From an uncultured Clostridia bacterium (lineage in GTDB: Bacteria > Bacillota > Clostridia > Christensenellales > UBA1242), in assembly GCA_944377485.1 (NCBI GenBank), contig CALWFB010000004.1, forward strand, positions 1 through 64,000: 64,000 nucleotides of DNA, read 5' to 3'. The position numbers and the translations under genes are program-made. Positions 1-64,000 of the stretch are shown here, in pieces. Under the pieces are notes generated by a model, which was not told the origin of the DNA, did not search any database, and saw only the letters and a list, made by a program, of their open reading frames with translations. Position 1 is the first letter of the stretch, and each line of letters begins with the position of its first letter.

Positions 1-330
1 CTATATTATCGTTTTTTTGACCAGCAAAAAAACTCCTTTTTCAGACAGTCATCTCTCTTTTATGAGGGGACAATCTGGCTTTTCCCCTCATTACTCCCCT
101 TTTGTAAGTTGTGGTTTCATATGCGACTTGTCCTATATTATCGTTTTTTTGACCAGCAAAAAAACTCCTTTTTCAGACAGTCATCTCTCTTTTATGAGGG
201 GACAATCTGACTTTTCCCCTCATTACTCCCCTTTTGTAAGTTGTGATTTAATATACAACTTGTCCTTTATTATCGTTTTTTTGACCAGCAAAAAAACTCT
301 TTTTTCGAACAGTTATCTCTCTTTTATAAG
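1..330. repeat. 132-bp tandem repeat, about 2.5 copies, cut by the left window edge
   Basis: Copies begin at 1, 133 and 265, exactly 132 bp apart; the third decays near 330. Each full copy holds an inverted repeat ATGAGGGGA/TCCCCTCAT (62-70 with 83-91, and the equivalent in copy 2). Because 132 is a multiple of three, a plus-strand frame stays open across all copies, but the differences between copies are mostly amino-acid-changing, so it is probably not coding. On the minus strand each full copy has a 16-codon ORF behind a GGGGAG site (41-91 and 173-223). Function unknown. The array abuts the silent surface-protein cassette. Confidence 0.85.
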
Positions 331-432
331 AAAATAAACCTATGTTCCACTAATTTATCTTCTTTGGTGCTAGATTTTTTCATATTTTTATAATATAAAT
401 ATTATAAAAAGTGGATTAGAAAAAATGTGCGT

Positions 433-511
433 TTATAATGGCGGTGGTGATGGTCGCTATGCTCGCTTTCGGTGGCTCTTATGCTTACTTTACTGCTACC
501 GCTACTGCTAG
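433..511 (+). repeat. Left arm of a 79-bp perfect inverted repeat
   Basis: Positions 433-511 match the reverse complement of 1804-1882 at every base. The arm encodes the hydrophobic core and cleavage region of a SipW-type signal peptide (MAVVMVAMLAFGG, then SYAYFTATATA). Identity stops abruptly on both sides, while the two gene bodies inside the repeats differ widely. That is the expected footprint of a recombination crossover site. Confidence 0.95.
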
Positions 512-1097
512 CTCTGGTACAGCAAAGACAGGTTATGTTCATTTAACATCAAATGACGCTTTTACTTTTACTAAAACAAATGTAATGCCAGGAGACGAAT
601 TGTTGGCTGCTGGTGCTGCAACATTAGAAGTAGACACAACTGATGACGCAGGTAATTACGTCGCCGTTCAATTTGTTATTACAGCTGTTAAAGCCGATGG
701 AACACCAATTGATGCTGGTACTTTGAAAACGTATGGAATAAGTGCAGATAGTATTATTGCTGCGTCAGACACTGGTTGGAAAGCCGCTGGCGGAAGTTAT
801 ACAGGAATGTATATTTGGGGAAGTGCTGAGGGTACACCAGTAGCAGTATTACCTGATGGTGGTACCACAAAAACTTTAACAGTTAACGCAACTGCTTTTA
901 CATTATCAACAACTGTTGAAGACAATTGGGACCAAGACGATTTTGAAACAGCTGAAGACGATTATACAAGTGAAAATGGATTAATGGGTGCAACTATTAC
1001 TTTCCAATTAAAAGCTGCATCAATACAGGCTTCTAATTTGTCAGATAGTGCTACAATTTTGCAACAATTAAATACATTATTAACTAGTATTAACTAA
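438..1097 (+). CDS. TasA/camelysin-like surface protein, silent 5'-truncated cassette
   Basis: The 219-residue reading frame is homologous to the gene at 1278-1931, sharing blocks such as TKTNVMPGD, GNYVA, VEDNW/IEDNW and LMGATIT. It begins inside the signal peptide: residues 1-24 are the hydrophobic region and YAYFTATA cleavage area typical of SipW-processed TasA/CalY (camelysin) proteins. The basic n-region present in the other copy is missing. In frame there is a stop at 417-419, no other start codon before 438 and no Shine-Dalgarno site, so the gene is probably not translated in this orientation. The body is intact and ends in a good terminator, which argues for a stored cassette rather than decay. 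Confidence 0.8.
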   Translation: MAVVMVAMLAFGGSYAYFTATATASSGTAKTGYVHLTSNDAFTFTKTNVMPGDELLAAGAATLEVDTTDDAGNYVAVQFVITAVKADGTPIDAGTLKTYGISADSIIAASDTGWKAAGGSYTGMYIWGSAEGTPVAVLPDGGTTKTLTVNATAFTLSTTVEDNWDQDDFETAEDDYTSENGLMGATITFQLKAASIQASNLSDSATILQQLNTLLTSIN

Positions 1098-1101
1098 TAA
1101 A

Positions 1102-1126
1102 AAACCGAGATTACTCGGTTTTTTTA
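1102..1126 (+). terminator. Intrinsic terminator of the left cassette
   Basis: AAACCGAG/CTCGGTTT stem followed by a T-run, 5 nt after the stop codon. It would travel with the cassette on inversion. Confidence 0.85.
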
Positions 1127-1250
1127 TAAAATGAATAAAGATTAATTTCTTATTTCTCTATATTTAAATAAAGTAAAGCAAAATATTTTTGCTTTACTTA
1201 TAATTAAATATATAGTGACAACAACATTGTTATTTAGAATTTTAATAAAT

Positions 1251-1276
1251 AAAAAACTCGCTAATGCGAGTTTTTT
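1251..1276 (-). terminator. Intrinsic terminator of the right surface-protein gene
   Basis: AACTCGC/GCGAGTT stem flanked by A and T runs, just past the stop codon at 1278 when read on the minus strand. Confidence 0.85.
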
Positions 1277-1277
1277 G

Positions 1278-1931
1278 TTATGCAAATAATGCTACTAATT
1301 GGTCAACAGCATCTGTCGCACTAAGATTAGAAGCTTGGATTGATTTTGCTTGCATTGTAATAGTAATAGTTGCTCCCATCAATTTTTCATCACTACTAGT
1401 TGAACCTTGTGTCCAGTTATCTTCAATGTCTTTTGACAAGGTGAAAGCACTTGCATTTATGGTTATATCTCCATTTTTTTTAGCAACACAAGTGTCAGCT
1501 CCTGAACCATAAATATATATATTTTCAGTGCCAGAAGCATACCAACCTTCTCCAGTTCCTGCTAATATACTATCCGCATTCAAACCTAATGTGGTGACAT
1601 CTGCAATAGGTGAACCTTCGGAATCTTGTGCAGTAATAATAAATTTAATTGCAACATAGTTTCCAGCTGCATCGGTTGTATCAACTGTTAGTTTTGCTGC
1701 TCCTGCTGCTATTAATTGATCACCAGGCATAACATTAGTTTTTGTAAATTGAAATGTCTCGTCTGAATTCAATTTTACATAACCGGTAGTAGCAGTTCCT
1801 GTTCTAGCAGTAGCGGTAGCAGTAAAGTAAGCATAAGAGCCACCGAAAGCGAGCATAGCGACCATCACCACCGCCATTATAATGATGGCAAAGGTTGATT
1901 TAGACATTTTTCTTTTCTTTGTTTTTGTCAT
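1278..1931 (-). CDS. TasA/camelysin-like surface or fibre protein with SipW-type signal peptide (expressed copy)
   Basis: A 217-residue protein. Residues 1-12 are a basic n-region (MTKTKKRKMSK), followed by a hydrophobic stretch to about residue 32 and the SYAYFTATATA cleavage area typical of SipW-dependent TasA/CalY precursors. The mature part is rich in Thr, Ala, Gly and Asp and low in Lys, as in secreted beta-rich fibre subunits. It starts at an ATG 6 nt after GGGG (1931). It has a consensus promoter at 2155-2183 and a hairpin-chain leader, so it is probably strongly expressed. Its first 26 shared codons are nucleotide-identical to the convergent cassette at 438-1097, while the bodies are only about half identical by eye. 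No SipW peptidase gene is in the window. Confidence 0.85.
   Translation of the reverse strand: MTKTKKRKMSKSTFAIIIMAVVMVAMLAFGGSYAYFTATATARTGTATTGYVKLNSDETFQFTKTNVMPGDQLIAAGAAKLTVDTTDAAGNYVAIKFIITAQDSEGSPIADVTTLGLNADSILAGTGEGWYASGTENIYIYGSGADTCVAKKNGDITINASAFTLSKDIEDNWTQGSTSSDEKLMGATITITMQAKSIQASNLSATDAVDQLVALFA
1804..1882 (-). repeat. Right arm of the 79-bp perfect inverted repeat
   Basis: Reverse complement identical to 433-511. It lies inside the signal-peptide coding region of the expressed gene, after codons for MTKTKKRKMSKSTFAI, so a crossover here keeps the start site and n-region and exchanges everything downstream. Confidence 0.95.
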
Positions 1932-2148
1932 TTTTTACCCCTTTTATAAATTTTAATGGTTTCGACTAACCATTGTCCATACGGACTGATTTCATTCTAT
2001 GTACAAATTTGCAAACAAAATGAAATCTATTTCGAATGAATGACATGCATTTATCAATTCATTCGGTGTTTGGAATACCAAACAAATTTGCAAATTTATT
2101 TGTGAGTTTTCACTCATTAAATATCCTACATCGACATCGGATATTTAT
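1932..2148 (-). promoter_or_regulatory. 5' leader made of eight consecutive hairpins
   Basis: Inverted repeats occupy nearly the whole predicted leader: 1955-1974 (7 bp), 1975-1986 (4 bp), 1988-2027 (9 bp, GATTTCATT), 2033-2065 (9 bp, CGAATGAAT), 2067-2084 (7 bp, TGTTTGG), 2084-2097 (palindrome AAATTTGCAAATTT), 2103-2116 (5 bp) and 2118-2147 (9 bp, TAAATATCC). The last sits at the predicted RNA 5' end. No T-run follows any stem, so they are not terminators. A stability element or a protein-binding leader is the likeliest role. Confidence 0.75.
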
Positions 2149-2154
2149 AATTCA

Positions 2155-2183
2155 ATTCTAAAATATTAAAATATATAAGTCAA
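2155..2183 (-). promoter_or_regulatory. Promoter of the expressed TasA-like gene
   Basis: TTGACT (2183-2178), 17-bp spacer, TAGAAT (2160-2155). The predicted transcription start near 2148 lies at the outer edge of the first leader hairpin. Confidence 0.75.
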
Positions 2184-2370
2184 CTATTTTAAGGACATTT
2201 TAAAAAATATTTAAATATTTTTAATAATCTTTTTTTGCTATAAAATAGTATTCTAAATCATTTTTAAATCATTTTTTATATTCAGTCATTAAAAAAATTA
2301 ATATAAAATAAATATCATTATCTTATATTAATTGTTATTTTAAAATATTTAAAAATTCATACGCTATAAT

Positions 2371-3504
2371 TTAATCGGCATGCGATATGTCATGAGCTTG
2401 TTTTGAATATTGCAATGCTTCGTCTAGTTCTGTAATAATCTTTTTTATATCTGCTTGAAATATTTCATCAAGTGATTTACATTCTTTTGCCACTTGTTCA
2501 CAAAATCTTTTGTAATTTTCTCCCCTTATATAGACATCTTTCCCATCTTCATATGATGAATCAAAGAAAACGTACCAACCTTTATTTTGTTCCCATTCTT
2601 GACCGATTCGTTTAATTTCCCAAACAGTGCGTTGAATGTCATCATATTTGTGATAGAACATAATTAGATTTTTTAAATCTTGATTGTTTTCTTTTATATC
2701 TGCTATTTTAGGTCGTATATCTTGCAAAATATCTTCGCACTCTTTACTCGTAATGCCATTTAAACTTGCTACTAATGAATCGTACTTTTCTTTAATATCA
2801 ACATCTTTATAAAGATAATGACCTTGTTTCTCCATGAAATTAGGACGAACATATATCCTATAATTTCTTTGTAAAATCTTGCAACCACGATAAATTCTAA
2901 TTAAATTGATTGCATCGCTCTCATCTAAACTTTCATAGACTTTTTTAAAGCGAATAGAATTTTTTAGTGGAATATCCATAGAATGATTGAGAATATGATA
3001 CATTATCCATGTTTTGACTGCATAATCTTGCAAATTTTCAAGAGTTTTATGTCTATTAATCTTTGCTTGAACTGTCCTATTATTCCTATAAAATTGCGAA
3101 GACAATTCCGTCTCAGCATTGTCCAAACGTTTTGCCAATTCATCTAAATTTACATTACTATCTTTATTTATAAATGCAGGGAAATCTAAATCTTCAATGT
3201 CTTCCGCATATTTTTTGTAAAAATTATAAGTTATGTTTCTATACATTTCATAAACAGCTTGTGCATATTTTCGATATCTTATCCAATCCCAGATATCTGC
3301 GTCAAATTTTGCTTTCTTTTGTTTCTCTAAATAATATGAAGAATCAAATTCTTTTGGCAAAGAAATTGCAGTTTCTGTTTGATTTTGCTCAGATTCAGAA
3401 TCTAATAATATATTGCCAGAAACTTTGCTGTCCCACTTCTTTGGGCGAACATATTCATTGGTTTCTTCATCTCTTTCGCCACTACTATAATACGCATAAC
3501 TCAT
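2371..3504 (-). CDS. Hypothetical protein, 377 aa, mostly helical
   Basis: Not recognised. The start at 3504 (MSYAYYSSGERDEE) is chosen over 3516 because GGAG lies 6 nt before it. There is no signal peptide or membrane segment, so it is probably cytosolic. The N-terminal 55 residues are polar and likely disordered; the rest is rich in Lys, Glu, Tyr and Ile with many aromatic residues (FDADIWDWIRYRKYAQAVYE near residue 70), suggesting an all-helical fold. No catalytic motif is visible. It stands alone between the surface-protein locus and mnmA, with no clear terminator. Confidence 0.6.
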   Translation of the reverse strand: MSYAYYSSGERDEETNEYVRPKKWDSKVSGNILLDSESEQNQTETAISLPKEFDSSYYLEKQKKAKFDADIWDWIRYRKYAQAVYEMYRNITYNFYKKYAEDIEDLDFPAFINKDSNVNLDELAKRLDNAETELSSQFYRNNRTVQAKINRHKTLENLQDYAVKTWIMYHILNHSMDIPLKNSIRFKKVYESLDESDAINLIRIYRGCKILQRNYRIYVRPNFMEKQGHYLYKDVDIKEKYDSLVASLNGITSKECEDILQDIRPKIADIKENNQDLKNLIMFYHKYDDIQRTVWEIKRIGQEWEQNKGWYVFFDSSYEDGKDVYIRGENYKRFCEQVAKECKSLDEIFQADIKKIITELDEALQYSKQAHDISHAD

Positions 3505-3625
3505 AATCAACTCCATTAATTTTATATTTTTCTTGTGTGCGGTTTTTATTCATTTATCAATCGCTTATACTTATATTTATCTTAATATATAAAATTTAAA
3601 TAATCAATTCATTAAAACAATTGCT

Positions 3626-4705
3626 TTACTTGATTATTTCATCTATTTTACCGCCACCATAACACATTCCGTCTTCTGCATACAACACTGCGAATTGTCC
3701 CAAAGTGACCGCTCGTTGCTTTTGTTCAAATTCAATACGAATCGTGCTATCATTAATTATATTAACATAAACTTTTTGGTCTGGCTGTCGATACCGAAAT
3801 TTTGCGTAAGCCGTAAATGGTGCATTCATTCTATCAGTTATCCAATTAAATTCCGTCACTACACATGCTGATGAAAACATTTCTTCACATTCACCACAAT
3901 TTACTATTAATGTATTAGTTTTCACATCTTTGTCCACAACAAACCATCGATTATTATTATAGCCATCTTTGCCACCTATATTGAGTCCACGACGTTGACC
4001 TATTGTGTAATACATCACTCCATCATGCTCCCCTAACTCATTTCCTTTCAAATCAACTATTTTACCTTTGCTCGCTGGAATATAATTTTTTAAAAATTGT
4101 CTAAAATTTCGTTCCCCTATAAAACAAATTCCCGTACTGTCCTTTTTCTCCGCCGTCACTAGACCCAATTCTTTCGCAATTTTACGTACTTCTGATTTGT
4201 CTATATCTGCAAGTGGAAATAATGTATATTTCAATTGTTCTTGACTAAGCTGATTGAGAAAATATGTTTGGTCTTTGTTTTTATCATGTGATTTGTACAA
4301 ATATACTTTGCCATCTCTATCAACTCGTTTACAATAGTGACCAGTCGCAATATAATCCGCACCTAATTCAAGAGCATGACGCAAAAATGGACCAAATTTT
4401 ATTTCTTTATTACATAAAACATCAGGATTAGGAGTCCTGCCTCGCTCATATTCTTCTAAGAAATACTTGAACACTCTATCTTGATATTCTTTTGCATAAT
4501 TTACAGTATAATAAGGAATACCTATCTTGTTTGCAACTCTCTTTACATCTTCAAAATCCTGCTCCGCTGTACAATTACCATTCTCATCATTTTCTTCCCA
4601 ATTAAGCATGAAAAGACCAACGACATTATAGCCTTGTTTTTTCAACAAGTATGCCGCTACGGACGAATCCACTCCCCCACTTAATCCTACTACAACTGTT
4701 TTCAT
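3626..4705 (-). CDS. mnmA: tRNA-specific 2-thiouridylase MnmA
   Basis: MnmA transfers sulfur to U34 of tRNA-Lys, -Glu and -Gln in the cytosol. The 359-residue protein has the PP-loop SGGVDSS (residues 9-15) for ATP activation, the first catalytic Cys in NPDVLC (C98) and the second in TGICFIGER (C194), followed by the beta-barrel C-terminal domain; the length is normal. The start at 4705 is used because AAGGAA lies 7 nt upstream; the longer frame from 4732 overlaps the preceding gene and adds a non-conserved extension. It is cotranscribed with the TM2 gene. The sulfur-donor desulfurase is not nearby. Confidence 0.95.
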   Translation of the reverse strand: MKTVVVGLSGGVDSSVAAYLLKKQGYNVVGLFMLNWEENDENGNCTAEQDFEDVKRVANKIGIPYYTVNYAKEYQDRVFKYFLEEYERGRTPNPDVLCNKEIKFGPFLRHALELGADYIATGHYCKRVDRDGKVYLYKSHDKNKDQTYFLNQLSQEQLKYTLFPLADIDKSEVRKIAKELGLVTAEKKDSTGICFIGERNFRQFLKNYIPASKGKIVDLKGNELGEHDGVMYYTIGQRRGLNIGGKDGYNNNRWFVVDKDVKTNTLIVNCGECEEMFSSACVVTEFNWITDRMNAPFTAYAKFRYRQPDQKVYVNIINDSTIRIEFEQKQRAVTLGQFAVLYAEDGMCYGGGKIDEIIK

Positions 4706-4725
4706 GTACATTTCCTTTTTATTTA

Positions 4726-5199
4726 TCACCATGGTAAACTGACAGGAATTTTAAATTTATTTAAAGCAACTTTTGCAATATCAATTATCCACATAAATAG
4801 CACAATTCCCCATATAAGAACTAAAAATGTGAATACTTCCCACAATTCACCACTTGGATTTAAATTTAGAACATTAGTAATGATTGCATTTATCACACCA
4901 ATAATAAAGAATATTGTAAAGAACACCCCTCTATGTGTTTTACCAACATAATAGTTATTCGCTCCCATAAAACCTAAAAAAACTGTAAGTAAAGTCAATT
5001 TTGTCCTGCTAACATCTTTCGGACAACCCTTCCTATATACTACTCTATCCTTTTCTCCCATTTTTAATGCAATTTTGGCCTCAGCATTTGTCGCATTCTC
5101 AAATTTAACAAAATTGAGCCTACAACTTGGACATACCATTATTTCTTTTGGCATTTTTGTATTACATCTTGGACAACGTTTGTTTTCAAAAATGTTCAT
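4726..5199 (-). CDS. TM2-domain membrane protein with N-terminal zinc ribbon
   Basis: 157 residues. CPRC and CPSC pairs at residues 9-12 and 23-26 form a zinc ribbon. A TM2 domain follows, with the family signature of two hydrophobic segments around a turn (FLGFMGANNYYVGKTHRG, near residues 75-92), and a third hydrophobic segment near 120-140. The function of TM2 proteins in bacteria is unknown. No Shine-Dalgarno site precedes the ATG; instead a TATAAT box ends 6 nt before it, so the mRNA is predicted to be leaderless. mnmA follows closely and is probably in the same transcript. Confidence 0.8.
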   Translation of the reverse strand: MNIFENKRCPRCNTKMPKEIMVCPSCRLNFVKFENATNAEAKIALKMGEKDRVVYRKGCPKDVSRTKLTLLTVFLGFMGANNYYVGKTHRGVFFTIFFIIGVINAIITNVLNLNPSGELWEVFTFLVLIWGIVLFMWIIDIAKVALNKFKIPVSLPW

Positions 5200-5205
5200 G
5201 TAGTT

Positions 5206-5234
5206 ATTATAGCATATATCCTTATATTTGTAAA
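5206..5234 (-). promoter_or_regulatory. Leaderless promoter of the TM2 gene
   Basis: TTTACA, 17 bp, TATAAT with TG extension (TGCTATAAT); 6 nt from the -10 box to the ATG. Confidence 0.75.
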
Positions 5235-5306
5235 GATAAGAAAAGTTTTTATATTACTAGATTTTTTTTTATTTTTGTTATAAACTATAAATAGTAGGAG
5301 TTAATT

Positions 5307-5729
5307 ATGATTATTATTTCATGTGACCATGCCGGCTTTGATTATGCTCAAAAAATAATGAGTTATTTTGACAAAAAGAACATTGAATATAACTATATGG
5401 GTCCCGCTTCATACAACAAAGAGGACGATTATCCTGACTTTATCATTCCTGCCAGCAAAGAAGTTTTAAAAAACAAAGACAACTGGGGAATCTTCATTTG
5501 TGGTAGCGGAATTGGTGCAAACATCGTGGCTAACAGATTTAAAGGTATAAGAGCGGTATGCGCCTATGATTACACTGTTGCCTATCTGGCTAGGAAAGAC
5601 GAAGATGCAAATGTTTTAACAATCGGTAGCAGATTAACCAGTTTTAGAGCTGTATTAAAAATTATAAAGGTCTTTTTAACAAGTGAATTTGAGGGCGGAA
5701 GACACATTAGAAGAATCGCTAAATATTAA
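5307..5729 (+). CDS. RpiB/LacAB-family sugar-phosphate isomerase
   Basis: The family interconverts aldose and ketose phosphates such as ribose 5-phosphate and ribulose 5-phosphate. In 140 residues it shows CDHAG (residues 6-10), the catalytic-Cys loop CGSGIGA (C65) and a C-terminal EGGRH. The usual ARxHNxANVL motif here reads ARKDEDANVL, so the conserved His-Asn pair is Asp-Glu (residues 98-99). That may change substrate or mechanism, so I do not assign rpiB firmly. The start follows AGGAG with good spacing. It is a single gene with its own terminator. Confidence 0.85.
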   Translation: MIIISCDHAGFDYAQKIMSYFDKKNIEYNYMGPASYNKEDDYPDFIIPASKEVLKNKDNWGIFICGSGIGANIVANRFKGIRAVCAYDYTVAYLARKDEDANVLTIGSRLTSFRAVLKIIKVFLTSEFEGGRHIRRIAKY

Positions 5730-5732
5730 ATT

Positions 5733-5761
5733 AAAAAACCAAGCAAATTGCTTGGTTTTTT
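5733..5761 (+). terminator. Intrinsic terminator of the RpiB-like gene
   Basis: AAACCAAGCAA / TTGCTTGGTTT stem with a T-run. Confidence 0.9.
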
Positions 5762-5825
5762 ATCTAATTATGTAAATGATTAATTATAAACTTATATAAT
5801 TACAGAAATTTAACAAACAATTAAA

Positions 5826-6680
5826 CTAGAATTTCGGAGTGTACTTTGAATCAGCGCTAGACAAATCCTGAATATATGCATTATGTAATCCCAAATTTAA
5901 TGCGTGATTGACAACTCGTTTATATTCTATTGGTCTTATTTTCCTATTGATTTCAGGATAATTTTTTGCATCATATCTGGGCTCATACTGACTCATGATG
6001 CTAACTATACTATCTTTACCAAGATTCTTAGCAATAAAATCTAAGCATTTAATACTATCAGACGTGTGAGTTGGTAAAATTAAATGTCGTATAATCATTC
6101 CTTTTTTCATCAGTCCGTTTTCTATTATATCCACTGGTTGTTGTTCTTTCATCTTCATTATTGCGATATGACTATTTTCTACATAATCTTTTGCTCTGCT
6201 ATATTTTAAAGCTAGTGCATTGTCCGAATATTTTAAATCCACTAAATATATGTCCACCAAGCCAGATAACATTTCTACCATTTCACTACTCTCATATCCG
6301 TTTGAATTCCAAACGATAGGAATCTTTGGTTTGTATATTTTTAACGCAGTAGCTATCTGATAAGCAAATTGAGTTGGAGAAACAAGATTAATATTATGTG
6401 CTCCAATTTTCTCAAAATGTTTAAAAATATTTATCAACTCATCAACAGTGCACTCTTTTCCTTTGCCGCCCTGACTGATTGGATAGTTTTGACAAAAAAC
6501 ACATCTTAAATTGCAGCCAGAAAAAAATATTGCCCCACTTCCTCTCGTTCCGCTAATGATAGGTTCTTCATACCTATGTAGCATAACTTTTGCCAATTTT
6601 AATCTCTCGGTTTGCTTACAATAACCTAATTTTTCTTTTCTATCTACATTACATTGCCTTGGACAAAAATTGCATATCAT
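5826..6680 (-). CDS. Radical SAM protein, PflA-like (COG1313 type)
   Basis: 284 residues. The radical SAM iron-sulfur motif CNLRCVFC (C56, C60, C63) follows an N-terminal Cys cluster (C3, C6, C10, C21) typical of the PflA-related subgroup whose substrate is generally unknown. Later family-like blocks include NSNGYES and YLVDLKYSD, the latter resembling the SAM-binding strand region. It probably activates a glycyl-radical or other enzyme, but none is adjacent. No Shine-Dalgarno site: the ATG lies 6 nt after the -10 box, so a leaderless mRNA is predicted. It is a single gene. Confidence 0.85.
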   Translation of the reverse strand: MICNFCPRQCNVDRKEKLGYCKQTERLKLAKVMLHRYEEPIISGTRGSGAIFFSGCNLRCVFCQNYPISQGGKGKECTVDELINIFKHFEKIGAHNINLVSPTQFAYQIATALKIYKPKIPIVWNSNGYESSEMVEMLSGLVDIYLVDLKYSDNALALKYSRAKDYVENSHIAIMKMKEQQPVDIIENGLMKKGMIIRHLILPTHTSDSIKCLDFIAKNLGKDSIVSIMSQYEPRYDAKNYPEINRKIRPIEYKRVVNHALNLGLHNAYIQDLSSADSKYTPKF

Positions 6681-6686
6681 GTTATT

Positions 6687-6715
6687 AGTCTAGAACATAC
6701 AGATTGTTTTGTCAA
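6687..6715 (-). promoter_or_regulatory. Leaderless promoter of the radical SAM gene
   Basis: TTGACA (6715-6710), 17 bp, TAGACT (6692-6687), then AATAAC and the ATG. Confidence 0.75.
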
Positions 6716-6766
6716 CTGAGTTCTACAAAATAAAACTTGTACATATAATGAATTGAGGTAAATGAT

Positions 6767-7453
6767 ATGAAAAAGAAAATTTTAGTATTTATGTTACTTG
6801 CTATCAGTTTAATTTCGCTATCCGCCTGTGGAAGTACAAAAATCAATTTATCAGATTATCTGATAGAAAAACGTACAAGCTTATACACCGCAGAAGATGA
6901 ACTATACTCTGTCACCTTCTCTTCTGGTACACGAGAACAAGATTACCAATTAGATGGAATTATAAATGATATGGTAGATTTTGGCATCATAACCTTATCA
7001 AGATTGGATAATAATCCGCTTGCAAATGACACCTATACTTATACCGTTCAAATAAACGACCAAACATATACGGGATTTTTAGAGCCAAGCAGTGTAGATA
7101 ATTCTTATTTGGCAGATATCGGTGCAGCAGCACCAAGTGATGCTAGTATCACAGTGCAAATAACATTCACGGGATACAGTTTCAACAAAGAATTAACTAA
7201 TACTTCAAGCCTTTTCTCAGTGAATGGAGAAAAAGCCATTGAGATAGCAAATGAAGAATTGAAAGAAGAATTAAAGAATATAACTTCGGACAAAAACACA
7301 AAAATTGAAGTCGTTATGAAAAACTTAAAAGATTATTCCAATAGCGAAATAAAAAATTATTATTGGTATATTGGTGTAATATCAACAAATGGTGAAACAT
7401 TAGGAATTTTAATTGATGCCGGAACTGGCGATGTAATAGCAAAAAAAGTTTAG
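6767..7453 (+). CDS. Secreted lipoprotein, unknown function
   Basis: 228 residues with a lipoprotein signal peptide: basic MKKK, a hydrophobic core and lipobox LSAC (Cys at residue 21), so it should be diacylated and anchored outside the membrane. The C-terminal 70 residues (EKAIEIANEEL near 160, then YYWYIGVIS and IDAGTGDVIAKK) resemble a PepSY-like fold, where such modules often bind or inhibit peptidases. That is inference. The start follows GAGGT. It is convergent with the next gene and shares a terminator with it. Confidence 0.8.
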   Translation: MKKKILVFMLLAISLISLSACGSTKINLSDYLIEKRTSLYTAEDELYSVTFSSGTREQDYQLDGIINDMVDFGIITLSRLDNNPLANDTYTYTVQINDQTYTGFLEPSSVDNSYLADIGAAAPSDASITVQITFTGYSFNKELTNTSSLFSVNGEKAIEIANEELKEELKNITSDKNTKIEVVMKNLKDYSNSEIKNYYWYIGVISTNGETLGILIDAGTGDVIAKKV

Positions 7454-7473
7454 ATGAAAATCTAAACTTTTTT
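7442..7473. terminator. Bidirectional intrinsic terminator
   Basis: AAAAAGTTTAGAT/ATCTAAACTTTTT stem between convergent genes, with T-runs on both strands. Confidence 0.85.
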
Positions 7474-7887
7474 ATAGTTTGGAATTAGATGTTTATGCTT
7501 ATTAATAAAGTTAAATGCATCATATATACCTTTTTCTATATTAGTAGATTGTAAAATTTCTGATACCGTCTCAATGAAATTAATTCCATCAAATTTTACA
7601 CAACTTAAATAACATGGAGCAATTGTTATCTTTATATCCAACAATCTAACAACAGCCTCTCCTACCAACATGGAAAAATTACTAAAAAATTCATTTTTAT
7701 AATTGTAAATACATTTAATACCCAAAACTTTACATAATTTTGCTACACAAATTTCTTTTATTGTTTCATCTATTGTTTTGCTGAATAAAAATGGTCTATC
7801 CATATTCATAAACTTGCAAACTTTTTGAATGATAAAATCAGTTGACATCTCCGTTTTCGTGTCAATTTCAAAATATAAATTATTCAT
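7462..7887 (-). CDS. Hypothetical protein, 141 aa, leaderless with a double-palindrome operator
   Basis: Not recognised. I place the start at 7887 (MNNLYFEIDTKTEM) rather than 7959: the promoter's -10 box ends 7 nt before this ATG, and the upstream extension is encoded by promoter DNA overlapping the preceding gene. There is no Shine-Dalgarno site. The protein is Cys- and Ile-rich, lacks a signal peptide, and has two moderately hydrophobic stretches (near 80-100). It may be coupled to the gene at 7943-8284, but its own operator-bearing promoter suggests independent regulation. Confidence 0.6.
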   Translation of the reverse strand: MNNLYFEIDTKTEMSTDFIIQKVCKFMNMDRPFLFSKTIDETIKEICVAKLCKVLGIKCIYNYKNEFFSNFSMLVGEAVVRLLDIKITIAPCYLSCVKFDGINFIETVSEILQSTNIEKGIYDAFNFINKHKHLIPNYKKV

Positions 7888-7894
7888 ATTTAAG

Positions 7895-7939
7895 AATATA
7901 AGATATTTTTGTACAAAAGTCAAATAATTTTGTACAAAA
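7895..7939 (-). promoter_or_regulatory. Promoter with two TTTTGTACAAAA operators one double-helical turn pair apart
   Basis: TTGACT (7923-7918), 17 bp, TATATT (7900-7895). One perfect palindrome TTTTGTACAAAA (7907-7918) fills the spacer and a second (7928-7939) sits just upstream of -35. Their centres are 21 bp apart, two helical turns, suiting a pair of dimers on one face of the DNA. The regulator is unknown. Confidence 0.75.
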
Positions 7940-7942
7940 ATA

Positions 7943-8284
7943 TTAAATGTTTGATACATTTGCTAAATTTACATGTTCTCTTTCATATCTTAATTTCATT
8001 TCTTTATACTTTTCGCTTAAATCAAATATGTATTTTTGCTTACCTTCTAATGATAATGTATTGTAATATTTATTATCTATCAATTCTTTTATAGGATTGA
8101 TTATTATTTCATCACTAGATAATATTTTGCATACACGTTCGTATAACTCCTGGTCGTATACACTAAAACTGACTTTTGAATATGGTATTTGATTGAATAT
8201 TGATTTTTCTCTATTATAGTTTTTCATACGTGATTTGGCATCTCTTGCCATAAAATACAATTTACCTTTAACTTTTCTTCTCAT
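7943..8284 (-). CDS. Hypothetical small basic protein, 113 aa
   Basis: Not recognised. It starts with a highly basic segment (MRRKVKGKLYFMARDAKSRM) and ends with a predicted amphipathic helix (SLEGKQKYIFDLSEKYKEMK near residue 80), with no Cys and no membrane segment. A nucleic-acid-binding role is possible but only inferred from charge. A strong GGGGGA site precedes the ATG. A near-palindrome around 8330-8346 and TTGATA/TATATT boxes lie upstream. The next gene's promoter is inside or just beyond its 3' end. Confidence 0.6.
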   Translation of the reverse strand: MRRKVKGKLYFMARDAKSRMKNYNREKSIFNQIPYSKVSFSVYDQELYERVCKILSSDEIIINPIKELIDNKYYNTLSLEGKQKYIFDLSEKYKEMKLRYEREHVNLANVSNI

Positions 8285-8443
8285 TTTTTGTTTCCCCCAC
8301 TGATAAATATACTAGATAGTGAGAGTATATCAAAATATTTTTGATGAATTAATTTGTCTTATTTTGTCTAATTTTAAATATAGATTTGTTTTATAAGCGA
8401 TTAATCAAATTGCTCAGAATAATATAAAAGGAGATATATTACA

Positions 8444-8472
8444 TAAAAAAAGTGTACTTATTGTACACTTTT
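8444..8472. terminator. Intrinsic terminator after the zinc-ribbon membrane gene
   Basis: AAAAGTGTAC/GTACACTTTT stem that reads on both strands. On the plus strand an AAAGGAG site just upstream (about 8427-8434) has no ORF. Confidence 0.8.
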
Positions 8473-8920
8473 ATTCTTTAAATTCATAACCACATTTTTC
8501 ACAAAATGCTGCTGCACCACTGTTTTTCGTTTTACAATTTGGGCATTCTTTTAGTCCTAATCCAGTTTGTTGTTTAGCTCCACAATGTTCACAATATTCT
8601 GCCTTTTTCGTAATTACTCTGCCACATTTATCACATAATCTAGTATTAGCGATTCCTTTTGCCTTGTTTCCATCTCGCACACTTTTTGAAGAGCCAATTA
8701 AACTAAATGAAAATAAAATTAAGAAAATTCCAAACAAAGCCAATAATAAACCAACAATACTAGCAACCGTAATAATCACATATTTTGACCAATGTGACAT
8801 GTGCATAACAGCATATATGCCACCATAAATTGCACCACCTGCAAGAGCAATAATAATCAATGCAACTAATACAAATACGAATTTGCCATATCTTTTTTCT
8901 CTATAACTAAACAATCCCAT
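8471..8920 (-). CDS. Membrane protein with two C-terminal zinc ribbons
   Basis: 149 residues. Two transmembrane segments (about 13-35 and 45-75) are followed by a short linker and two zinc ribbons (CDKCGRVITKKAEYCEHCG and CPNCKTKNSGAAAFCEKCG). The ribbons face the cytosol if the N-terminus is inside. It is the last gene of a three-gene zinc-ribbon/SPFH group and starts 11 nt after the SPFH gene, with AGGTG upstream. It may be a membrane anchor or partner for that protein; the family has no known function. Confidence 0.75.
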   Translation of the reverse strand: MGLFSYREKRYGKFVFVLVALIIIALAGGAIYGGIYAVMHMSHWSKYVIITVASIVGLLLALFGIFLILFSFSLIGSSKSVRDGNKAKGIANTRLCDKCGRVITKKAEYCEHCGAKQQTGLGLKECPNCKTKNSGAAAFCEKCGYEFKE

Positions 8921-8931
8921 AATTCACCTAC

Positions 8932-10053
8932 TTATTTAATCTTTTCACCACAGTCTGGACAGAATTTTGCTTTGGCATTTAATTCTTTTCCACATTTTGG
9001 ACAGGTTATTTTTTTAACATCTAACTTTTCGCCACAATTAACGCAAAATTTGCTACCCTTACTAATTGGTTCACCACATTTAGGACAAGATAATGCCTGA
9101 GTTGCACCACACTCTGGACAAAATTTTGATTTACCAGGTATGCTAGCCCCACACTTAACACATTGAATTACTGTCTGACGTTTATTATCTTTTGCCCCCG
9201 CAATTGATTCTGTAAATAGATTGCCCATATTATAACCAGCACCAAGACCAACTCCTAGTCCTGCTAATCCGCCACCACTAGGATTTTTTGCAATATCTCC
9301 CATAGCATTAGCAGCTTTGTATTGAGTGTATGTACCCATTTTATCACTAATAACACCCATCTTTGTACGTTCATCAAGCATTTTCTCTACATCTTCTGGC
9401 AAAGACAAATTCTCTATAACGAAATTTGAAAGTTTTAATCCAATAGGAGCAAATTCTTCCACGCTATTCTTTTCTACGATGTCTGCCAAATCACTATAAT
9501 GCGCAGCCAAATCAAGTGCTGATAATTTGCTTTCTCCAATAGCATCGGTTAAAAGTTGTATTAGAGTGGATTTATATTGTGTTGCAATATCATTAACTCT
9601 ATAAATTGCATTTGTTCCAAACACTTCTTTCATAAATTTCGTAGCATCTTCTACCTTGAAAGCAAATGTTCCATATCCCCTTAAACGAATATTGCCGAAA
9701 TCTACATCTCGCATCATAATAGGGTTTTGAGTTCCCCATTTTAGTCCCATGAAACGTTTAGTATTTACAAAATAAACTTCTGCTTTTATTCTAGAATTAC
9801 CTAATGTACTTAAACTAAGTAATTTTGTCAAGAAAGGTATATTTTCAGTAGACAACTTGTATGTACCAGGTCCAAATACATCTGCAATTTCACCCTTATG
9901 AACAAACATTGCAACCTGACTCTCTCTAACAACCAATGTAGAGCTATTCATTATTTCATCTCTATCTGTGAGTGGATAGCGGTATACTATAATATCATTA
10001 CTACTATCTTTCCATTCAATCACTGATAAAAATTGTTTTTTAAAAAATCCCAT
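8932..10053 (-). CDS. SPFH-domain protein with three C-terminal zinc ribbons (YdjI-like)
   Basis: 373 residues. An SPFH/Band 7-type domain occupies about residues 25-235, followed by a Gly-rich linker (GGGLAGLGVGLGAGYNMGN near 260-280) and three zinc ribbons, each of the CxxCG...CxxCG type, from about 296 to the end. The arrangement matches Bacillus YdjI, which works at the membrane with PspA-type stress proteins. No PspA homologue is in this window, so the link to envelope stress is inferred. A good AGGAG site precedes it, and it forms an operon with the zinc-ribbon genes on both sides. Confidence 0.85.
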   Translation of the reverse strand: MGFFKKQFLSVIEWKDSSNDIIVYRYPLTDRDEIMNSSTLVVRESQVAMFVHKGEIADVFGPGTYKLSTENIPFLTKLLSLSTLGNSRIKAEVYFVNTKRFMGLKWGTQNPIMMRDVDFGNIRLRGYGTFAFKVEDATKFMKEVFGTNAIYRVNDIATQYKSTLIQLLTDAIGESKLSALDLAAHYSDLADIVEKNSVEEFAPIGLKLSNFVIENLSLPEDVEKMLDERTKMGVISDKMGTYTQYKAANAMGDIAKNPSGGGLAGLGVGLGAGYNMGNLFTESIAGAKDNKRQTVIQCVKCGASIPGKSKFCPECGATQALSCPKCGEPISKGSKFCVNCGEKLDVKKITCPKCGKELNAKAKFCPDCGEKIK

Positions 10054-10116
10054 ATTTACTCCTTTATTATTTAATAATATTATTTCATATTATTAAAATT
10101 TCGTCAAGCAATTTGA

Positions 10117-10395
10117 CTATCTACGCCTTCTTGGAGGCCTGCCTCCACGCAATCCTCTCAACATTCCTCCCATCATCATGCCTCCCATCATTCCGCCTAG
10201 CATTCCGCCAAAATCAAAATCATCGTCACTATCAATATCTCTTTTCGGTGGAACAATATCAGGCACGACATGCTCTTTATAGTAAACATTAGGCGTGCCA
10301 CAATATGAACAGACTTTTTCGTCTTGCTTTATAGATGCTCCGCAACTTGTACATTTACCATTAAATTTTTTTTCTTCTTCTAAATTTTTCTCCAT
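10117..10395 (-). CDS. Small zinc-ribbon protein with Gly/Met-rich tail
   Basis: 92 residues. One zinc ribbon (CTSCGASIKQDEKVCSYCG, residues 16-34), an acidic patch (DIDSDDDFDF), then a repetitive GGMMGGMMMGG segment and an Arg-rich end (RPPRRRR). It is short and low-complexity, with no membrane helix. It lies upstream of the SPFH gene in the same orientation, so they probably work together. Function unknown. Confidence 0.7.
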   Translation of the reverse strand: MEKNLEEEKKFNGKCTSCGASIKQDEKVCSYCGTPNVYYKEHVVPDIVPPKRDIDSDDDFDFGGMLGGMMGGMMMGGMLRGLRGGRPPRRRR

Positions 10396-10464
10396 AAGTT
10401 CCTTTATATTAATATAATATCATAATTAAGTTGAATTTGCAAATAATTATATATTTATTTCTTT

Positions 10465-11574
10465 TTAATTCGCCATATCTTTTCTATTATTGTTCTTTAT
10501 TAATTTGGTTTCTTTTTTATCTGTTTTTAATTCAGTATCAGTTAATTCAGTTATATTATTAGAAGCAGATAATTCTTCAATTTTTTCATTTTTGCCTTCT
10601 AGTTTCTTATTCTCAATTTTGTTTTCATCTATACTTTCAGTCATAACCTCTTGCATATTTATTTCTTCCTTTCTTTTATGCTCTTCGTTAGAAGTTTCGT
10701 CCTGATTATTATCTGAATTTGTAATATCTAATTCTTTATTTTCAAGCATCACAACAGATTGGTTAGAATTTAGCAATTTTGCTTCCTCACTCAATTTTGT
10801 CGTACTCGGATTTTCATCTTTTGTTTCCTTATTAGTTTTGTCTTTCTTTTTAAATAATACCTTTATAATCTCATCAATTTTATTCTTGTATCGTACACTT
10901 AGGTAGAATAATATTGCAACTAAGATTATTAATATTCCCCACACAATCAATCCCCAACCATGGAAAGGAATAATTGCACCACTGCCAAAAAATACCGTAC
11001 AAGCAATACCTACTCCTCGAGCCAATAGATTTGTCCATAAAAAGAATGAAAAACTCATATTTGTCAAGCCCGCCACAACGCATAAAATATCATCTGGAAA
11101 CATTGGGAATAACATCATCAAGAAAAACAGATATTTACCATTGCTCATTCTGTCTATCCATTTTTCACTGCTTTCTTTTCCTATCATCCAATTTAAGAAT
11201 CTACGTCCAGCTTTTCGTCCTATCCAGAACATTATAATACTACCTAGCATCACAGCAATATAACTCATTATGAATGCTGGCCATCTACCAAATATTACCG
11301 CTCCCGCTATTGTCACAAATATCGCCGGTATCTGCAAAACTGTCGTCTGTAAGATTTGAAGCAATATGAATATTAAAAAACTAAAAACTCCACCACTTTG
11401 TACAATTTCTCTAATTTTATCCATTGAATTTACTTTTTCCCACAAGCCAGTAGCTTTTAAAATCAAATAAATTGCAGCAAAAATAATGGCAAGCACAATA
11501 ATAAATAAACAAGCTCGCATTATTTTTCCATGCGTGGTTTTAGTATCAAACAATTTTTTAATTTTATCTTTCAT
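10465..11574 (-). CDS. TVP38/TMEM64 (DedA-superfamily) membrane protein with long charged tail
   Basis: 369 residues. Residues 1-230 form a VTT/SNARE-associated domain with about six membrane segments and the family motif region GRKAGRRFLNW; such proteins are linked to lipid scrambling or transport. The last 140 residues (about 230-369) are highly charged, rich in Lys, Glu, Asn and Thr, and probably disordered and cytosolic, which is longer than usual for the family. No clear Shine-Dalgarno site; TATAAT lies 8 nt before the ATG, so a very short or absent leader is possible. It is a single gene. Confidence 0.8.
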   Translation of the reverse strand: MKDKIKKLFDTKTTHGKIMRACLFIIVLAIIFAAIYLILKATGLWEKVNSMDKIREIVQSGGVFSFLIFILLQILQTTVLQIPAIFVTIAGAVIFGRWPAFIMSYIAVMLGSIIMFWIGRKAGRRFLNWMIGKESSEKWIDRMSNGKYLFFLMMLFPMFPDDILCVVAGLTNMSFSFFLWTNLLARGVGIACTVFFGSGAIIPFHGWGLIVWGILIILVAILFYLSVRYKNKIDEIIKVLFKKKDKTNKETKDENPSTTKLSEEAKLLNSNQSVVMLENKELDITNSDNNQDETSNEEHKRKEEINMQEVMTESIDENKIENKKLEGKNEKIEELSASNNITELTDTELKTDKKETKLIKNNNRKDMAN

Positions 11575-11751
11575 CTTTAATTATTATATTCTAACCAATT
11601 ATAAATAATTTAGTTTATTAAAGATTATTATAATAAATTTATATAAATATTGTAAAACAATCTATAACAATTTATTAAAATATTGAATATGCAAAACTAA
11701 TTAATCAATATTAAAATAAACTTAAATTTTATTAAAACTCAATATTATCAA

Positions 11752-13458
11752 TTAATAAATAACTACAAAATTTTCAAACACCTTGTACTCTCTATCAAAA
11801 TTTTTTGAAAATTTTGAATTGTATTCATCTAATGGCATTATATATGTTTTATTGTCTGAAATTGTAGTTATATCTATCAAAAATCTATAATTATTATAGC
11901 TAGATGTTTTTCTATAATAGTTATCTAGAAAAATTCTTGTATTTAGATATCCTTCTGGACTTTCGCTATCAACAATTAAACAGTAGATATATGGTTCAGA
12001 TATTTCATCGCTAAAATAAATTAATTCATTACCGGCAATCTGATTTGCATAACTTATACTTTCCATTAATCCATCATTAAACTGAGATGAAATTTCTTTA
12101 TTCCAAACTGAAAAATACAAAGAACAAAAAGTTATAAAGAGTAATAAAACAGATACTGCCGTTAAAATGAAAGTTTGCTTTGAATTATAAACAAAATAGT
12201 AAAAACCATAAGTTAAAAATACAATATACGGAATCCAAATTATATTTATTTTATTGATGTTAGGTTTATATATTAATAATGTTATGAAAAGTCCAATTAA
12301 TAATGAAATTAAGAATACAAAAAGTGAAAAATTAAATTCTTTTCTTATATTTTTAATAGCCACAATTATTCCGTATATCATAATTGGAAACATAACTATA
12401 TACATAATACCGAGTGAATAAATTGAATTATGTGTAAAACCATCATTTTGTGTAAAGAATAACAAAGGAATTTTAATTAAATTTTTAAAAAAATTAGAAA
12501 ATCCTACTTCACCAACTCTGTATTGAGATAATTTAGGGATTGTAATAGCTCCAATATGTATTTCTTCTATCCAGCCATAGTTAACCATTAAGAAAAGAAT
12601 AAGAGGCAAAGCAAACAAAAATAATAATATATTAGATATAATGAAATATTTCCAATTCACTCTTTTTTTGACAATCCAATAAATGTAAATTACAATCAAC
12701 ACCAATGGTATGAATATATATGATATAGCATAAGTATACAGCGTTATACCAAATAATATACAAGCAGGTATCATAAATTTTTGGTTATCATTTGCTTTCA
12801 TCAAAAAAATAATTGAAAACAAAAACATATATGGAAATAAATTGCAATCTAAACCCCATCTCGAAATCATAATGGTATAAGGTACTAATGAAAAAACTGC
12901 CATTCCTATTAACGAAGCAAATTTGTTTTTTGTGATTAATTTAATCAAATAATAAAAAGCAAATATTCCACCAATAGAAAATAAAAGCATCACAATTCTA
13001 GCTGAAAAAACATTCATTCCAAAGATTGCAATAAACGGGATAGTTAAATATGCCAATAATGCACTTTGACCACTTCCCCATGCTTCAAGATAAATCGGAT
13101 AAGAATGTCCGTTTCTATCAATTCCATAATGTAATAAAGAGTATGCATCATAAAGCATAGATGCTTCATCAACATTTAAACCTGCGGGAACATATACAAA
13201 CAATATTACCCTAACTAAAATTGCAACTAATGCTATAGCCCAAAAAATAATGTAAAACCATTTTTTATTATCTAAAAATTCACTAATTTTTGTAAGATTA
13301 TTTTTTCTATAATATATTGCTGCAACAATTAATAAAATTAATGATATAATATTTGCAATCAATGAAATTGCACTGCCATAATTTATATACGATAAAATTA
13401 AAAAAAGAAATACAAGAGCAAATAAACAAATTAAAAATATTGATTTTTTTTTAATCAT
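11752..13458 (-). CDS. GT-C/GT39-type membrane glycosyltransferase
   Basis: 568 residues and about eleven membrane segments. After the first loop it has NVDEASMLYDAYSLLHYG (near residue 110), with the acidic residues of the GT39/ArnT-PMT catalytic loop, followed by GIDRNGHSYPIYLEAWG. It probably transfers sugar from a polyprenyl-phosphate donor to an extracellular acceptor. The start at 13458 has GGAG 7 nt upstream; the alternative at 13464 would overlap its own site. It overlaps the upstream gene by 8 nt, so translation is probably coupled. The acceptor could be a surface protein, teichoic-type polymer or lipid. Confidence 0.75.
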   Translation of the reverse strand: MIKKKSIFLICLFALVFLFLILSYINYGSAISLIANIISLILLIVAAIYYRKNNLTKISEFLDNKKWFYIIFWAIALVAILVRVILFVYVPAGLNVDEASMLYDAYSLLHYGIDRNGHSYPIYLEAWGSGQSALLAYLTIPFIAIFGMNVFSARIVMLLFSIGGIFAFYYLIKLITKNKFASLIGMAVFSLVPYTIMISRWGLDCNLFPYMFLFSIIFLMKANDNQKFMIPACILFGITLYTYAISYIFIPLVLIVIYIYWIVKKRVNWKYFIISNILLFLFALPLILFLMVNYGWIEEIHIGAITIPKLSQYRVGEVGFSNFFKNLIKIPLLFFTQNDGFTHNSIYSLGIMYIVMFPIMIYGIIVAIKNIRKEFNFSLFVFLISLLIGLFITLLIYKPNINKINIIWIPYIVFLTYGFYYFVYNSKQTFILTAVSVLLLFITFCSLYFSVWNKEISSQFNDGLMESISYANQIAGNELIYFSDEISEPYIYCLIVDSESPEGYLNTRIFLDNYYRKTSSYNNYRFLIDITTISDNKTYIMPLDEYNSKFSKNFDREYKVFENFVVIY

Positions 13459-14878
13459 TGACATACTCCTCTATCTTTAAATTCTTATTGCGTTCATTCT
13501 TTACAATTGCTAATATAATAAATACTAATGTAATGGTATTAACAATGATTGCAAATGTTCTTGTGACGTTTTGATTAAAAAATAAATCATAAGAATGACA
13601 CACACTTAAATATACTGCAAAATTCATAAATACTGAAATCAACATGTTAATTTTGTTTTTATTTACGCAAACATTAATAATACTTAGCATTAATGCAATG
13701 TAAAAGAATCTATCCAACATCTTTGGCATAAAGAATACCATAGTAAATGCAAATACCATTCCATAGAATACTAAATCATTTTTTGTTAAACCATATTTTT
13801 TGTATCTTTTAAATACTAAAAACAAAATTATAAAAAGCATTATCATTGTTAATGCTAAATGTGATATCATCAAAACATTTTTTATTGAACTGTTGTCTAA
13901 ATCTAAAAGCATATAAATTTGACAAATATTTGCACAATTGCCAGCAAGTCTATTATCTTCAGTACTTTGATTTATATATACTGTTAATAAATCTAAAATT
14001 GAACGTCCTGAAATAGCCGGTATTAAATTGATGCAATACATAACAGGCACAATCCAAATATCTTTCCATTTTAAGTATCTATCACCATTTTCGTCTTTTA
14101 TTATTAACATTACAAATAAAATTGGTACAATAAATAAAAATTGTAATTTAAAAGCAAAACTTATACCCAAAAACATAAAACACAATTTTGATTTTTTGTT
14201 AATTGCAAAATAAAATGCAAGCAAAGCAAATGACGTATATATTGCATCACATTGCCCCCAAGCAGTATATTCGATTAAAACCATAGGTAATAACAAAATT
14301 GATACAAAAATTAGATAATTAAAATTAGTTTTTTTGATAGAAGAAATTATTTTTGTAATAATGAATGCCAATAATAATGAAAATAAAAATGTTATTAATT
14401 TTATTCCATATAAATCAGTGAATCCAAGTTTTGCCATTAATATTAAAAAATAATTATATGCAGGCGTATAATTACTAACGTCAATGATTCCATATAAAGC
14501 ATCTTTAAGATTATGTGTAGAATAATATCCATACCATTTACTTAAATATTTGATATAATCATTAGACTCCCACACAACAAATAATAAAGACATAATATAG
14601 ATAAATAGCAATGCAATGTAAAAATACGTTAATTTTTTATATCTTTTAGTGTCATTTTTGATAATTGAATTAGTTCCCAAAATCGCTATTATAAATAAAG
14701 GTATAAAAATTAGAATTGAATACAACGACAAATCCATTACATCAAAAGAATTCCATTTTATATAAATAATTGGAATTATTAATAATGCAAAAGAAATAAC
14801 TAAAATAGTAATAACTGTAATATTGAAAAATAAATTTTTTAAATTAGAATTGTAAATTCTTGCTCTATCTTTTAACAT
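13451..14878 (-). CDS. Polytopic membrane protein, probable GT-C/GT87-like glycosyltransferase
   Basis: 475 residues with about twelve membrane segments. Features shared with GT-C proteins include an extracellular loop near residues 85-115 (YSTHNLKDALYGIIDVSNYT, PAYNYFLI) and the EYTAWGQCDAIYTSFALLAF segment, close to the WGQ-D-A pattern of bacterial mannosyltransferase-like families. The start at 14878 (MLKDRARIY) is chosen: GGGG lies 8 nt upstream and the promoter would transcribe only a short leader. It forms a two-gene operon with the next glycosyltransferase. Confidence 0.7.
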   Translation of the reverse strand: MLKDRARIYNSNLKNLFFNITVITILVISFALLIIPIIYIKWNSFDVMDLSLYSILIFIPLFIIAILGTNSIIKNDTKRYKKLTYFYIALLFIYIMSLLFVVWESNDYIKYLSKWYGYYSTHNLKDALYGIIDVSNYTPAYNYFLILMAKLGFTDLYGIKLITFLFSLLLAFIITKIISSIKKTNFNYLIFVSILLLPMVLIEYTAWGQCDAIYTSFALLAFYFAINKKSKLCFMFLGISFAFKLQFLFIVPILFVMLIIKDENGDRYLKWKDIWIVPVMYCINLIPAISGRSILDLLTVYINQSTEDNRLAGNCANICQIYMLLDLDNSSIKNVLMISHLALTMIMLFIILFLVFKRYKKYGLTKNDLVFYGMVFAFTMVFFMPKMLDRFFYIALMLSIINVCVNKNKINMLISVFMNFAVYLSVCHSYDLFFNQNVTRTFAIIVNTITLVFIILAIVKNERNKNLKIEEYVND

Positions 14879-14894
14879 CGTAAACCCCAAAATC

Positions 14895-14924
14895 ATTATA
14901 AAAAAACTTGTATTAATTTGTCAA
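14895..14924 (-). promoter_or_regulatory. Promoter of the glycosyltransferase pair
   Basis: TTGACA (14924-14919), 18 bp, TATAAT (14900-14895). The predicted leader is only about 10 nt. Confidence 0.75.
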
Positions 14925-14982
14925 ATAATAAAAAATAATTTTAATAATTAATGAAACTATCTTAATTAAAATCATTTAATCG

Positions 14983-16392
14983 CTATTTTACTGAATCTAT
15001 TTTGATTAGATTTGTACAACCATTTTTCTTTGGTGTACCACATGTTATTACAATAGTATCGTTGACCTTTGCATATTTTTTTCTTTTCACCAACTCGTTT
15101 GCAATTTCAAACATTTCATCAGTTGAATTGTATTCACTTGTCAATACTGGAATTACTCCCCAAGACAACTCTAACTGACGATATACTTTTTCATTTGGTG
15201 TTGCACCTATTATTGGAACAAATGGCCGATATCTACTAATCATTCTAGCACTCATTCCTGATTGAGAGAACACTACTATCGCTCTTGTATTTTGAATTAA
15301 ACTTGCATTTACTGCACTGTGAGATACTACATCTGTTGTATTTGTAATCTTATAGTTGCCTGACAAAAATCGCTTTGCATAATTAATATGTTTTTCTGTC
15401 TCTGTTGTAATCTTTGCCATTGTCTCCACTGCTTGAACAGGGAATTTACCCATAGCAGTTTCGCCTGAAAGCATAACTACACTTGTACCATCATATACTG
15501 CATTTGCTACATCGCTAACTTCTGCGCGGGTTGCACGATTATTATATATCATGCTCTCTAACATTTCGGTTGCAGTGATGACCGCTCTACCTTTTTCCTT
15601 AGAACGTTTTATTATATTTTTTTGTAATTCTGGCAACTTTTCAACAGGCACTTCAACCCCAAGGTCCCCACGTGCCACCATTATTCCATCAGAAGCATCA
15701 ATAATTTCGTCAAGGTTTTTTACTCCACAGCTAGATTCAATTTTGGAAATAATTTTCATATCTCCACCATTTTTTTCTATAAAACTTCTAAGAGCAAACA
15801 CATCTTCTTTACAATTAACAAAACTAGCAGCAATCAATTCAACATCATTTTTTATACCCCAAAGTATATCTTGTTTATCTAAATTATTTAGATATGGTGT
15901 ACTATATTTCACATTAGGTATGCTTAAACTTTTTCTATTTGATAATACACCAGAATTCATCGCTTTCGTTATAACATCTTGCCCTTTCACTTCAAGTACT
16001 TTGAAAGTCAGCAATCCATTAACTGCCAAAATCTTATTACCTGCTTTTATGCATTTCACAATCTCAGGAGTGTTGAAACTAACACTTCTTTCATCCCCAA
16101 CTATATCTCTACCTGTGAAAATGAACTCCTGACCCTTTTTGATATTTACACTATCATTAACAAAGGTCTTAACTCTTACTTCTGGACCACGAGTATCAAT
16201 CATTATAGGTAAAGGGACTTTCATTTCCTTTCTAATTCGTTTTACATTTTTTAAAATCTTTTCCATATCCTCAATTTTTGCATGTGAAAGATTTATTCTG
16301 ACAATATTCAATCCTGCTGATACTAATTTTTTCATAACTTCATATGAATTGCTGGCTGGACCAATTGTGCCAATTATCTTAGTTTTTCTCAT
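14983..16392 (-). CDS. pyk: Pyruvate kinase
   Basis: It converts phosphoenolpyruvate and ADP to pyruvate and ATP. The 469-residue protein begins MRKTKIIGTIGPAS (active-site Arg/Asn region RINLSHA follows) and has MIDTRGPEVR, the catalytic-Lys segment ISKIESSCGVKNLDEI, MVARGDLGVE and the ITATEMLESM signature. The extra C-terminal phosphohistidine-like domain of some Bacillus enzymes is absent. The start at 16392 follows GAGGAGAG; the longer frame from 16446 runs through the promoter. It is a single gene; the other lower-glycolysis genes are 6.5 kb away. Confidence 0.95.
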   Translation of the reverse strand: MRKTKIIGTIGPASNSYEVMKKLVSAGLNIVRINLSHAKIEDMEKILKNVKRIRKEMKVPLPIMIDTRGPEVRVKTFVNDSVNIKKGQEFIFTGRDIVGDERSVSFNTPEIVKCIKAGNKILAVNGLLTFKVLEVKGQDVITKAMNSGVLSNRKSLSIPNVKYSTPYLNNLDKQDILWGIKNDVELIAASFVNCKEDVFALRSFIEKNGGDMKIISKIESSCGVKNLDEIIDASDGIMVARGDLGVEVPVEKLPELQKNIIKRSKEKGRAVITATEMLESMIYNNRATRAEVSDVANAVYDGTSVVMLSGETAMGKFPVQAVETMAKITTETEKHINYAKRFLSGNYKITNTTDVVSHSAVNASLIQNTRAIVVFSQSGMSARMISRYRPFVPIIGATPNEKVYRQLELSWGVIPVLTSEYNSTDEMFEIANELVKRKKYAKVNDTIVITCGTPKKNGCTNLIKIDSVK

Positions 16393-16649
16393 AACTCTCC
16401 TCAAATAATATTCAAACTCATTATACCATAATTTATAAAAAAACAAAATAATTTAAATTAATATTATAAATTTAGTTAAAATTTATATATTATTTATAAT
16501 TTTTTATTATTTTTACAAATTTCAATTATGTAATATTATTTTTTATTTTTATTTAATAACTTAATATTATATATTCTCATCACAATCTCAATAATTATTT
16601 TAAATCTTATATAAATTTGGATATATTCAATAAATTTTTAAATTTAATA

Positions 16650-16677
16650 TTGAAATAAAAAAATTTTATGCTATAAT
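16650..16677 (+). promoter_or_regulatory. Promoter of ssrA
   Basis: TTGAAA, 16 bp, TATAAT with TG extension (TGCTATAAT). The -10 box ends 8 nt before the mature tmRNA 5' end. The stretch from pyk to here (16393-16649) is AT-rich and shows nothing else. Confidence 0.7.
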
Positions 16678-16685
16678 ATTTATAT

Positions 16686-17036
16686 GGGGATGAATTAGTT
16701 TCGACTGATATAAACCTAAATTATACGCACGTCGTGTGGTGGCACGTTAAATACACAATTCGTTAACGACGAATAAAAATAAACGCAAACGAAAATAAAT
16801 TAGCTTACGCTGCTTAGCGTGGCCGTCAGTTTAGTGGTACCGATACATTAAAACCTGGCGTCAAATATCGGTGAACGTCATTGTGTATTTCCTTGTGCAC
16901 AGTGATGACAAAAAAGGATAGCATTTATTCAGTGTCAATGTTAGTGAATATTTGTGAATATAGTCATTGACTAAACGTGTAGTGTATGATTTATATTTAT
17001 GTTAGGACACGAGTGCAACTCTCGTCATCTCCACCA
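16686..17036 (+). ncRNA. ssrA: tmRNA (transfer-messenger RNA)
   Basis: tmRNA rescues stalled ribosomes and adds a degradation tag. The 5' end GGGGATGA pairs with the 3' TCATCTCC before the encoded ACCA, giving the tRNA-like acceptor stem; the conserved TTTCGAC element follows at 16699. The tag frame appears to resume at GCA 16785 and reads ANENKLAYAA then TAG (16815-16817). The tag ends YAA instead of the common LAA. Total length 351 nt is typical. Its partner smpB is 2.2 kb downstream on the opposite strand. Confidence 0.95.
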
Positions 17037-17057
17037 GATGTCAAAATTTGTAGAAAA

Positions 17058-17087
17058 AAAAGTAGTTAGATAACTCTAACTACTTTT
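17058..17087. terminator. Intrinsic terminator between ssrA and the barstar gene
   Basis: AAAGTAGTTAGA/TCTAACTACTTT stem with a T-rich tail on the plus strand. The stem overlaps the 3' end of the convergent barstar-like gene. Confidence 0.8.
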
Positions 17088-17402
17088 CTTATTTATAATC
17101 TCCATTGTGTTATTTGGATATTGTTTAACAAAATCTTGAATAACATCAAAAATAATTCTCCATTTGTAATCATCAAATGTTTTTTCTTGTTTTATTATTT
17201 CTAAATCAAAATTAATAAAAACATATTTAATATTTTTATCATTATTATACCACAAAAATTCATCTAGCATATCCGCATTATAATTTAAATTCTCATATGC
17301 TTTCCAATCTCCAAAACTTTTTCCATCTAAATCCTTATAGATTTGAACATAAAAGTCTTTATAACTTTCATACATTTGTTTATCAAAAATTATTTCTTTC
17401 AT
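17076..17402 (-). CDS. Barstar-family inhibitor (immunity/antitoxin)
   Basis: 108 residues, the size of barstar. A central YENLNYNADMLDEFLWY (about 36-52) matches the barstar helix region that plugs the barnase active site, with the typical Asn-Leu-Asp and aromatic pattern, followed by a beta strand (IKYVFINFDLEII) and a helix (IIFDVIQDFVKQYP). It starts 10 nt after the barnase-like gene with an AAGGAG site, the expected toxin-immunity pairing. It should bind and neutralise that RNase in the cytosol. Confidence 0.85.
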   Translation of the reverse strand: MKEIIFDKQMYESYKDFYVQIYKDLDGKSFGDWKAYENLNYNADMLDEFLWYNNDKNIKYVFINFDLEIIKQEKTFDDYKWRIIFDVIQDFVKQYPNNTMEIINKKSS

Positions 17403-17412
17403 AACAAACTCC

Positions 17413-17973
17413 TTATTTTATATAAATAAATTCACTTTCACCATGATTAATTGAATAAAACATTAAACCATCATTTGAATAATATAGTCTTTCACTATAT
17501 CTTAATCCACTTGAATAATCAACATCACATTCATACCAAATTCTTCCTTCTTTTTCTGGCAAATATCCTTCTCTATTATAAAATCTATTTCCGCCAATCA
17601 TTTTATTTGGAGCAAACTTTGATAAATCTTCACCTCTAGACCAGCCATATTTTTGTATTGCTTCTTCTTTTGTTATATAATAATCTGGCAATTTACCATA
17701 TACCTTTAAGTGGACATCCGGTGCTTGAAATCCTTTGTTTGATATACTTCCAGCAGGTTTTGTTTCAATGTCTTTATATTTACAATCACATCCAAAATGA
17801 GCAGGTAAAAACACTTCTTCACCATTTTTATAAATTTTTAAATTTCTTTTAGGGCAATCAATACAAGGATTTTTACAACTTCCAACATGAATATATTGTA
17901 AAAAATCTGCAGTTGATTTATTAAAATTAAAAATTTGTTTTACTTTATCTTTGATATTATCTAAAACACCCAT
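17413..17973 (-). CDS. Barnase-like ribonuclease with Cys-rich N-terminal domain (toxin)
   Basis: 186 residues. The C-terminal 100 residues match barnase closely: KLPDYYITKEEA, APNKMIGG, FYNREGYLP, SGLRYSERLYYS. The catalytic set is intact: Lys124, Glu148 (general base), Arg162 and His177 (general acid), so it should cleave RNA. The N-terminal 75 residues have no signal peptide but carry C33, C37, C40 and a PAHFGCDC motif resembling the Cys-rich linker of phage minor-head-protein-associated toxins. It therefore seems not to be secreted by the Sec route. The adjacent barstar gene supports a toxin-immunity module. It lies directly beyond ssrA, a common integration site. Confidence 0.85.
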   Translation of the reverse strand: MGVLDNIKDKVKQIFNFNKSTADFLQYIHVGSCKNPCIDCPKRNLKIYKNGEEVFLPAHFGCDCKYKDIETKPAGSISNKGFQAPDVHLKVYGKLPDYYITKEEAIQKYGWSRGEDLSKFAPNKMIGGNRFYNREGYLPEKEGRIWYECDVDYSSGLRYSERLYYSNDGLMFYSINHGESEFIYIK

Positions 17974-18056
17974 ATTATAACATATCTCCCAAATTTTTTA
18001 AAGATAATATCATATAAAATTTTGATTTAATCTAAAACCTTACATCAAGTCAAATA

Positions 18057-18085
18057 TTGATTAATTTAAAATGTTGTGCTATAAT
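18057..18085 (+). promoter_or_regulatory. Leaderless promoter of the orphan gene beside the toxin module
   Basis: TTGATT, 17 bp, TATAAT with TG extension (TGCTATAAT), 6 nt before the ATG at 18092. Confidence 0.8.
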
Positions 18086-18091
18086 GCTTTT

Positions 18092-18643
18092 ATGAAAAAA
18101 GAAAGATATGCTTATGTTGAATATAAAGATTGTTCATCAAAACTTTGGATTTATAAATGTGATGAGGGTTTTTCTGTTAATGACATTGTTGAAGCTCCAA
18201 CTTTTGATTATGCTTACAATAATATTGCGATTATTAAGAAAATTAAATATTTAACCGACAAACATTTACCAATTGATAAAGATAGAATTTTATCTATTTC
18301 AAACAAATTAAATAAACACGAGTTCGATAAATATTTTAATCCTTTAAGCTTTATGAAAAACTATATAAATAAAGAACATTTAAAAGAATGGACATTACCA
18401 AGCAAAAACAATTGGGTTGAATTTTATAACTCTACATTTGGTGGACAAATTAGTTATGAAGAAGATGGAGTTTTAATCTGCTCTTTAGGCAATTGCATAA
18501 ATGACGATTTTTTTGAAGAATACACTATAACGAGTCGTAAAAACTTACAAATAAAATTAAAATTTCTTAAAACCGCATTATCAGAATTGTATTACAACAT
18601 CATTAGCGAAGATCAATTTAAAGAGTTATTAGACATCGTTTAA
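18092..18643 (+). CDS. Hypothetical protein, 183 aa, leaderless
   Basis: Not recognised. The start at 18092 (MKKERYAYVEYKD) is set by the promoter, whose -10 box ends 6 nt earlier; the longer frame from 18071 would start inside the promoter. The protein is Lys-, Asn- and Tyr-rich with no signal peptide. It has a beta-rich N-terminal part (to about 60), a possible strand-helix middle, and a C-terminal helix (LKFLKTALSELYYNII). It is divergent from the barnase gene and may be cargo of the same islet. Confidence 0.6.
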   Translation: MKKERYAYVEYKDCSSKLWIYKCDEGFSVNDIVEAPTFDYAYNNIAIIKKIKYLTDKHLPIDKDRILSISNKLNKHEFDKYFNPLSFMKNYINKEHLKEWTLPSKNNWVEFYNSTFGGQISYEEDGVLICSLGNCINDDFFEEYTITSRKNLQIKLKFLKTALSELYYNIISEDQFKELLDIV

Positions 18644-18647
18644 TTAT

Positions 18648-18676
18648 TTTCGACTGACGTTAAACTTGCTCCACCA
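18648..18676 (+). pseudogene. Possible ssrA remnant or attachment-site scar
   Basis: Within 29 bp the DNA carries TTTCGACTGA, identical to the tmRNA 5' region (16699-16708), and CTCCACCA, identical to the tmRNA 3' end (17029-17036), in the same order and strand. The pair brackets, with ssrA, the barnase/barstar and orphan genes. This suggests an old duplication or integration at ssrA followed by deletion. The match is short, so chance is not excluded. Confidence 0.4.
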
Positions 18677-18705
18677 AAAAAAGCCACCCTCGATGGTGGT
18701 TTTTT
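18677..18705 (+). terminator. Intrinsic terminator after the orphan gene
   Basis: AAAAAGCCACC/GGTGGTTTTT stem with a T-run. Confidence 0.85.
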
Positions 18706-18757
18706 ATTATTTTTTATATATTCGAAAAAACTTTTTTATTTTATGAAAAGTATATTG

Positions 18758-19204
18758 TTAATCTTGCTTTTTACATTCTTTTTTGTTGAGATTGATGCTT
18801 TTGAGAACATATTCTACTCCATGTTCTCTAATTGTTTTACACAAATTATCTCTGCCTTGTTTTGATTCTTTTAACATTGTACGCACAAATGCGTATCTTG
18901 GAAGCCTAGAACCAACAATATCACTCAACTGTTCATCATCAATTGAATCATATTTCTTAATCAACAATTCTACTGCAATTCCAATACATATTTCGTCATT
19001 ATTAAATTCGGATTCTGCGAATTCTGACAATGAATCTAACTCCGCTGCATTAATAGTATTAAAAACTCTATTATATACAGAAAACTCTGAATCTTTTAAA
19101 TTCGATATATCTGGATTTATATTAAATTTTTCAATCCTATTCACGCAAGATTTTAATTCGTCTCTATAATATTTTTCCAACATTTTAGCAATAGCTCTTG
19201 ACAT
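18758..19204 (-). CDS. Hypothetical protein, 148 aa, acidic and helical
   Basis: Not recognised. It has no membrane segment, signal peptide or clear motif; composition is rich in Glu, Asp, Leu, Ser and Ile with a basic tail (LNKKECKKQD). Predicted helices run through most of it (MLEKYYRDELKSCVNRIEKF, AELDSLSEFAESEF). A strong AAGGAGAG site precedes the ATG. It lies next to smpB in the same orientation, 54 nt downstream of it, and could be cotranscribed. Confidence 0.6.
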   Translation of the reverse strand: MSRAIAKMLEKYYRDELKSCVNRIEKFNINPDISNLKDSEFSVYNRVFNTINAAELDSLSEFAESEFNNDEICIGIAVELLIKKYDSIDDEQLSDIVGSRLPRYAFVRTMLKESKQGRDNLCKTIREHGVEYVLKSINLNKKECKKQD

Positions 19205-19258
19205 AAACTCTCCTTAATTTTTGCAAGTATATCATAATTAAATTAGATGACAATAAGA

Positions 19259-19699
19259 TTAGGAAAAATTTTTCTTTTTATCTAATTCTCGTTTCTTAAT
19301 AGCTTCACGTTTGTCATACAATTTCTTACCTCGTGCAATTGCTATTTCTACTTTTAAATTACTTTTAACAAAATATGCCCTAGTAGGTACAATAGTTAAA
19401 TGTTCTGTTTCAACTTTTTTCTTTATTTTTTCAATTTCTTGTTTGTGTAATAAAAGTTTTCTATCTCTTCTAGTCATCTCATGATTGCTGCTTGAATCAA
19501 ATGAATTTGCATATTCCTTTATATAACTATTTCTCAAAAAACATTCATCGTTTTTAATGAAACCATAACAATCATTAATAGAAAAATGCCCTAATCTAAC
19601 TGATTTGATTTCATCACCTGTTAGGACTATTCCTGCTTCAAACTTATCTAATAATTCATATTCAAATTTTGCTCTTCTATTTTCTGCAACCAATTTCAT
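19259..19699 (-). CDS. smpB: SsrA-binding protein SmpB
   Basis: SmpB binds tmRNA and delivers it to stalled ribosomes. In 146 residues it has the family start ENRRAKFEYELLDKFEAGI, VLTGDEIKSVRLG, YIKEYAN, and the LLLHKQEIEKIKKKVETEHLTIVPT block, ending in the basic tail (GKKLYDKREAIKKRE) that probes the empty mRNA channel. There is no Shine-Dalgarno site: TATAAT ends 6 nt before the ATG, so the mRNA is predicted leaderless. It clusters with rnr and ssrA as in many Bacillota. Confidence 0.97.
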   Translation of the reverse strand: MKLVAENRRAKFEYELLDKFEAGIVLTGDEIKSVRLGHFSINDCYGFIKNDECFLRNSYIKEYANSFDSSSNHEMTRRDRKLLLHKQEIEKIKKKVETEHLTIVPTRAYFVKSNLKVEIAIARGKKLYDKREAIKKRELDKKKNFS

Positions 19700-19705
19700 A
19701 CAAAT

Positions 19706-19735
19706 ATTATATCATAATTTTAAACACTTTGTAAA
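19706..19735 (-). promoter_or_regulatory. Leaderless promoter of smpB
   Basis: TTTACA (19735-19730), 18 bp, TATAAT (19711-19706) with TG extension; 6 nt to the ATG. Confidence 0.75.
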
Positions 19736-19790
19736 TTATAATTATTAATCTAAAAATATTTTAATTGATAAAATAATTAAAATATTAAAA

Positions 19791-19816
19791 AATATTCTAA
19801 AATTAATTAGAATATT
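19791..19816 (-). terminator. AU-only terminator after rnr
   Basis: AATATTCTAA/TTAGAATATT stem followed on the minus strand by a T-run. The stem has only two G-C pairs; the surrounding 19700-19878 is otherwise featureless AT-rich DNA. Confidence 0.5.
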
Positions 19817-19878
19817 TATTTTTATAATAATAATTTATATTTATTTTAATATTTTATTAATTTTTTTATAAATTAATA

Positions 19879-22089
19879 TTATCTTTTTTTTCTTTTATTT
19901 TTGTTTGATTTAGATTTTGTAGTTTTAGATATCTTTCTTGTCTGTTTTTTTGTCCTATTATCCTTTTTCTTTATGACAAAACTTCCTAATGTATTTTTCT
20001 CTACTCCTACCAATTCAAAATCAATTTGCCTTAGTTTTGTATTTGCGTTGGCAACAATCACTTTTAATGTATCTCCAATTGTATAATGATGATTATTTCC
20101 TTTAAGAGTCATAGACATGTCATCATATTCATATTCATCACTTGGAAGATATTCTAATCTCACCAAACCTTCTACTCCATTTTCTAGTTCAACAAAAATA
20201 CCAAACTCTTGTACCCCAGAAACAGTGCCAACAAATTGCTCTCCTATGAACTTAGTCATATATACAGCTTTCTTATAATCGTCAACTTCTCTTTCTGCTT
20301 CATCTGCTGTTTTTTCTGTTTCACTCGACTGTTCGCTCGCTTGTGCCACAATAGGTGTATACTTTAATTTTAAATTTTGAATTGGAACACCACGCAAATG
20401 ATTTTTAATAATTCTATGAATTAACAAATCTGGATATCTTCTAATTGGACTAGTAAAGTGGCAGTAATACTCACTTGCTAAGCCAAAATGCCCTAAGCAT
20501 GTAGGTGTATATCTAGCTTTCATCATCGAACGTAAAATTAACTTTGTCAAAGTGGTTTCATTTGTTTTTCCCTTGATTAATTCAATTATTTTTTGATAAC
20601 TTGCCGGCACATCTCCGTCAATCTGCAATTGATTAGCTACCCCCATATTTTTTAACATATTTGATAGCCTTAACACTTTTTCACTATCTGGTTTTTCATG
20701 CACACGATATACAAAAGGTATTTTTAAATCAAAATACGTCTTTGCAACACATTCATTTGTTAAAATCATTAAACTTTCGATTATTTCATGTGCTTCATCT
20801 TGCACTCTTTTTTCTATGCTGACTATTTCACCAGAAGCATTCTCCAAAATATAAGGTTCTGGAATATCCATTCTTATCTCGCCGCGAGCATGACGTTTCA
20901 TTAGCAATTTTTTAGAAATTTCTTGATAACATAAAATATCATCATAAACATCGTGATATTTTTCTATTAAGAAATTATCTCCCTCTAAAATATTTTTAAT
21001 TTCAGTATATGTCATTCTATGATTACTATGGATTATTCCTTCAACTATTCTATGTTTTAAAACATTGCAATCTTTATCCAAATCAATGATTACACTTAAT
21101 ACAAGTCTATCTTTACCCTCGCTAAGTGAGCATACTCCATTTGACAACTCTTTTGGAAGCATTGGTATAACCTGGTTTGAAAAATACACACTTGTTCCTC
21201 GTCGATATGCTTCCTTATCCAAATAAGAATTTTCTTTCACATAATCAGAGACATCTGCAATATGAACTGATAATCTATATCCTCCATTATCAATGCGTTC
21301 CACAGCTATTGCATCGTCAAAATCTCGTGCATCTTCTCCGTCTATTGTAATCACTCGTTGAGAAGTAAAATCTTCTCTATTTTTATATTGGCTCTTATCA
21401 ACAGTTTGCGAAATTGAACGTGCCTCTTTTAAAGTATTAGGGTCAAATTGTTCTATTAGATTAAATGACCTAATAATTGATAGTTGCTCCGCTTTTGGAG
21501 TGTTTGCAAGACCTAATATTTCCACCACCTTTCCACGAACTTCTTTGCTGTCCATTGAATCCATGTCAAGTTCAACCCATACTTTTTCATTGTTCTTCGC
21601 ATTCTTGCTGTCATTTTTTAGAATTCTAATTTGAGGTAATTTATCATCATCTGGGAATACAACATTTTTGCTTTTACCCTCAATATAGGTTCCCACTATA
21701 TGCGTAGTATTGTGACGTAAAACTTTCACAACCTTTCCTTCAATCTCCTCATCTGATTTACGATTGATAATTTCTACCAAGCAATCATCTCCATCGTATG
21801 CACCATTTATTGCAAATGCAGGAATAAAAAAATCTGGATAACCTTCCACATTTGCAAATCCATAGCCTTTTCTATTTAAAGTAATTTTTGCCTTAAAAAA
21901 TCCTTTATCCGCTGAAATAGAAATCTTCTTTTCATCATCTAAAAAGAGACTTCCGTCATGAATAAGCGAATTGATTTCATTTTTTAAATCAATTACAGAC
22001 TCTCCTGTCAATTTTGATAATGCCTTAGCAAGTGCATCAATTTTTAAATATATAAGATTGTTTTCTCTAATAAGTTTAACTATGTCCAT
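19879..22089 (-). CDS. rnr: Ribonuclease R
   Basis: A processive 3'-5' exoribonuclease that degrades structured and tmRNA-tagged messages. In 736 residues: N-terminal helix-turn-helix-like segment (about 1-60), two cold-shock domains (about 65-220), the RNB catalytic domain with DGEDARDFDDAIAVE (the Asp cluster binding two metals), HIADVSDYV and TSPIRRYPDLLIHR, an S1 domain (GTVSGVQEFGIFVELENGVE, about 620-690) and a Lys-rich tail. It has no Shine-Dalgarno site; the -10 box ends 6 nt before the ATG, so a leaderless transcript is predicted. Confidence 0.95.
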   Translation of the reverse strand: MDIVKLIRENNLIYLKIDALAKALSKLTGESVIDLKNEINSLIHDGSLFLDDEKKISISADKGFFKAKITLNRKGYGFANVEGYPDFFIPAFAINGAYDGDDCLVEIINRKSDEEIEGKVVKVLRHNTTHIVGTYIEGKSKNVVFPDDDKLPQIRILKNDSKNAKNNEKVWVELDMDSMDSKEVRGKVVEILGLANTPKAEQLSIIRSFNLIEQFDPNTLKEARSISQTVDKSQYKNREDFTSQRVITIDGEDARDFDDAIAVERIDNGGYRLSVHIADVSDYVKENSYLDKEAYRRGTSVYFSNQVIPMLPKELSNGVCSLSEGKDRLVLSVIIDLDKDCNVLKHRIVEGIIHSNHRMTYTEIKNILEGDNFLIEKYHDVYDDILCYQEISKKLLMKRHARGEIRMDIPEPYILENASGEIVSIEKRVQDEAHEIIESLMILTNECVAKTYFDLKIPFVYRVHEKPDSEKVLRLSNMLKNMGVANQLQIDGDVPASYQKIIELIKGKTNETTLTKLILRSMMKARYTPTCLGHFGLASEYYCHFTSPIRRYPDLLIHRIIKNHLRGVPIQNLKLKYTPIVAQASEQSSETEKTADEAEREVDDYKKAVYMTKFIGEQFVGTVSGVQEFGIFVELENGVEGLVRLEYLPSDEYEYDDMSMTLKGNNHHYTIGDTLKVIVANANTKLRQIDFELVGVEKNTLGSFVIKKKDNRTKKQTRKISKTTKSKSNKNKRKKR

Positions 22090-22095
22090 ATAATT

Positions 22096-22124
22096 ATTTT
22101 AACAATTAATTCAATAAATAACAA
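22096..22124 (-). promoter_or_regulatory. Leaderless promoter of rnr
   Basis: TTGTTA, 17 bp, TAAAAT with TG extension (TGTTAAAAT); 6 nt to the ATG. Confidence 0.65.
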
Positions 22125-22219
22125 ATCATATCAAACAAAAAACAAAAAAAATAGATAATTTTAATATAAACTATATAAATTATCTATTAAAATCAAATTG
22201 AAATAAATGTTTTAGCATT

Positions 22220-22522
22220 TTAATAAAGTTTAGGTATTTTCATAAATACAAAGTACAATATACTAAACAATACAATTAAACCAACAGTTATATAAATCAA
22301 TCTAGTAATTCTGCCTTCACGAGAACCAGATTTGTTTTGTGCATAATAACTATCTTGATTTCCTGTAATAACATTATTAGTATTGCTTCCACCTGTTATT
22401 TGCATGAATACCAAAACTACTAAAATTAATGCCAACAATGCTAACAATACTAAGCATATACGTTCAAATATAGGAAAAGTTCTACTCATCCATGCTGGAA
22501 CTGTTGCCAATAAAAAATTCAT
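22220..22522 (-). CDS. secG: Protein translocase subunit SecG
   Basis: A small partner of SecYE in protein export. 100 residues: the first membrane helix (about 20-42, LLALLALILVVLVFMQITGG), a polar loop with GGSNTNNV, and the second helix (about 72-95). The motif QITGGSNT-N matches the SecG pattern after the first helix. GGAGG lies upstream. It sits between a small membrane gene and rnr, the usual secG-rnr-smpB context. Confidence 0.85.
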   Translation of the reverse strand: MNFLLATVPAWMSRTFPIFERICLVLLALLALILVVLVFMQITGGSNTNNVITGNQDSYYAQNKSGSREGRITRLIYITVGLIVLFSILYFVFMKIPKLY

Positions 22523-22582
22523 ATTTCCTCCAAATGCTTAAATAGTATAACATAAATTACTATTATTTACAAGTCTTTTTTA

Positions 22583-22807
22583 TTATTTTCTAATATAAGT
22601 GAGCCAAACAAGAAGTGCAAATAGCAATACAGCCAAAATCATCATACTAACCTTGACAAATTTTTTGTTGGCTTTACTATTCTCTTTAAAGAAAGTCATA
22701 ACACACAATAGAATTGCTGCAAGCAAAACTAGCCATATGGCAATAAACCAACCTTTGCTCATCTCCTGTATAAAATTAATAAATTGATAATAATAACTTT
22801 TTAACAT
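22583..22807 (-). CDS. Small membrane protein, 74 aa
   Basis: Not recognised. It has two predicted membrane helices (about 20-40 and 52-72) joined by a basic loop (FFKENSKANKKFVK), so the loop is probably cytosolic. AAGGGA precedes the ATG. It lies between gpmI and secG on the same strand, 85 and 60 nt from each, and may be cotranscribed with either. Confidence 0.6.
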   Translation of the reverse strand: MLKSYYYQFINFIQEMSKGWFIAIWLVLLAAILLCVMTFFKENSKANKKFVKVSMMILAVLLFALLVWLTYIRK

Positions 22808-22892
22808 AATTTTCCCTTAACGTTAATTTTAATATCAAACGAATCTAATATTATTAGAATTTTAACAAAAAGTTAAAGGAATGTCAAGGCGA

Positions 22893-24380
22893 TTATAATA
22901 GCAAACTCTTTCCTGTAAAACTTTTATTTGGTTTTAATTGCAATAAATTTAAAAATGTAGGTGCAACGTCTTTCAATTCACCATACTTTTTGAATTTGTA
23001 TTTTTTATCCTTTTCTACTGCTAGACAAAATACTCTATTGAAAGTATGTGCTGTGTGTGGTTCTCCCGAAATTGTACGCATCATTTCACTATTGCCATGG
23101 TCGGCAGTTATTAATAAAAAATATCCTGTTTTCTTTGCGTATTCTACTACCTTTTTTACACATCTGTCTAGTTCCTCTAATGCTTCAACAGTCGCTTCAT
23201 AATTTCCAGTATGTCCAAGCATATCAGGATTTGAGTAATTAACAATTATAGCATCATAATTTTTATCCATAGCTTTTATTATCTCTTTTGTGATTTCTCC
23301 TGCTCTCATTTTAGGAGTTTTGCTAAAATTATCAACTTTTATAGTAGGAATATGAACTCTATCTTCGTTTTCAAATGGTTCTTCTCTTCCGCCATTTAAA
23401 AAGTAAGTGACATGTGCATACTTGGTGGTTTCGCTGATTTTTATTTGCTTTTTCCCTTGTTTTGATAGATATTCACTCAAAGTATTTTTTACAATTTTGG
23501 GTTGATACAAAACAGTTGTTTTAGCTGTACTAACACTTGACATTGTTATGATATTATGACTTAATTCGTATGTTTTCATCACAATTTGTCTCAATCTATC
23601 TTCTCTAAAATTGAAAAAGAATATCAAATCATCTTTTTTCAATTCAGAACTTTGTTTTGTATCAATATGAATTGGATTAATATATTCGTCTGTGTTCCCT
23701 GACAAATGCTCTTTTTTTAAATAATTTTCAATTTCATTACTTTTTATATTAGATATTTTTTTATCTAAATTAAACATAGTATGCACAGCTAAATCCGTTC
23801 TATCCATGTTATTCTCTCTATCCATTGCATAGAATCGCCCCATTACACTAGCAATTTCTACATTTGTCATATTTTTAATGCATTTCTGCAACTCTTTTAA
23901 ATATTTAAGGCTATCTTCTCCTCCCGAATCTCTACCATCTGTAATAAAATGAATAAAAATGTTTTTGGCATACTTATTAAACATCTTTAATATTTCATAT
24001 GCATGATTTATATCACTATGAATATTTTTATCACTCATTAAACCAATCAAGTGAAGATTCCCATGTGTTGCTTTTAATTTATCTCTTTTATTTAAAAGTT
24101 TATTATTTTTTTGAAATATGCCTATTTTAATGTCATCATGAATTTTTTTTGCAGTGGACGGTACAATTCTTCCTGCTCCAATTGTAGTGTGTCCTACTTC
24201 ACTCCCTCCCAATTCTCCGTTAAACAGACCAACCGCTTCACTATCGGTCTTTAAAAGAGAATAACTATTTTTTTTCAATTCATTAAGAGTAGGAGTATTA
24301 GCATTCTTCACTGCATTATAAAGCCCGGATTTTCCTTCTCCGTAGCCATCTAAAATCATCAAAATACCCTTTCTACTCAT
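22893..24380 (-). CDS. gpmI: 2,3-bisphosphoglycerate-independent phosphoglycerate mutase
   Basis: It interconverts 3- and 2-phosphoglycerate using two Mn ions. The 495-residue protein has the metal site MILDGYG, the nucleophile loop GGSEVGHTTIGAGR, HFITDGRDS, FFNFREDRLRQI and the C-terminal metal-binding TADHGNSEMM with GEPHTAHT. The start follows AAAGGAA and overlaps the tpiA stop region by 8 nt, which suggests translational coupling. It is the third gene of a pgk-tpiA-gpmI operon. Confidence 0.95.
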   Translation of the reverse strand: MSRKGILMILDGYGEGKSGLYNAVKNANTPTLNELKKNSYSLLKTDSEAVGLFNGELGGSEVGHTTIGAGRIVPSTAKKIHDDIKIGIFQKNNKLLNKRDKLKATHGNLHLIGLMSDKNIHSDINHAYEILKMFNKYAKNIFIHFITDGRDSGGEDSLKYLKELQKCIKNMTNVEIASVMGRFYAMDRENNMDRTDLAVHTMFNLDKKISNIKSNEIENYLKKEHLSGNTDEYINPIHIDTKQSSELKKDDLIFFFNFREDRLRQIVMKTYELSHNIITMSSVSTAKTTVLYQPKIVKNTLSEYLSKQGKKQIKISETTKYAHVTYFLNGGREEPFENEDRVHIPTIKVDNFSKTPKMRAGEITKEIIKAMDKNYDAIIVNYSNPDMLGHTGNYEATVEALEELDRCVKKVVEYAKKTGYFLLITADHGNSEMMRTISGEPHTAHTFNRVFCLAVEKDKKYKFKKYGELKDVAPTFLNLLQLKPNKSFTGKSLLL

Positions 24381-25083
24381 TGTCTATTCCTTTTACAATT
24401 TCAATAAATTCTTTAATTCTTAAAGACACTCCACCAAGTAAAAATCCATCAATATCTGCATCACTTATCATTTTGTAGTTATCAATACCCACACTTCCAC
24501 CATACAAAATGCTCGAATCTGTATATCCTAATTTTTCTAGATGAGCTTTTATCATTCTTGTCATTTTGTTTATTCTATTGACTGCGGGCAATTTCCCTGT
24601 GCCTATTGCCCATACAGGTTCGTATGCAATGATTGGAATAATATTATTATCAATATTTTTTAATGCATAATTAATTTGCTCTAAAACAATATCTAATTTA
24701 TCAGATTTCTTTTCTTCTCCTACGCAAATTATTGGCTTTAATTTATTATTTAAACAAATATTTATTTTTTGATTAATCTGTTCATCAGTTTCTCCAATCT
24801 TTCTGCGTTCACTATGTCCAATAATCACATACTTTACGCCAAATTCTAATAGCATTTTAGGACTAATTTGTCCAGTAGATTTTGAGTTTTCTTGATTAGT
24901 TATATCTTGACAACCTAGCTCAACATTTTTGTTTTTTAGATTAAATTCGTCAAGATAAACAAAAGGTGGACACAAAACAATTTTTGTGTCCCTAACTTTT
25001 ACTTTATTGACTTCTTTTATTATTTTAGCGAACAATTTCTTGTCGCCATTCATTTTATAATTTGCGACTATTAATCTTCGCAT
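24373..25083 (-). CDS. tpiA: Triosephosphate isomerase
   Basis: It interconverts glyceraldehyde 3-phosphate and dihydroxyacetone phosphate. 236 residues from MRRLIVANYKMNG (catalytic Lys10), with VIIGHSERR (catalytic His), YEPVWAIGTG (catalytic Glu) and YGGSV and GFLLGGVSL phosphate-binding loops. The start at 25083 has AGGAG upstream; the longer frame reads back into pgk. It starts 7 nt after the pgk stop. Confidence 0.95.
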   Translation of the reverse strand: MRRLIVANYKMNGDKKLFAKIIKEVNKVKVRDTKIVLCPPFVYLDEFNLKNKNVELGCQDITNQENSKSTGQISPKMLLEFGVKYVIIGHSERRKIGETDEQINQKINICLNNKLKPIICVGEEKKSDKLDIVLEQINYALKNIDNNIIPIIAYEPVWAIGTGKLPAVNRINKMTRMIKAHLEKLGYTDSSILYGGSVGIDNYKMISDADIDGFLLGGVSLRIKEFIEIVKGIDNE

Positions 25084-25090
25084 AACACTC

Positions 25091-26272
25091 CTACACGTCT
25101 TCAATCACTTCCACACAAGGCAATTTTTTACCTTGCAATAACATTAAAGATGCGCCACCGCCAGTAGATAGATGAGTCACCTTTTTAGCTACACCCAAAG
25201 ATTGGATTGCTGCCACACTGTCACCGCCACCAATTACAGATATGGATTTACTTTTTGCTACATATTTAGCGATTTTGTTTGTACCTTTTTTAAACTTTTC
25301 GTATTCATATACGCCAACTGGTCCATTCCAAACAATCGTCTTTGCTTTTTTAATTATTTTTTTGAAAGCTTTAATCGTCTTTGGACCAATATCCATACCT
25401 TGATAATCATCTGCAATAAAGCCACTATTAAACAATTTAACTTCTGCATCTTCGCTAAATTCTTTTGCGCCTACGTTGTCAATTGGTAAAACAATTTTTA
25501 CTCCTTTTTCTTTTGCCTTATCTAAAATTTCATTTGCCAAATCAATTTTAGTATTATCAACAATGGACATTCCCACATTTCCACCGATTGCCTTGATGAA
25601 AGTATATGCCATACCACCACCAATCAAAATCGTATCTACTTTGTCAAGCAAGTTCTCAATTACCGGCAATTTATCAGCAACCTTAGCACCACCTAAAATC
25701 GCAACAAATGGGTGGTCAGGATTGTTTAAAACTTTATCAAAAATCAACAATTCTTGTTCTACCAAAAAGCCAACAGCAGATGGCAACAATTTTGCTACAC
25801 CATAAGTAGACGCATGCTTTCTATGTGCAGTAGCGAATGCTTCCAACACATATATGTCAGCAAGTCCTGCTAAATATTTTGCGAACTTTTCATCGTTCTC
25901 ATCTTCTTCTTTGTAAAATCTAATATTTTCAAGCATCAACACGTCGCCGTCATTCATTTTATCTACCATTTCAATAGTAGATTTATCTAAAATGTCTTCG
26001 GCGAAAGATACCGGTTTATCTAAAAGTTTTGATAACCTTGCAAGTACTGGCCTTAGGGATAATTTAGGGTCAACTTGCCCATTAGGTCTTCCCAAATGTG
26101 AACACAATATTACACGAGCATTATGTTCAATTAAATAATTGATTGTTGGTAGAGTTGCAGTGATTCGAGTATCGTCTACGATTTTCAATTCAGCGTTCAT
26201 TGGCACATTATAGTCCACTCTAAGAAACACTCTTTTGCCGCTGACGTCAATATCTCTAATTGTTTTTTTCAT
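25091..26272 (-). CDS. pgk: Phosphoglycerate kinase
   Basis: It makes ATP from 1,3-bisphosphoglycerate. 393 residues from MKKTIRDIDV, with FLRVDYNVPMN, CSHLGRPNG, the hinge region, LGGAKVADKL and the nucleotide loop VIGGGDSVAA and LSTGGGASL. GGAG lies 6 nt before 26272; the upstream in-frame TTG at 26284 is not needed. It is the first gene of the pgk-tpiA-gpmI operon. Glyceraldehyde-3-phosphate dehydrogenase is not in the window. Confidence 0.95.
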   Translation of the reverse strand: MKKTIRDIDVSGKRVFLRVDYNVPMNAELKIVDDTRITATLPTINYLIEHNARVILCSHLGRPNGQVDPKLSLRPVLARLSKLLDKPVSFAEDILDKSTIEMVDKMNDGDVLMLENIRFYKEEDENDEKFAKYLAGLADIYVLEAFATAHRKHASTYGVAKLLPSAVGFLVEQELLIFDKVLNNPDHPFVAILGGAKVADKLPVIENLLDKVDTILIGGGMAYTFIKAIGGNVGMSIVDNTKIDLANEILDKAKEKGVKIVLPIDNVGAKEFSEDAEVKLFNSGFIADDYQGMDIGPKTIKAFKKIIKKAKTIVWNGPVGVYEYEKFKKGTNKIAKYVAKSKSISVIGGGDSVAAIQSLGVAKKVTHLSTGGGASLMLLQGKKLPCVEVIEDV

Positions 26273-26337
26273 CATTGTCTCCAAAAAATAAAATATCCAC
26301 TTAATATTTATTGCAATTATTATATCACAGGTTAAAA

Positions 26338-26853
26338 TTATTTCAAAATAATTTTAGAATATTTGTTAAATTTTCTATTCATTTTACCATTTTCGACCGT
26401 GCAGACACCAAAATTATCACAGAATATATAAATCTTTCGTTTTGCACAATGATTTATATTTGGATAAATTCGTTTTTTTGATAAAATAATTTTATTGCAT
26501 TTTTTATAATCAGTATTTTCCGTTCCTACAATAAAACATTTACCTTTTACAAAAATTTTAGCACCTTGTTTCGCATTGGTAATATGGATTTTTTCACCAT
26601 CACAAACAATGATAGATTTGCGAGTAGTATCTTTTGAAATCACATTTACACCAGCGGCAACAATTGAATGTAAACTTTTTGCTAAACTCATCAATTCTTT
26701 TGTGACAACCGCTTGTTTCATCAATTCATTGCATATATCATAATCATAAATTATACCGAAATTAAAAATTAATAAATCGCATCTACTTAACTTTACAAAA
26801 TAATTTAAATAAAATGACTTATAACTGCCACCCGCCACACAAATTATCTTCAT
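26338..26853 (-). CDS. Hypothetical protein, 171 aa, possibly a degenerate nitrilase-like fold
   Basis: The alternating strand and helix pattern and the stretch SLAKSLHSIVAAGVNVIS followed by IIVCDGEKI resemble part of the carbon-nitrogen hydrolase fold, but the catalytic Glu-Lys-Cys set is not evident and it is much shorter than that family (about 260). It is Cys-rich (eight or so), basic at the C-terminus, and has no signal peptide. There is no Shine-Dalgarno site; TAAAAT lies 5 nt before the ATG, a weaker leaderless candidate. It is located after pgk on the same strand. Confidence 0.5.
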   Translation of the reverse strand: MKIICVAGGSYKSFYLNYFVKLSRCDLLIFNFGIIYDYDICNELMKQAVVTKELMSLAKSLHSIVAAGVNVISKDTTRKSIIVCDGEKIHITNAKQGAKIFVKGKCFIVGTENTDYKKCNKIILSKKRIYPNINHCAKRKIYIFCDNFGVCTVENGKMNRKFNKYSKIILK

Positions 26854-27004
26854 ATTTCATTTTATGCAGAAGCAATGAAATTGATAAATATTGAAGATTT
26901 TAGATTTTTTATTATTTATAAAGTTTTTAAAACTAAAATTCATTTCATGTTTTATATATAATCACAAAATTTAAATTAGAAATTGAAATTTATCATGCGT
27001 TGTG

Positions 27005-27337
27005 CTATATACAATCAACTGTTGCATTTAATACTGTTTCAATATTTGGATTCTTTATGTAATAAATTATATTTTTCCCATTTCTGTCCGATGAAACTAT
27101 ATCAATAGATTTTAAAATTTTTAATTGATGACTTATTGTAGTTTGGTTTTGGCTTAAAATTAATGAAATATCTCCTACACATAAGGGCTTTATAGTTAAC
27201 AAAATAATGATTTTCAATCGTGTGTCATCACTAAATGCGTAGAAAAAACTTGTCATATTCTTCAAATCCGTTTTATTAGGCATATAATGACGCAGTGCAA
27301 TTTCTTCTCTACAATCTAATTTACAATCTAAATTCAT
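27005..27337 (-). CDS. ArsR-family transcription regulator, probable metal sensor
   Basis: 110 residues with a winged helix: DDTRLKIIILL, then PLCVGDISLILSQNQTTISHQLKIL as the recognition helix, and a beta-wing (SSDRNGKNIIYYI). Cysteines at residues 5 and 9 and in LCVGD recall the CadC/SmtB metal site made by an N-terminal Cys pair plus an alpha-3 Cys. A further Cys is at the end (VDCI). No efflux pump is adjacent. It is divergent from the small membrane gene at 27441, which may be its target. Confidence 0.75.
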   Translation of the reverse strand: MNLDCKLDCREEIALRHYMPNKTDLKNMTSFFYAFSDDTRLKIIILLTIKPLCVGDISLILSQNQTTISHQLKILKSIDIVSSDRNGKNIIYYIKNPNIETVLNATVDCI

Positions 27338-27440
27338 AAAAAAAGAATAACATAAAAATTTTAAATTATATATTTTTCACAATATCTAATTTTGACGAAT
27401 AAATAAAATAAACGAAAAAAAATATATAAGGAGCAAGAAA

Positions 27441-27623
27441 ATGAACACTGCATTCTACATATTATTCGCAATTTTGATTTCAATTATTGCACAAGCGACA
27501 AACACCAATCTTGCAAACAACACCACATTCCTTCTATTATTACTTCTCGCATTGGGCGCATACAATCAAAATGGTGATAGAAACAATTGTTGTGTGTATG
27601 GGCAACAACGTAGTTTCTTCTAA
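27441..27623 (+). CDS. Small membrane protein, 60 aa
   Basis: Not recognised. It has two hydrophobic stretches (about 4-18 and 29-42) around a polar NTNLANNT turn, then a polar end with a CC pair (NNCCVYGQQRSFF). A good AAGGAG site gives confidence that it is translated. It is divergent from an ArsR-type regulator; the double Cys could link it to a metal response, but that is speculation. Confidence 0.55.
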   Translation: MNTAFYILFAILISIIAQATNTNLANNTTFLLLLLLALGAYNQNGDRNNCCVYGQQRSFF

Positions 27624-27624
27624 A

Positions 27625-27662
27625 AAAATTAGCACTCTAATATGAATTAAACTGCTAATTTT
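27625..27662. terminator. Weak bidirectional terminator
   Basis: AAAATTAGCA/TGCTAATTTT stem with a long loop between convergent genes. Confidence 0.5.
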
Positions 27663-27677
27663 CAATTGTTTTCATTT

Positions 27678-29240
27678 CTATTTTAATTTATAGCCCATCT
27701 TTTTTGGAATAAAAATCTTTTTGTCCATTATTTTCAGATTCTTTGAGATTCTAGGTTTAAATTCCATATTTGCAAGAATATCTTTTTTAAGGTCCACATT
27801 TGGTGCTATTTCTACCAATTCTATTCCCTTAGCAGTCAATTTGAATACCGCCCTTTCGGTCACATATGTGATATCCTGCTTGTTTTTTATCGCATTTTTG
27901 GCAGAAAAACTAATCTGTTGAACCCTGTCTACAAATTTTTTTACTTTGCCTTCATTCTTAATTTTCAAACCTTTACTATTAACTTGAACGTCAAGCCCAC
28001 TTGAAGTAAATGTACCAATAAATACTATTTTAGGAGTATTTTGCGTTATATTAATAAATCCGCCCGGACCAAATACTCGTTTCCCAAATTTTGACACATT
28101 TACATTTCCTTCTCTATCCACTTCAGCAAGTCCTAACACTGCACAATCTAACATTCCTCCATCGTACAAATCAAACATATCTGAATCTGGAATGATTGAA
28201 TCTGGGTTGTATGCAATACCAAAAGTCACTCCGCTCTGTGCTACTCCACCAGTTATTCCTGTTTCAACTGAGGTCGTCATATCTTCTATTCCTCCCTCTT
28301 CATTTAAAACATTAGCAACCAATTCAGGCATGCCAACTCCTAAGTTCACCAATACACCTTTATTCAATTCCATCATTGCACGTCTAGCACATATCTTCCT
28401 AATGCTCATTTCTATCGGTTTGATTTCACTTAATTCAATTCTTTTTTTACCAACTAAACCTGGGATATGTTTTGGAATATTATATTCCCCTAACGATTTA
28501 TCAGGTGGTGTGACAATAACATAATCAACCAAACGTTCTGGAATTAGCACATCTTTTGCTTTTAGTTCACCATATTCAACTACTTTTTCAACTTCGGCAA
28601 TCACTATTCCCCCAGAATTATGTGCCGCTGCTGCAAGTTGAAATTGTTCCCCAATGATAGGTTCCCATTCAAGAGATAAATTACCTTTTTTGTCTGCATA
28701 TGTTGCTTTTATTATTGAAACATTGATAGGGAATGATTTATAGAACAATTTTTCTTCTCCACCTATATCAATAAGTTCAACTATTGGCTCAACTTCTTCT
28801 GCTTTTTGGTTTAATCTCGCACTCTCAATCCTAGGGTCAACAAAAGTATTTAGTCCTACATGTGTAATTACTCCCGGTTTCTTACCTGCTATTGCTCGTA
28901 ATAAGTGAGTATAAACTCCCAATGGAATCCCAAATGCTGGAAATTGATTTTCTCCTACCGCTTCACCGAATTTCTTTGCTTTCCCATAATGGGTGCATAT
29001 TGCCTTCCCTGTTAAACCAGGTTCAGCCAAACAATTAAGACCAACATCATCGTCTGTCAAATTTCCAGGAATAATACCTGCCGCCACTGTCAGATTTTTT
29101 GGACATTTATTCTTTCTAAATCTATTTACGAGTGCTTTTAATGTTGCTTCTGGTGAACCACTTCCTCCTGAACCACTTATTGCTATTGTATCATTTGTTT
29201 TTATTAATTTTGCAGCCTCAACTGCGCTTATAATTTTCAT
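27678..29240 (-). CDS. Acyl-CoA:carboxylate CoA-transferase (propionate CoA-transferase type)
   Basis: A family I CoA-transferase moving CoA between short-chain acids, as in propionate or butyrate fermentation. In 520 residues both halves are fused: GSGGSGSPEATLKAL at the N-terminus, NLGVGMPELVAN in the second half, and the catalytic Glu in SVETGITGG (about residue 330). The length matches propionate CoA-transferase (Pct). It is a single gene with GGGG upstream, so the physiological substrate cannot be read from context. It supports a fermentative lifestyle. Confidence 0.85.
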   Translation of the reverse strand: MKIISAVEAAKLIKTNDTIAISGSGGSGSPEATLKALVNRFRKNKCPKNLTVAAGIIPGNLTDDDVGLNCLAEPGLTGKAICTHYGKAKKFGEAVGENQFPAFGIPLGVYTHLLRAIAGKKPGVITHVGLNTFVDPRIESARLNQKAEEVEPIVELIDIGGEEKLFYKSFPINVSIIKATYADKKGNLSLEWEPIIGEQFQLAAAAHNSGGIVIAEVEKVVEYGELKAKDVLIPERLVDYVIVTPPDKSLGEYNIPKHIPGLVGKKRIELSEIKPIEMSIRKICARRAMMELNKGVLVNLGVGMPELVANVLNEEGGIEDMTTSVETGITGGVAQSGVTFGIAYNPDSIIPDSDMFDLYDGGMLDCAVLGLAEVDREGNVNVSKFGKRVFGPGGFINITQNTPKIVFIGTFTSSGLDVQVNSKGLKIKNEGKVKKFVDRVQQISFSAKNAIKNKQDITYVTERAVFKLTAKGIELVEIAPNVDLKKDILANMEFKPRISKNLKIMDKKIFIPKKMGYKLK

Positions 29241-29365
29241 ATCCCACCCCTAATTAAAATTAGTTTACCATATTTTCGACAAATTAAACAACTATTTTTA
29301 TTTAATGAAAATGAAAAATATTTTTATATCCATTATAAACAATTCAAAATTTTTCTATTACACAA

Positions 29366-29396
29366 AAAAACAAGCATTTTAAATATGCTTGTTTTT
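29366..29396 (-). terminator. Intrinsic terminator after the acyltransferase
   Basis: AAAAACAAGCAT/ATGCTTGTTTTT stem with T-runs on both strands. Confidence 0.85.
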
Positions 29397-29410
29397 CAAT
29401 AATCTGATGA

Positions 29411-31021
29411 TTATTTAGTTTTCTTAGTAGTTGTTTTCTTAACACTAGTAGTTTTTACAGGAGTGCTAGCAGTCTTCTTGCTAGATGCTGTTTTTGTACT
29501 AGGTTTTGCTGTTTCTTTATTAGTAGCTGCAGCTTTTGTGGCTTGCTTTGGAGCAGCCTTAGTAGTCGTGCTACGTGTAGAAACAGTTTTAGGAGTTGAT
29601 TTTTTCTTTGGTTGAACTTCTTCTTTAACTTCTACTTTTTCAACTTTTGCTTCATTATCTTCAACAGCAGTCACAGGCACTGTCTCACCATTACTTGCAA
29701 CTATTGCTTCTGTCCTAACAGTTTTATTCTTTCTAATTACAAATTTATCCATCAAGAATTTAACAATGCAACCCAATACAACTGAAATTGCTGTCACAAC
29801 CCAGAACACTTCTGCCCAAGAATATGGAGTAGCTGGATTTTTGCCTCGAATTTCAACATAAAAGTAGATGAAAGGCATATGAAGCATATAGATATATAAT
29901 GCTGAACCACCAAGATAGTCCAAAACTTTTGCTGTATACTTATTGTTTAATAATGCCGTCACATAATCTTTTCCTAATAAAGTCAAAGTAACCAAAACGA
30001 TACACAACAAATGAATTGTTGTCCTGTATGTCCAATTGTTGGTAACCACCGAAGGTACATCTCCACTAGCCACTGAATTGTTGATGATAAATTCACCTGC
30101 AAGCCACTCAGGTTGAATAGTAAACATCACAATTAGCACAGCAACTGCTAAATATACGATAGTCAAAATCACTTTGGTAGCGATATTGTAATTTAATTTT
30201 TTCAACTTTTCGACAGCGTAATAGATGATTACTCCACCACACATTCCGATAAGCACGAACAACAAGCCATTGTTGAATCCTATCACGCCAGTGCTGACAG
30301 CGGAACCAGTCACGCTAGGGTTCGTTGAATATTGTTCACCTAAAGTTGAGAAAGCTGCTTGAGAAGCACGTGTACCGCTCCAAGCCCACCATCCACCTAA
30401 GAACACGAACAAGAATGGTGCGATGAATCCTGCGAATACATCTTCATTTTTACACATTGCCCAATAGATAATGTAAGAACATATCAAAAGTCCTGATATG
30501 AACCACATAGCGCCATTTGCCTGACTATAGGCAGCTGGATAACCTGCAGCATACAATCCCAAGAATTCCCACAACCCATTAAATACTGAGTTAATTGCTA
30601 CTGCAAAAGTACTTTCTTGGAAAATAGCAACTGCTATCACGCCCAAGATAATGCCTAATGCTAGCACAGGAAGCAATGCTTTGATTCTACCCCAAAGGTA
30701 TTCCCAAGCACGACCACTGGCAGTCCTTGAAGCATATTCAGGATTGGCTTGCAATCTCTTGAAATGCTTGACTAAGAAATAACCAGCAGTTAAGGTGAAC
30801 ACAAATAGAATTTCACCAGCCCCAGCCATCCAGGTAGCCGCTTCTATAATTCCTGCCATAGTGCGAGGAGCCAAGATGGTACCGATGTGATAGCCGAGAA
30901 TTGCGATAGCGAAGAAGAAACGCCAAAATTCAATAGCATGATTTCTCTCCGACTTCTTTTGAGCAACCGTTTGAACTTGCTGAGTTTCAACAGGTTGTTC
31001 ATTCACGATTTCTTTTGTCAT
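29411..31021 (-). CDS. Acyltransferase-3 family membrane protein with basic low-complexity tail
   Basis: 536 residues. Residues 25-440 are an OafA/NolL-like integral membrane O-acyltransferase with about ten helices; the first helix carries RNHAIEFWRFFFAIAILGYH, containing the conserved Arg and the probable active-site His. Such enzymes acetylate cell-surface glycans. The last 110 residues are Lys-, Thr-, Ala- and Ser-rich (KKTT, TKAA repeats) and probably disordered and cytosolic. The start at 31021 follows GGGGG; a GTG at 31039 is less likely. Codon use in the transmembrane part is somewhat GC-richer than its neighbours. Confidence 0.85.
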   Translation of the reverse strand: MTKEIVNEQPVETQQVQTVAQKKSERNHAIEFWRFFFAIAILGYHIGTILAPRTMAGIIEAATWMAGAGEILFVFTLTAGYFLVKHFKRLQANPEYASRTASGRAWEYLWGRIKALLPVLALGIILGVIAVAIFQESTFAVAINSVFNGLWEFLGLYAAGYPAAYSQANGAMWFISGLLICSYIIYWAMCKNEDVFAGFIAPFLFVFLGGWWAWSGTRASQAAFSTLGEQYSTNPSVTGSAVSTGVIGFNNGLLFVLIGMCGGVIIYYAVEKLKKLNYNIATKVILTIVYLAVAVLIVMFTIQPEWLAGEFIINNSVASGDVPSVVTNNWTYRTTIHLLCIVLVTLTLLGKDYVTALLNNKYTAKVLDYLGGSALYIYMLHMPFIYFYVEIRGKNPATPYSWAEVFWVVTAISVVLGCIVKFLMDKFVIRKNKTVRTEAIVASNGETVPVTAVEDNEAKVEKVEVKEEVQPKKKSTPKTVSTRSTTTKAAPKQATKAAATNKETAKPSTKTASSKKTASTPVKTTSVKKTTTKKTK

Positions 31022-31094
31022 TTTACCCCCTTTTATCACTAACTAAGAAAACGTTAGATATAAAGATTATGTGCAAAAAAATAAAAAAAGTCAA

Positions 31095-31652
31095 TTATTT
31101 TTTCTTTTTTTTGACTTTTTCATTTTTATTTGTTAAAATTTCTCGCAATTTCATGAATTCTATATAGGTTTTATTGCTCATACACTGTTTTTTTAGCAAA
31201 ACAACATTTTGCTCATTGAATACTAAAAATATATAATCTTTTTGAACTTTTATACTAGATAAATCTTTGGCATAATACGTATTAGTACCTAAAATTTTTT
31301 CTTTTATCATAAAAGTTTCAGTAATTTTTTCATTTTCATATATTACTCGTACTTTTGTCACTTTGTTTAAATCAGATGATAAGAAAAACATTTTTTGTTT
31401 TCTCTGATTAAACCAAAGTGCAACATAATCAACCAAGAAATATCCAACAATCAAAATTATCGTAGCAATACCAATTGTCCAATAACTTTTCTTTTCAATA
31501 ATTCCACCAATTGAAACCATTATTCCAATAATAGAAACAATTATTACTAATAAGTTAACAATTCCAGTTTTTTTTCTATTTTTGAATTTAAATAAATATT
31601 TGGTTGCAGCCAAATTATCTTCTAATTCATAATTATATATGCATTCGTTCAT
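31095..31652 (-). CDS. Membrane protein, 185 aa, unknown function, leaderless
   Basis: Not recognised. The start at 31652 (MNECIYNYELE) is set by a promoter whose -10 box ends 7 nt before the ATG. It has two membrane segments (about 37-55 and 60-80) followed by a basic cytosolic part with beta strands (ITETFMIKEKIL, DYIFLVFNEQNVVLL), which resembles YcxB-like proteins in layout only. The C-terminus is Lys-rich. No Shine-Dalgarno site. It lies between trpS and the acyltransferase on the same strand. Confidence 0.6.
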   Translation of the reverse strand: MNECIYNYELEDNLAATKYLFKFKNRKKTGIVNLLVIIVSIIGIMVSIGGIIEKKSYWTIGIATIILIVGYFLVDYVALWFNQRKQKMFFLSSDLNKVTKVRVIYENEKITETFMIKEKILGTNTYYAKDLSSIKVQKDYIFLVFNEQNVVLLKKQCMSNKTYIEFMKLREILTNKNEKVKKKKK

Positions 31653-31659
31653 TTGTAAT

Positions 31660-31688
31660 ATAATATCAAATATAAATGTAAAAGTAAA
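31660..31688 (-). promoter_or_regulatory. Leaderless promoter of the 185-aa membrane protein gene
   Basis: TTTACT, 17 bp, TATTAT with TG extension; 7 nt to the ATG. Confidence 0.65.
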
Positions 31689-31724
31689 CAAAATTTCAAA
31701 TCTAAACCGACAATGAAAAAGGAA

Positions 31725-32768
31725 TTAATTGAAATAATTAATTCCCATACTTGTCTTTAACTTGATTAAATTTTTATGAGCAACTTTTCTTGCTTCCATT
31801 GTGCCATCATATAAAATTTTCATAATAGCAGCTGGATTTTTTGCAAACTCTTTTCTTTTCTCTCTTATTGGTGTAATCAATTCTTGCAATATTTCATTTA
31901 AAAATTTTTTAATTTTCATATCGCCCAAGCCACCACGAGAGTAATGCACTTTTAATTCATCTAATGATTTATACTCTGGTAAATATTTTTCAAAATGCTC
32001 AGGGCGAGAAAACACATCTAAATATGTGAACACTGTATTTCCTTCCACTTTGCCAGGGTCAGAAACATGAATATGGTCAGGGTCTGTATACATTGAAAAT
32101 ACTTTTTGTTTTATTTCTTCTGGTTCATCGGATAAATAAATGCAGTTATTTAAACTCTTGCTCATCTTTGCTTTTCCATCAGTACCAACTAACCTATATG
32201 AATTTTCATTATCTGGAAGAACTGCTTTCGGTTCAATTAATGTTTCTCCATACAAATTATTAAATGAACGAACAATTTCTCTAGTTTGTTCAATCATCGG
32301 CAATTGGTCATCACCCACTGGAACAATGTTCGCATTAAATGCTGTGATATCCGCTGCTTGACTGACTGGATATGTCAAAAATCCCATAGGGATTGAATTG
32401 TTAAAATCTTTTTGTTTCAATTCTTCTTTCACAGTAGGGTTTCGTTCCAATCTTGATAAAGTGACTAAATTCATATAATAAAATGTGAATTCAGTCAGTT
32501 CGCTCACCTCACTTTGAATGAAAAATGTCACTTTTTGGGGGTCAAGACCCACTGCTAAATAATCTAAAATTACTTCCATTACATTATCTCGAACCTTTTG
32601 TACATTGCCAAAATTATCTGTCAGAGCCTGTGAGTCAGCTATCATGATATAAAACTTATCATAACCACCTTTGTTTTGAAGTTCTATTCTTCTTTTTAAA
32701 CTACCAACATAATGCCCCAAATGTAATCTACCTGTTGGTCTATCACCTGTCAAAATTATATCTTTCAT
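31725..32768 (-). CDS. trpS: Tryptophanyl-tRNA synthetase
   Basis: A class I synthetase charging tRNA-Trp. 347 residues with the HIGH-type motif GRLHLGHYVG (the TGDRPTGRLHLGHY start is typical), the specificity region PVGDDQLPMIEQTREI, and the KMSKS motif in KAKMSKSLNN. AAGGAG precedes the ATG. The 380-nt upstream stretch contains a hairpin terminator and a short Trp-containing reading frame, suggesting attenuation; no typical T-box was found. Confidence 0.95.
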   Translation of the reverse strand: MKDIILTGDRPTGRLHLGHYVGSLKRRIELQNKGGYDKFYIMIADSQALTDNFGNVQKVRDNVMEVILDYLAVGLDPQKVTFFIQSEVSELTEFTFYYMNLVTLSRLERNPTVKEELKQKDFNNSIPMGFLTYPVSQAADITAFNANIVPVGDDQLPMIEQTREIVRSFNNLYGETLIEPKAVLPDNENSYRLVGTDGKAKMSKSLNNCIYLSDEPEEIKQKVFSMYTDPDHIHVSDPGKVEGNTVFTYLDVFSRPEHFEKYLPEYKSLDELKVHYSRGGLGDMKIKKFLNEILQELITPIREKRKEFAKNPAAIMKILYDGTMEARKVAHKNLIKLKTSMGINYFN

Positions 32769-32927
32769 ATTTTCTCCTTTTTTATTCTACCTAAAATTTT
32801 ATTAAAATGCAAATATTTAAATTTAATCGCAAAAATATTAACTTTTAAAACTTAAATATTTAATAAAAATTAATTAAAATTGTTTTTTTTATATGATTTC
32901 AATTATTAATTCCAATAATTTTAATTA

Positions 32928-33002
32928 TTAATTCCAATAATTTTCAATTATTATTAAAAATTTAAAGCCAATTTTACCTTTTATATTTATATTATTTACC
33001 AT
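32928..33002 (-). CDS. Possible 24-codon leader peptide upstream of trpS
   Basis: ATG at 33002 preceded by AGGAG at good spacing; the frame ends with ENYWN and a stop, so its only Trp codon is the second to last. A 22-bp sequence (AAAATTATTGGAATTAATAATT) repeats at its 3' end and just past it. It lies after a terminator-like hairpin and 160 nt before trpS. A single Trp codon is weak evidence for attenuation. Confidence 0.3.
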   Translation of the reverse strand: MVNNINIKGKIGFKFLIIIENYWN

Positions 33003-33009
33003 ATTTACT

Positions 33010-33186
33010 CCTAATAAAAAATACTGTCAACAATGAATTATGCTATATGACAGTATTTATTTTAAATTTATATTGATAAACAAAAACTATACATATAGCA
33101 AAACTATATGTTCCACCAATAATTTAAATTTTTGTTTATATTAATCGTCATGTAGATATAATATATCAAAAAAATCAAAAAGTCAA
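33010..33186 (-). promoter_or_regulatory. Structured region upstream of trpS: promoter, nested hairpin, terminator
   Basis: On the minus strand: TTGACT (33186-33181) and a TATTAT-like -10 box; a nested hairpin (33139-33129 with 33086-33076, inner ACATATAG/CTATATGT); then AATACTGTCA/TGACAGTATT (33057-33048 with 33029-33020) followed by a T-run at 33019-33012, an intrinsic terminator. The rest of the gap, 32769-32927, is AT-rich with no further motif. This could be an attenuated leader or a separate small RNA of about 130 nt. Confidence 0.5.
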
Positions 33187-33235
33187 TAAATTTAGTCTTT
33201 TAAATTAGAATAAAAATACAACAAACACTTTTCTG

Positions 33236-33264
33236 TTGACTTTTCTAATTTTAAATATTAATAT
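33236..33264 (+). promoter_or_regulatory. Promoter of the GNAT gene
   Basis: TTGACT, 17 bp, TAATAT, followed by AAGGAG and the ATG at 33290. Confidence 0.65.
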
Positions 33265-33289
33265 AAAAACATTAACATAAGGAGAAAAA

Positions 33290-33871
33290 ATGTTGTATAA
33301 AAAATTTGAAGGGAAAAAAATTTATTTTGCACCAATAGACAACCAAAACATTGAGTTAATCACAAAATGGATGAACGATGAAACTTTAACAAGAGGAACT
33401 GGACGTGTAGCACAAGTTTTTACTGAAACTGCTCAAAAGGAATTGATGGAAGAAAATTCTAAGAAAACAGACAATTACCAATTTTATGTGGTTAGAAAAA
33501 ATGATGACAAAATTTTGGGAATATATAATTTACATCATATTAAGCAAGTACACCAATTTGCAAAAGTTGGCGGACTCATAGGTGAAATAGACGAACGAGG
33601 AAAAGGCTATGGTAGTGAAGCCCTCAGAATGTTATGTGATTTTGCTTTCAATATACTTAATTTACATACACTTGTTGCTGACATCTATTCTTTCAATTAT
33701 CCCTCTATAAAATCAGCAGAAAAAGTTGGATTTAAAAAAGTTGGTGAAATTAAAGAATGCTATTACTTTGGAGGAAAATTTTATAATCAAATCATTTTAG
33801 AAATCACAAAAGACGAATTTAATAAAAAATATAAAACCTTTGTATTACCTATACCAGATAAAATTAAATAA
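33290..33871 (+). CDS. GNAT-family N-acetyltransferase (RimJ/RimL type)
   Basis: 193 residues. The acetyl-CoA loop is GEIDERGKGYGSEALRML (about residues 99-116), with the Q/RxxGxG/A pattern RGKGYG; later LHTLVADIYSFNYPSIKSAEKVGFKKVGEI is the typical RimJ/RimL end. It probably acetylates a protein N-terminus, amino sugar or small amine; the target is unknown. It has a good AAGGAG site and its own promoter and terminator. Confidence 0.85.
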   Translation: MLYKKFEGKKIYFAPIDNQNIELITKWMNDETLTRGTGRVAQVFTETAQKELMEENSKKTDNYQFYVVRKNDDKILGIYNLHHIKQVHQFAKVGGLIGEIDERGKGYGSEALRMLCDFAFNILNLHTLVADIYSFNYPSIKSAEKVGFKKVGEIKECYYFGGKFYNQIILEITKDEFNKKYKTFVLPIPDKIK

Positions 33872-33872
33872 T

Positions 33873-33901
33873 AAAAAAAATCTCGCATTTGCGAGATTTT
33901 T
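33873..33901. terminator. Bidirectional terminator between the GNAT gene and tuf
   Basis: AAAAATCTCGCA/TGCGAGATTTTT stem serving the convergent genes. Confidence 0.9.
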
Positions 33902-33912
33902 AATTTTTAAAA

Positions 33913-35115
33913 TTAACCAATAATGTCAGATACAACACCTGAACCTACTGTTCTACCACCTTCACGGATAGCGAATCTCATACCCTTTTCAATAGCGATT
34001 GGGTGGATAAGTTCGATTTCCATAGAAACGTTATCACCAGGCATAACCATTTCAACTCCATCAGGAAGTTTGATTGAACCAGTAATATCAGTAGTACGAA
34101 CATAGAATTGTGGACGATATCCATTGAAGAATGCAGTGTGACGACCACCCTCTTCTTTCTTCAAAACGTAAACTTCTGCTTTGAATTTAGTATGAGGAGT
34201 GATTGTACCAGGTTTAGCAAGAACCTGACCACGTTCAATTTCAGTTCTCTGAATACCACGAAGCAATAATCCAGCATTATCTCCTGAACGAGCTTCATCA
34301 AGTGATTTTCTGAACATTTCAATACCAGTGATAACAACCTTACGAGTAGGTTTGATACCAACTAATTCAACTTCTTCATTAAGTTTTACAACACCACGTT
34401 CAACTCTACCAGTTGCAACAGTACCACGACCAGTGATTGAGAATACGTCTTCTACTGGCATCAAGAAAGGTTTATCAGTATCACGAACTGGGTCTGGAAT
34501 ATAACTATCAACAGCATCCATCAAGTCCATAATGCATTGACATTCAGGAGCATCTGCATTACCAGCAGAAGCTGCTTCCAAAGCCTTTAATGCACTACCC
34601 TTGATAATAGGAGTTTTGTCGCCAGGGAATCCATAAGATGTTAACAAATCACGGATTTCCATTTCAACCAAGTCTAAGATTTCAGGGTCATCAACTTGGT
34701 CAGTCTTGTTCATGAATACTACAATGTATGGAACACCTACTTGACGAGCAAGCAAGATGTGTTCTTTTGTCTGAGGCATTGGACCATCAGTTGCAGCAAC
34801 AACAAGAATAGCTCCGTCCATTTGAGCAGCACCAGTAATCATGTTTTTAACATAGTCTGCGTGTCCTGGACAGTCTACGTGTGCGTAGTGACGTTTTGCA
34901 GTTTCATACTCAACGTGTGAAGTATTAATTGTAATACCACGAGCTTTTTCTTCTGGGGTATTATCGATTTGGTCATAAGTTTTCTTTTCAGAAAGACCTT
35001 TCGCAGCCAAAACCATAGTAATAGCAGCGGTCAATGTAGTTTTACCGTGGTCAACGTGACCAATTGTACCGATATTAACGTGTGGTTTGGTTCTATCAAA
35101 TTTAGCTTTTGCCAT
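33913..35115 (-). CDS. tuf: Elongation factor Tu
   Basis: The GTPase that brings aminoacyl-tRNA to the ribosome. 400 residues with [14 protein letters not shown] (P-loop), [13 protein letters not shown] (switch I), DCPGHADY (switch II), NKTDQVDD and GSALKALE, then domains II and III ending [16 protein letters not shown] precedes the ATG. It is the last gene of the str group but also has its own promoter. Codon use is strongly biased, as expected for a highly expressed gene. Confidence 0.98.
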
Positions 35116-35149
35116 AATTTAATTCTCCTTTAATAATTTATACTCTAAT

Positions 35150-35183
35150 ATTTTACTTTAATTGCTTGATTAAAGTCAAGCAA
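35150..35183 (-). promoter_or_regulatory. Internal promoter of tuf overlapping a hairpin
   Basis: TTGACT (35179-35174), 18 bp, TAAAAT (35155-35150). An 8-bp hairpin TTGCTTGA/TCAAGCAA (35162-35183) covers the -35 region. Confidence 0.5.
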
Positions 35184-35206
35184 ATAATACACATTTTTTA
35201 ATAAAT

Positions 35207-37288
35207 TTATTCAGTTAATTTTTTTCTATCACCAATAATTTTGTCTGAAACATTCTTTGGACATTCAGCATAATGACTAAATACCATAGTATATGTTCCA
35301 CGACCTTGTGTAGAACCACGAAGGTCAGTAGAATAACCAAACATCTCAGATAATGGAACTTCTGCATGAATTACTTGTGAACCGAATTTTGCCTCTGTTC
35401 CTGACAATATTCCACGACGAGAAGTAATTCCTCCCATTACAGTACCAAGATATTCATCTGGAACATTAACTTCCACTTTCATAATAGGTTCAAGCAATAC
35501 TGGGTCTGCTTTTTTCATAGCTTCTTTGAATGCCATAGAACCAGCAATCTTAAACGCCATTTCAGATGAGTCCACATCATGATATGAACCATCAAATACA
35601 GTCACTTTAAAGTCAATTGTTTCATATCCTGCAAGCACACCTGACTTTTTAGCTTCTTGTATACCTGCATCAATTGGTGGAATAAATTCCTTAGGAATAG
35701 CACCACCGACAATGGCGCTCTCAAAGACATATCCTTTATCTCTTTCAAGTGGTTCCATCTTGATTTTACAATGACCATATTGTCCACGACCACCTGATTG
35801 TTTGATATATTTACCTTCTGCTTCAACTGCACGGCGAATTGTTTCTTTGTATGCAACTTGTGGTTTACCAACATTTACTTCAACACCAAATTCTCGCTTC
35901 ATTCTGTCAACCAAAATGTCAAGGTGCAATTCTCCCATACCAGCGATAATTGTCTGTCCTGTTTGGTCATTGGTGTATGATTTAAATGTAGGGTCTTCTT
36001 CCATAAGTTTAGCAATTGCAATACCCAATTTTTCTTGTGCTTGTTTGTCTTTTGGCTCAATAGCCTCTTCGATAACTGGTTTCATGAATTCCATCTCTTC
36101 AAGTTTGATTGGGTGATTTTCGTCACACAATGTGTCACCAGTACCTGTATTTTTAAGTCCTACAACCGCACAGATATCTCCTGCTAATACTTCTGGAATA
36201 TCCGTTCTATTATTTGCATGCATGTGTAGTAATCTACCAATTCTCTCTTTCTTATCCTTAGTAGAATTTAATACATAACTACCAGATTCTAATTTTCCGC
36301 TGTATACACGAATGAATGTGATACGACCAACGTATGGGTCAGTAGCAATCTTAAATGCAAGTGCAGCAAATGGTTCGCTATCGCTATTGTTTCTTTCAAC
36401 TTCTGTTCCATCTGGAAGTGTACCTTTAATAGCTGGAACATCAATAGGACTTGGCATATAATCAACAACTGCATCAAGCAATTCTTGTATACCTTTATTC
36501 TTTGCAGCAGTTCCACAAAGTACTGGGAATATTTTAAGAGTACATGTAGCTTTTCTTAGACCCTTTTTCAATTCATCGTTTGAAATTTCTTCTCCTGAGA
36601 AGAATTTGTCTAGTAAGACATCATCTGTCTCAGCGATTGCTTCTATCATTTTTTGTCTATATTCTTGTGCCTGAGCTAGCATATCAGTTGGAATTTCTTC
36701 TTCACGATAATCTTTTCCAAGGTCATCATAGAATACATATGCTTTCATCTTGATTAAGTCAACTATACCTTTGAAAGTCTCTGCCTCACCAATAGGAAGT
36801 TGAATAGGAACAGCATTTGCACCCAACACTTCACGAATGCTCTTAACAGCTTTTAAGAAATTAGCATCATTGATGTCCATTTTGTTTATAAAACATATAC
36901 GAGGAACATTGAATTTTGATGCTTGACGCCAAACGTTTTCACTCTGAGCTTGAACACCAGCACGTGCACTAAATAGAGCAACAGCACCGTCCAAAACTTT
37001 CAATGAACGTTCAACTTCAACTGTAAAGTCAACGTGTCCTGGGGTATCGATAATATTGATTGTACAATCTTGCCATTGACAAGTAGTACAAGCAGAAGTA
37101 ATAGTAATACCACGTTCTTGCTCTTGTGCCATCCAGTCCATGGTTGCCTGACCGTCATGCACTTCACCAAGTTTATGATTGATACCTGTATAGAAAAGTA
37201 TACGTTCAGTTGTAGTTGTTTTACCAGTATCAATGTGTGCCATGATACCAATATTTCTAATTTTTTCTAATGGAACTTGTCTTGCCAT
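35207..37288 (-). CDS. fusA: Elongation factor G
   Basis: The translocation GTPase. 693 residues with [19 protein letters not shown] (P-loop), [12 protein letters not shown] (switch I), DTPGHVDF and NKMDIND motifs, followed by domains II-V including [11 protein letters not shown]. Length and order are canonical. It starts with an unbroken GGGGG-containing site and lies 18 nt after rpsG. Confidence 0.98.
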
Positions 37289-37306
37289 ATAATTTCCCCC
37301 TAATAA

Positions 37307-37777
37307 TTACCAGCGATAGTGTGCGAATGCCTTGTTTGCTTCCGCTTGTCTATGCATATCATCTCTCTTCTTAATTGCTCCACCAGCTTGGTTGTAAGCA
37401 TCAGCGATTTCAGCAGCTAATTTTGCGTCCATTCCACGTTCATTACGTTTTCTAGCGCACATAACTAACCAACGGATAGCAAGGGTTTGCTGTCTGTCTG
37501 CACTTACTTCAAGTGGAACTTGATAGTTAGCTCCACCAACACGTCTAGCTTTGGTTTCCAATTTTGGTTTAATATTTTCAATAGCTGTGGTTAGTACTTG
37601 CAAAGCATCTTCATTGATTTTTTCGCTTGCAGTTTTCATAGCACTATATACAATTGATTGAGCAATGCTCTTCTTTCCATCATACATTACTTGATTTACA
37701 ATCTTAGATACTAATGTAGAATTGTACATAGGGTCTGGTAATACTTCTCTTTTCACAGCCGCATTTCTTCTTGACAT
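37307..37777 (-). CDS. rpsG: 30S ribosomal protein S7
   Basis: Nucleates 3' domain folding of 16S rRNA. 156 residues, the normal length, with MSRRNAAVKREVLPDP and RWLVMCARKRNERGM. AAGGAG precedes it. The 207-bp gap before it (37778-37984) is AT-rich, wider than usual between rpsL and rpsG; I see no gene in it and only weak promoter-like boxes. Confidence 0.97.
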   Translation of the reverse strand: MSRRNAAVKREVLPDPMYNSTLVSKIVNQVMYDGKKSIAQSIVYSAMKTASEKINEDALQVLTTAIENIKPKLETKARRVGGANYQVPLEVSADRQQTLAIRWLVMCARKRNERGMDAKLAAEIADAYNQAGGAIKKRDDMHRQAEANKAFAHYRW

Positions 37778-37984
37778 ATATATCTCCTTTATAAATTTTT
37801 ACCAAATATGATAAATTAATAATTAATATAATTTCTTAATATTCTAAAAAAAATAGCAATTTCATAATCAATATAATTTAATCTAACTATATTCAATTTT
37901 TAGTACTTTACATTTATATAATTATGAATAAAACAAAATAAAATTTAATCTGTCATCATCTTTTACTTAAATCTTAATTGTCGT

Positions 37985-38356
37985 CTATTTAGGACGTTTA
38001 GCGCCATATTTACTTCTGCCTTGTTTACGTTTTTGAACAGCAGCAGTATCTAGTGCGCCACGAACCACATGATATCTAACACCTGGTAGGTCAGGAACAC
38101 GTCCGCCACGAACAAGCACAACATTGTGTTCTTGAAGATTGTGACCTTCACCTGGAATATAACAAGTGGTTTCTTTGCCATTAGATAAACGTACTCTACA
38201 AATTTTACGTAAAGCAGAGTTAGGTTTTTTAGGTGTAGTAGTTGTGACAGTCAAACAAACACCACGTTTTTGTGGGCATTCATCTAAAAGAATAGATTGA
38301 CTTTTCGCAACCTGTTTTACTCTACCTTTTCTAACTAATTGATTAACTGTAGGCAT
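37985..38356 (-). CDS. rpsL: 30S ribosomal protein S12
   Basis: Decoding-centre protein. 123 residues with the conserved [13 protein letters not shown] loop containing Lys42- and Lys87-equivalent positions (streptomycin-related), and [12 protein letters not shown]. Lys is present at the PKKPNS site, so no sign of streptomycin resistance there. AGGAGG precedes the ATG. It is the first gene of the str group. Confidence 0.97.
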
Positions 38357-38466
38357 TATACCCTCCTTAAAAAATTTTGCAACCTCTTTTGGCTAACGCC
38401 AGTATAGACAAAGCAGCAATAAGTCTATAACAAATTAATTATATAAAATAGTGAACAAATTGTCAA
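38357..38466 (-). promoter_or_regulatory. Promoter and leader of the str group
   Basis: Consensus TTGACA (38466-38461), 17 bp, TATAAT. The leader of about 75 nt contains TATAGAC/GTCTATA and TGGC/GCCA hairpins just before rpsL, possibly for autoregulation by a ribosomal protein. Confidence 0.7.
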
Positions 38467-38590
38467 TAGTTTTATGAATTAAATATCCACAATTTGCACA
38501 AATTTATAAACAAAAATACACATTTAAAAGTATTGAAGTTATTTATGATAATAATTAAAAATATAAACTAAATTAATTTGTATTTTATAA

Positions 38591-38914
38591 TTATTTCATA
38601 TTTTTTATTAACGTTTTAATACTTTGTTTACTTTCATTAGATAAATTTTGGTATAAATCAATAATTTCTTTTATTTCAGAATAATCAGAAAGATTTCTAA
38701 AAAAGAATTCTTCTGGTGTTGAACCACAAATTTCAATAGCATTTAATAAGACTTCACTCGGCATTTCAAAATCACCATTATCAAACTTGGCGATATAAGC
38801 AATTGATTTATCTAGCAATGCTGATAATTCTCTTGCCGACATTTTTGCTCTATTCCTTATATATCCTAATCTATTTATCAAAAATTTTCTTTTTTCATTG
38901 ATATCTTTTCTCAT
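38591..38914 (-). CDS. XRE-family helix-turn-helix regulator
   Basis: 107 residues. A Cro/C1-type domain at about 14-68 (NRAKMSARELSALLDKSIAYIAKFDNG, then MPSEVLLNAIEICG) is followed by a helical tail (LSDYSEIKEIIDLYQNLSNESK). GAGGTG precedes the ATG. It is divergent from the SLOG gene, and an 11-bp inverted repeat in the shared gap is a likely operator, so it probably controls itself and its neighbour. Confidence 0.85.
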   Translation of the reverse strand: MRKDINEKRKFLINRLGYIRNRAKMSARELSALLDKSIAYIAKFDNGDFEMPSEVLLNAIEICGSTPEEFFFRNLSDYSEIKEIIDLYQNLSNESKQSIKTLIKNMK

Positions 38915-38971
38915 ATTAGCACCTCATAAATAAAGTGTAATTTAAACGAAAAGACTATCCGATAACTCACA

Positions 38972-39038
38972 TTGGTAAAAATATATTGAAATTCAATTTT
39001 TTTGTGTTATAATAATAATTGTAATTAATTTTTACCAA
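38972..39038. promoter_or_regulatory. Operator pair and promoter in front of the SLOG gene
   Basis: TTGGTAAAAAT (38972-38982) and its exact inverse ATTTTTACCAA (39028-39038) bracket a promoter TTGAAA, 16 bp, TATAAT (38986-39013). The half-sites sit upstream of -35 and just after the start point, an arrangement suited to repression by looping or by two dimers. Confidence 0.65.
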
Positions 39039-39058
39039 AGAGATTATATAGGAGAGTT

Positions 39059-39595
39059 ATGTTAAATAAAAGTTGTTCATTTATTGGTCATAGAACAATA
39101 CAACACACAAAAGAATTAGAAATAAAAATTAACAATTTAATTGAATGTTTAATAATTAAATTTGGTGTGTCAAATTTTTTATTCGGAAGCCGCAGCGAAT
39201 TTAATACACTTTGTTATTCTATTGTGAGTAAATTAAAAGAAAAATATACTAATATTAAAAGGATATCATATACATGCAAAAGTGAAATATGTATTTACGA
39301 AAAAGAACGAGATTATTGGGAAAATGTTTTATTTAGAATTTCTAACAAAAAAATAAGTTTATTTGGCATGGAAGAAGAGGTCGAACACAAAACAAAATAC
39401 ACTGCTGGTAAAGCAAGTTATATTGAAAGAAATTTTGCAATGATTGACGATAGTGATTACTGCATTTTTTATTATGATAACAACTATAAACCTAACGTGA
39501 ATTCAAAAAAGAAATTCTGTTCTTCTAATAGTGGTACAAAAATTGCTTATGAATATGCAAAAAGAAAAAAGAAAATTATTTATAACATATTTTAA
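39059..39595 (+). CDS. SLOG-domain protein (YpsA/DUF1273-like)
   Basis: 178 residues. It opens with CSFIGHR, the nucleotide-binding start of the SLOG Rossmann-like fold, followed by FLFGSRSEFNTL and, near the end, the RNFAMIDDSDYCIFYYD block and the SGTKIAYEYAKRKKK motif that closes the ligand site. SLOG proteins bind nucleotide-derived ligands, and several act in prokaryotic conflict systems. No effector domain is fused. It is divergent from an XRE regulator with a shared operator. Confidence 0.8.
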   Translation: MLNKSCSFIGHRTIQHTKELEIKINNLIECLIIKFGVSNFLFGSRSEFNTLCYSIVSKLKEKYTNIKRISYTCKSEICIYEKERDYWENVLFRISNKKISLFGMEEEVEHKTKYTAGKASYIERNFAMIDDSDYCIFYYDNNYKPNVNSKKKFCSSNSGTKIAYEYAKRKKKIIYNIF

Positions 39596-39602
39596 TAAAA
39601 AG

Positions 39603-39629
39603 AAAAAGCCAAAAATTGCTGGCTTTTTA
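39603..39629 (+). terminator. Intrinsic terminator after the SLOG gene
   Basis: AAAAAGCCA/TGGCTTTTT stem and T-run. Confidence 0.85.
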
Positions 39630-39653
39630 TAAAATTTTATTTATAAATATTTA

Positions 39654-40181
39654 TTATATATTATTCCCTATATTTGAAGTATGAAATAACCAATCACTAA
39701 TTTCTTCATTTATTTCCAATTGTTTAAGTGCTCGTTCTCTCATTTTTGAAAATTTAATTGGATAATATTGTATTGCTCTATTCAATTCCTCAATGACAAC
39801 CGCATGTAAAAATCTTGTATCACTGAAATAATCTTTATCCAAATCTTGATAAGGAAATTCTCTTTTAAAATAGGAATAAAAATCACGTCCTGATTGAGTA
39901 GGTTCTATTTTAATTCTTCCTATCAAATCAAGATAAAAATATGGTTCATTTTCATTTTTTTGTACCCTGAAATGACCATCTTGAAAACTATCTATATTAT
40001 AAAATGAATCTTTTTCATTATTGTACTTATCCAATATTGTCCATTTTGAATTTTCTTTCTTTTGAACTGCTACAAAATATTCATTTAAAGGTTTTATATT
40101 ATAAAGTTGTTCTCTTTTTTCTCCATTTGGAAATTTTAACGTCATATTACCTATGTATCCTGAAACATATATTTTATCCAT
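39654..40181 (-). CDS. Hypothetical protein, 175 aa, paralogue of the next gene upstream
   Basis: It shares order and spacing with the protein at 40236-40796: a beta-rich N-terminus with W(T/K)I(L/A)DK-N/G and FRVQKNENEPY..DLIGRI segments similar to WG/KWG repeats, a central SGRDFYSYF, then DTRFLHAVVIEELNRAIQYYP and a helical end. Function unknown; WG-type repeats usually form beta-propeller or solenoid surfaces. AAGGAG precedes the ATG. No signal peptide. Confidence 0.6.
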   Translation of the reverse strand: MDKIYVSGYIGNMTLKFPNGEKREQLYNIKPLNEYFVAVQKKENSKWTILDKYNNEKDSFYNIDSFQDGHFRVQKNENEPYFYLDLIGRIKIEPTQSGRDFYSYFKREFPYQDLDKDYFSDTRFLHAVVIEELNRAIQYYPIKFSKMRERALKQLEINEEISDWLFHTSNIGNNI

Positions 40182-40235
40182 CGTATTTTCTCCTTAATGT
40201 TTAAATTTTATCATGCAAAATATCCATTGTCAATA

Positions 40236-40796
40236 CTAATTTATATTTCCTGTCAGTTGCACTGTACTGAAATGGCTATTGACCATATCTTGAAGTTTTT
40301 TTGTGATTTGTTGTCTAAGCACATATTGTTTGATTGACGTATTATATTCTGCTGGATATTCTGCTACAACTCTTTTCACGTATTCCTGCACAACCGCAAG
40401 CAAAAATCCGACATCTGTTAACCAATATGTCTTCAAATCATTGAAATCTTTTTCACCATTAATGAATTGAAAAAATGCTTTGCCAGATTCTGTCTTGTTG
40501 TCTGTTGTCCTGCCAATTAAATCACGATATTTATTAGATAAATTATCTTTATCCCTAACGACAAAAAAACCATCTTCAAATTTTAAAATTTCACTAAATG
40601 TTTCGCTGAAATTTCCGAATTTATCTGCAATTTTCCATAAATCATTTTTTGTACTTTGAATTGCTAAAAAATCATGATATACTTTAATATCTTTTACATT
40701 TATTTTTTTACCTGTCACAAAAGTTATCTCGTAATTGCCGGTTTCTCCAACAATCATAGGCTTTTGATTTTCTTCAAAATTTTCATTGTTATACAT
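40236..40796 (-). CDS. Hypothetical protein, 186 aa, WG-repeat-like paralogue
   Basis: It is homologous to the downstream gene: KNDLWKIADKFGN, FFVVRDKDNLSNKYRDLIGR, SGKAFFQF, then TDVGFLLAVVQEYVKRVVAEYP. It adds a 15-residue polar N-terminus. GGAGG precedes the ATG. The pair probably arose by tandem duplication and then diverged (about 30% identity by eye). They may form a two-subunit complex, which is inference. Confidence 0.6.
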   Translation of the reverse strand: MYNNENFEENQKPMIVGETGNYEITFVTGKKINVKDIKVYHDFLAIQSTKNDLWKIADKFGNFSETFSEILKFEDGFFVVRDKDNLSNKYRDLIGRTTDNKTESGKAFFQFINGEKDFNDLKTYWLTDVGFLLAVVQEYVKRVVAEYPAEYNTSIKQYVLRQQITKKLQDMVNSHFSTVQLTGNIN

Positions 40797-40940
40797 AATT
40801 CCTCCATAAGACGTGGTCAGATAATACCACGTTAATATATGCTTGTCAATATTAAAATATATATATTTTTGTCGAATTCTATTGAAAAATATAAAAAATT
40901 CTGTTATAATATAATAAATAATAAATTTAAGGAGTGAGTT

Positions 40941-41153
40941 ATGAACGAAGATAAGGAAAAGAAAGCAATTTATCGAGTTCTATACAACAAGGAAGAGCGC
41001 ACTTGGCAAATAAAAAAAGATGGTGCAAAGCGTGTGATTTCATCTTTCCCTACAAAAGATGAAGCCCTAAAACGAGTGAAAGAACTCAGCGAAAGCAATG
41101 ATTTGAATTACATTGTACATAAAAAAGATGGCAAATTTCAAAAGAAAAAATAA
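40941..41153 (+). CDS. DUF2188-type small protein
   Basis: 70 residues. YRVLYNKEERTWQIKKDGAKR, then SSFPTKDEALKRVKELSES and a final IVHKKDGKFQKKK match the compact beta-beta-alpha-beta pattern of DUF2188, whose function is unknown; members often occur near stress or mobile genes. AAGGAG precedes it and a strong terminator follows. Confidence 0.75.
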   Translation: MNEDKEKKAIYRVLYNKEERTWQIKKDGAKRVISSFPTKDEALKRVKELSESNDLNYIVHKKDGKFQKKK

Positions 41154-41156
41154 AAT

Positions 41157-41187
41157 AAAAAACTGCATATATTTTATGCAGTTTTTT
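41157..41187. terminator. Bidirectional intrinsic terminator
   Basis: AAAAACTGCATA/TATGCAGTTTTT stem between convergent genes. Confidence 0.9.
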
Positions 41188-41197
41188 CATACCTTAA

Positions 41198-42397
41198 TTA
41201 TAACGAATATCCAAATGTTCCTTCATTTTCACTGTAATAAAATTGTTGATTGATTGTATCATATACACATACTGTTCCATTGCTATCTACTACTGGAATT
41301 AACATTAATTCATCCTCATCATCCCAAATATGCATATAATAAAACCTTCCATCAAATGGTCTGTTATCAAAACTTGTTCCAGTATGTAAATTAAATAAAC
41401 AAATCTGTACACCAGAATATACTTGGTCCACACTCCAATCTGTGCATGTAAAGGTCTTACTTTCAGTTCCGTTTTTATAAAAGATATTATTTATAAAAGT
41501 ATCTACTTGTTCAGTATTTTCCATACTAGGCACAGTGTAAGAAGAGTGCGTTTGAGTACCCCAAATTGGCCAAATGGAAGTAGGACTAACATAAAATAAA
41601 CCAAATGCCGAATTGTTCTGTGCTCTTCTTGCACCAAACACCCAACCTTCTGTTTCTGTTGATAAATATTTTATCTCACAACATGAATTTTGATTAGCAT
41701 AATAATCCAACAGGATATATGGATTAGTACTACTTTCATCAGTTGTCAAATAGTCTAATCGTGTGTATGTTGCAACATCTGTGTCAGTATCTACTTCTTC
41801 CACTAAATAATAAACCGCAAATAAAGCATCTGTTGGATACACTCCTGTTTCATCTGCTGGCAAAGTGGACTGTATTGCAAGAGCAGTGAATGTCACTTCG
41901 ATAGAGGTTTGTTTGAAATCATTTGTAAACTCATCTCCATTTAGTGTAAATGATAAATTAACAGAATCACTCTGTCTTGCATTTAACAAACTAGCAGGTG
42001 CAGTATTATTTTCTAAATTTATATTATCTATTCTTTCACCATCCAGATTGTAATAATAAATAAACACATAACTATTGCTATTAATTTCAAATTTTAATTT
42101 CAATTTTACAATAGTATAAACCGATTCATTACCAGTATTTGATATAGACAAAGAATTGAAACTAATTGTACTTCCTGGATAAACATTATTCAAATATGTA
42201 GTGGTAAAACTTGAATCTGTCATGCTTGTTGAACCAGATGTTATGTCAACTTCTAGTGTTGCAAAAGTTGGAGTATCTTCGTATCTTGCTCGTGCAGTGA
42301 ACCAAGCATACACATTTGATGATACTAAAATCAGTAAAAAAAGAATCAAAATCAAACTAACTAATATTTTACTTATATTAGATTGTTTTTGCTTCAT
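41198..42397 (-). CDS. Secreted surface protein: SipW-type signal plus lectin-like C-terminal domain
   Basis: 399 residues. A signal peptide (MKQKQSNISKILVS then a hydrophobic core) ends in VYAWFTARARYED, the camelysin-type cleavage pattern also found in the proteins at 438 and 1278. Residues 45-200 are a beta-rich TasA-like segment. From about 225 to the end it resembles the concanavalin/LamG-like domain common in gut Bacillota surface proteins: WVFGARRAQNNSAFGLF, then DGRFYYMHIWDDEDELMLIP and CVYDTINQQFYYSENEGTFG. It may bind glycans or matrix. AGGGGA precedes the ATG. Confidence 0.75.
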   Translation of the reverse strand: MKQKQSNISKILVSLILILFLLILVSSNVYAWFTARARYEDTPTFATLEVDITSGSTSMTDSSFTTTYLNNVYPGSTISFNSLSISNTGNESVYTIVKLKLKFEINSNSYVFIYYYNLDGERIDNINLENNTAPASLLNARQSDSVNLSFTLNGDEFTNDFKQTSIEVTFTALAIQSTLPADETGVYPTDALFAVYYLVEEVDTDTDVATYTRLDYLTTDESSTNPYILLDYYANQNSCCEIKYLSTETEGWVFGARRAQNNSAFGLFYVSPTSIWPIWGTQTHSSYTVPSMENTEQVDTFINNIFYKNGTESKTFTCTDWSVDQVYSGVQICLFNLHTGTSFDNRPFDGRFYYMHIWDDEDELMLIPVVDSNGTVCVYDTINQQFYYSENEGTFGYSL

Positions 42398-42593
42398 AAT
42401 TCCCCTTTATTTAATTTTATTCTACCATAATATAAAATTAATGTCAAAAAAAACAAAATAATATTAAAAATTAACTTAATTACTATTTTTTATAATATTT
42501 ATTAAAATTTTATAAAATTTAAAATTAATTAATAAAATATATTTAAATAATAAATTAAATAAAAAATAATTTAATTTTTATATTATTTTTTAA

Positions 42594-42619
42594 ATAAAAA
42601 AAGGACTTAAGTCCTTTTT
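42594..42619 (-). terminator. Intrinsic terminator of the S10-spc-alpha operon
   Basis: AAAAAGGACTTAAGTCCTTT-type stem straddling the rplQ stop. 42398-42593 upstream of it is AT-rich with no feature seen. Confidence 0.8.
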
Positions 42620-43127
42620 ATATCAATTCAATAATTGCCATTTCAGCATTGTCACCTTTGCGAATTCCTGTTCTAATTATTCTAGTATATCCACCCTTAG
42701 TGCCTAGTTCTTTTGCTCTTTCAGCATATTTAGGTGCATATATGTTAAATATTTTTTCTAGAAGCGGATTTTTAATATTATCTATACGCAATAGATAATC
42801 AGCTTTTTTCTCGCCTGGTTTGCGTTCTTCTTTTACTGAATAAACTTTTGACATAATCTTTCTACGTGCAGCAAGTTTTTTAGGTCCATCGTTTAATACT
42901 TCACGAGTGACCTTTTCACCTTTCTTATTGACACTTGTCTTTTGAACAGTGATTACATCTTCATAAGAATTAATAGCAAGAGTTAAAAGTCTTTCAGTAT
43001 AACTTCTAAGTGATTTTGCTCTGGCAAGAGTTGTCTCAATCTTTCCTTTCCAAAGAAGGTCAGTAGCCTGATTTCTCATCATAGCTAATCTCTCTTCGGT
43101 AGGGCGTCCTAATTGTTTCACTTTCAT
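42618..43127 (-). CDS. rplQ: 50S ribosomal protein L17
   Basis: Lines the exit tunnel region. 169 residues, longer than the usual 115-125, owing to a Lys-rich insertion around residues 65-105 (TSVNKKGEKVTREVLNDGPK and after). The core MRNQATDLLWKGKIETTLARAKSLR and the end GGYTRIIRTGIRKGDNAEMAIIEL are canonical. Last gene of the operon. Confidence 0.95.
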   Translation of the reverse strand: MKVKQLGRPTEERLAMMRNQATDLLWKGKIETTLARAKSLRSYTERLLTLAINSYEDVITVQKTSVNKKGEKVTREVLNDGPKKLAARRKIMSKVYSVKEERKPGEKKADYLLRIDNIKNPLLEKIFNIYAPKYAERAKELGTKGGYTRIIRTGIRKGDNAEMAIIELI

Positions 43128-43138
43128 ACTGGCACTCC

Positions 43139-44095
43139 TTAATAATTTTCATTTCCTTCAAGGATAATTCCATAAGATTCAAGTTTATTGATAACTTCTT
43201 CCATTGATTTAGCACCCATATTACGTACTTTCATCATTTCTGCACGTGTCTTCTTAGCAAGGTCACCCACTGTATCAATACCTGCTCTCTTCAAGCAGTT
43301 ATAACTACGAACACTTAATTCCATTTCCTCGATAGGTTTTTCGAATAATTTTGTTCTTTCGTCTTCTTTTCTAGCAACTAAAATGTTCATTCCGTCCATT
43401 CCTTCAACAAGTTCTACGAACATAGTTGCATAATCATTTAATAATTTAGCAGAAAGTGCAACGACTTCTTTTGCACTAACTGTACCACGTGTCTGAACAT
43501 CTAAAACAAGTTTGTCGAAGTCTAGGCTACGACCAACACGACTAGATTGAACTTCAAAATTGACACGTTTAACAGGAGTAAACAATGAATCAATCGCAAT
43601 AAAATCTACTTCATCTGAAAAATCTTTATTGACACTAGCTGGAACATAACCTCTACCTCTGCCAACGTAAAGAGTCATATCAAGGTCTGCATCGTCATCT
43701 ATTGTGCAAATATATAAGTCTGGATTGACAATACTTATACCATTTTCACATTCAATGTCCTTTGCATATACAACTGCTGGACCTTTCTTTTTGAGTGTCA
43801 TTGTACCTTTGAAATCTTCATCGGTGCTTTCTGTCTTCACTGCAAGAGCTTTGATATTCAAAACGATATCTGGCACATCTTCTGTCACACCTTTTATCGT
43901 TGAAAACTCGTGCAATACATTTTTAATTTTAATGCCTACAACGGCAGAACCTGGCAAAGAACTAAGCAAAGTTCTTCTAAGCATATTACCAATAGTAATA
44001 CCGAAGCCTTTTTCTAATGGTTCAACAGTAATAATTGCATGTGCACCATTGTCTTGTTCTTCCAAAGATATTTTTGGTTTTTCGATTTCCATCAT
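43139..44095 (-). CDS. rpoA: DNA-directed RNA polymerase alpha subunit
   Basis: Assembles RNA polymerase and contacts promoters and regulators. 318 residues: the N-terminal dimerisation domain includes GFGITIGNMLRRTLLSSLPG, and the C-terminal domain has VRSYNCLKRAGIDTVGDLA, the helices that bind UP elements. Length is normal for Bacillota. GGAG lies 9 nt before the ATG. Confidence 0.98.
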   Translation of the reverse strand: MMEIEKPKISLEEQDNGAHAIITVEPLEKGFGITIGNMLRRTLLSSLPGSAVVGIKIKNVLHEFSTIKGVTEDVPDIVLNIKALAVKTESTDEDFKGTMTLKKKGPAVVYAKDIECENGISIVNPDLYICTIDDDADLDMTLYVGRGRGYVPASVNKDFSDEVDFIAIDSLFTPVKRVNFEVQSSRVGRSLDFDKLVLDVQTRGTVSAKEVVALSAKLLNDYATMFVELVEGMDGMNILVARKEDERTKLFEKPIEEMELSVRSYNCLKRAGIDTVGDLAKKTRAEMMKVRNMGAKSMEEVINKLESYGIILEGNENY

Positions 44096-44110
44096 AATTC
44101 GTTTCTCCTA

Positions 44111-44728
44111 TTATCTTGAATAAAATTCTACAATCAAATGTTCTTGAATGTTCATATCTATATCATCACGTTCAGGAAGTGCAAGCACTTTACCAGTGAG
44201 ACTTTTTGAGTCAAACTCCAACCATTTTGGAGTATTTACTTTTGCTTCTTTCAAGGCTTTGAACATTTCAATATTTTGTTTGTTTTCTTTGATTTGAATC
44301 ACATCTCCCACTTTAACTTGATAAGAAGGTATATTTACTTTCTTGCCATTAACAGTGATATGTCCATGATTTACAATCTGTCTTGATTCTGAACGAGAAG
44401 AACCAATACCCATACGATAAACCACATTGTCCAATCTTAATTCAAGCATCTTCAATAATGCCCAACCCGTACCTTCTTTGCTACGAGTGGCTTTTTCATA
44501 ATATATTCTGAATTGTTTTTCAAGCAATCCATAAGTTCTACGAACTTTTTGTTTTTCTCTCAACTGCATACCGTATTCAGAGAACTTTTTCTTAGCAGTA
44601 CCATGCTGACCAGGAACTACTGGACGTTTGTCAAACGAACATTTAGTTAGACATCTCTCGCCCTTTAAGAAAAGTTTCATACCTTCTCTACGACATTGCT
44701 TACAATCTGGGCTAGTATTTTTTGCCAT
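44111..44728 (-). CDS. rpsD: 30S ribosomal protein S4, zinc-binding form
   Basis: Nucleates the 5' domain of 16S rRNA. 205 residues with an N-terminal CKQCRREGMKLFLKGERCLTKC zinc site spread over residues 10-31, and the S4 RNA-binding domain near 90-150. Part of the alpha operon between rpsK and rpoA. Confidence 0.97.
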   Translation of the reverse strand: MAKNTSPDCKQCRREGMKLFLKGERCLTKCSFDKRPVVPGQHGTAKKKFSEYGMQLREKQKVRRTYGLLEKQFRIYYEKATRSKEGTGWALLKMLELRLDNVVYRMGIGSSRSESRQIVNHGHITVNGKKVNIPSYQVKVGDVIQIKENKQNIEMFKALKEAKVNTPKWLEFDSKSLTGKVLALPERDDIDMNIQEHLIVEFYSR

Positions 44729-44736
44729 ATTTCCTC

Positions 44737-45132
44737 CTATAATCTTCTCTTCTTAGGTGGTCTGCAACCATTGTGCGGAATTGGAGAAACATCTTTGAAC
44801 ATCGTCACTCCTAGTCCAAATGTAGTTGCAGCACGAACTGCTGCTTCTCTACCGCCACCAGTACCAGCACCCTTAATATAGATAGCAATCTTGTTGATAC
44901 CAAAAGAGCTAGCCTTGCTCAATACATCTTCAACAACTTGTTGAGCAACGAATGGTGTACTCTTTTTAGCACCTCTATATCCCAATTTACCAGCACTGCT
45001 CTGTGCTAATTGATTGCCTTGACTATCTGTTAAAGATACTAATGTATTGTTAGAACTAGCTTGAATGTGCACAGCACCTTCACCATTACTAACTAAAATT
45101 TTCTTTTTCTTTGTTTCTTTTTTAGTAGCCAT
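44737..45132 (-). CDS. rpsK: 30S ribosomal protein S11
   Basis: Platform protein. 131 residues with a Lys-rich N-terminus, GAVHIQASSNNTLVSLTD and the conserved end SPIPHNGCRPPKKRRL. 13 nt separate it from rpsM. Confidence 0.97.
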   Translation of the reverse strand: MATKKETKKKKILVSNGEGAVHIQASSNNTLVSLTDSQGNQLAQSSAGKLGYRGAKKSTPFVAQQVVEDVLSKASSFGINKIAIYIKGAGTGGGREAAVRAATTFGLGVTMFKDVSPIPHNGCRPPKKRRL

Positions 45133-45145
45133 TATTTACTCCTTA

Positions 45146-45514
45146 TTACTTCTTCTTATTAGCTATTGTCACCCTAGGACCTTTACGTGTACGTGCATTA
45201 CGTTGTGTAGATTGCCCTCTAACTGGTAGGTTAGCGATATGTCTAAGTCCACGATAACATCTAATTTCTTTCAAACGTTTGATGTCCATAGCGACATTTT
45301 TACGTTTTTCACCTTCCACGACAAAATTAGCCTCTATATATTTACGAATAGAAGCGATTTCATTTTCTGTAAGGTCTTTTACTCGGGTATCAGGATTGAT
45401 ACCAGTAGCCTCTAAAATTTTATTAGCACTGGTTCTTCCAATTCCATAAATATAAGTAAGCCCGATTTCTACTCTTTTTTCATTAGGTAAATCCACGCCT
45501 GATATACGTGCCAT
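45146..45514 (-). CDS. rpsM: 30S ribosomal protein S13
   Basis: Head protein contacting the large subunit. 122 residues, starting [21 protein letters not shown] and ending in the basic tail [13 protein letters not shown]. Normal length. Confidence 0.97.
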
Positions 45515-45593
45515 AATTTTTCCTCCACTTAATGTAATTTATTTACTCACAATGCCAAATTGCCGCGAGACATTGTGCTTATTTTCGAATTTA

Positions 45594-45710
45594 TTAACCT
45601 TGACGTTGTTTGTGCTTAGGATTCTTTGAGCAAATAACCATAACTCTGCCATTACGTTTAATCACTTTACATTTTTCGCACATTGGTTTAACTGATGGTC
45701 TAACTTTCAT
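45594..45710 (-). CDS. rpmJ: 50S ribosomal protein L36
   Basis: 38 residues ([19 protein letters not shown]..., ending KHKQRQG) with the zinc site CEKC...C...H. It lies between rpsM and infA, its usual place. GGAG precedes the ATG. Confidence 0.95.
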
Positions 45711-45721
45711 AATTTCTCCTT

Positions 45722-45943
45722 CTAGTTTTTATCTCTCCAAACAATTCGACCTTTCGTCAAATCGTACGGACTCATCTCTACTTTCACTTTATCACCAACT
45801 AATATCTTGATATAATTGGTACGCAATTTACCAGAGATATAAGCTGTAATTACATGGTTGTTCATAATCTTAACCTTGAAGTTGGTATTACCTAACACTT
45901 CAATTACTTCGCCCTCTGCTTCAATAAGGTCTTCTTTCGACAT
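45722..45943 (-). CDS. infA: Translation initiation factor IF-1
   Basis: S1-like OB fold blocking the A site during initiation. 73 residues: [37 protein letters not shown] and [10 protein letters not shown]. Of interest here because initiation on leaderless mRNAs depends on initiation-factor balance. It follows the KOW gene by one nucleotide. Confidence 0.97.
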
Positions 45944-45944
45944 A

Positions 45945-46214
45945 CTACTCCTTTACCATATAAACTTTAATCATTTTATAGATTTCTGTATTTGTTGCAA
46001 GTGACGAATTAATCTTTTTGATTATGTCGTCATCGTGTCCAACTTTTATCAAGTGCCTTGAATTTTTTTTCTTCGGCTTGTCCATAGTTCTATACTTACC
46101 ATCTATTATATCAAGATATCCGTTTTTGTCAATAGATGTGACTATAAATAAGCGATTTTTATCGTGTCCTGATAGTGATTTCACTATGTCTCCCACTGAA
46201 AATTCTATATCCAT
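45945..46214 (-). CDS. KOW-domain RNA-binding protein
   Basis: 89 residues. The N-terminus ([25 protein letters not shown]) is the KOW-like beta barrel found in a small L14e/L6e/L27e-type protein that sits between map and infA in many Clostridia. It probably binds ribosomal RNA. It is spaced by a few nucleotides from both neighbours, so it is in the operon. Function not established. Confidence 0.8.
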
Positions 46215-46221
46215 AACACTC

Positions 46222-46968
46222 CTATAAAGTCAAGATTTCAACACCTGTATCTGTAATTAGAACTGTGTTTTCGTAATGTGCACTATCAAGTCCGTCCTGT
46301 GTTGTCACAGTCCAATCATTGTCTTCTAAATACACATAACGTTTTCCCATAGTAGACATTGGTTCAATCGCCAAGGTCATACCAGATTGTAAAACCACAC
46401 CGGAATTATAGTTGCCATAGTTTAAGACTTGTGGGTCTTCATGAAGCTTTGTACCAATTCCATGTCCGCACAATTCTCGAACCACACCATATCCATGTTC
46501 TTCCAAATAAACCTGAATTCTGTGGCTAATGTGACCCAATCTATCGCCCGCTTTAATTCCTTTAATTCCTTCAAAGAAGGATTGTCTAGTGGCTTCAATT
46601 AATTTTGCCTTCTCAATAGATATGTTGCCAACAGCAAACGTCCTTGCTGCGTCCGAATGATAACCTTGCCAAATCACTCCACAATCAATGGAGATAATAT
46701 CTCCTTCTTTTAGTGGCTCATCTGAGCAGAATCCGTGCACCACTTGTGCATTAACACTGGCACAAATCGTGTACGGAAACCCCTCATAGTTTAAAAAGGA
46801 AGGTTTTGCACCTTGTGAAATAATGTAATTATAGGCCAAATCGTTAAGGTGCGCACTGGTTTGGCCGGGATAGATAGATTGCTCAATTAGGTCAAGAGTC
46901 TGTTTTAATATCTTGCCTGCTTTTCGCATCTTCTCAATTTGTTCGTTATTTTTTATAGTTATGTTCAT
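46222..46968 (-). CDS. map: Methionine aminopeptidase, type I
   Basis: Removes the initiator Met. 248 residues with the metal ligands in SIDCGVIWQGYHSDAARTF (two Asp), CGHGIGTKLHEDP (His), LAIEPM (Glu) and TQDGLDSAHYENTVLIT (Glu). It has no N-terminal SEC-C zinc domain. It overlaps adk by 4 nt (ATGA), indicating coupling. Confidence 0.97.
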   Translation of the reverse strand: MNITIKNNEQIEKMRKAGKILKQTLDLIEQSIYPGQTSAHLNDLAYNYIISQGAKPSFLNYEGFPYTICASVNAQVVHGFCSDEPLKEGDIISIDCGVIWQGYHSDAARTFAVGNISIEKAKLIEATRQSFFEGIKGIKAGDRLGHISHRIQVYLEEHGYGVVRELCGHGIGTKLHEDPQVLNYGNYNSGVVLQSGMTLAIEPMSTMGKRYVYLEDNDWTVTTQDGLDSAHYENTVLITDTGVEILTL

Positions 46969-47585
46969 TTTATTACCTTCATAACTGCTTTTAATACTTC
47001 ATTTGGAGTCTTGGAAGCATCTATTTCTACCAAAACTCCACTTTCTCTGTATCTTTTGATTAATGGTTCAGTTTCTAATCTATATTGTTCAAATCGTTTA
47101 TTCGCTACCTCAGGTGTATCATCGCTACGAACTGTCAATTTACCATTGCAAACTGGACATACCAAATCTGGACATTTCACTCTTGTAGTGATATTCCCAC
47201 ATTTTGAACAAGTTAGTCTATTCATAATGCGCTTTAATGCATCTTCTTTTTTCAAATTTAAATAAATTGCAAGGTCTACATTACAAATCTTATCTAACTC
47301 ATCAGCTTGCTCTCTACTCCTAGGAAAACCATCAAAGATAACAATAGATTTTTTGTTATCAGACAATTTTTTATTGATTGTATCCATAACGATATTAGTA
47401 TCAACTAGTTCGCCTTTATCCATCTTTGATTTTATCAATTTCCCTAACTTTGAACCTGTTGCAATCTCATCTCTAAGCGATGAGCCAACTGACACTAATA
47501 AGAAATCTAAATGCTTTGATAAATCTTGTACCAAAGTTCCCTTTCCTGAACCTTGAATACCCAATAGAACAATATTCATTTTCAC
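46965..47585 (-). CDS. adk: Adenylate kinase with zinc-type lid
   Basis: Interconverts ATP, ADP and AMP. 206 residues with P-loop GIQGSGKGTLV, FDGFPRSREQAD, and a lid holding CSKCGNITTRVKCPDLVCPVC, the Cys4 zinc form common in Gram-positive bacteria. It lies between secY and map as usual. Confidence 0.97.
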   Translation of the reverse strand: MKMNIVLLGIQGSGKGTLVQDLSKHLDFLLVSVGSSLRDEIATGSKLGKLIKSKMDKGELVDTNIVMDTINKKLSDNKKSIVIFDGFPRSREQADELDKICNVDLAIYLNLKKEDALKRIMNRLTCSKCGNITTRVKCPDLVCPVCNGKLTVRSDDTPEVANKRFEQYRLETEPLIKRYRESGVLVEIDASKTPNEVLKAVMKVIK

Positions 47586-47587
47586 CC

Positions 47588-48895
47588 CTATTTCAAAAAT
47601 CCTCTATAATTTTTCATCATCATTTGAGCTTCTAATTGCTTGTTGAATTCAAGCGCAACCGAAACGACAATCAGCATACCAGTAGCACTGAATGCACTAT
47701 TCAATCCGCTTGCACCAATTCCGGTAAATACCAATGTAGGAATCAATGCCATGAACGCCAAGAATATAGCACCAAATAATGTTATACGTTTGTTGATACT
47801 ACTCAAATACTGTGATGTAGGTTTTCCTGGACGAATTCCTGGAATAAAACCACCATTTTGTTGAATTTGCCTACTAATCTCATCAGTATCAAAGTTTATC
47901 ATAGTATAGAAGTATGCAAATGCCAAGATTAAAAGTGCCAACAATACTGCATAGACCCAACTGCCCGCACCTATCCAAGTATTCCACCACTGAACAAATC
48001 CACTGCTTGAATCTGAATCAAAAATACTCATCAATAATTGTGGGAAAGTGAGTAAAGCACTTGCAAATATAATTGGCATAACGCCATTTGCATTCACTCT
48101 AATAGGGATATAGGTGGATTGACCACCATATAGTTTTCTACCCTTCATTTGTTTTGCATATTGAACTCCAACCTTACGTTCTCCGCCGTCAACAAATACA
48201 ACGAGAGCAAAGATTGCAATCAATGCTACAAGGAACAAAACTAATTGCCAAATTGCTGTCTGAGTAGTTTCCCCACCAACGAATAAGTTTTGGAAATTGC
48301 CCATAATAGCACTAGCAGCACTGGATAGAATACCTACAAATATCAATAATGACATACCATTACCGATACCAATTTCTGTAATTTTTTCGCCAAGCCATAC
48401 AGTGAACATTGCACCTGCAACTAGCATGATAACAATAAATGTATAGCATAGCACTTCGCTTCCACCAAATATTTCAATATGTGCGCTACCAGCCGTACCA
48501 AATCCTACTGCGATTCCTATTGCCTGAGCAAGAGCGATAATCAAAGCAGCAATCTTTGTATACATACTAATCTTCTTTCTTCCGTCAGCACCCTCTTTGG
48601 ATAGACGTTGCCAACTTGGAATAACAGCTGCAAGTAATTGAATTATAATTGACGCAGTAATATAAGGAGAAACACCGAGCGCTAAGAATGAACCTTGGGC
48701 AAGCGCACCACCGCTCACTGAGCTTAGCAAGCTCAAAAATGTACTTCCTTCAACATTGACGCCAAGTGCTTCGCTGTCTATGCCAGGTATTGGCAACCAA
48801 CAGCCTAGACGATAAACAAAGAGCAAAACCAAAGTCAAAATCAACTTGTTTCTTACTTCTTTGATTTTAAATGCGTCAGCTAATGTCTTAAACAT
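47588..48895 (-). CDS. secY: Protein translocase subunit SecY
   Basis: Channel of the Sec export machinery. 435 residues with ten membrane helices; GCWLPIPGID in the first loop, the plug region, and PGKPTSQYL and late cytosolic loops are recognisable. The frame abuts rplO with a shared nucleotide (TAATG), so translation is coupled. SecG is encoded 25 kb away. Confidence 0.97.
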   Translation of the reverse strand: MFKTLADAFKIKEVRNKLILTLVLLFVYRLGCWLPIPGIDSEALGVNVEGSTFLSLLSSVSGGALAQGSFLALGVSPYITASIIIQLLAAVIPSWQRLSKEGADGRKKISMYTKIAALIIALAQAIGIAVGFGTAGSAHIEIFGGSEVLCYTFIVIMLVAGAMFTVWLGEKITEIGIGNGMSLLIFVGILSSAASAIMGNFQNLFVGGETTQTAIWQLVLFLVALIAIFALVVFVDGGERKVGVQYAKQMKGRKLYGGQSTYIPIRVNANGVMPIIFASALLTFPQLLMSIFDSDSSSGFVQWWNTWIGAGSWVYAVLLALLILAFAYFYTMINFDTDEISRQIQQNGGFIPGIRPGKPTSQYLSSINKRITLFGAIFLAFMALIPTLVFTGIGASGLNSAFSATGMLIVVSVALEFNKQLEAQMMMKNYRGFLK

Positions 48896-49341
48896 TATAC
48901 CTCCTCTACACTGCCACCTTGTGCTGTAATCTTTTCTTTCGCTTGTGTGGTAAATTTATTTGCCACAACTTTTAGAGCAACAGACAAATCTCCATTACCT
49001 AAAATTTTAACGCCATCTTTTTCAATCTTTGACAAGATTCCACTTTCAAGAAGTTTGACAGCATCAACCACTGTATTAGGTTCAAAACTGTTAAGTTGAC
49101 TAACATTAACAATAGAATACACCTTTTTGAATTTAGCATTACTAAATCCACGAGCAGGTAATCTTCTGTATAATGGGTTCTGACCACCTTCAAATCCTGG
49201 ACGGACACCGCCACCGCTTCTTGCGTTCTGACCTTTATGTCCCTTACCAGATGTCTTACCAATTCCGCTACCGATACCTCTTCCTAGTCTTTTCTTGCTA
49301 GTTTTTTCTCCGTCAGCATTTTTTAAATCGTGTATATACAT
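48895..49341 (-). CDS. rplO: 50S ribosomal protein L15
   Basis: 148 residues with the Gly-rich start [19 protein letters not shown] and [18 protein letters not shown]. Late assembly protein. Normal length. Confidence 0.97.
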
Positions 49342-49352
49342 AACTTTCTCCT

Positions 49353-49550
49353 TTATGCGTCTTCTTCCACTTTTAACAAGTGTTTAACTTTGAAGATACT
49401 ACCTCTAATGCAATCATTATCTGGAAGGACTCTTGTCTGACCTAACTTTCTGAAACCTAATGCTTCAAGAATCTTCGCTTGACGTTTGTTAAAGCCTGTT
49501 GCACTTTTAACTAATGTCACTTTTATAGTCTTTTCTTGCTTCTTTGCCAT
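49353..49550 (-). CDS. rpmD: 50S ribosomal protein L30
   Basis: 65 residues including [20 protein letters not shown] and [10 protein letters not shown]. Lies between rpsE and rplO as expected. Confidence 0.95.
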
Positions 49551-49558
49551 AAGTCCTC

Positions 49559-50077
49559 CTAAATTTCTTCAACTGATTTACCACGTAGCATAGCAACTTG
49601 TTCTTTCGTTCTCAAATTTTTCAAGCCGTTTAAAGTAGCTCTAACCACGTTGATTTTATCAGTAGAACCATAAATTTTTGCGCTAATATCAGTATAACCA
49701 GCCATTTCAAACACTGTACGAGCAGCACCACCAGCAATCAGACCGCTACCCTTTTTAGAAGGAAGCATTTTTACGTTGGTCTTAGCAAATTTACCGATAG
49801 TTTCGTGCGGGATAGTTCCATCAATAATAGCAACATTAATAACAGCTTTTTTAGCAGCCTTAGTTGCTTTTTCAATAGCAGCAGGTACTTCACTTGCTTT
49901 TGCAATTCCCATACCAACTCTACCTTTTTTATCTCCTACTACAACAAGAGCAGAGAAACGCATAGTACGTCCACCTTTGACAACCTTGGTGACTCTTCTC
50001 ACATCAAGCATTTTCTTGTCAAATTCGTCTTTTTCTTCAACCCTTGGTTTTCTAAATTCACGTTTTTGTTGTGCCAT
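49559..50077 (-). CDS. rpsE: 30S ribosomal protein S5
   Basis: 172 residues with the dsRNA-binding-like VTKVVKGGRTMRFSALVVVGD and the C-terminal KTNVKMLPSKKGSGLIAGGAAR loop near the decoding site. Normal form. Confidence 0.97.
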   Translation of the reverse strand: MAQQKREFRKPRVEEKDEFDKKMLDVRRVTKVVKGGRTMRFSALVVVGDKKGRVGMGIAKASEVPAAIEKATKAAKKAVINVAIIDGTIPHETIGKFAKTNVKMLPSKKGSGLIAGGAARTVFEMAGYTDISAKIYGSTDKINVVRATLNGLKNLRTKEQVAMLRGKSVEEI

Positions 50078-50086
50078 AATTTCTCC

Positions 50087-50455
50087 TTAAAATTTCAAGC
50101 CAGCAGCTCTTGCGCCGTCAGCAAGTTCTTTTACTCTTCCTGTATAAAGGTATCCGCCACGGTCGAACACTACTTCTTCAATTTTTTTCTTTTTAGCGAG
50201 ACGAGCAATCTCACCACCAACGTATTTAGCCTGTTCTTTATTAGTCATACCTTTTACTTTTGCTTGTATTTCTTTTTGAGTAGTATTACATGCAACTAGT
50301 GTCTTGCCAGTTGTGTCATCGATAATTTGTGCATATATATGATTTAAACTTCTATAAACACATAGTCTTGGACGAACACTTGTGCCTGTTAAGTCGTGAC
50401 GTAATTTGATATGACGTTTAACACGTTGAGCATTTTTATTAATCTTACTAATCAT
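50087..50455 (-). CDS. rplR: 50S ribosomal protein L18
   Basis: 5S rRNA-binding protein, 122 residues: RHDLTGTSVRPRLCVYRS, HIYAQIIDD and FDRGGYLYTGRVKELADGAR. Normal length. Confidence 0.97.
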   Translation of the reverse strand: MISKINKNAQRVKRHIKLRHDLTGTSVRPRLCVYRSLNHIYAQIIDDTTGKTLVACNTTQKEIQAKVKGMTNKEQAKYVGGEIARLAKKKKIEEVVFDRGGYLYTGRVKELADGARAAGLKF

Positions 50456-50466
50456 AACTTAACCTC

Positions 50467-51012
50467 CTACTTCTTCTTACCTGCCGACTTACCAGGTTTT
50501 AAGATTACACGTTCATCAGAATATTGTATACCATAACCATGATAAGGTTCGATAGGTCTTAATGCTTTAATTTTAGCAGCAATTTCGCCAACCAATTCTT
50601 TATTAGCACCTTTTACTAATATAGTATTGTTATCAGGAACTTCAAGAGTAATCCCTTCCACTTCTTCAAATTCTACTGGGTGGCTCAATCCTAAATTCAT
50701 TACTAATTTTTTTCCTTGTTTTGACAACTTATAACCAACGCCTTTAACAGTTAAAGATTTTTTGAATCCGTCTTTTACACCAATAATCATATTATTGATA
50801 AGCTGACGATACAAACCTTGTTTTGCGTTAGAATCTCTTGTGTCATCATTGCGAGTGACGAAGATTTGGTTGTCTTTTATTTCAACTGTGACATTATTTG
50901 AATATGATTGTGACAAAGTCTCTTTTGCACCTTTAACTGTCACAACGTTATCTTTAATATCTACGGTCACACCCGCTGGTATTGAGATAGGTAATTTTCC
51001 AATTCTTGACAT
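50467..51012 (-). CDS. rplF: 50S ribosomal protein L6
   Basis: 181 residues; MSRIGKLPISIPAGV start and the second-domain signature PEPYHGYGIQYSDE-like (IEPYHGYGIQYSDE). Binds near the sarcin-ricin loop. Confidence 0.97.
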   Translation of the reverse strand: MSRIGKLPISIPAGVTVDIKDNVVTVKGAKETLSQSYSNNVTVEIKDNQIFVTRNDDTRDSNAKQGLYRQLINNMIIGVKDGFKKSLTVKGVGYKLSKQGKKLVMNLGLSHPVEFEEVEGITLEVPDNNTILVKGANKELVGEIAAKIKALRPIEPYHGYGIQYSDERVILKPGKSAGKKK

Positions 51013-51023
51013 ACTTCACCTCT

Positions 51024-51422
51024 CTACCATACGTAGGCGAGCACTTCGCCACCTACATTCAATTTTCTAGCACTTTTATCTGTGATGATACCTTTGCTAG
51101 TAGAAACAATTGCAATTCCTAAACCGTTAAGAACTTTTGGTAATTGTTCAGTATTAGCATAAATTCTTAATCCCGGTTTGCTGATTCTTTTAAGTCCTTG
51201 GATAACTTTTTCACCATTAGGACCATATTTTAGTGTGATTTCAATCATCTTGATTCCATTATCAACGATAGACTTGTAATCTACAATATAACCTTCATCT
51301 TTCAAGATTTTGGCAATCGCAAGTTTCGTATTAGATTGTGGAACAAGAACACTTTCGTGCTTATTAGCATTCGCATTACGAATACGAGTAAGCATATCTG
51401 CGATAGGGTCTATACTTATCAT
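51024..51422 (-). CDS. rpsH: 30S ribosomal protein S8
   Basis: 132 residues: [19 protein letters not shown] and the end [27 protein letters not shown] central 16S assembly protein; in many bacteria it autoregulates the spc genes. Confidence 0.97.
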
Positions 51423-51434
51423 ACTACTCTCCTT

Positions 51435-51620
51435 TTACCAACTAGCCTTCTTAACGCCAGGGATTTCTCCTTTGCTAGCCAAGTTTCTAAAACATATTCT
51501 GCAAATTCCATATTTTTTAAGTACGGCATGTGGACGACCGCAAATAGAACATCTCGTGTATTCACGAGTTGTGAACTTTTGCTTTCTTTTTTGTTTATTT
51601 ACCATTGCTTTTCTTGCCAT
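51435..51620 (-). CDS. rpsZ: 30S ribosomal protein S14, zinc type
   Basis: 61 residues with the zinc site [20 protein letters not shown], the short type Z form typical of Bacillota rather than the long type. Lies between rplE and rpsH. Confidence 0.96.
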
Positions 51621-51629
51621 AATTCACTC

Positions 51630-52187
51630 CTAATTACTCTTTTTGAACGGAATGCCCATCAATTTTAATAATTCATAAGCTTCTTCGTTCGATTTTGCGG
51701 TTGTGACGAATATAATGTCAAATCCTCTCACTGCATCAATCTTATCATAAATGATTTCAGGGAAGATGATTTGTTCTTTTACGCCAAAACTATAATTTCC
51801 ACGTCCGTCAAAAGATTTTGTGCTAAGTCCTTGGAAGTCCCTAACTCGTGGAAGAGCGATTGATACTAATCTATCAAAGAATTCGTACATCTTTTCGCCA
51901 CGAAGTGTCACTTTTGCACCAATCTTTTGTCCTTTACGAAGTTTGAAATTTGCAACTGATTTTTTTGCTGTTGTCACTACTGCTTTTTGACCAGCAATAA
52001 GACTTAATTCTTCAACAGCTGTATTAAAACTTTTTGCGTTATCTTTTTCCTTACCTAGACGAAGACTCAAAACGATTTTGTCAAGTTTTGGTATTTCCAT
52101 AACGTTTTTATAACCAAATTTTTCTTGCAAAGCCTTTTTCACAACTTCGTTATAGTATGCATGACGTCTATTAATTTCTTTTTCCAT
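51630..52187 (-). CDS. rplE: 50S ribosomal protein L5
   Basis: Binds 5S rRNA and the P-site tRNA. 185 residues with [21 protein letters not shown] and [18 protein letters not shown]. Normal length. Confidence 0.97.
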
Positions 52188-52200
52188 ATGTCATACTCCT

Positions 52201-52557
52201 TTATGCCTTTTTACTGCTCTTTGCAGTCTTTTTTGTCTTAACAACATCTAATGATGCTCCGCATTTTTTACAAATACGTGTCTTTGTATCTCCTTCAACT
52301 GAATGAGCTACACGTGTTGCTTTCTTACATACTGGGCAGATGACTTGAACATTACTTATGTCAATAGCACCTTCTGATTTTATAATTCCGCCCTTGTCAT
52401 CCTTGCTTCTTGGTTTTTTGTGATGTGATTGAATGTTGACATTGGCAACAATCACTCTACCATCTTCTCTATTAACTTCTAGCACTTCGCCAGATTTTCC
52501 AGCATCTTTGCCTGCAAGTACAAGTACGTTATCACCTTTTTTAACACTATACTTCAT
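52201..52557 (-). CDS. rplX: 50S ribosomal protein L24 with zinc-ribbon-like insertion
   Basis: 118 residues. The KOW start (VKKGDNVLVLAGKDAGKSGEV) is followed by QSHHKKPRSKDDKGGIIKSE, then two CxxC pairs (CPVCKK and CKKC) forming a zinc ribbon, as in other Clostridia, and a Lys-rich tail. Confidence 0.96.
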   Translation of the reverse strand: MKYSVKKGDNVLVLAGKDAGKSGEVLEVNREDGRVIVANVNIQSHHKKPRSKDDKGGIIKSEGAIDISNVQVICPVCKKATRVAHSVEGDTKTRICKKCGASLDVVKTKKTAKSSKKA

Positions 52558-52566
52558 CTCTGCCTC

Positions 52567-52935
52567 CTATAATACTTCTGGTGCTAGTGAGATAATTTGA
52601 GTAAATCCCTTAGCACGAAGTTCTCTTGCAATAGGTCCAAATACACGTGTGCCACGTGGAGCCTTTTGTTTATCAATAATTACAGCAGCATTTTCATCAA
52701 ATTTAATTGAACTGCCATCTGGTCTTTGCACACCCTTTTTAGAACGCACAATGACTGCCATAACTACATCACCCTTTTTAACTTTTCCATCTGGGTCAGC
52801 TTTTTTAACAGAAGCCACAATGATATCGCCAATATTTGCGAATTTTCTAACAGAGCCACCTAAACAACGGATACACATAATTTCTTTTGCACCAGTGTTG
52901 TCGGCAACTTTTAATCTTGATAATGGTTGTATCAT
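52567..52935 (-). CDS. rplN: 50S ribosomal protein L14
   Basis: 122 residues: [19 protein letters not shown] and [17 protein letters not shown]. Highly conserved. Confidence 0.97.
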
Positions 52936-52944
52936 ATCTGCCTC

Positions 52945-53205
52945 CTACTTCGCTCTCTCAACGATAGAAAGAAGTCTAAAATACTTATCTTTACTTAGTG
53001 GACGAGTTTCTATTATTAAAACAGTATCGCCAACATGTGCTTCATTCTTTTCATCGTGAGCTTTATATTTTTTTGTATAAGTCATATATTTTTTGTATAT
53101 AGGGTGTCTTTTCTTGCTGGTGACCAAAACAGTAATGGTCTTGTCCATTTTGTCAGAAACAACAACACCTTGAATTGTCTTGCGGTTTACTTCTTTACTT
53201 TCCAT
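52945..53205 (-). CDS. rpsQ: 30S ribosomal protein S17
   Basis: 86 residues with [21 protein letters not shown] and [20 protein letters not shown]. Primary 16S binder. Confidence 0.97.
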
Positions 53206-53208
53206 ACA

Positions 53209-53415
53209 TTACTCCTTCGTTCCAGCCATTTTTTCTTTTAGGGCAGTTTTTACCCTAGCGATGTTCTTTCGAACAATTCTGATTCTTGATGTATCAGTAA
53301 GTTGACCAACTTTGTGTTGAAAGGTTAGATTGAATAATTCACTTCTAAGTTTGCTTTCTTCTGCTGTCAACTCTTGAATTGATAGTTCTCTATAATTATT
53401 CTTCATTGTTTTCAC
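53209..53415 (-). CDS. rpmC: 50S ribosomal protein L29
   Basis: 68 residues, two helices: [19 protein letters not shown] and [19 protein letters not shown]. Its start overlaps the 3' end of rplP by 20 nt, which is larger than usual; an internal Met (MKNNYREL) 9 nt later would reduce it. Confidence 0.92.
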
Positions 53416-53827
53416 CGCCTTTTTCCTTGTATACTACTCTGGTCTTACAAGGAAGTTTATGTGAAGCGAGTCTAAGTGCTTCAAGACAAATTTCTTCGCT
53501 TGGTCCGCTCACTTCAATAATAACTCTATCACGTTTAACAACTGCTACGTGACCGACTTGTGCACCTTTACCGCTACCCATACGAGTGTCGGCAGGTTTT
53601 TTAGTAATAGGTTTATGTGGGAACACTTTTATCCAAAGTTTTCCACCACGTTTCATATATCTATTAATCGCAACACGTGCTGCTTCAAGTTGGTTAGGTG
53701 TAATCCAACATGGTTCAGTAGCTTGAAGACCATAATCTCCATACGTCACTTTGCTTCCACGAATAGCACGACCTGTCATACGACCACGGTGTTGCTTTCT
53801 TCTCTTTTCTCTCTTAGGCATTAACAT
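53396..53827 (-). CDS. rplP: 50S ribosomal protein L16
   Basis: 143 residues with [37 protein letters not shown] and the [17 protein letters not shown] loop near the peptidyl-transferase centre. AAGGAG lies 9 nt before the ATG at 53827, so the two extra residues (ML) before MPKR are retained. Confidence 0.96.
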
Positions 53828-53828
53828 A

Positions 53829-54503
53829 TTAGTTTTCTCCTTTCTTGTGATTTACTGAACTTTGAGAAACTTTACCCAAAATTTCACCCTTATTAATCCA
53901 CACTTTAACACCTAAAACACCGAAAGTTGTGTGAGCTTCTGTACACGCATAATCGATGTTTGCTCTGATTGTGTGAAGAGGAAGTGAACCTTCGTGGTAG
54001 TGTTCACTACGAGCAATTTCAGCACCGTCAAGACGACCGGACACCATAGTCTTTACGCCAACAGCACCCGCTCTCATCACTCTTTGCATAGCAGATTTCA
54101 TAACACGTCTGAATTGAGCACGTTTTTCTAGTTGACTAGCGATTGATTCTGCCACCAATTTTGCATCTAAGTCTGGATTTTTTTGTTCAACGATATTTAC
54201 GTTAACTTTCTTTGCATCAGTCATCTTCTCAACGCTTTTCTTTAATGCTTCAACTCCTGCACCTTTTTGACCAATTAACACACCTGGTTTAGCAGTTGTG
54301 ATTGTCACAGTGATTGAATCATTTGTTCTTTCAATCAAAACGTTAGAGATTGCACAACTTTTATATTCTTTAAGGATATAGTTGCGGATAACGTTATCTT
54401 CCTTAATGTTTTTTGCTATATTTTTCTTGTCTGTGTACCAAAAAGAATTCCAAGTCTTGTTGATACCAATTCTCATTCCATTCGGATTAACTTTTTGTCC
54501 CAT
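53829..54503 (-). CDS. rpsC: 30S ribosomal protein S3
   Basis: 224 residues: [22 protein letters not shown]-domain loop [15 protein letters not shown], and the C-terminal [18 protein letters not shown]. mRNA-entry protein. Confidence 0.97.
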
Positions 54504-54507
54504 ACTT

Positions 54508-54900
54508 CTACTCCTTTACATCTAGCACAACTTTAATGTGACTAGTTCTTGTGACAATTCTATCAGCGCCATGTGCTCTACCACGGAAATAAACTTTATT
54601 TACTCGTGTAGGACCTGCACCTAAGATAACTTCTGCCAACTTCAAATCATGAACATTCATTCCCTTGTTGTGCTCAGCATTTGCACCAGCAGATTTAACC
54701 ACTTTTAAAAGAATCGCTGCTGCATCTTGTGGCATATTAGATAAAATTGCCACTGCATCATCATAACTCTTACCACGTACTGTGTCGATAACAATCTTTG
54801 CCTTTGTAGGAGAAAGACGAACGTGACGAACACAAGCATATGGACGAGTGTCTTTAACTGCTTTGATTTTTTCTGATTTTTCTCTAATTCTCTTTGCCAT
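54508..54900 (-). CDS. rplV: 50S ribosomal protein L22
   Basis: 130 residues with VRLSPTKAKIVIDTVRGKS and the tunnel hairpin GPTRVNKVYFRGRAHGADRI. The N-terminus has a 15-residue basic extension. Confidence 0.97.
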   Translation of the reverse strand: MAKRIREKSEKIKAVKDTRPYACVRHVRLSPTKAKIVIDTVRGKSYDDAVAILSNMPQDAAAILLKVVKSAGANAEHNKGMNVHDLKLAEVILGAGPTRVNKVYFRGRAHGADRIVTRTSHIKVVLDVKE

Positions 54901-54909
54901 AGTTCACTC

Positions 54910-55188
54910 CTACTTTTTACCCTTTGCATCTTTTTGTTTGTGTCCTTTGAAGGTACGAGTTGGAGCAAATTCTCCCAACTTGTGACCTACCATGTCCACT
55001 GTGCAATATACAGGTATATGTTTTTTACCATTGTGTACAGCGATTGTGTGCCCTACGAATTCTGGATAGATAGTACTTGAACGAGACCATGTTTTGATGG
55101 CTTTTTTCTCATTCTTTTCATTCATCTCAGTAATACGTTGCATCAACTTTTCTTCCACGAATGGTTTTTTCTTCAAACTTCTACTCAT
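54910..55188 (-). CDS. rpsS: 30S ribosomal protein S19
   Basis: 92 residues: [41 protein letters not shown] and [14 protein letters not shown]. Canonical. Confidence 0.97.
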
Positions 55189-55197
55189 AAACTACTC

Positions 55198-56034
55198 CTA
55201 CTTAGCTTTGGCTCTCTTGACAATCAATTTGTCACTAGCCTTTTTATGTTTTCTAGTCTTGTATCCAAGAGCTGGTTTACCCCAAGGAGTGACAGGACCT
55301 GCGTGACCAACTGGTGATTTACCTTCACCACCACCATGTGGGTGGTCAACTGGGTTCATCGCAGAACCACGCACTGATGGTCTAACACCTAAGTGACGTT
55401 TACGTCCAGCTTTACCAAGGGATACGATTTCATTTTCTTCATTACCGATTGTACCGATAGTAGCACGACACACAGCAAGTACTTTTCTCATTTCGCCAGA
55501 AGGTAAGCGCAAAGTTGCGTATGCCCCTTCTTTTGCCATAAGTTGAGCAGACATACCCGCACTTCTAGCCATCTGTCCACCTTTACCTGGTTGCAATTCA
55601 ATATTGTGAACAATAGCACCTAGCGGAATATCTTTCAATTCAAGTGCATTACCTGGCTTAATTTCAGCGCCAGTTCCGCTCATAACCCTATCTCCAACAT
55701 TAAGTCCCTTTGGAGCAAGGATAAATCTCTTTTCACCATCAGCATATGTCAACAATGCAATATATGCTGTTCTGTTTGGGTCGTATTGGATACTTTCAAC
55801 TTTTGCCATGATTCCATCTTTATTACGTTTGAAATCAATTTTTCTATATTTGCGTCTATTAGCGCCACCAATATTACGAACGGTTATTTTACCCTGAGCA
55901 TTACGACCGCCTGTCTTTTTAACTTCTGTCAGCAATGACTTTGGTGCTACTGCATCTTTTGTCAATTCATCATATGTCTTGTAGGTTTTGAATCTACTGC
56001 CGGCAGATGTAGGTTTTATCTTTCTTATCGCCAT
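55198..56034 (-). CDS. rplB: 50S ribosomal protein L2
   Basis: 278 residues. Conserved end includes [18 protein letters not shown], with the His important for peptidyl transfer, and the middle has [19 protein letters not shown]. Canonical length. Confidence 0.98.
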
Positions 56035-56046
56035 AATCTACTCCTT

Positions 56047-56349
56047 TTAGTTCAAACTCTCGAAGAATGCGATAGCCTTTGATTCAGGTTTCAAGAAAAC
56101 AATTGCTTTCTTGTAATCGCTCGTTCGACCAGTCACTCGACCTTGTTTTGTATTTCTTGATTTTTCTTTTCCTTTGCAGTTTACAGTATTCACACGTTCA
56201 ACTTGAACTTCAAACAATTCTTCAACTGCTTTTTTGATTTCCACTTTGTTTGCATTTACATTAACTTTAAATGTATACACTTTGTTTGGGAAGCCAGCGT
56301 ACGACTTTTCAGTCATAATCGGCTCCAAGATTATTTCTTGCGCTTTCAT
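56047..56349 (-). CDS. rplW: 50S ribosomal protein L23
   Basis: 100 residues: IILEPIMTEKSY, VNVNANKVEIKKAVEELFEV and the loop around residues 55-75. It is the docking site for trigger factor and SRP. It shares one nucleotide with rplD. Confidence 0.96.
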   Translation of the reverse strand: MKAQEIILEPIMTEKSYAGFPNKVYTFKVNVNANKVEIKKAVEELFEVQVERVNTVNCKGKEKSRNTKQGRVTGRTSDYKKAIVFLKPESKAIAFFESLN

Positions 56350-56972
56350 TATACGTATGCCTCCTCTAATTTCTTAATTGCATCTTTTGTGAACACTAAA
56401 TATGTGTTTTCTACTACTTGTGCCACATTGAGTAGCATAACATCTTCACAACTAACTTTTTGAATATTTCCAGTTGCTCTTATTACGCCCTCATCTTTTC
56501 CATTAGTTAAAATCATAGTACGTTTATTCAAACCAAATGTCTTTAAGAATTCGCTAGCACTCTTGGTTTTGTTGTCAGCAAATTTTACTTCATCTAGAAT
56601 GAACACTTCGTTTTGTCTGATTTTTTGTGATAATGCAGATGAAAATGCTATATCTCTCATCTTCTTATTAATCTTTTGACTAAAATCACGTGGTTTTGGA
56701 GCGAATACTACACCACCACCATCGAATTGTGGAGCACTACGTTCATCATGACGAGCACCACCAGTACCTTTTTGTCTGTATAATTTCTTCTTACTAGCAT
56801 TAACTTCGCTACGAGTAAGAGTTGATTTTGTTCCTTGTCTTGCGTTGTTGTGCAATGCTACAACCACTTGATGAATAAGTGGTTCGTTATAGTCTGCATC
56901 GAACACTAAATCGTTCAGACTAATATCGCCAACCGCCTCTTTCTTCATATTATAAACTTTTAGTTTCGCCAT
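56349..56972 (-). CDS. rplD: 50S ribosomal protein L4
   Basis: 207 residues with the tunnel loop RSEVNASKKKLYRQKGTGGARH and KPRDFSQKINKKMRDIAFSS-type helix. In some bacteria L4 represses its own operon through the S10 leader; a structured leader is present here. Confidence 0.96.
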   Translation of the reverse strand: MAKLKVYNMKKEAVGDISLNDLVFDADYNEPLIHQVVVALHNNARQGTKSTLTRSEVNASKKKLYRQKGTGGARHDERSAPQFDGGGVVFAPKPRDFSQKINKKMRDIAFSSALSQKIRQNEVFILDEVKFADNKTKSASEFLKTFGLNKRTMILTNGKDEGVIRATGNIQKVSCEDVMLLNVAQVVENTYLVFTKDAIKKLEEAYV

Positions 56973-56983
56973 AGTTTACTCCT

Positions 56984-57616
56984 TTAAGCTTTCACCGCAG
57001 ATTTGATAGTGACGATTGATTTCTTTGGTCCAGGAATTGCACCTTTAACCAAAATCAAATTTCTATCAGCATCTACACGTACAACTTTAAGATTTTGCAC
57101 TGTCACGGCTTCATGACCGTAGTGACCTGGCATCTTTTTGCCTTTGAATACTCTACTAGGTGTTGAGTTTGCGCCCATTGAACCTACTTCTCTATGAACA
57201 GGTCCAACACCGTGAGTCATTTTTAATCTCTGTTGATTCCAACGTTTAATTACACCAGTGAACCCATGTCCTTTGGTAATTCCAGATACGTCTACCAAAT
57301 CTCCTTCGCTAAACATATCTGCTTTAATCTCTTGACCAAGACTAAATTTTGAAACGTCATCATATTTAAATTCTTTCATCACACGTTTTGGTTCTACACC
57401 AGCTTTTTTGAAAGCACCAGCTTGTGATTTGTTCACATTCTTTGCTTTGATATCTCCGAATGCTACTTGCACTGAGTTATAACCATCTGTGTCTGTAGTC
57501 TTAATTTGAGTCACATAGCAAGGACCTGCTTCAATTACTGTCACAGGTTCAACTCTTCCGTCATCAGTAAACACTTGTGTCATACCGATTTTTCTACCAA
57601 TAATCGCTTTTTCCAC
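56984..57616 (-). CDS. rplC: 50S ribosomal protein L3
   Basis: 210 residues: [31 protein letters not shown] and [21 protein letters not shown]. It contacts the peptidyl-transferase centre. Canonical. Confidence 0.97.
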
Positions 57617-57626
57617 AGTTCCCTCC

Positions 57627-57935
57627 TTATAGTTCTACCTTGATATCTACACCAGCAGGTACATTCATTTTTAGCAATGTATCAACTGCTTTTGCATTAG
57701 GTGCGAACACATCAATTAATCTAACATGTGTACGAGATTCAAATTGTTCACGTGAATCTTTGTACTTGTGCGTAGCACGGATAATTGTCACCACTTCCCT
57801 TTTTGTTGGTAGTGGAACAGGTCCAGAAATTTTACATCCAGACTTTGTTGCAGTGTCAAGAATTCTTGATACTACATTTTCTAGCAAACCTATATCGTAT
57901 GATGTAAGTTTGATTCTAAGTTTTGTTGTTGCCAT
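57627..57935 (-). CDS. rpsJ: 30S ribosomal protein S10
   Basis: 102 residues from [38 protein letters not shown] and [20 protein letters not shown] are conserved. The start at 57935 follows AAGGAG; the longer frame from 58013 reads into the leader. First gene of the S10-spc-alpha block. Confidence 0.97.
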
Positions 57936-58213
57936 TTTTTCTCTCCTTTTATATATAGTCAACACTAAACCAACTCTAACTTTACTATCAGGCATTTGAA
58001 CATTTTCATTCAATCAATTATAGCGTATTGCGGTAGTTTGCCTTAGCACTTGCTCGCATTTACACTATGCCGGGTGTAAAGTGCTGATTTTCAAAAATAA
58101 ATTGGGCAGTGCCCTTTACTTTGCTGTCGGCGTCCAACCGGACTAGGTCAACATAAATTCCCATTTGTCGCTTGCTAACAAATGCAACCTTATGCGTCAA
58201 ACCATTAATCAGC
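57936..58213 (-). promoter_or_regulatory. Long structured leader of the S10 operon
   Basis: About 278 nt between the predicted start point and rpsJ, GC-richer than neighbouring intergenic DNA and containing self-complementary segments such as GGGCACTGCCC (58108-58118 region) and GCATTTGTTAGC/GCGACAAATG-like arms. It resembles ribosomal-protein autoregulatory leaders in position and size. The short ORF across it (58060-58248) looks spurious. Ligand (L4 or another protein) is inferred. Confidence 0.55.
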
Positions 58214-58219
58214 ATTTTT

Positions 58220-58248
58220 ATTCTATCAAAGAAAATAATGATTGTCAA
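58220..58248 (-). promoter_or_regulatory. Promoter of the S10 operon
   Basis: TTGACA (58248-58243), 17 bp, TAGAAT (58225-58220) with TG extension. Confidence 0.8.
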
Positions 58249-58333
58249 CCCTTTTTATAAACTTTTTTAACAAATTATATATTAAAAATCTATCAATAAT
58301 TTACCTTTTTAGTTGACACCCATCTTGACCCAC

Positions 58334-58362
58334 TTTACATTCAAAATGAAATTTGATACACT
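58334..58362 (+). promoter_or_regulatory. Leaderless promoter of the RNHCP gene
   Basis: TTTACA, 17 bp, TACACT with TG extension; 6 nt to the ATG at 58369. Confidence 0.65.
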
Positions 58363-58368
58363 ACAATT

Positions 58369-58698
58369 ATGAAACAATTTGAAAAGAATGATAATAGTTT
58401 TGTCTGTGCCTGGTGTGGTAGACTCGTTCCAGAATTAAAATACACATCTCGTGACCATTGCACGCATTGCCTTGCATCTCTGCATGTGGATATCAATCCT
58501 GGGGATAGAGCAAATTCATGCGGAGGAATACTTTTCCCCATTGATGTCACAATTAGTGGGAAAAAAGGATATATAATACAATACAGGTGTAGCAAATGTG
58601 GAAAACTACATAACAACAAGTCAGCTGACGATGATGAATTTGCAACAATTTTAAAAGTTATGAACACAACCTACAATCCCACAGATTATAAAAAATAA
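58369..58698 (+). CDS. RNHCP-domain zinc protein
   Basis: 109 residues. FVCAWCGRLVPELKYTSRDHC contains the two-Cys start and the RxHC element for which RNHCP is named (here RDHCTHCL), followed by SLHVDINPGDRANSCGG and YRCSKCGKLHNNKSADDDEF. All zinc ligands (two CxxC pairs and HCxxC) are present. Function unknown. There is no Shine-Dalgarno site; the promoter's -10 box ends 6 nt before the ATG, predicting a leaderless mRNA. It is divergent from the S10 operon. Confidence 0.8.
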   Translation: MKQFEKNDNSFVCAWCGRLVPELKYTSRDHCTHCLASLHVDINPGDRANSCGGILFPIDVTISGKKGYIIQYRCSKCGKLHNNKSADDDEFATILKVMNTTYNPTDYKK

Positions 58699-58903
58699 AA
58701 TTGATTAAAAAAAGAAAAGTTATAATATAATTTTAATAACAAAATATTAATATCTAATTTTATAATATTTTTGTCATCATAAGATTAGATATATCCACAT
58801 ATATTATGAAAAGATATTTTTATATTTTTGCTTTTATATTTACTAAAATATAATCTTTATGTTCGTTTAATCAAATAATTAATAAAATTTTTTAAAAAAG
58901 GTA

Positions 58904-58932
58904 TTTACAAATATAAAATAATGTGTTAAAAT
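58904..58932 (+). promoter_or_regulatory. Promoter of the 159-aa hypothetical gene
   Basis: TTTACA, 17 bp, TAAAAT with TG extension; a leader with AAGGAG follows. The gap 58699-58903 is AT-rich with nothing else seen. Confidence 0.65.
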
Positions 58933-58964
58933 TCTAATGAATTAAATCAATTAAGGAGTAAATT

Positions 58965-59444
58965 ATGCCTAATAACGATAATAAAAATAATAATTTAATA
59001 CCTCAATTTATACCAGATAATTCAGCGGTAGCAAGAAAACTTGACAACATGTCAGACCAAGAGTTGTTCGAAAGATATTTTATGCCAACAAATAATCCTA
59101 ATTGGGATATTAGAAAAGATGCCTCAGATGTTGTTAATGTTAAAATCCCTAAAACAGAAAAATATAAATATGCAAAAACTGTATCAGTTAGTGGAGAACC
59201 ATTAGATTATTTTGTTGCAGTTTTAAGTAATAGATTAAATACCTATATCCCTAACGGATATAAACTTAATATGCTTAATATCATAGAAGATTTTGAAAAT
59301 ATCTTGATAGAAAATTCTGAACAAGCAAGAGATGTGTCTAGAACAAAAAAAGTCAATAGATTCTTGTATGATGTGACAAGATACTTTGTAGATTTGTGCA
59401 ATCTAGGTCTTGATTACATTCTTGCGGATACAGCAAATCAATAA
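58965..59444 (+). CDS. Hypothetical protein, 159 aa
   Basis: Not recognised. The N-terminus is Asn- and Asp-rich and likely disordered (NNDNKNNNLIPQ). The rest is soluble and helical with MSDQELFERYFMPTNNPN and a Tyr/Phe/Leu-rich end (RFLYDVTRYFVDLCNLGLDYI). AAGGAG precedes the ATG. It is convergent with the large gene that follows; both may be lineage-specific. Confidence 0.6.
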   Translation: MPNNDNKNNNLIPQFIPDNSAVARKLDNMSDQELFERYFMPTNNPNWDIRKDASDVVNVKIPKTEKYKYAKTVSVSGEPLDYFVAVLSNRLNTYIPNGYKLNMLNIIEDFENILIENSEQARDVSRTKKVNRFLYDVTRYFVDLCNLGLDYILADTANQ

Positions 59445-59445
59445 T

Positions 59446-59473
59446 AAAAAAATCGCCGCATGGCGATTTTTTT
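59446..59473. terminator. Bidirectional intrinsic terminator
   Basis: AAAAAATCGCC/GGCGATTTTTT stem between convergent genes. Confidence 0.9.
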
Positions 59474-61310
59474 ATGGTGTAGATGTATAATTTTCTTCGT
59501 TTATGATTTCCACATTGCCTTCCCTAATCACTTCAATTTTTCCTCTTCCTGTTTTATATTCTTTGTCGATATCTTCAATTTTATTATTATTCATGACTCC
59601 GATATTAATTGTAGTCTGTTTTTTACCTTTATTTGTTTGGCTAACCGCCGCTGGCCTATTTAAACCATTGTTTGTATCCTTATGTTGAGTTGTCGTTGCT
59701 GGATGCACTCTTCTTCCAATCATGCCATTGCCACTAGAAACTCCATTCGAATTTGTGGTTGCTTTTTTCCTTGGAGCTGTGCTAGCAGATTGTGTTGGAG
59801 CCGCTTTTTTATCTCCTTTCTTTGCCTGCCCTGACGGAGCTTTTGCACCTGTTTTAGTCGCACTCGCTTTCTTCACGTTTGCACTATTTTCTTTTTTCTT
59901 TTCAGGTTCTGGATTGGTATTAGCCTGTACGTTGGTTTCCGCTTTCTTCTCTTCTTTATTTGTTTTCTTTGCTTCGGCCTTTGTTTCTTTTATTTTTTCA
60001 GTTGTGGCTACTCCCACATTCTCTTTAACATTTGCGCCTATACCATTAAGCGCATTAATTAGTTTTGCCCGGTTGGAAGATGATGCTTGTGTCTTATCTT
60101 TTATTTCTTCTTTTGCACCATTGACCGCTGCACCGATTACTGCACCTGCAACTATTGCATCTAATAATCTTGAATTAGCTTTCGCCCTATCTTTTGAAAT
60201 TTTTCTATCCTTACCCTGTTCTGAAACTTCTACATCATTTGAATCGTTTCCTCTTTCAAGGATAATTCCAGTATTAATCGCAATCGCCTCAGCAATGTTT
60301 CGTTCAACAACTTGTTTTTCTGCTTGCAAATTATTTTGAGCTAATTCTGGTATGGTCTGTCTTTCTTCTTCTCTATATGTTTCAAGAACTATTTTATCTT
60401 TTTTTTCTGCCGTGATTTCATTGCCAACATGCTCTTCATTAACCTCAATTGTTTCTGTCTTATATTCAATAGTATCTTGAACTTTAATATTGTGTTCTAC
60501 TTGAACATTATGTTTTTCTGCTTCAAATTCTTTTTTCTCTTCTTCATCTAGCACATTGATATTGTTTTCAATAACTTTCTCTATTATTTCATTTACCGTC
60601 TTTGCGAAATTTGGTCTATCTATACGTATAAAATCTTTCTTTTCAGTCAAAGTAGATTTCAACTCAGCATCGACTATTTTCTTTAATTTTGGATAATGTT
60701 CAATAATGGCTAAGAGATTTACTGAATATTCTGCTTCTATCTCTTCGAGCTTTTCTTCATTATTTAAAAATATCTCATTCGCTTTAATAAGATATTTAAA
60801 ACGCTTAGTTAGCCCTGCATAAACAGCGAGAGCATCTTCGTCCATATGAAATACATCTAATATTTCTCCTGGGACAACAGATATATTCCAACGTCTATAT
60901 AATGCATTTTTATCTACTACACCAGACGTTTCAACTTCGTCCAAAATATATTCGTTGATATTGCTATATGTCCCACTATTTAACTTATTATTCGCTTCAA
61001 AACTTATTTTTTCAACTAGTGAAAGTGTGGCACGATTACCTTCTAGTGTCACCATAAAAGTAATCTGTTTGTCAAACTTTATATTGCTATAACAGATATC
61101 AATATTATCAATCGTATCTACGACATACTTTTTCATAGCGATTAACTCACGTTGAATATCAGGAGAAATGACATATTCTCCTTCCGAATTGAAATCACCC
61201 CACATATAACCAAGAATTGTATGACGCAAATTGTTGAATTTCAAATATTCAATTTCTGCGCTATCTTCGACATATCCTAAATCAGAATCCTGTTTTAAAT
61301 ACTTAGCCAT
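59472..61310 (-). CDS. Large hypothetical protein, 612 aa, with long low-complexity tail
   Basis: Not recognised. Residues 1-270 look folded (for example HTILGYMWGDFNSEGEYVIS). Residues 270-380 are highly charged and probably coiled (VQVEHNIKVQDTIEYKTETI, then EEERQTIPELAQNN). Near 389-405 a short Ala/Gly/Val-rich stretch (AIVAGAVIGAAVNGA) resembles a glycine-zipper or very weak membrane segment. Residues 420-570 are low-complexity and rich in Ala, Lys, Thr, Pro and Asn. No signal peptide. AGGAG precedes the ATG. Its role is unclear; a scaffold or nucleoid-associated role is possible but unsupported. Confidence 0.55.
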   Translation of the reverse strand: MAKYLKQDSDLGYVEDSAEIEYLKFNNLRHTILGYMWGDFNSEGEYVISPDIQRELIAMKKYVVDTIDNIDICYSNIKFDKQITFMVTLEGNRATLSLVEKISFEANNKLNSGTYSNINEYILDEVETSGVVDKNALYRRWNISVVPGEILDVFHMDEDALAVYAGLTKRFKYLIKANEIFLNNEEKLEEIEAEYSVNLLAIIEHYPKLKKIVDAELKSTLTEKKDFIRIDRPNFAKTVNEIIEKVIENNINVLDEEEKKEFEAEKHNVQVEHNIKVQDTIEYKTETIEVNEEHVGNEITAEKKDKIVLETYREEERQTIPELAQNNLQAEKQVVERNIAEAIAINTGIILERGNDSNDVEVSEQGKDRKISKDRAKANSRLLDAIVAGAVIGAAVNGAKEEIKDKTQASSSNRAKLINALNGIGANVKENVGVATTEKIKETKAEAKKTNKEEKKAETNVQANTNPEPEKKKENSANVKKASATKTGAKAPSGQAKKGDKKAAPTQSASTAPRKKATTNSNGVSSGNGMIGRRVHPATTTQHKDTNNGLNRPAAVSQTNKGKKQTTINIGVMNNNKIEDIDKEYKTGRGKIEVIREGNVEIINEENYTSTP

Positions 61311-61355
61311 ATATTTCTCCTGATTAAATTATAACATAGTTATTTAAAATTCGCA

Positions 61356-61383
61356 AACAAAAAATAGCGTCAAAGCGCTATTT
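61356..61383 (-). terminator. Intrinsic terminator after prfA
   Basis: On the minus strand AAATAGCG/CGCTATTT followed by a T-run. It lies between the prfA stop and the ATG of the large hypothetical gene. Confidence 0.75.
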
Positions 61384-61471
61384 AATTATTTGATTTTTTT
61401 AATGTTTTTATTTACAAAATTTATAAGACAAAAAATTAATTTAATGACCTTTGAATATGATTTGTTATAAT

Positions 61472-62542
61472 TTAATCTTCTTGTTCACTAAGTTTTCTTT
61501 GCTGGTCAGCAAGGGTTAGTGCATCAATCATTTCATCTAAATCACCATTCATAAAATCTTCAATGTTATAAAGACTAAGTCCTATTCTATGGTCTGTCAC
61601 TCTACCTTGTGGAAAGTTGTATGTCCTGATTCGTTCGCTTCTATCTCCGGTGCCCACTTGGCTCTTTCTATTTTGTTTGTATTCCGCTTCTTTCTGTTGT
61701 TGATAATAATCATACACCTTTGCTCTTAACATTGCAAAAGCTTTTTCTTTGTTTTGCGTCTGACTACGTTCGTCTTGGCAACTGACCACAATTCCTGTTG
61801 GAAAGTGTGTAATCCTAATAGCAGATTCCGTCTTGTTAATATGCTGTCCGCCCGCACCACTACTTCTGAATAAATCTATACGAATGTCTTTATCATTTAT
61901 CTCCACATCGGCATCTTCCATCTCTGGCAGAATTGCAACAGTAGCAGTAGAAGTATGCACTCTACCTTGGCTCTCAGTTTCTGGTACGCGCTGTACTCTA
62001 TGCACTCCTGATTCATATTTGAAACGTGCATATGCATTCTTGCCTTTTATCATCGCTTGCACTTCTTTAATACCGCCAAGTTCGGTCTCTTCAATATTCA
62101 TAATTTCCATTTTGAATTTGTGAGAATCACAATACATTTGATACATTCTTAGCAAACTGTGAGCAAATAAAGAACTTTCCTCTCCGCCTGCTCCACCACG
62201 GATTTCCAATATGACATTTTTTGTATCATTCTCGTCTTTTGGGAGCAACAAAATCTTTAATTGCTCTTCACTTTTACTTAACTTATCTTTTAATTCTTCA
62301 CATTCTTCTTTCAGCATACTTTTCATTTCGGCATCAGATTCTGTTTCAATTAAACTCTTTGCATCTTCATAATCTTTGCTTAGTTTTTCATAATTTTCAT
62401 ATTCTTCCATGAGAGGTTGAAGAGAAGAATGTTCTTTCACTTTCTTTTGCCAAGTTTTTGTGTCTGCTATGATTTGTGGGTCAGCTATTTCACGAGTTAA
62501 GTTGTCAAACTTTTCCTTAATCCCTTTCAACTTTTCCAACAT
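61472..62542 (-). CDS. prfA: Peptide chain release factor 1
   Basis: Terminates at UAA and UAG. 356 residues with GGAGGEESSLFAHSLLRMY, the tripeptide-anticodon area, and the GGQ loop in SSGAGGQHINKTESA that triggers hydrolysis. AAGGAG precedes the ATG. It is adjacent to prmC, which methylates that Gln. Confidence 0.98.
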   Translation of the reverse strand: MLEKLKGIKEKFDNLTREIADPQIIADTKTWQKKVKEHSSLQPLMEEYENYEKLSKDYEDAKSLIETESDAEMKSMLKEECEELKDKLSKSEEQLKILLLPKDENDTKNVILEIRGGAGGEESSLFAHSLLRMYQMYCDSHKFKMEIMNIEETELGGIKEVQAMIKGKNAYARFKYESGVHRVQRVPETESQGRVHTSTATVAILPEMEDADVEINDKDIRIDLFRSSGAGGQHINKTESAIRITHFPTGIVVSCQDERSQTQNKEKAFAMLRAKVYDYYQQQKEAEYKQNRKSQVGTGDRSERIRTYNFPQGRVTDHRIGLSLYNIEDFMNGDLDEMIDALTLADQQRKLSEQED

Positions 62543-62554
62543 ATATACTCCTTA

Positions 62555-63370
62555 TTATTTTGTAAATACCAATACTCTATCTATTCCGTTAAGGTCTAGC
62601 ACAGATTCTACAAAATTAAAATCATTAAATAATGAAATGATTGGTTGTTTTTGATTGTATCCTATCTCCAATATCAACATTCCACCATCATTTAAATGTT
62701 TTCGTGCCTCATTATGAATATCGTTAAAGAACTTCAAGCCCATATCTCCGCCATCTAGTGCAAGTATTGGGTCATAGTCTTTTACTTCTTTATCCAAATC
62801 TTCAATTTCATCCGTTGCAATATATGGAGGATTTGAAACTATTAAGTCAAATTTCCCGTCCACTTTATCAAACATATCACTCTTTAAAAATTCTACATTT
62901 ACCTTGTTGATTTTTGCATTCTTTTTGGCAATCTGCAATGCTTTATTTGATATATCTGTTGCAAGCATTTCAATATCAGAATTTTTTTTGATGGCAATGG
63001 CAAGACAACCACTACCAGTACACAGGTCTATACAAGACTTATAACCCTTTTCATTAATATACTTCAAAGTTGTATCTACAACAACTTCACTATCTTGACG
63101 AGGAGATAAAACATTCTCATCAATATAAAATGTCATACCATAAAAATATGCTTTTTTGAATAATTTGTCTATTGGAATATCTGTATCCAATCTAATCGTT
63201 GCATATTCTCTAATCGTCTGTTCGGTCATGTCATCTATATCTTCAATCAATGTCAGTTCAGTTCTTGGCACGTTTAAAACTTCGGACACAATAAAATCTA
63301 CATCAGCACTATCTTTTTCGTGCTGACAATATAAATCCTTTAATTCTTTTCTTAATTCAATCAATTTCAT
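62555..63370 (-). CDS. prmC: Release-factor glutamine methyltransferase
   Basis: 271 residues. Rossmann methyltransferase with DLCTGSGCLAIAIKKN (SAM loop) and the IVSNPPYIATDE motif (NPPY) that binds the Gln side chain. N-terminal helical domain (1-75) is normal. It methylates the GGQ Gln of RF1, encoded next to it. No clear Shine-Dalgarno site, and no convincing leaderless promoter either. Confidence 0.95.
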   Translation of the reverse strand: MKLIELRKELKDLYCQHEKDSADVDFIVSEVLNVPRTELTLIEDIDDMTEQTIREYATIRLDTDIPIDKLFKKAYFYGMTFYIDENVLSPRQDSEVVVDTTLKYINEKGYKSCIDLCTGSGCLAIAIKKNSDIEMLATDISNKALQIAKKNAKINKVNVEFLKSDMFDKVDGKFDLIVSNPPYIATDEIEDLDKEVKDYDPILALDGGDMGLKFFNDIHNEARKHLNDGGMLILEIGYNQKQPIISLFNDFNFVESVLDLNGIDRVLVFTK

Positions 63371-63381
63371 ATAATTTTTTA

Positions 63382-63425
63382 ATAAAAAAATACGTGCCTA
63401 TTCTGCGCATGCAAAAAAGACACGT
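63382..63425 (-). terminator. Terminator-like hairpin after rpmE
   Basis: Minus-strand ACGTGTC/GGCACGT arms with a long loop, then a T-run. It may partly separate rpmE from prmC. Confidence 0.45.
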
Positions 63426-63432
63426 AAATTGG

Positions 63433-63651
63433 CTATTTCAATTTATGTTTTTTATTGAATCTATCTACACGACCTTCGGTATCAACGAGTTTTTGTTGAC
63501 CAGTAAAGAATGGATGACATTTATCACAAACTTCAAGTCTAACTGTATCTCCCTCTTTTACACCTGGTTTTGAAGTTTTACCTTTGAACTCATGACCGCA
63601 AGCACATAGAAAAGTCACTTCTACGTAATTTGGTTGGATATCTTTCTTCAT
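63433..63651 (-). CDS. rpmE: 50S ribosomal protein L31, zinc type
   Basis: 72 residues with zinc ligands in CACGHEFKG and EVCDKCHPFFTG, hence the zinc-dependent form rather than the paralogue used under zinc shortage. AAGGAG precedes the ATG and a consensus promoter lies upstream. Confidence 0.97.
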   Translation of the reverse strand: MKKDIQPNYVEVTFLCACGHEFKGKTSKPGVKEGDTVRLEVCDKCHPFFTGQQKLVDTEGRVDRFNKKHKLK

Positions 63652-63680
63652 AACTACTCCTTAATTATTCTAGCGAAATG

Positions 63681-63709
63681 ATTATACCTTGAAAATAGTC
63701 ATTTGTCAA
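63681..63709 (-). promoter_or_regulatory. Promoter of rpmE
   Basis: TTGACA (63709-63704), 17 bp, TATAAT (63686-63681), overlapping the end of murC. Confidence 0.8.
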
Positions 63710-64000
63710 CCATTTTTTGAAGAACTTTTAATAATCTTTTTGGCTACACAATCAATATCCCCTGCTCCAACGAATGCTATTGCTCGCTCTTTTCCTATAA
63801 AATTAAGTACATTTTTAATGCTAGTTGCGTATTTTATGTTATTATTATATTTTTTTAATTCCATATACAATTCATGTGCACTAATTCCACAACTCGGTCT
63901 TTCACGAGCAGGATATTCTTTATATATACACAAATCATCTACTTCTTTTAAGACCGATATAAATTCAGACAAAAACATTTTTGTTCGAGAATAAGTATGT
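63706..64000 (-). CDS. murC: UDP-N-acetylmuramate--L-alanine ligase MurC, C-terminal fragment cut by window edge
   Basis: The frame stays open to the window edge. Reading from the edge, HTYSRTK is the MurC domain III start (usually HTYTRT), followed by IYKEYPARERPSCGISA, matching the DIYPARE motif, and VGAGDI near the end. Only the last 98 or so residues are present. MurC adds L-Ala to UDP-MurNAc in peptidoglycan synthesis in the cytosol. The fold is normal here; the N-terminal and ATP domains lie outside the window. Confidence 0.85.
   Translation of the reverse strand, partial: HTYSRTKMFLSEFISVLKEVDDLCIYKEYPARERPSCGISAHELYMELKKYNNNIKYATSIKNVLNFIGKERAIAFVGAGDIDCVAKKIIKSSSKNG

Follow-up and report, generated by a model that had tools for sequence, protein, structure and literature searches.

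A probable two-state inversion switch for a SipW-type, TasA/camelysin-like secreted protein in an uncultured Clostridia bacterium

A locus near the end of a contig from an uncultured Clostridia bacterium is very likely a two-state inversion switch that exchanges the secreted part, or body, of a TasA/camelysin-like protein with a SipW-type signal peptide, so that cells can probably flip a DNA segment to change which version of the protein they wear. The analysed stretch (hereafter the window) comprises the first 64 kb of contig C4 from a 1.02-Mb metagenome-assembled genome (98% complete). Its sequence relatives are uncultured Clostridia, one of which is Candidatus Onthoplasma faecigallinarum (Christensenellales); Onthoplasma, of the family UBA1242, is a reduced-genome lineage from the guts of farm animals (PMC12306168). 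The switch is supported by the anatomy of the locus, the reading frame maintained across it, its presence in eight congeners, the concerted evolution of its repeat arms and the intact, constrained state of its silent bodies, and also by an assembly that forks at the locus in one relative. In the mechanism that we propose, a fixed promoter, ribosome-binding site and n-region, all lying beyond position 1882, would serve whichever of two opposing bodies is connected to them at the signal-peptide codons; each body has its own terminator. Recombination between the identical signal-peptide arms would flip the 1.45-kb segment. The product would then carry the other body behind an unchanged signal peptide and leave the cell through the SipW route. 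We infer present-day flipping in this population, the variation between cells that would result from it, and the function of the proteins.

The initial annotation of this DNA had proposed a perfect inverted repeat around two convergent, diverged gene bodies, and this description holds (Table 1). The left arm is identical to the reverse complement of the right arm at 79/79 bases, and the proteins encoded by the two bodies are 56% identical beyond the signal peptide, whose hydrophobic core is encoded by the repeat. Elsewhere in the window, perfect inverted repeats with a loop of >200 bp reach at most 18 bp, and Markov shuffles give 16-18 bp, on which grounds a chance origin of the 79-bp repeat was rejected. 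Also as annotated, expression signals are confined to the right gene, which has an AAGGGG Shine-Dalgarno sequence, an ATG and, outside the repeat, a lysine-rich n-region (MTKTKKRKMSKSTFAII), together with promoter-like sites recognised by consensus match. The left body opens inside the repeat, within the signal peptide and downstream of an in-frame stop, and has neither a start codon outside the repeat nor a Shine-Dalgarno sequence. The locus has a single expression site outside the segment and a silent alternative inside it. When the segment is inverted in silico the frame is kept, as had been predicted, and a full-length hybrid of 237 aa with the left body results.

Table 1. Features of the switch locus and its surroundings (window coordinates).
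Feature	Position	Strand	Basis or remark
132-bp tandem repeats of strong hairpins	1..330	+	lie between silent body and the co-directional gene upstream (contig C21)
Predicted invertible segment, 1450 bp including arms	433..1882	.	perfect inverted repeat; in-frame hybrids after in-silico inversion; same layout in 7 other congeners
Left arm, 79-bp inverted repeat, signal-peptide codons (IMAVVMVAMLAFGGSYAYFTATATA)	433..511	+	
Silent body, open frame without start signals	438..1097	+	in-frame TAG at 417-419; TIGR04088 over cut-off
Terminator-like hairpin 3' of silent body, inside segment	1099..1126	+	sequence
Intrinsic terminator of expressed body, inside segment	1251..1276	-	
Expressed gene, 217 aa, SipW-type signal peptide, TasA/camelysin-like	1278..1931	-	ATG at 1929-1931
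Right arm, 79-bp inverted repeat, signal-peptide codons of expressed gene	1804..1882	-	
Fixed start codon and n-region, outside invertible segment	1883..1931	-	
Shine-Dalgarno AAGGGG, 6 nt before ATG	1938..1943	-	sequence
Promoter-like site TGGACA-18-TAAAAT, outside segment	1950..1979	-	consensus match only
Second promoter-like site	2155..2183	-	consensus match only

A comparison of related genomes, suggested at the outset, recovered the same locus in other species. Related proteins are present in 23 of the 34 same-genus genomes (Onthoplasma-like, Christensenellales), and the convergent pair with its repeat in 8 of the 34, this genome (G000) counted. Among these eight carriers the arms measure 64-79 bp and are perfect or nearly so; in every carrier one arm is accompanied by a Shine-Dalgarno sequence, a start codon and an n-region while the other is not, and the motif (A)AAGGGG lies upstream of the expressed start (8/8). 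Gene order is kept in the genomes examined and runs mnmA, a 381-aa gene, the expressed gene, the silent body where there is one, hairpins and finally a co-directional ORF. Within the window the left flank of the locus in this genome amounts to 432 bp, the window start being the end of contig C4, and the co-directional ORF beyond the hairpins sits on the left neighbour, contig C21, which has one 77-mer in common with the tandem repeats at window positions 125-201. Congeners with a single gene have the same neighbours and no silent cassette; one of them, G016, is the nearest relative of this genome, which we count against the switch reading. The same pattern was found in this genome alone among 396 genomes of the order, in which its own genus is scarcely sampled, the A1 profile, run on 88 family genomes, detected no closely spaced convergent pair beyond the genus, and a pattern search of IMG/VR gave no match.

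The arms evolve in concert within each genome while the bodies that they adjoin do not. Among the first 60 arm positions, 17 vary between the eight carriers, and at these sites the two arms of a genome agree in 135 of 136 comparisons. Across all positions compared, within-genome agreement is 479/480; shuffled pairings average 431.5, and the true pairing is the best of the 40,320 possible. The homogenised stretch covers 54-79 bp and has a ragged inner edge. In this genome the bodies have diverged to a dS of about 1.7 and the adjoining arms are identical, and in several carriers the bodies have almost no DNA in common outside the arm. Given arms that are concerted within genomes, exchange between them must have recurred. 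An excess of GC3 in the arm was considered as a sign of biased gene conversion and did not reach significance (p 0.07).

Inactivating changes of the left body in relatives, which the initial annotation had named as evidence that would speak against a switch, were not seen. Silent bodies are open in all eight carriers (192-221 codons), and the silent orthologues of G001 and G017 have a dN/dS of 0.24 over 172 codons, a value implying that these two are at times expressed. Body trees group the silent body of G018 with the expressed bodies of G001, G000, G016 and G014 (type A). The expressed body of G018 groups with the expressed bodies of G011, G013, G015 and G032, and a sister relationship between the G018 bodies is rejected (AU p 1e-6). 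Replacement of a body by transfer could account for this placement as an alternative to flipping. In the sister species G017 (L050) and G001 (L054) the silent bodies are orthologous and the expressed bodies unrelated, which suggests rapid replacement of the expressed bodies through transfer. These two species carry the spacer that separates the bodies in opposite orientations (about 9950-10225 in L050, about 1184-1496 in L054; 260 bp, 80%, E 1e-59), the inverted stretch having its boundaries at palindromic terminators rather than at the signal-peptide arms and the silent bodies lying on the same side, so that a second, smaller inversion seems to have occurred at the terminators; we count this observation against the switch. 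Use of the central spacer as a marker of flips mostly failed, because the spacer is palindromic.

Indirect evidence that both orientations occur in one population comes from the assembly of G014. There, one contig stops at the outer boundary of the silent arm and another opens with the same 77-mer; contigs C32 and C6 have exactly this one 77-mer in common, which consists of 11 bp of silent body and the 66-bp arm and ends where the silent and promoter flanks diverge. With an assembler k of 77, a value inferred from the overlap length, the 66-bp repeat alone cannot give such a fork and a second orientation can, which points to both states among the G014 reads. The assembly of the present genome says nothing on orientation, because its 79-bp arm is longer than 77. 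Along with the concerted arms and the type A body, silent in one species but expressed in four others, the fork lends support to the phase-switch layout first put forward from the window.

Two further readings deny that the segment flips as a unit. The silent body might only supply sequence for gene conversion or for infrequent cassette swaps, and the G017/G001 pair, with a common silent body and unrelated expressed ones, does indicate that bodies are frequently replaced. Conversion would nevertheless have to proceed without a second anchor in those carriers whose bodies share nearly no DNA outside the arm, whereas inversion needs the arms only; the silent bodies are moreover constrained as if expressed, and the fork in G014 also speaks against a donor role, which we therefore regard as unlikely. 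It is far less probable still that the locus is a recent inverted duplication or an assembly artefact, the left copy being a decaying pseudogene. That copy lacks a start and lies near a contig end, as such a reading would have it, but the same structure with different bodies is found in eight separately assembled genomes, the bodies are anciently diverged beside identical arms, and frame damage is absent. The pseudogene or artefact reading was accordingly rejected as contradicted by the comparative data on the eight carriers.

The inversion itself is probably driven by homologous recombination of the RecA type. Two observations favour this: the homogenised stretch is 54-79 bp long and its inner edge is ragged, and the G017/G001 spacer has also been inverted, apparently via short palindromic terminators. 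Site-specific inversion, by an XerS-like recombinase as the main candidate or by another enzyme acting in trans on a core inside the arm, as HvsR does on vsa, would differ in the catalyst alone and is a credible possibility, if short of an even one. The outer edge of the repeat, constant to within 1 bp at (T)TATAATGG in 8/8 carriers, is sharp enough to keep an enzyme possible, and conservation of signal-peptide DNA is 0.886 in carriers against 0.811 in non-carriers at equal species distance. Against an enzyme of this kind, the homogenised stretch exceeds the need of a short core, no strict core other than TATAATGG is common to the carriers, and tyrosine recombinases are found in nearly all congeners, carriers or not.

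The recombinase content of the genomes bears on the same question. Among the ORFs and syntenic genes inspected around the locus no recombinase gene was noticed, and thus no linked recombinase of the vsa/HvsR type, which counts against the switch. This genome has a PF00589 match on contig C3 and PF00239 matches on C2 and C18; its one tyrosine recombinase (351 aa) has XerS as best match, an XerS-like assignment that covers this genome's enzyme only and agrees with a site-specific mechanism. Large serine recombinase pieces (Ccr/XisF-like) lie at two contig ends, C2:6-152 (L058) and C18:1-1455 (L057), and may be one gene split by assembly. A dedicated invertase was sought in the carriers: G018 lacks the serine recombinase domain PF00239 and G003 has a single PF00589 gene, which leaves a tyrosine recombinase or general homologous recombination as the only means that could serve every carrier. 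A more tentative extension of the homologous mechanism, which we consider possible rather than likely, is that the conserved signal-peptide arm is a sequence to which bodies from a genus-wide pool can dock; recombination there would both flip resident bodies and import new ones from other species, with no dedicated recombinase. If true, this would provide a reduced-genome gut bacterium with a fast-changing surface.

Both window proteins exceed the NCBIfam cut-off of the SipW-type signal peptide model TIGR04088, in agreement with their original description as SipW-type secreted proteins, and the camelysin cut-off (PF12389) is passed by the right protein only, in its N-terminal part only. Each of the two models is matched by 20 of 21 aligned family members at E<=0.01. 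The full-length TasA model NF046066 matches 1 of these 21 members and neither window protein, and a PDB sequence search gave no match. For an AlphaFold2 model (pLDDT 71), both programs used rank TasA first among solved structures, but weakly (VIA Z 6.0, rmsd 4.5 over 139 residues; Foldseek E 0.07). The label 'SipW-dependent, TasA/camelysin-like' is fair in view of the signal peptide type, the N-terminal camelysin hit and the weak, top-ranked fold match, and the protein might be a fibre-former. TasA and CalY (camelysin) resemble the present proteins in their SipW-type signal peptide and PF12389 N-terminal match, TasA also being the best, if weak, fold match; they differ in that no full-length family match is found here. 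A candidate SipW-like signal peptidase of 203 aa is encoded on contig C1 (TIGR02228, 49.2 bits against a cut-off of 51.85).

Inversion that swaps surface genes is already known, as in the vsa, slpA/slpB and Ureaplasma systems (PMC3047005, PMC2268961, PMC7858073); what is new here is the protein family, the lineage and the lack of a linked recombinase. The vsa locus of Mycoplasma pulmonis works in the way proposed for the present switch, but is a multi-gene lipoprotein family with hvsR in its vicinity, whereas here there are two bodies of a SipW-type protein and no recombinase was seen nearby. In Ureaplasma parvum, inverted repeats within coding sequence lead to alternating expression or chimeric genes at mba/UU376 and UU172/UU171 (PMC3047005). 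The present repeats likewise lie within coding sequence, while those of Ureaplasma are shorter (21 nt at mba), belong to unrelated membrane proteins and have been proposed to undergo site-specific recombination. In Lactobacillus acidophilus, also a Bacillota gut bacterium, expressed and silent secreted-protein genes, slpA and slpB, are swapped via chromosomal inversion (PMC7858073). That inversion, as proposed here, trades an expressed for a silent secreted-protein gene, but it concerns S-layer proteins with another class of signal peptide and a larger segment. The slpA/slpB invertible segment is about 6 kb.

A literature search with few subscription papers and no bioRxiv preprints turned up no report of phase variation for TasA, CalY, camelysin or a SipW substrate, and no such switch for the UBA1242/Onthoplasma lineage. 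The locus would place a TasA/camelysin-like SipW substrate, from a family so far studied as a matrix component, under phase-variable control. A two-body switch with concerted arms in eight species suggests selection for surface variation, whether by host, phage or partner, and the missing linked invertase bears on short homologies as drivers of programmed inversion.

Several structured elements adjoin the locus. Hairpin repeats similar to the 132-bp type are found next to it in G018, G015 and G011, and tandem hairpin repeats occur in congener loci L049 (10217-10429), L061 (10921-11100) and L062 (8743-9073); in this genome the assembly break of C4 falls in such repeats, at the 77-mer common with C21. 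In five carriers (L020, L022, L011, L018, L019) a hairpin stem of varied sequence directly abuts the silent arm, with no base in between, and might act as an insulator or as an aid to recombination. Hairpins at this position are rarer in shuffles for about four of the eight carriers, are only weakly better than shuffles in two of the five carriers having one, and are absent from this genome. An Rfam search matched no family to the switch locus; elsewhere in the window, a tmRNA gene lies at 16686-17036 (RF00023, 143.5 bits).
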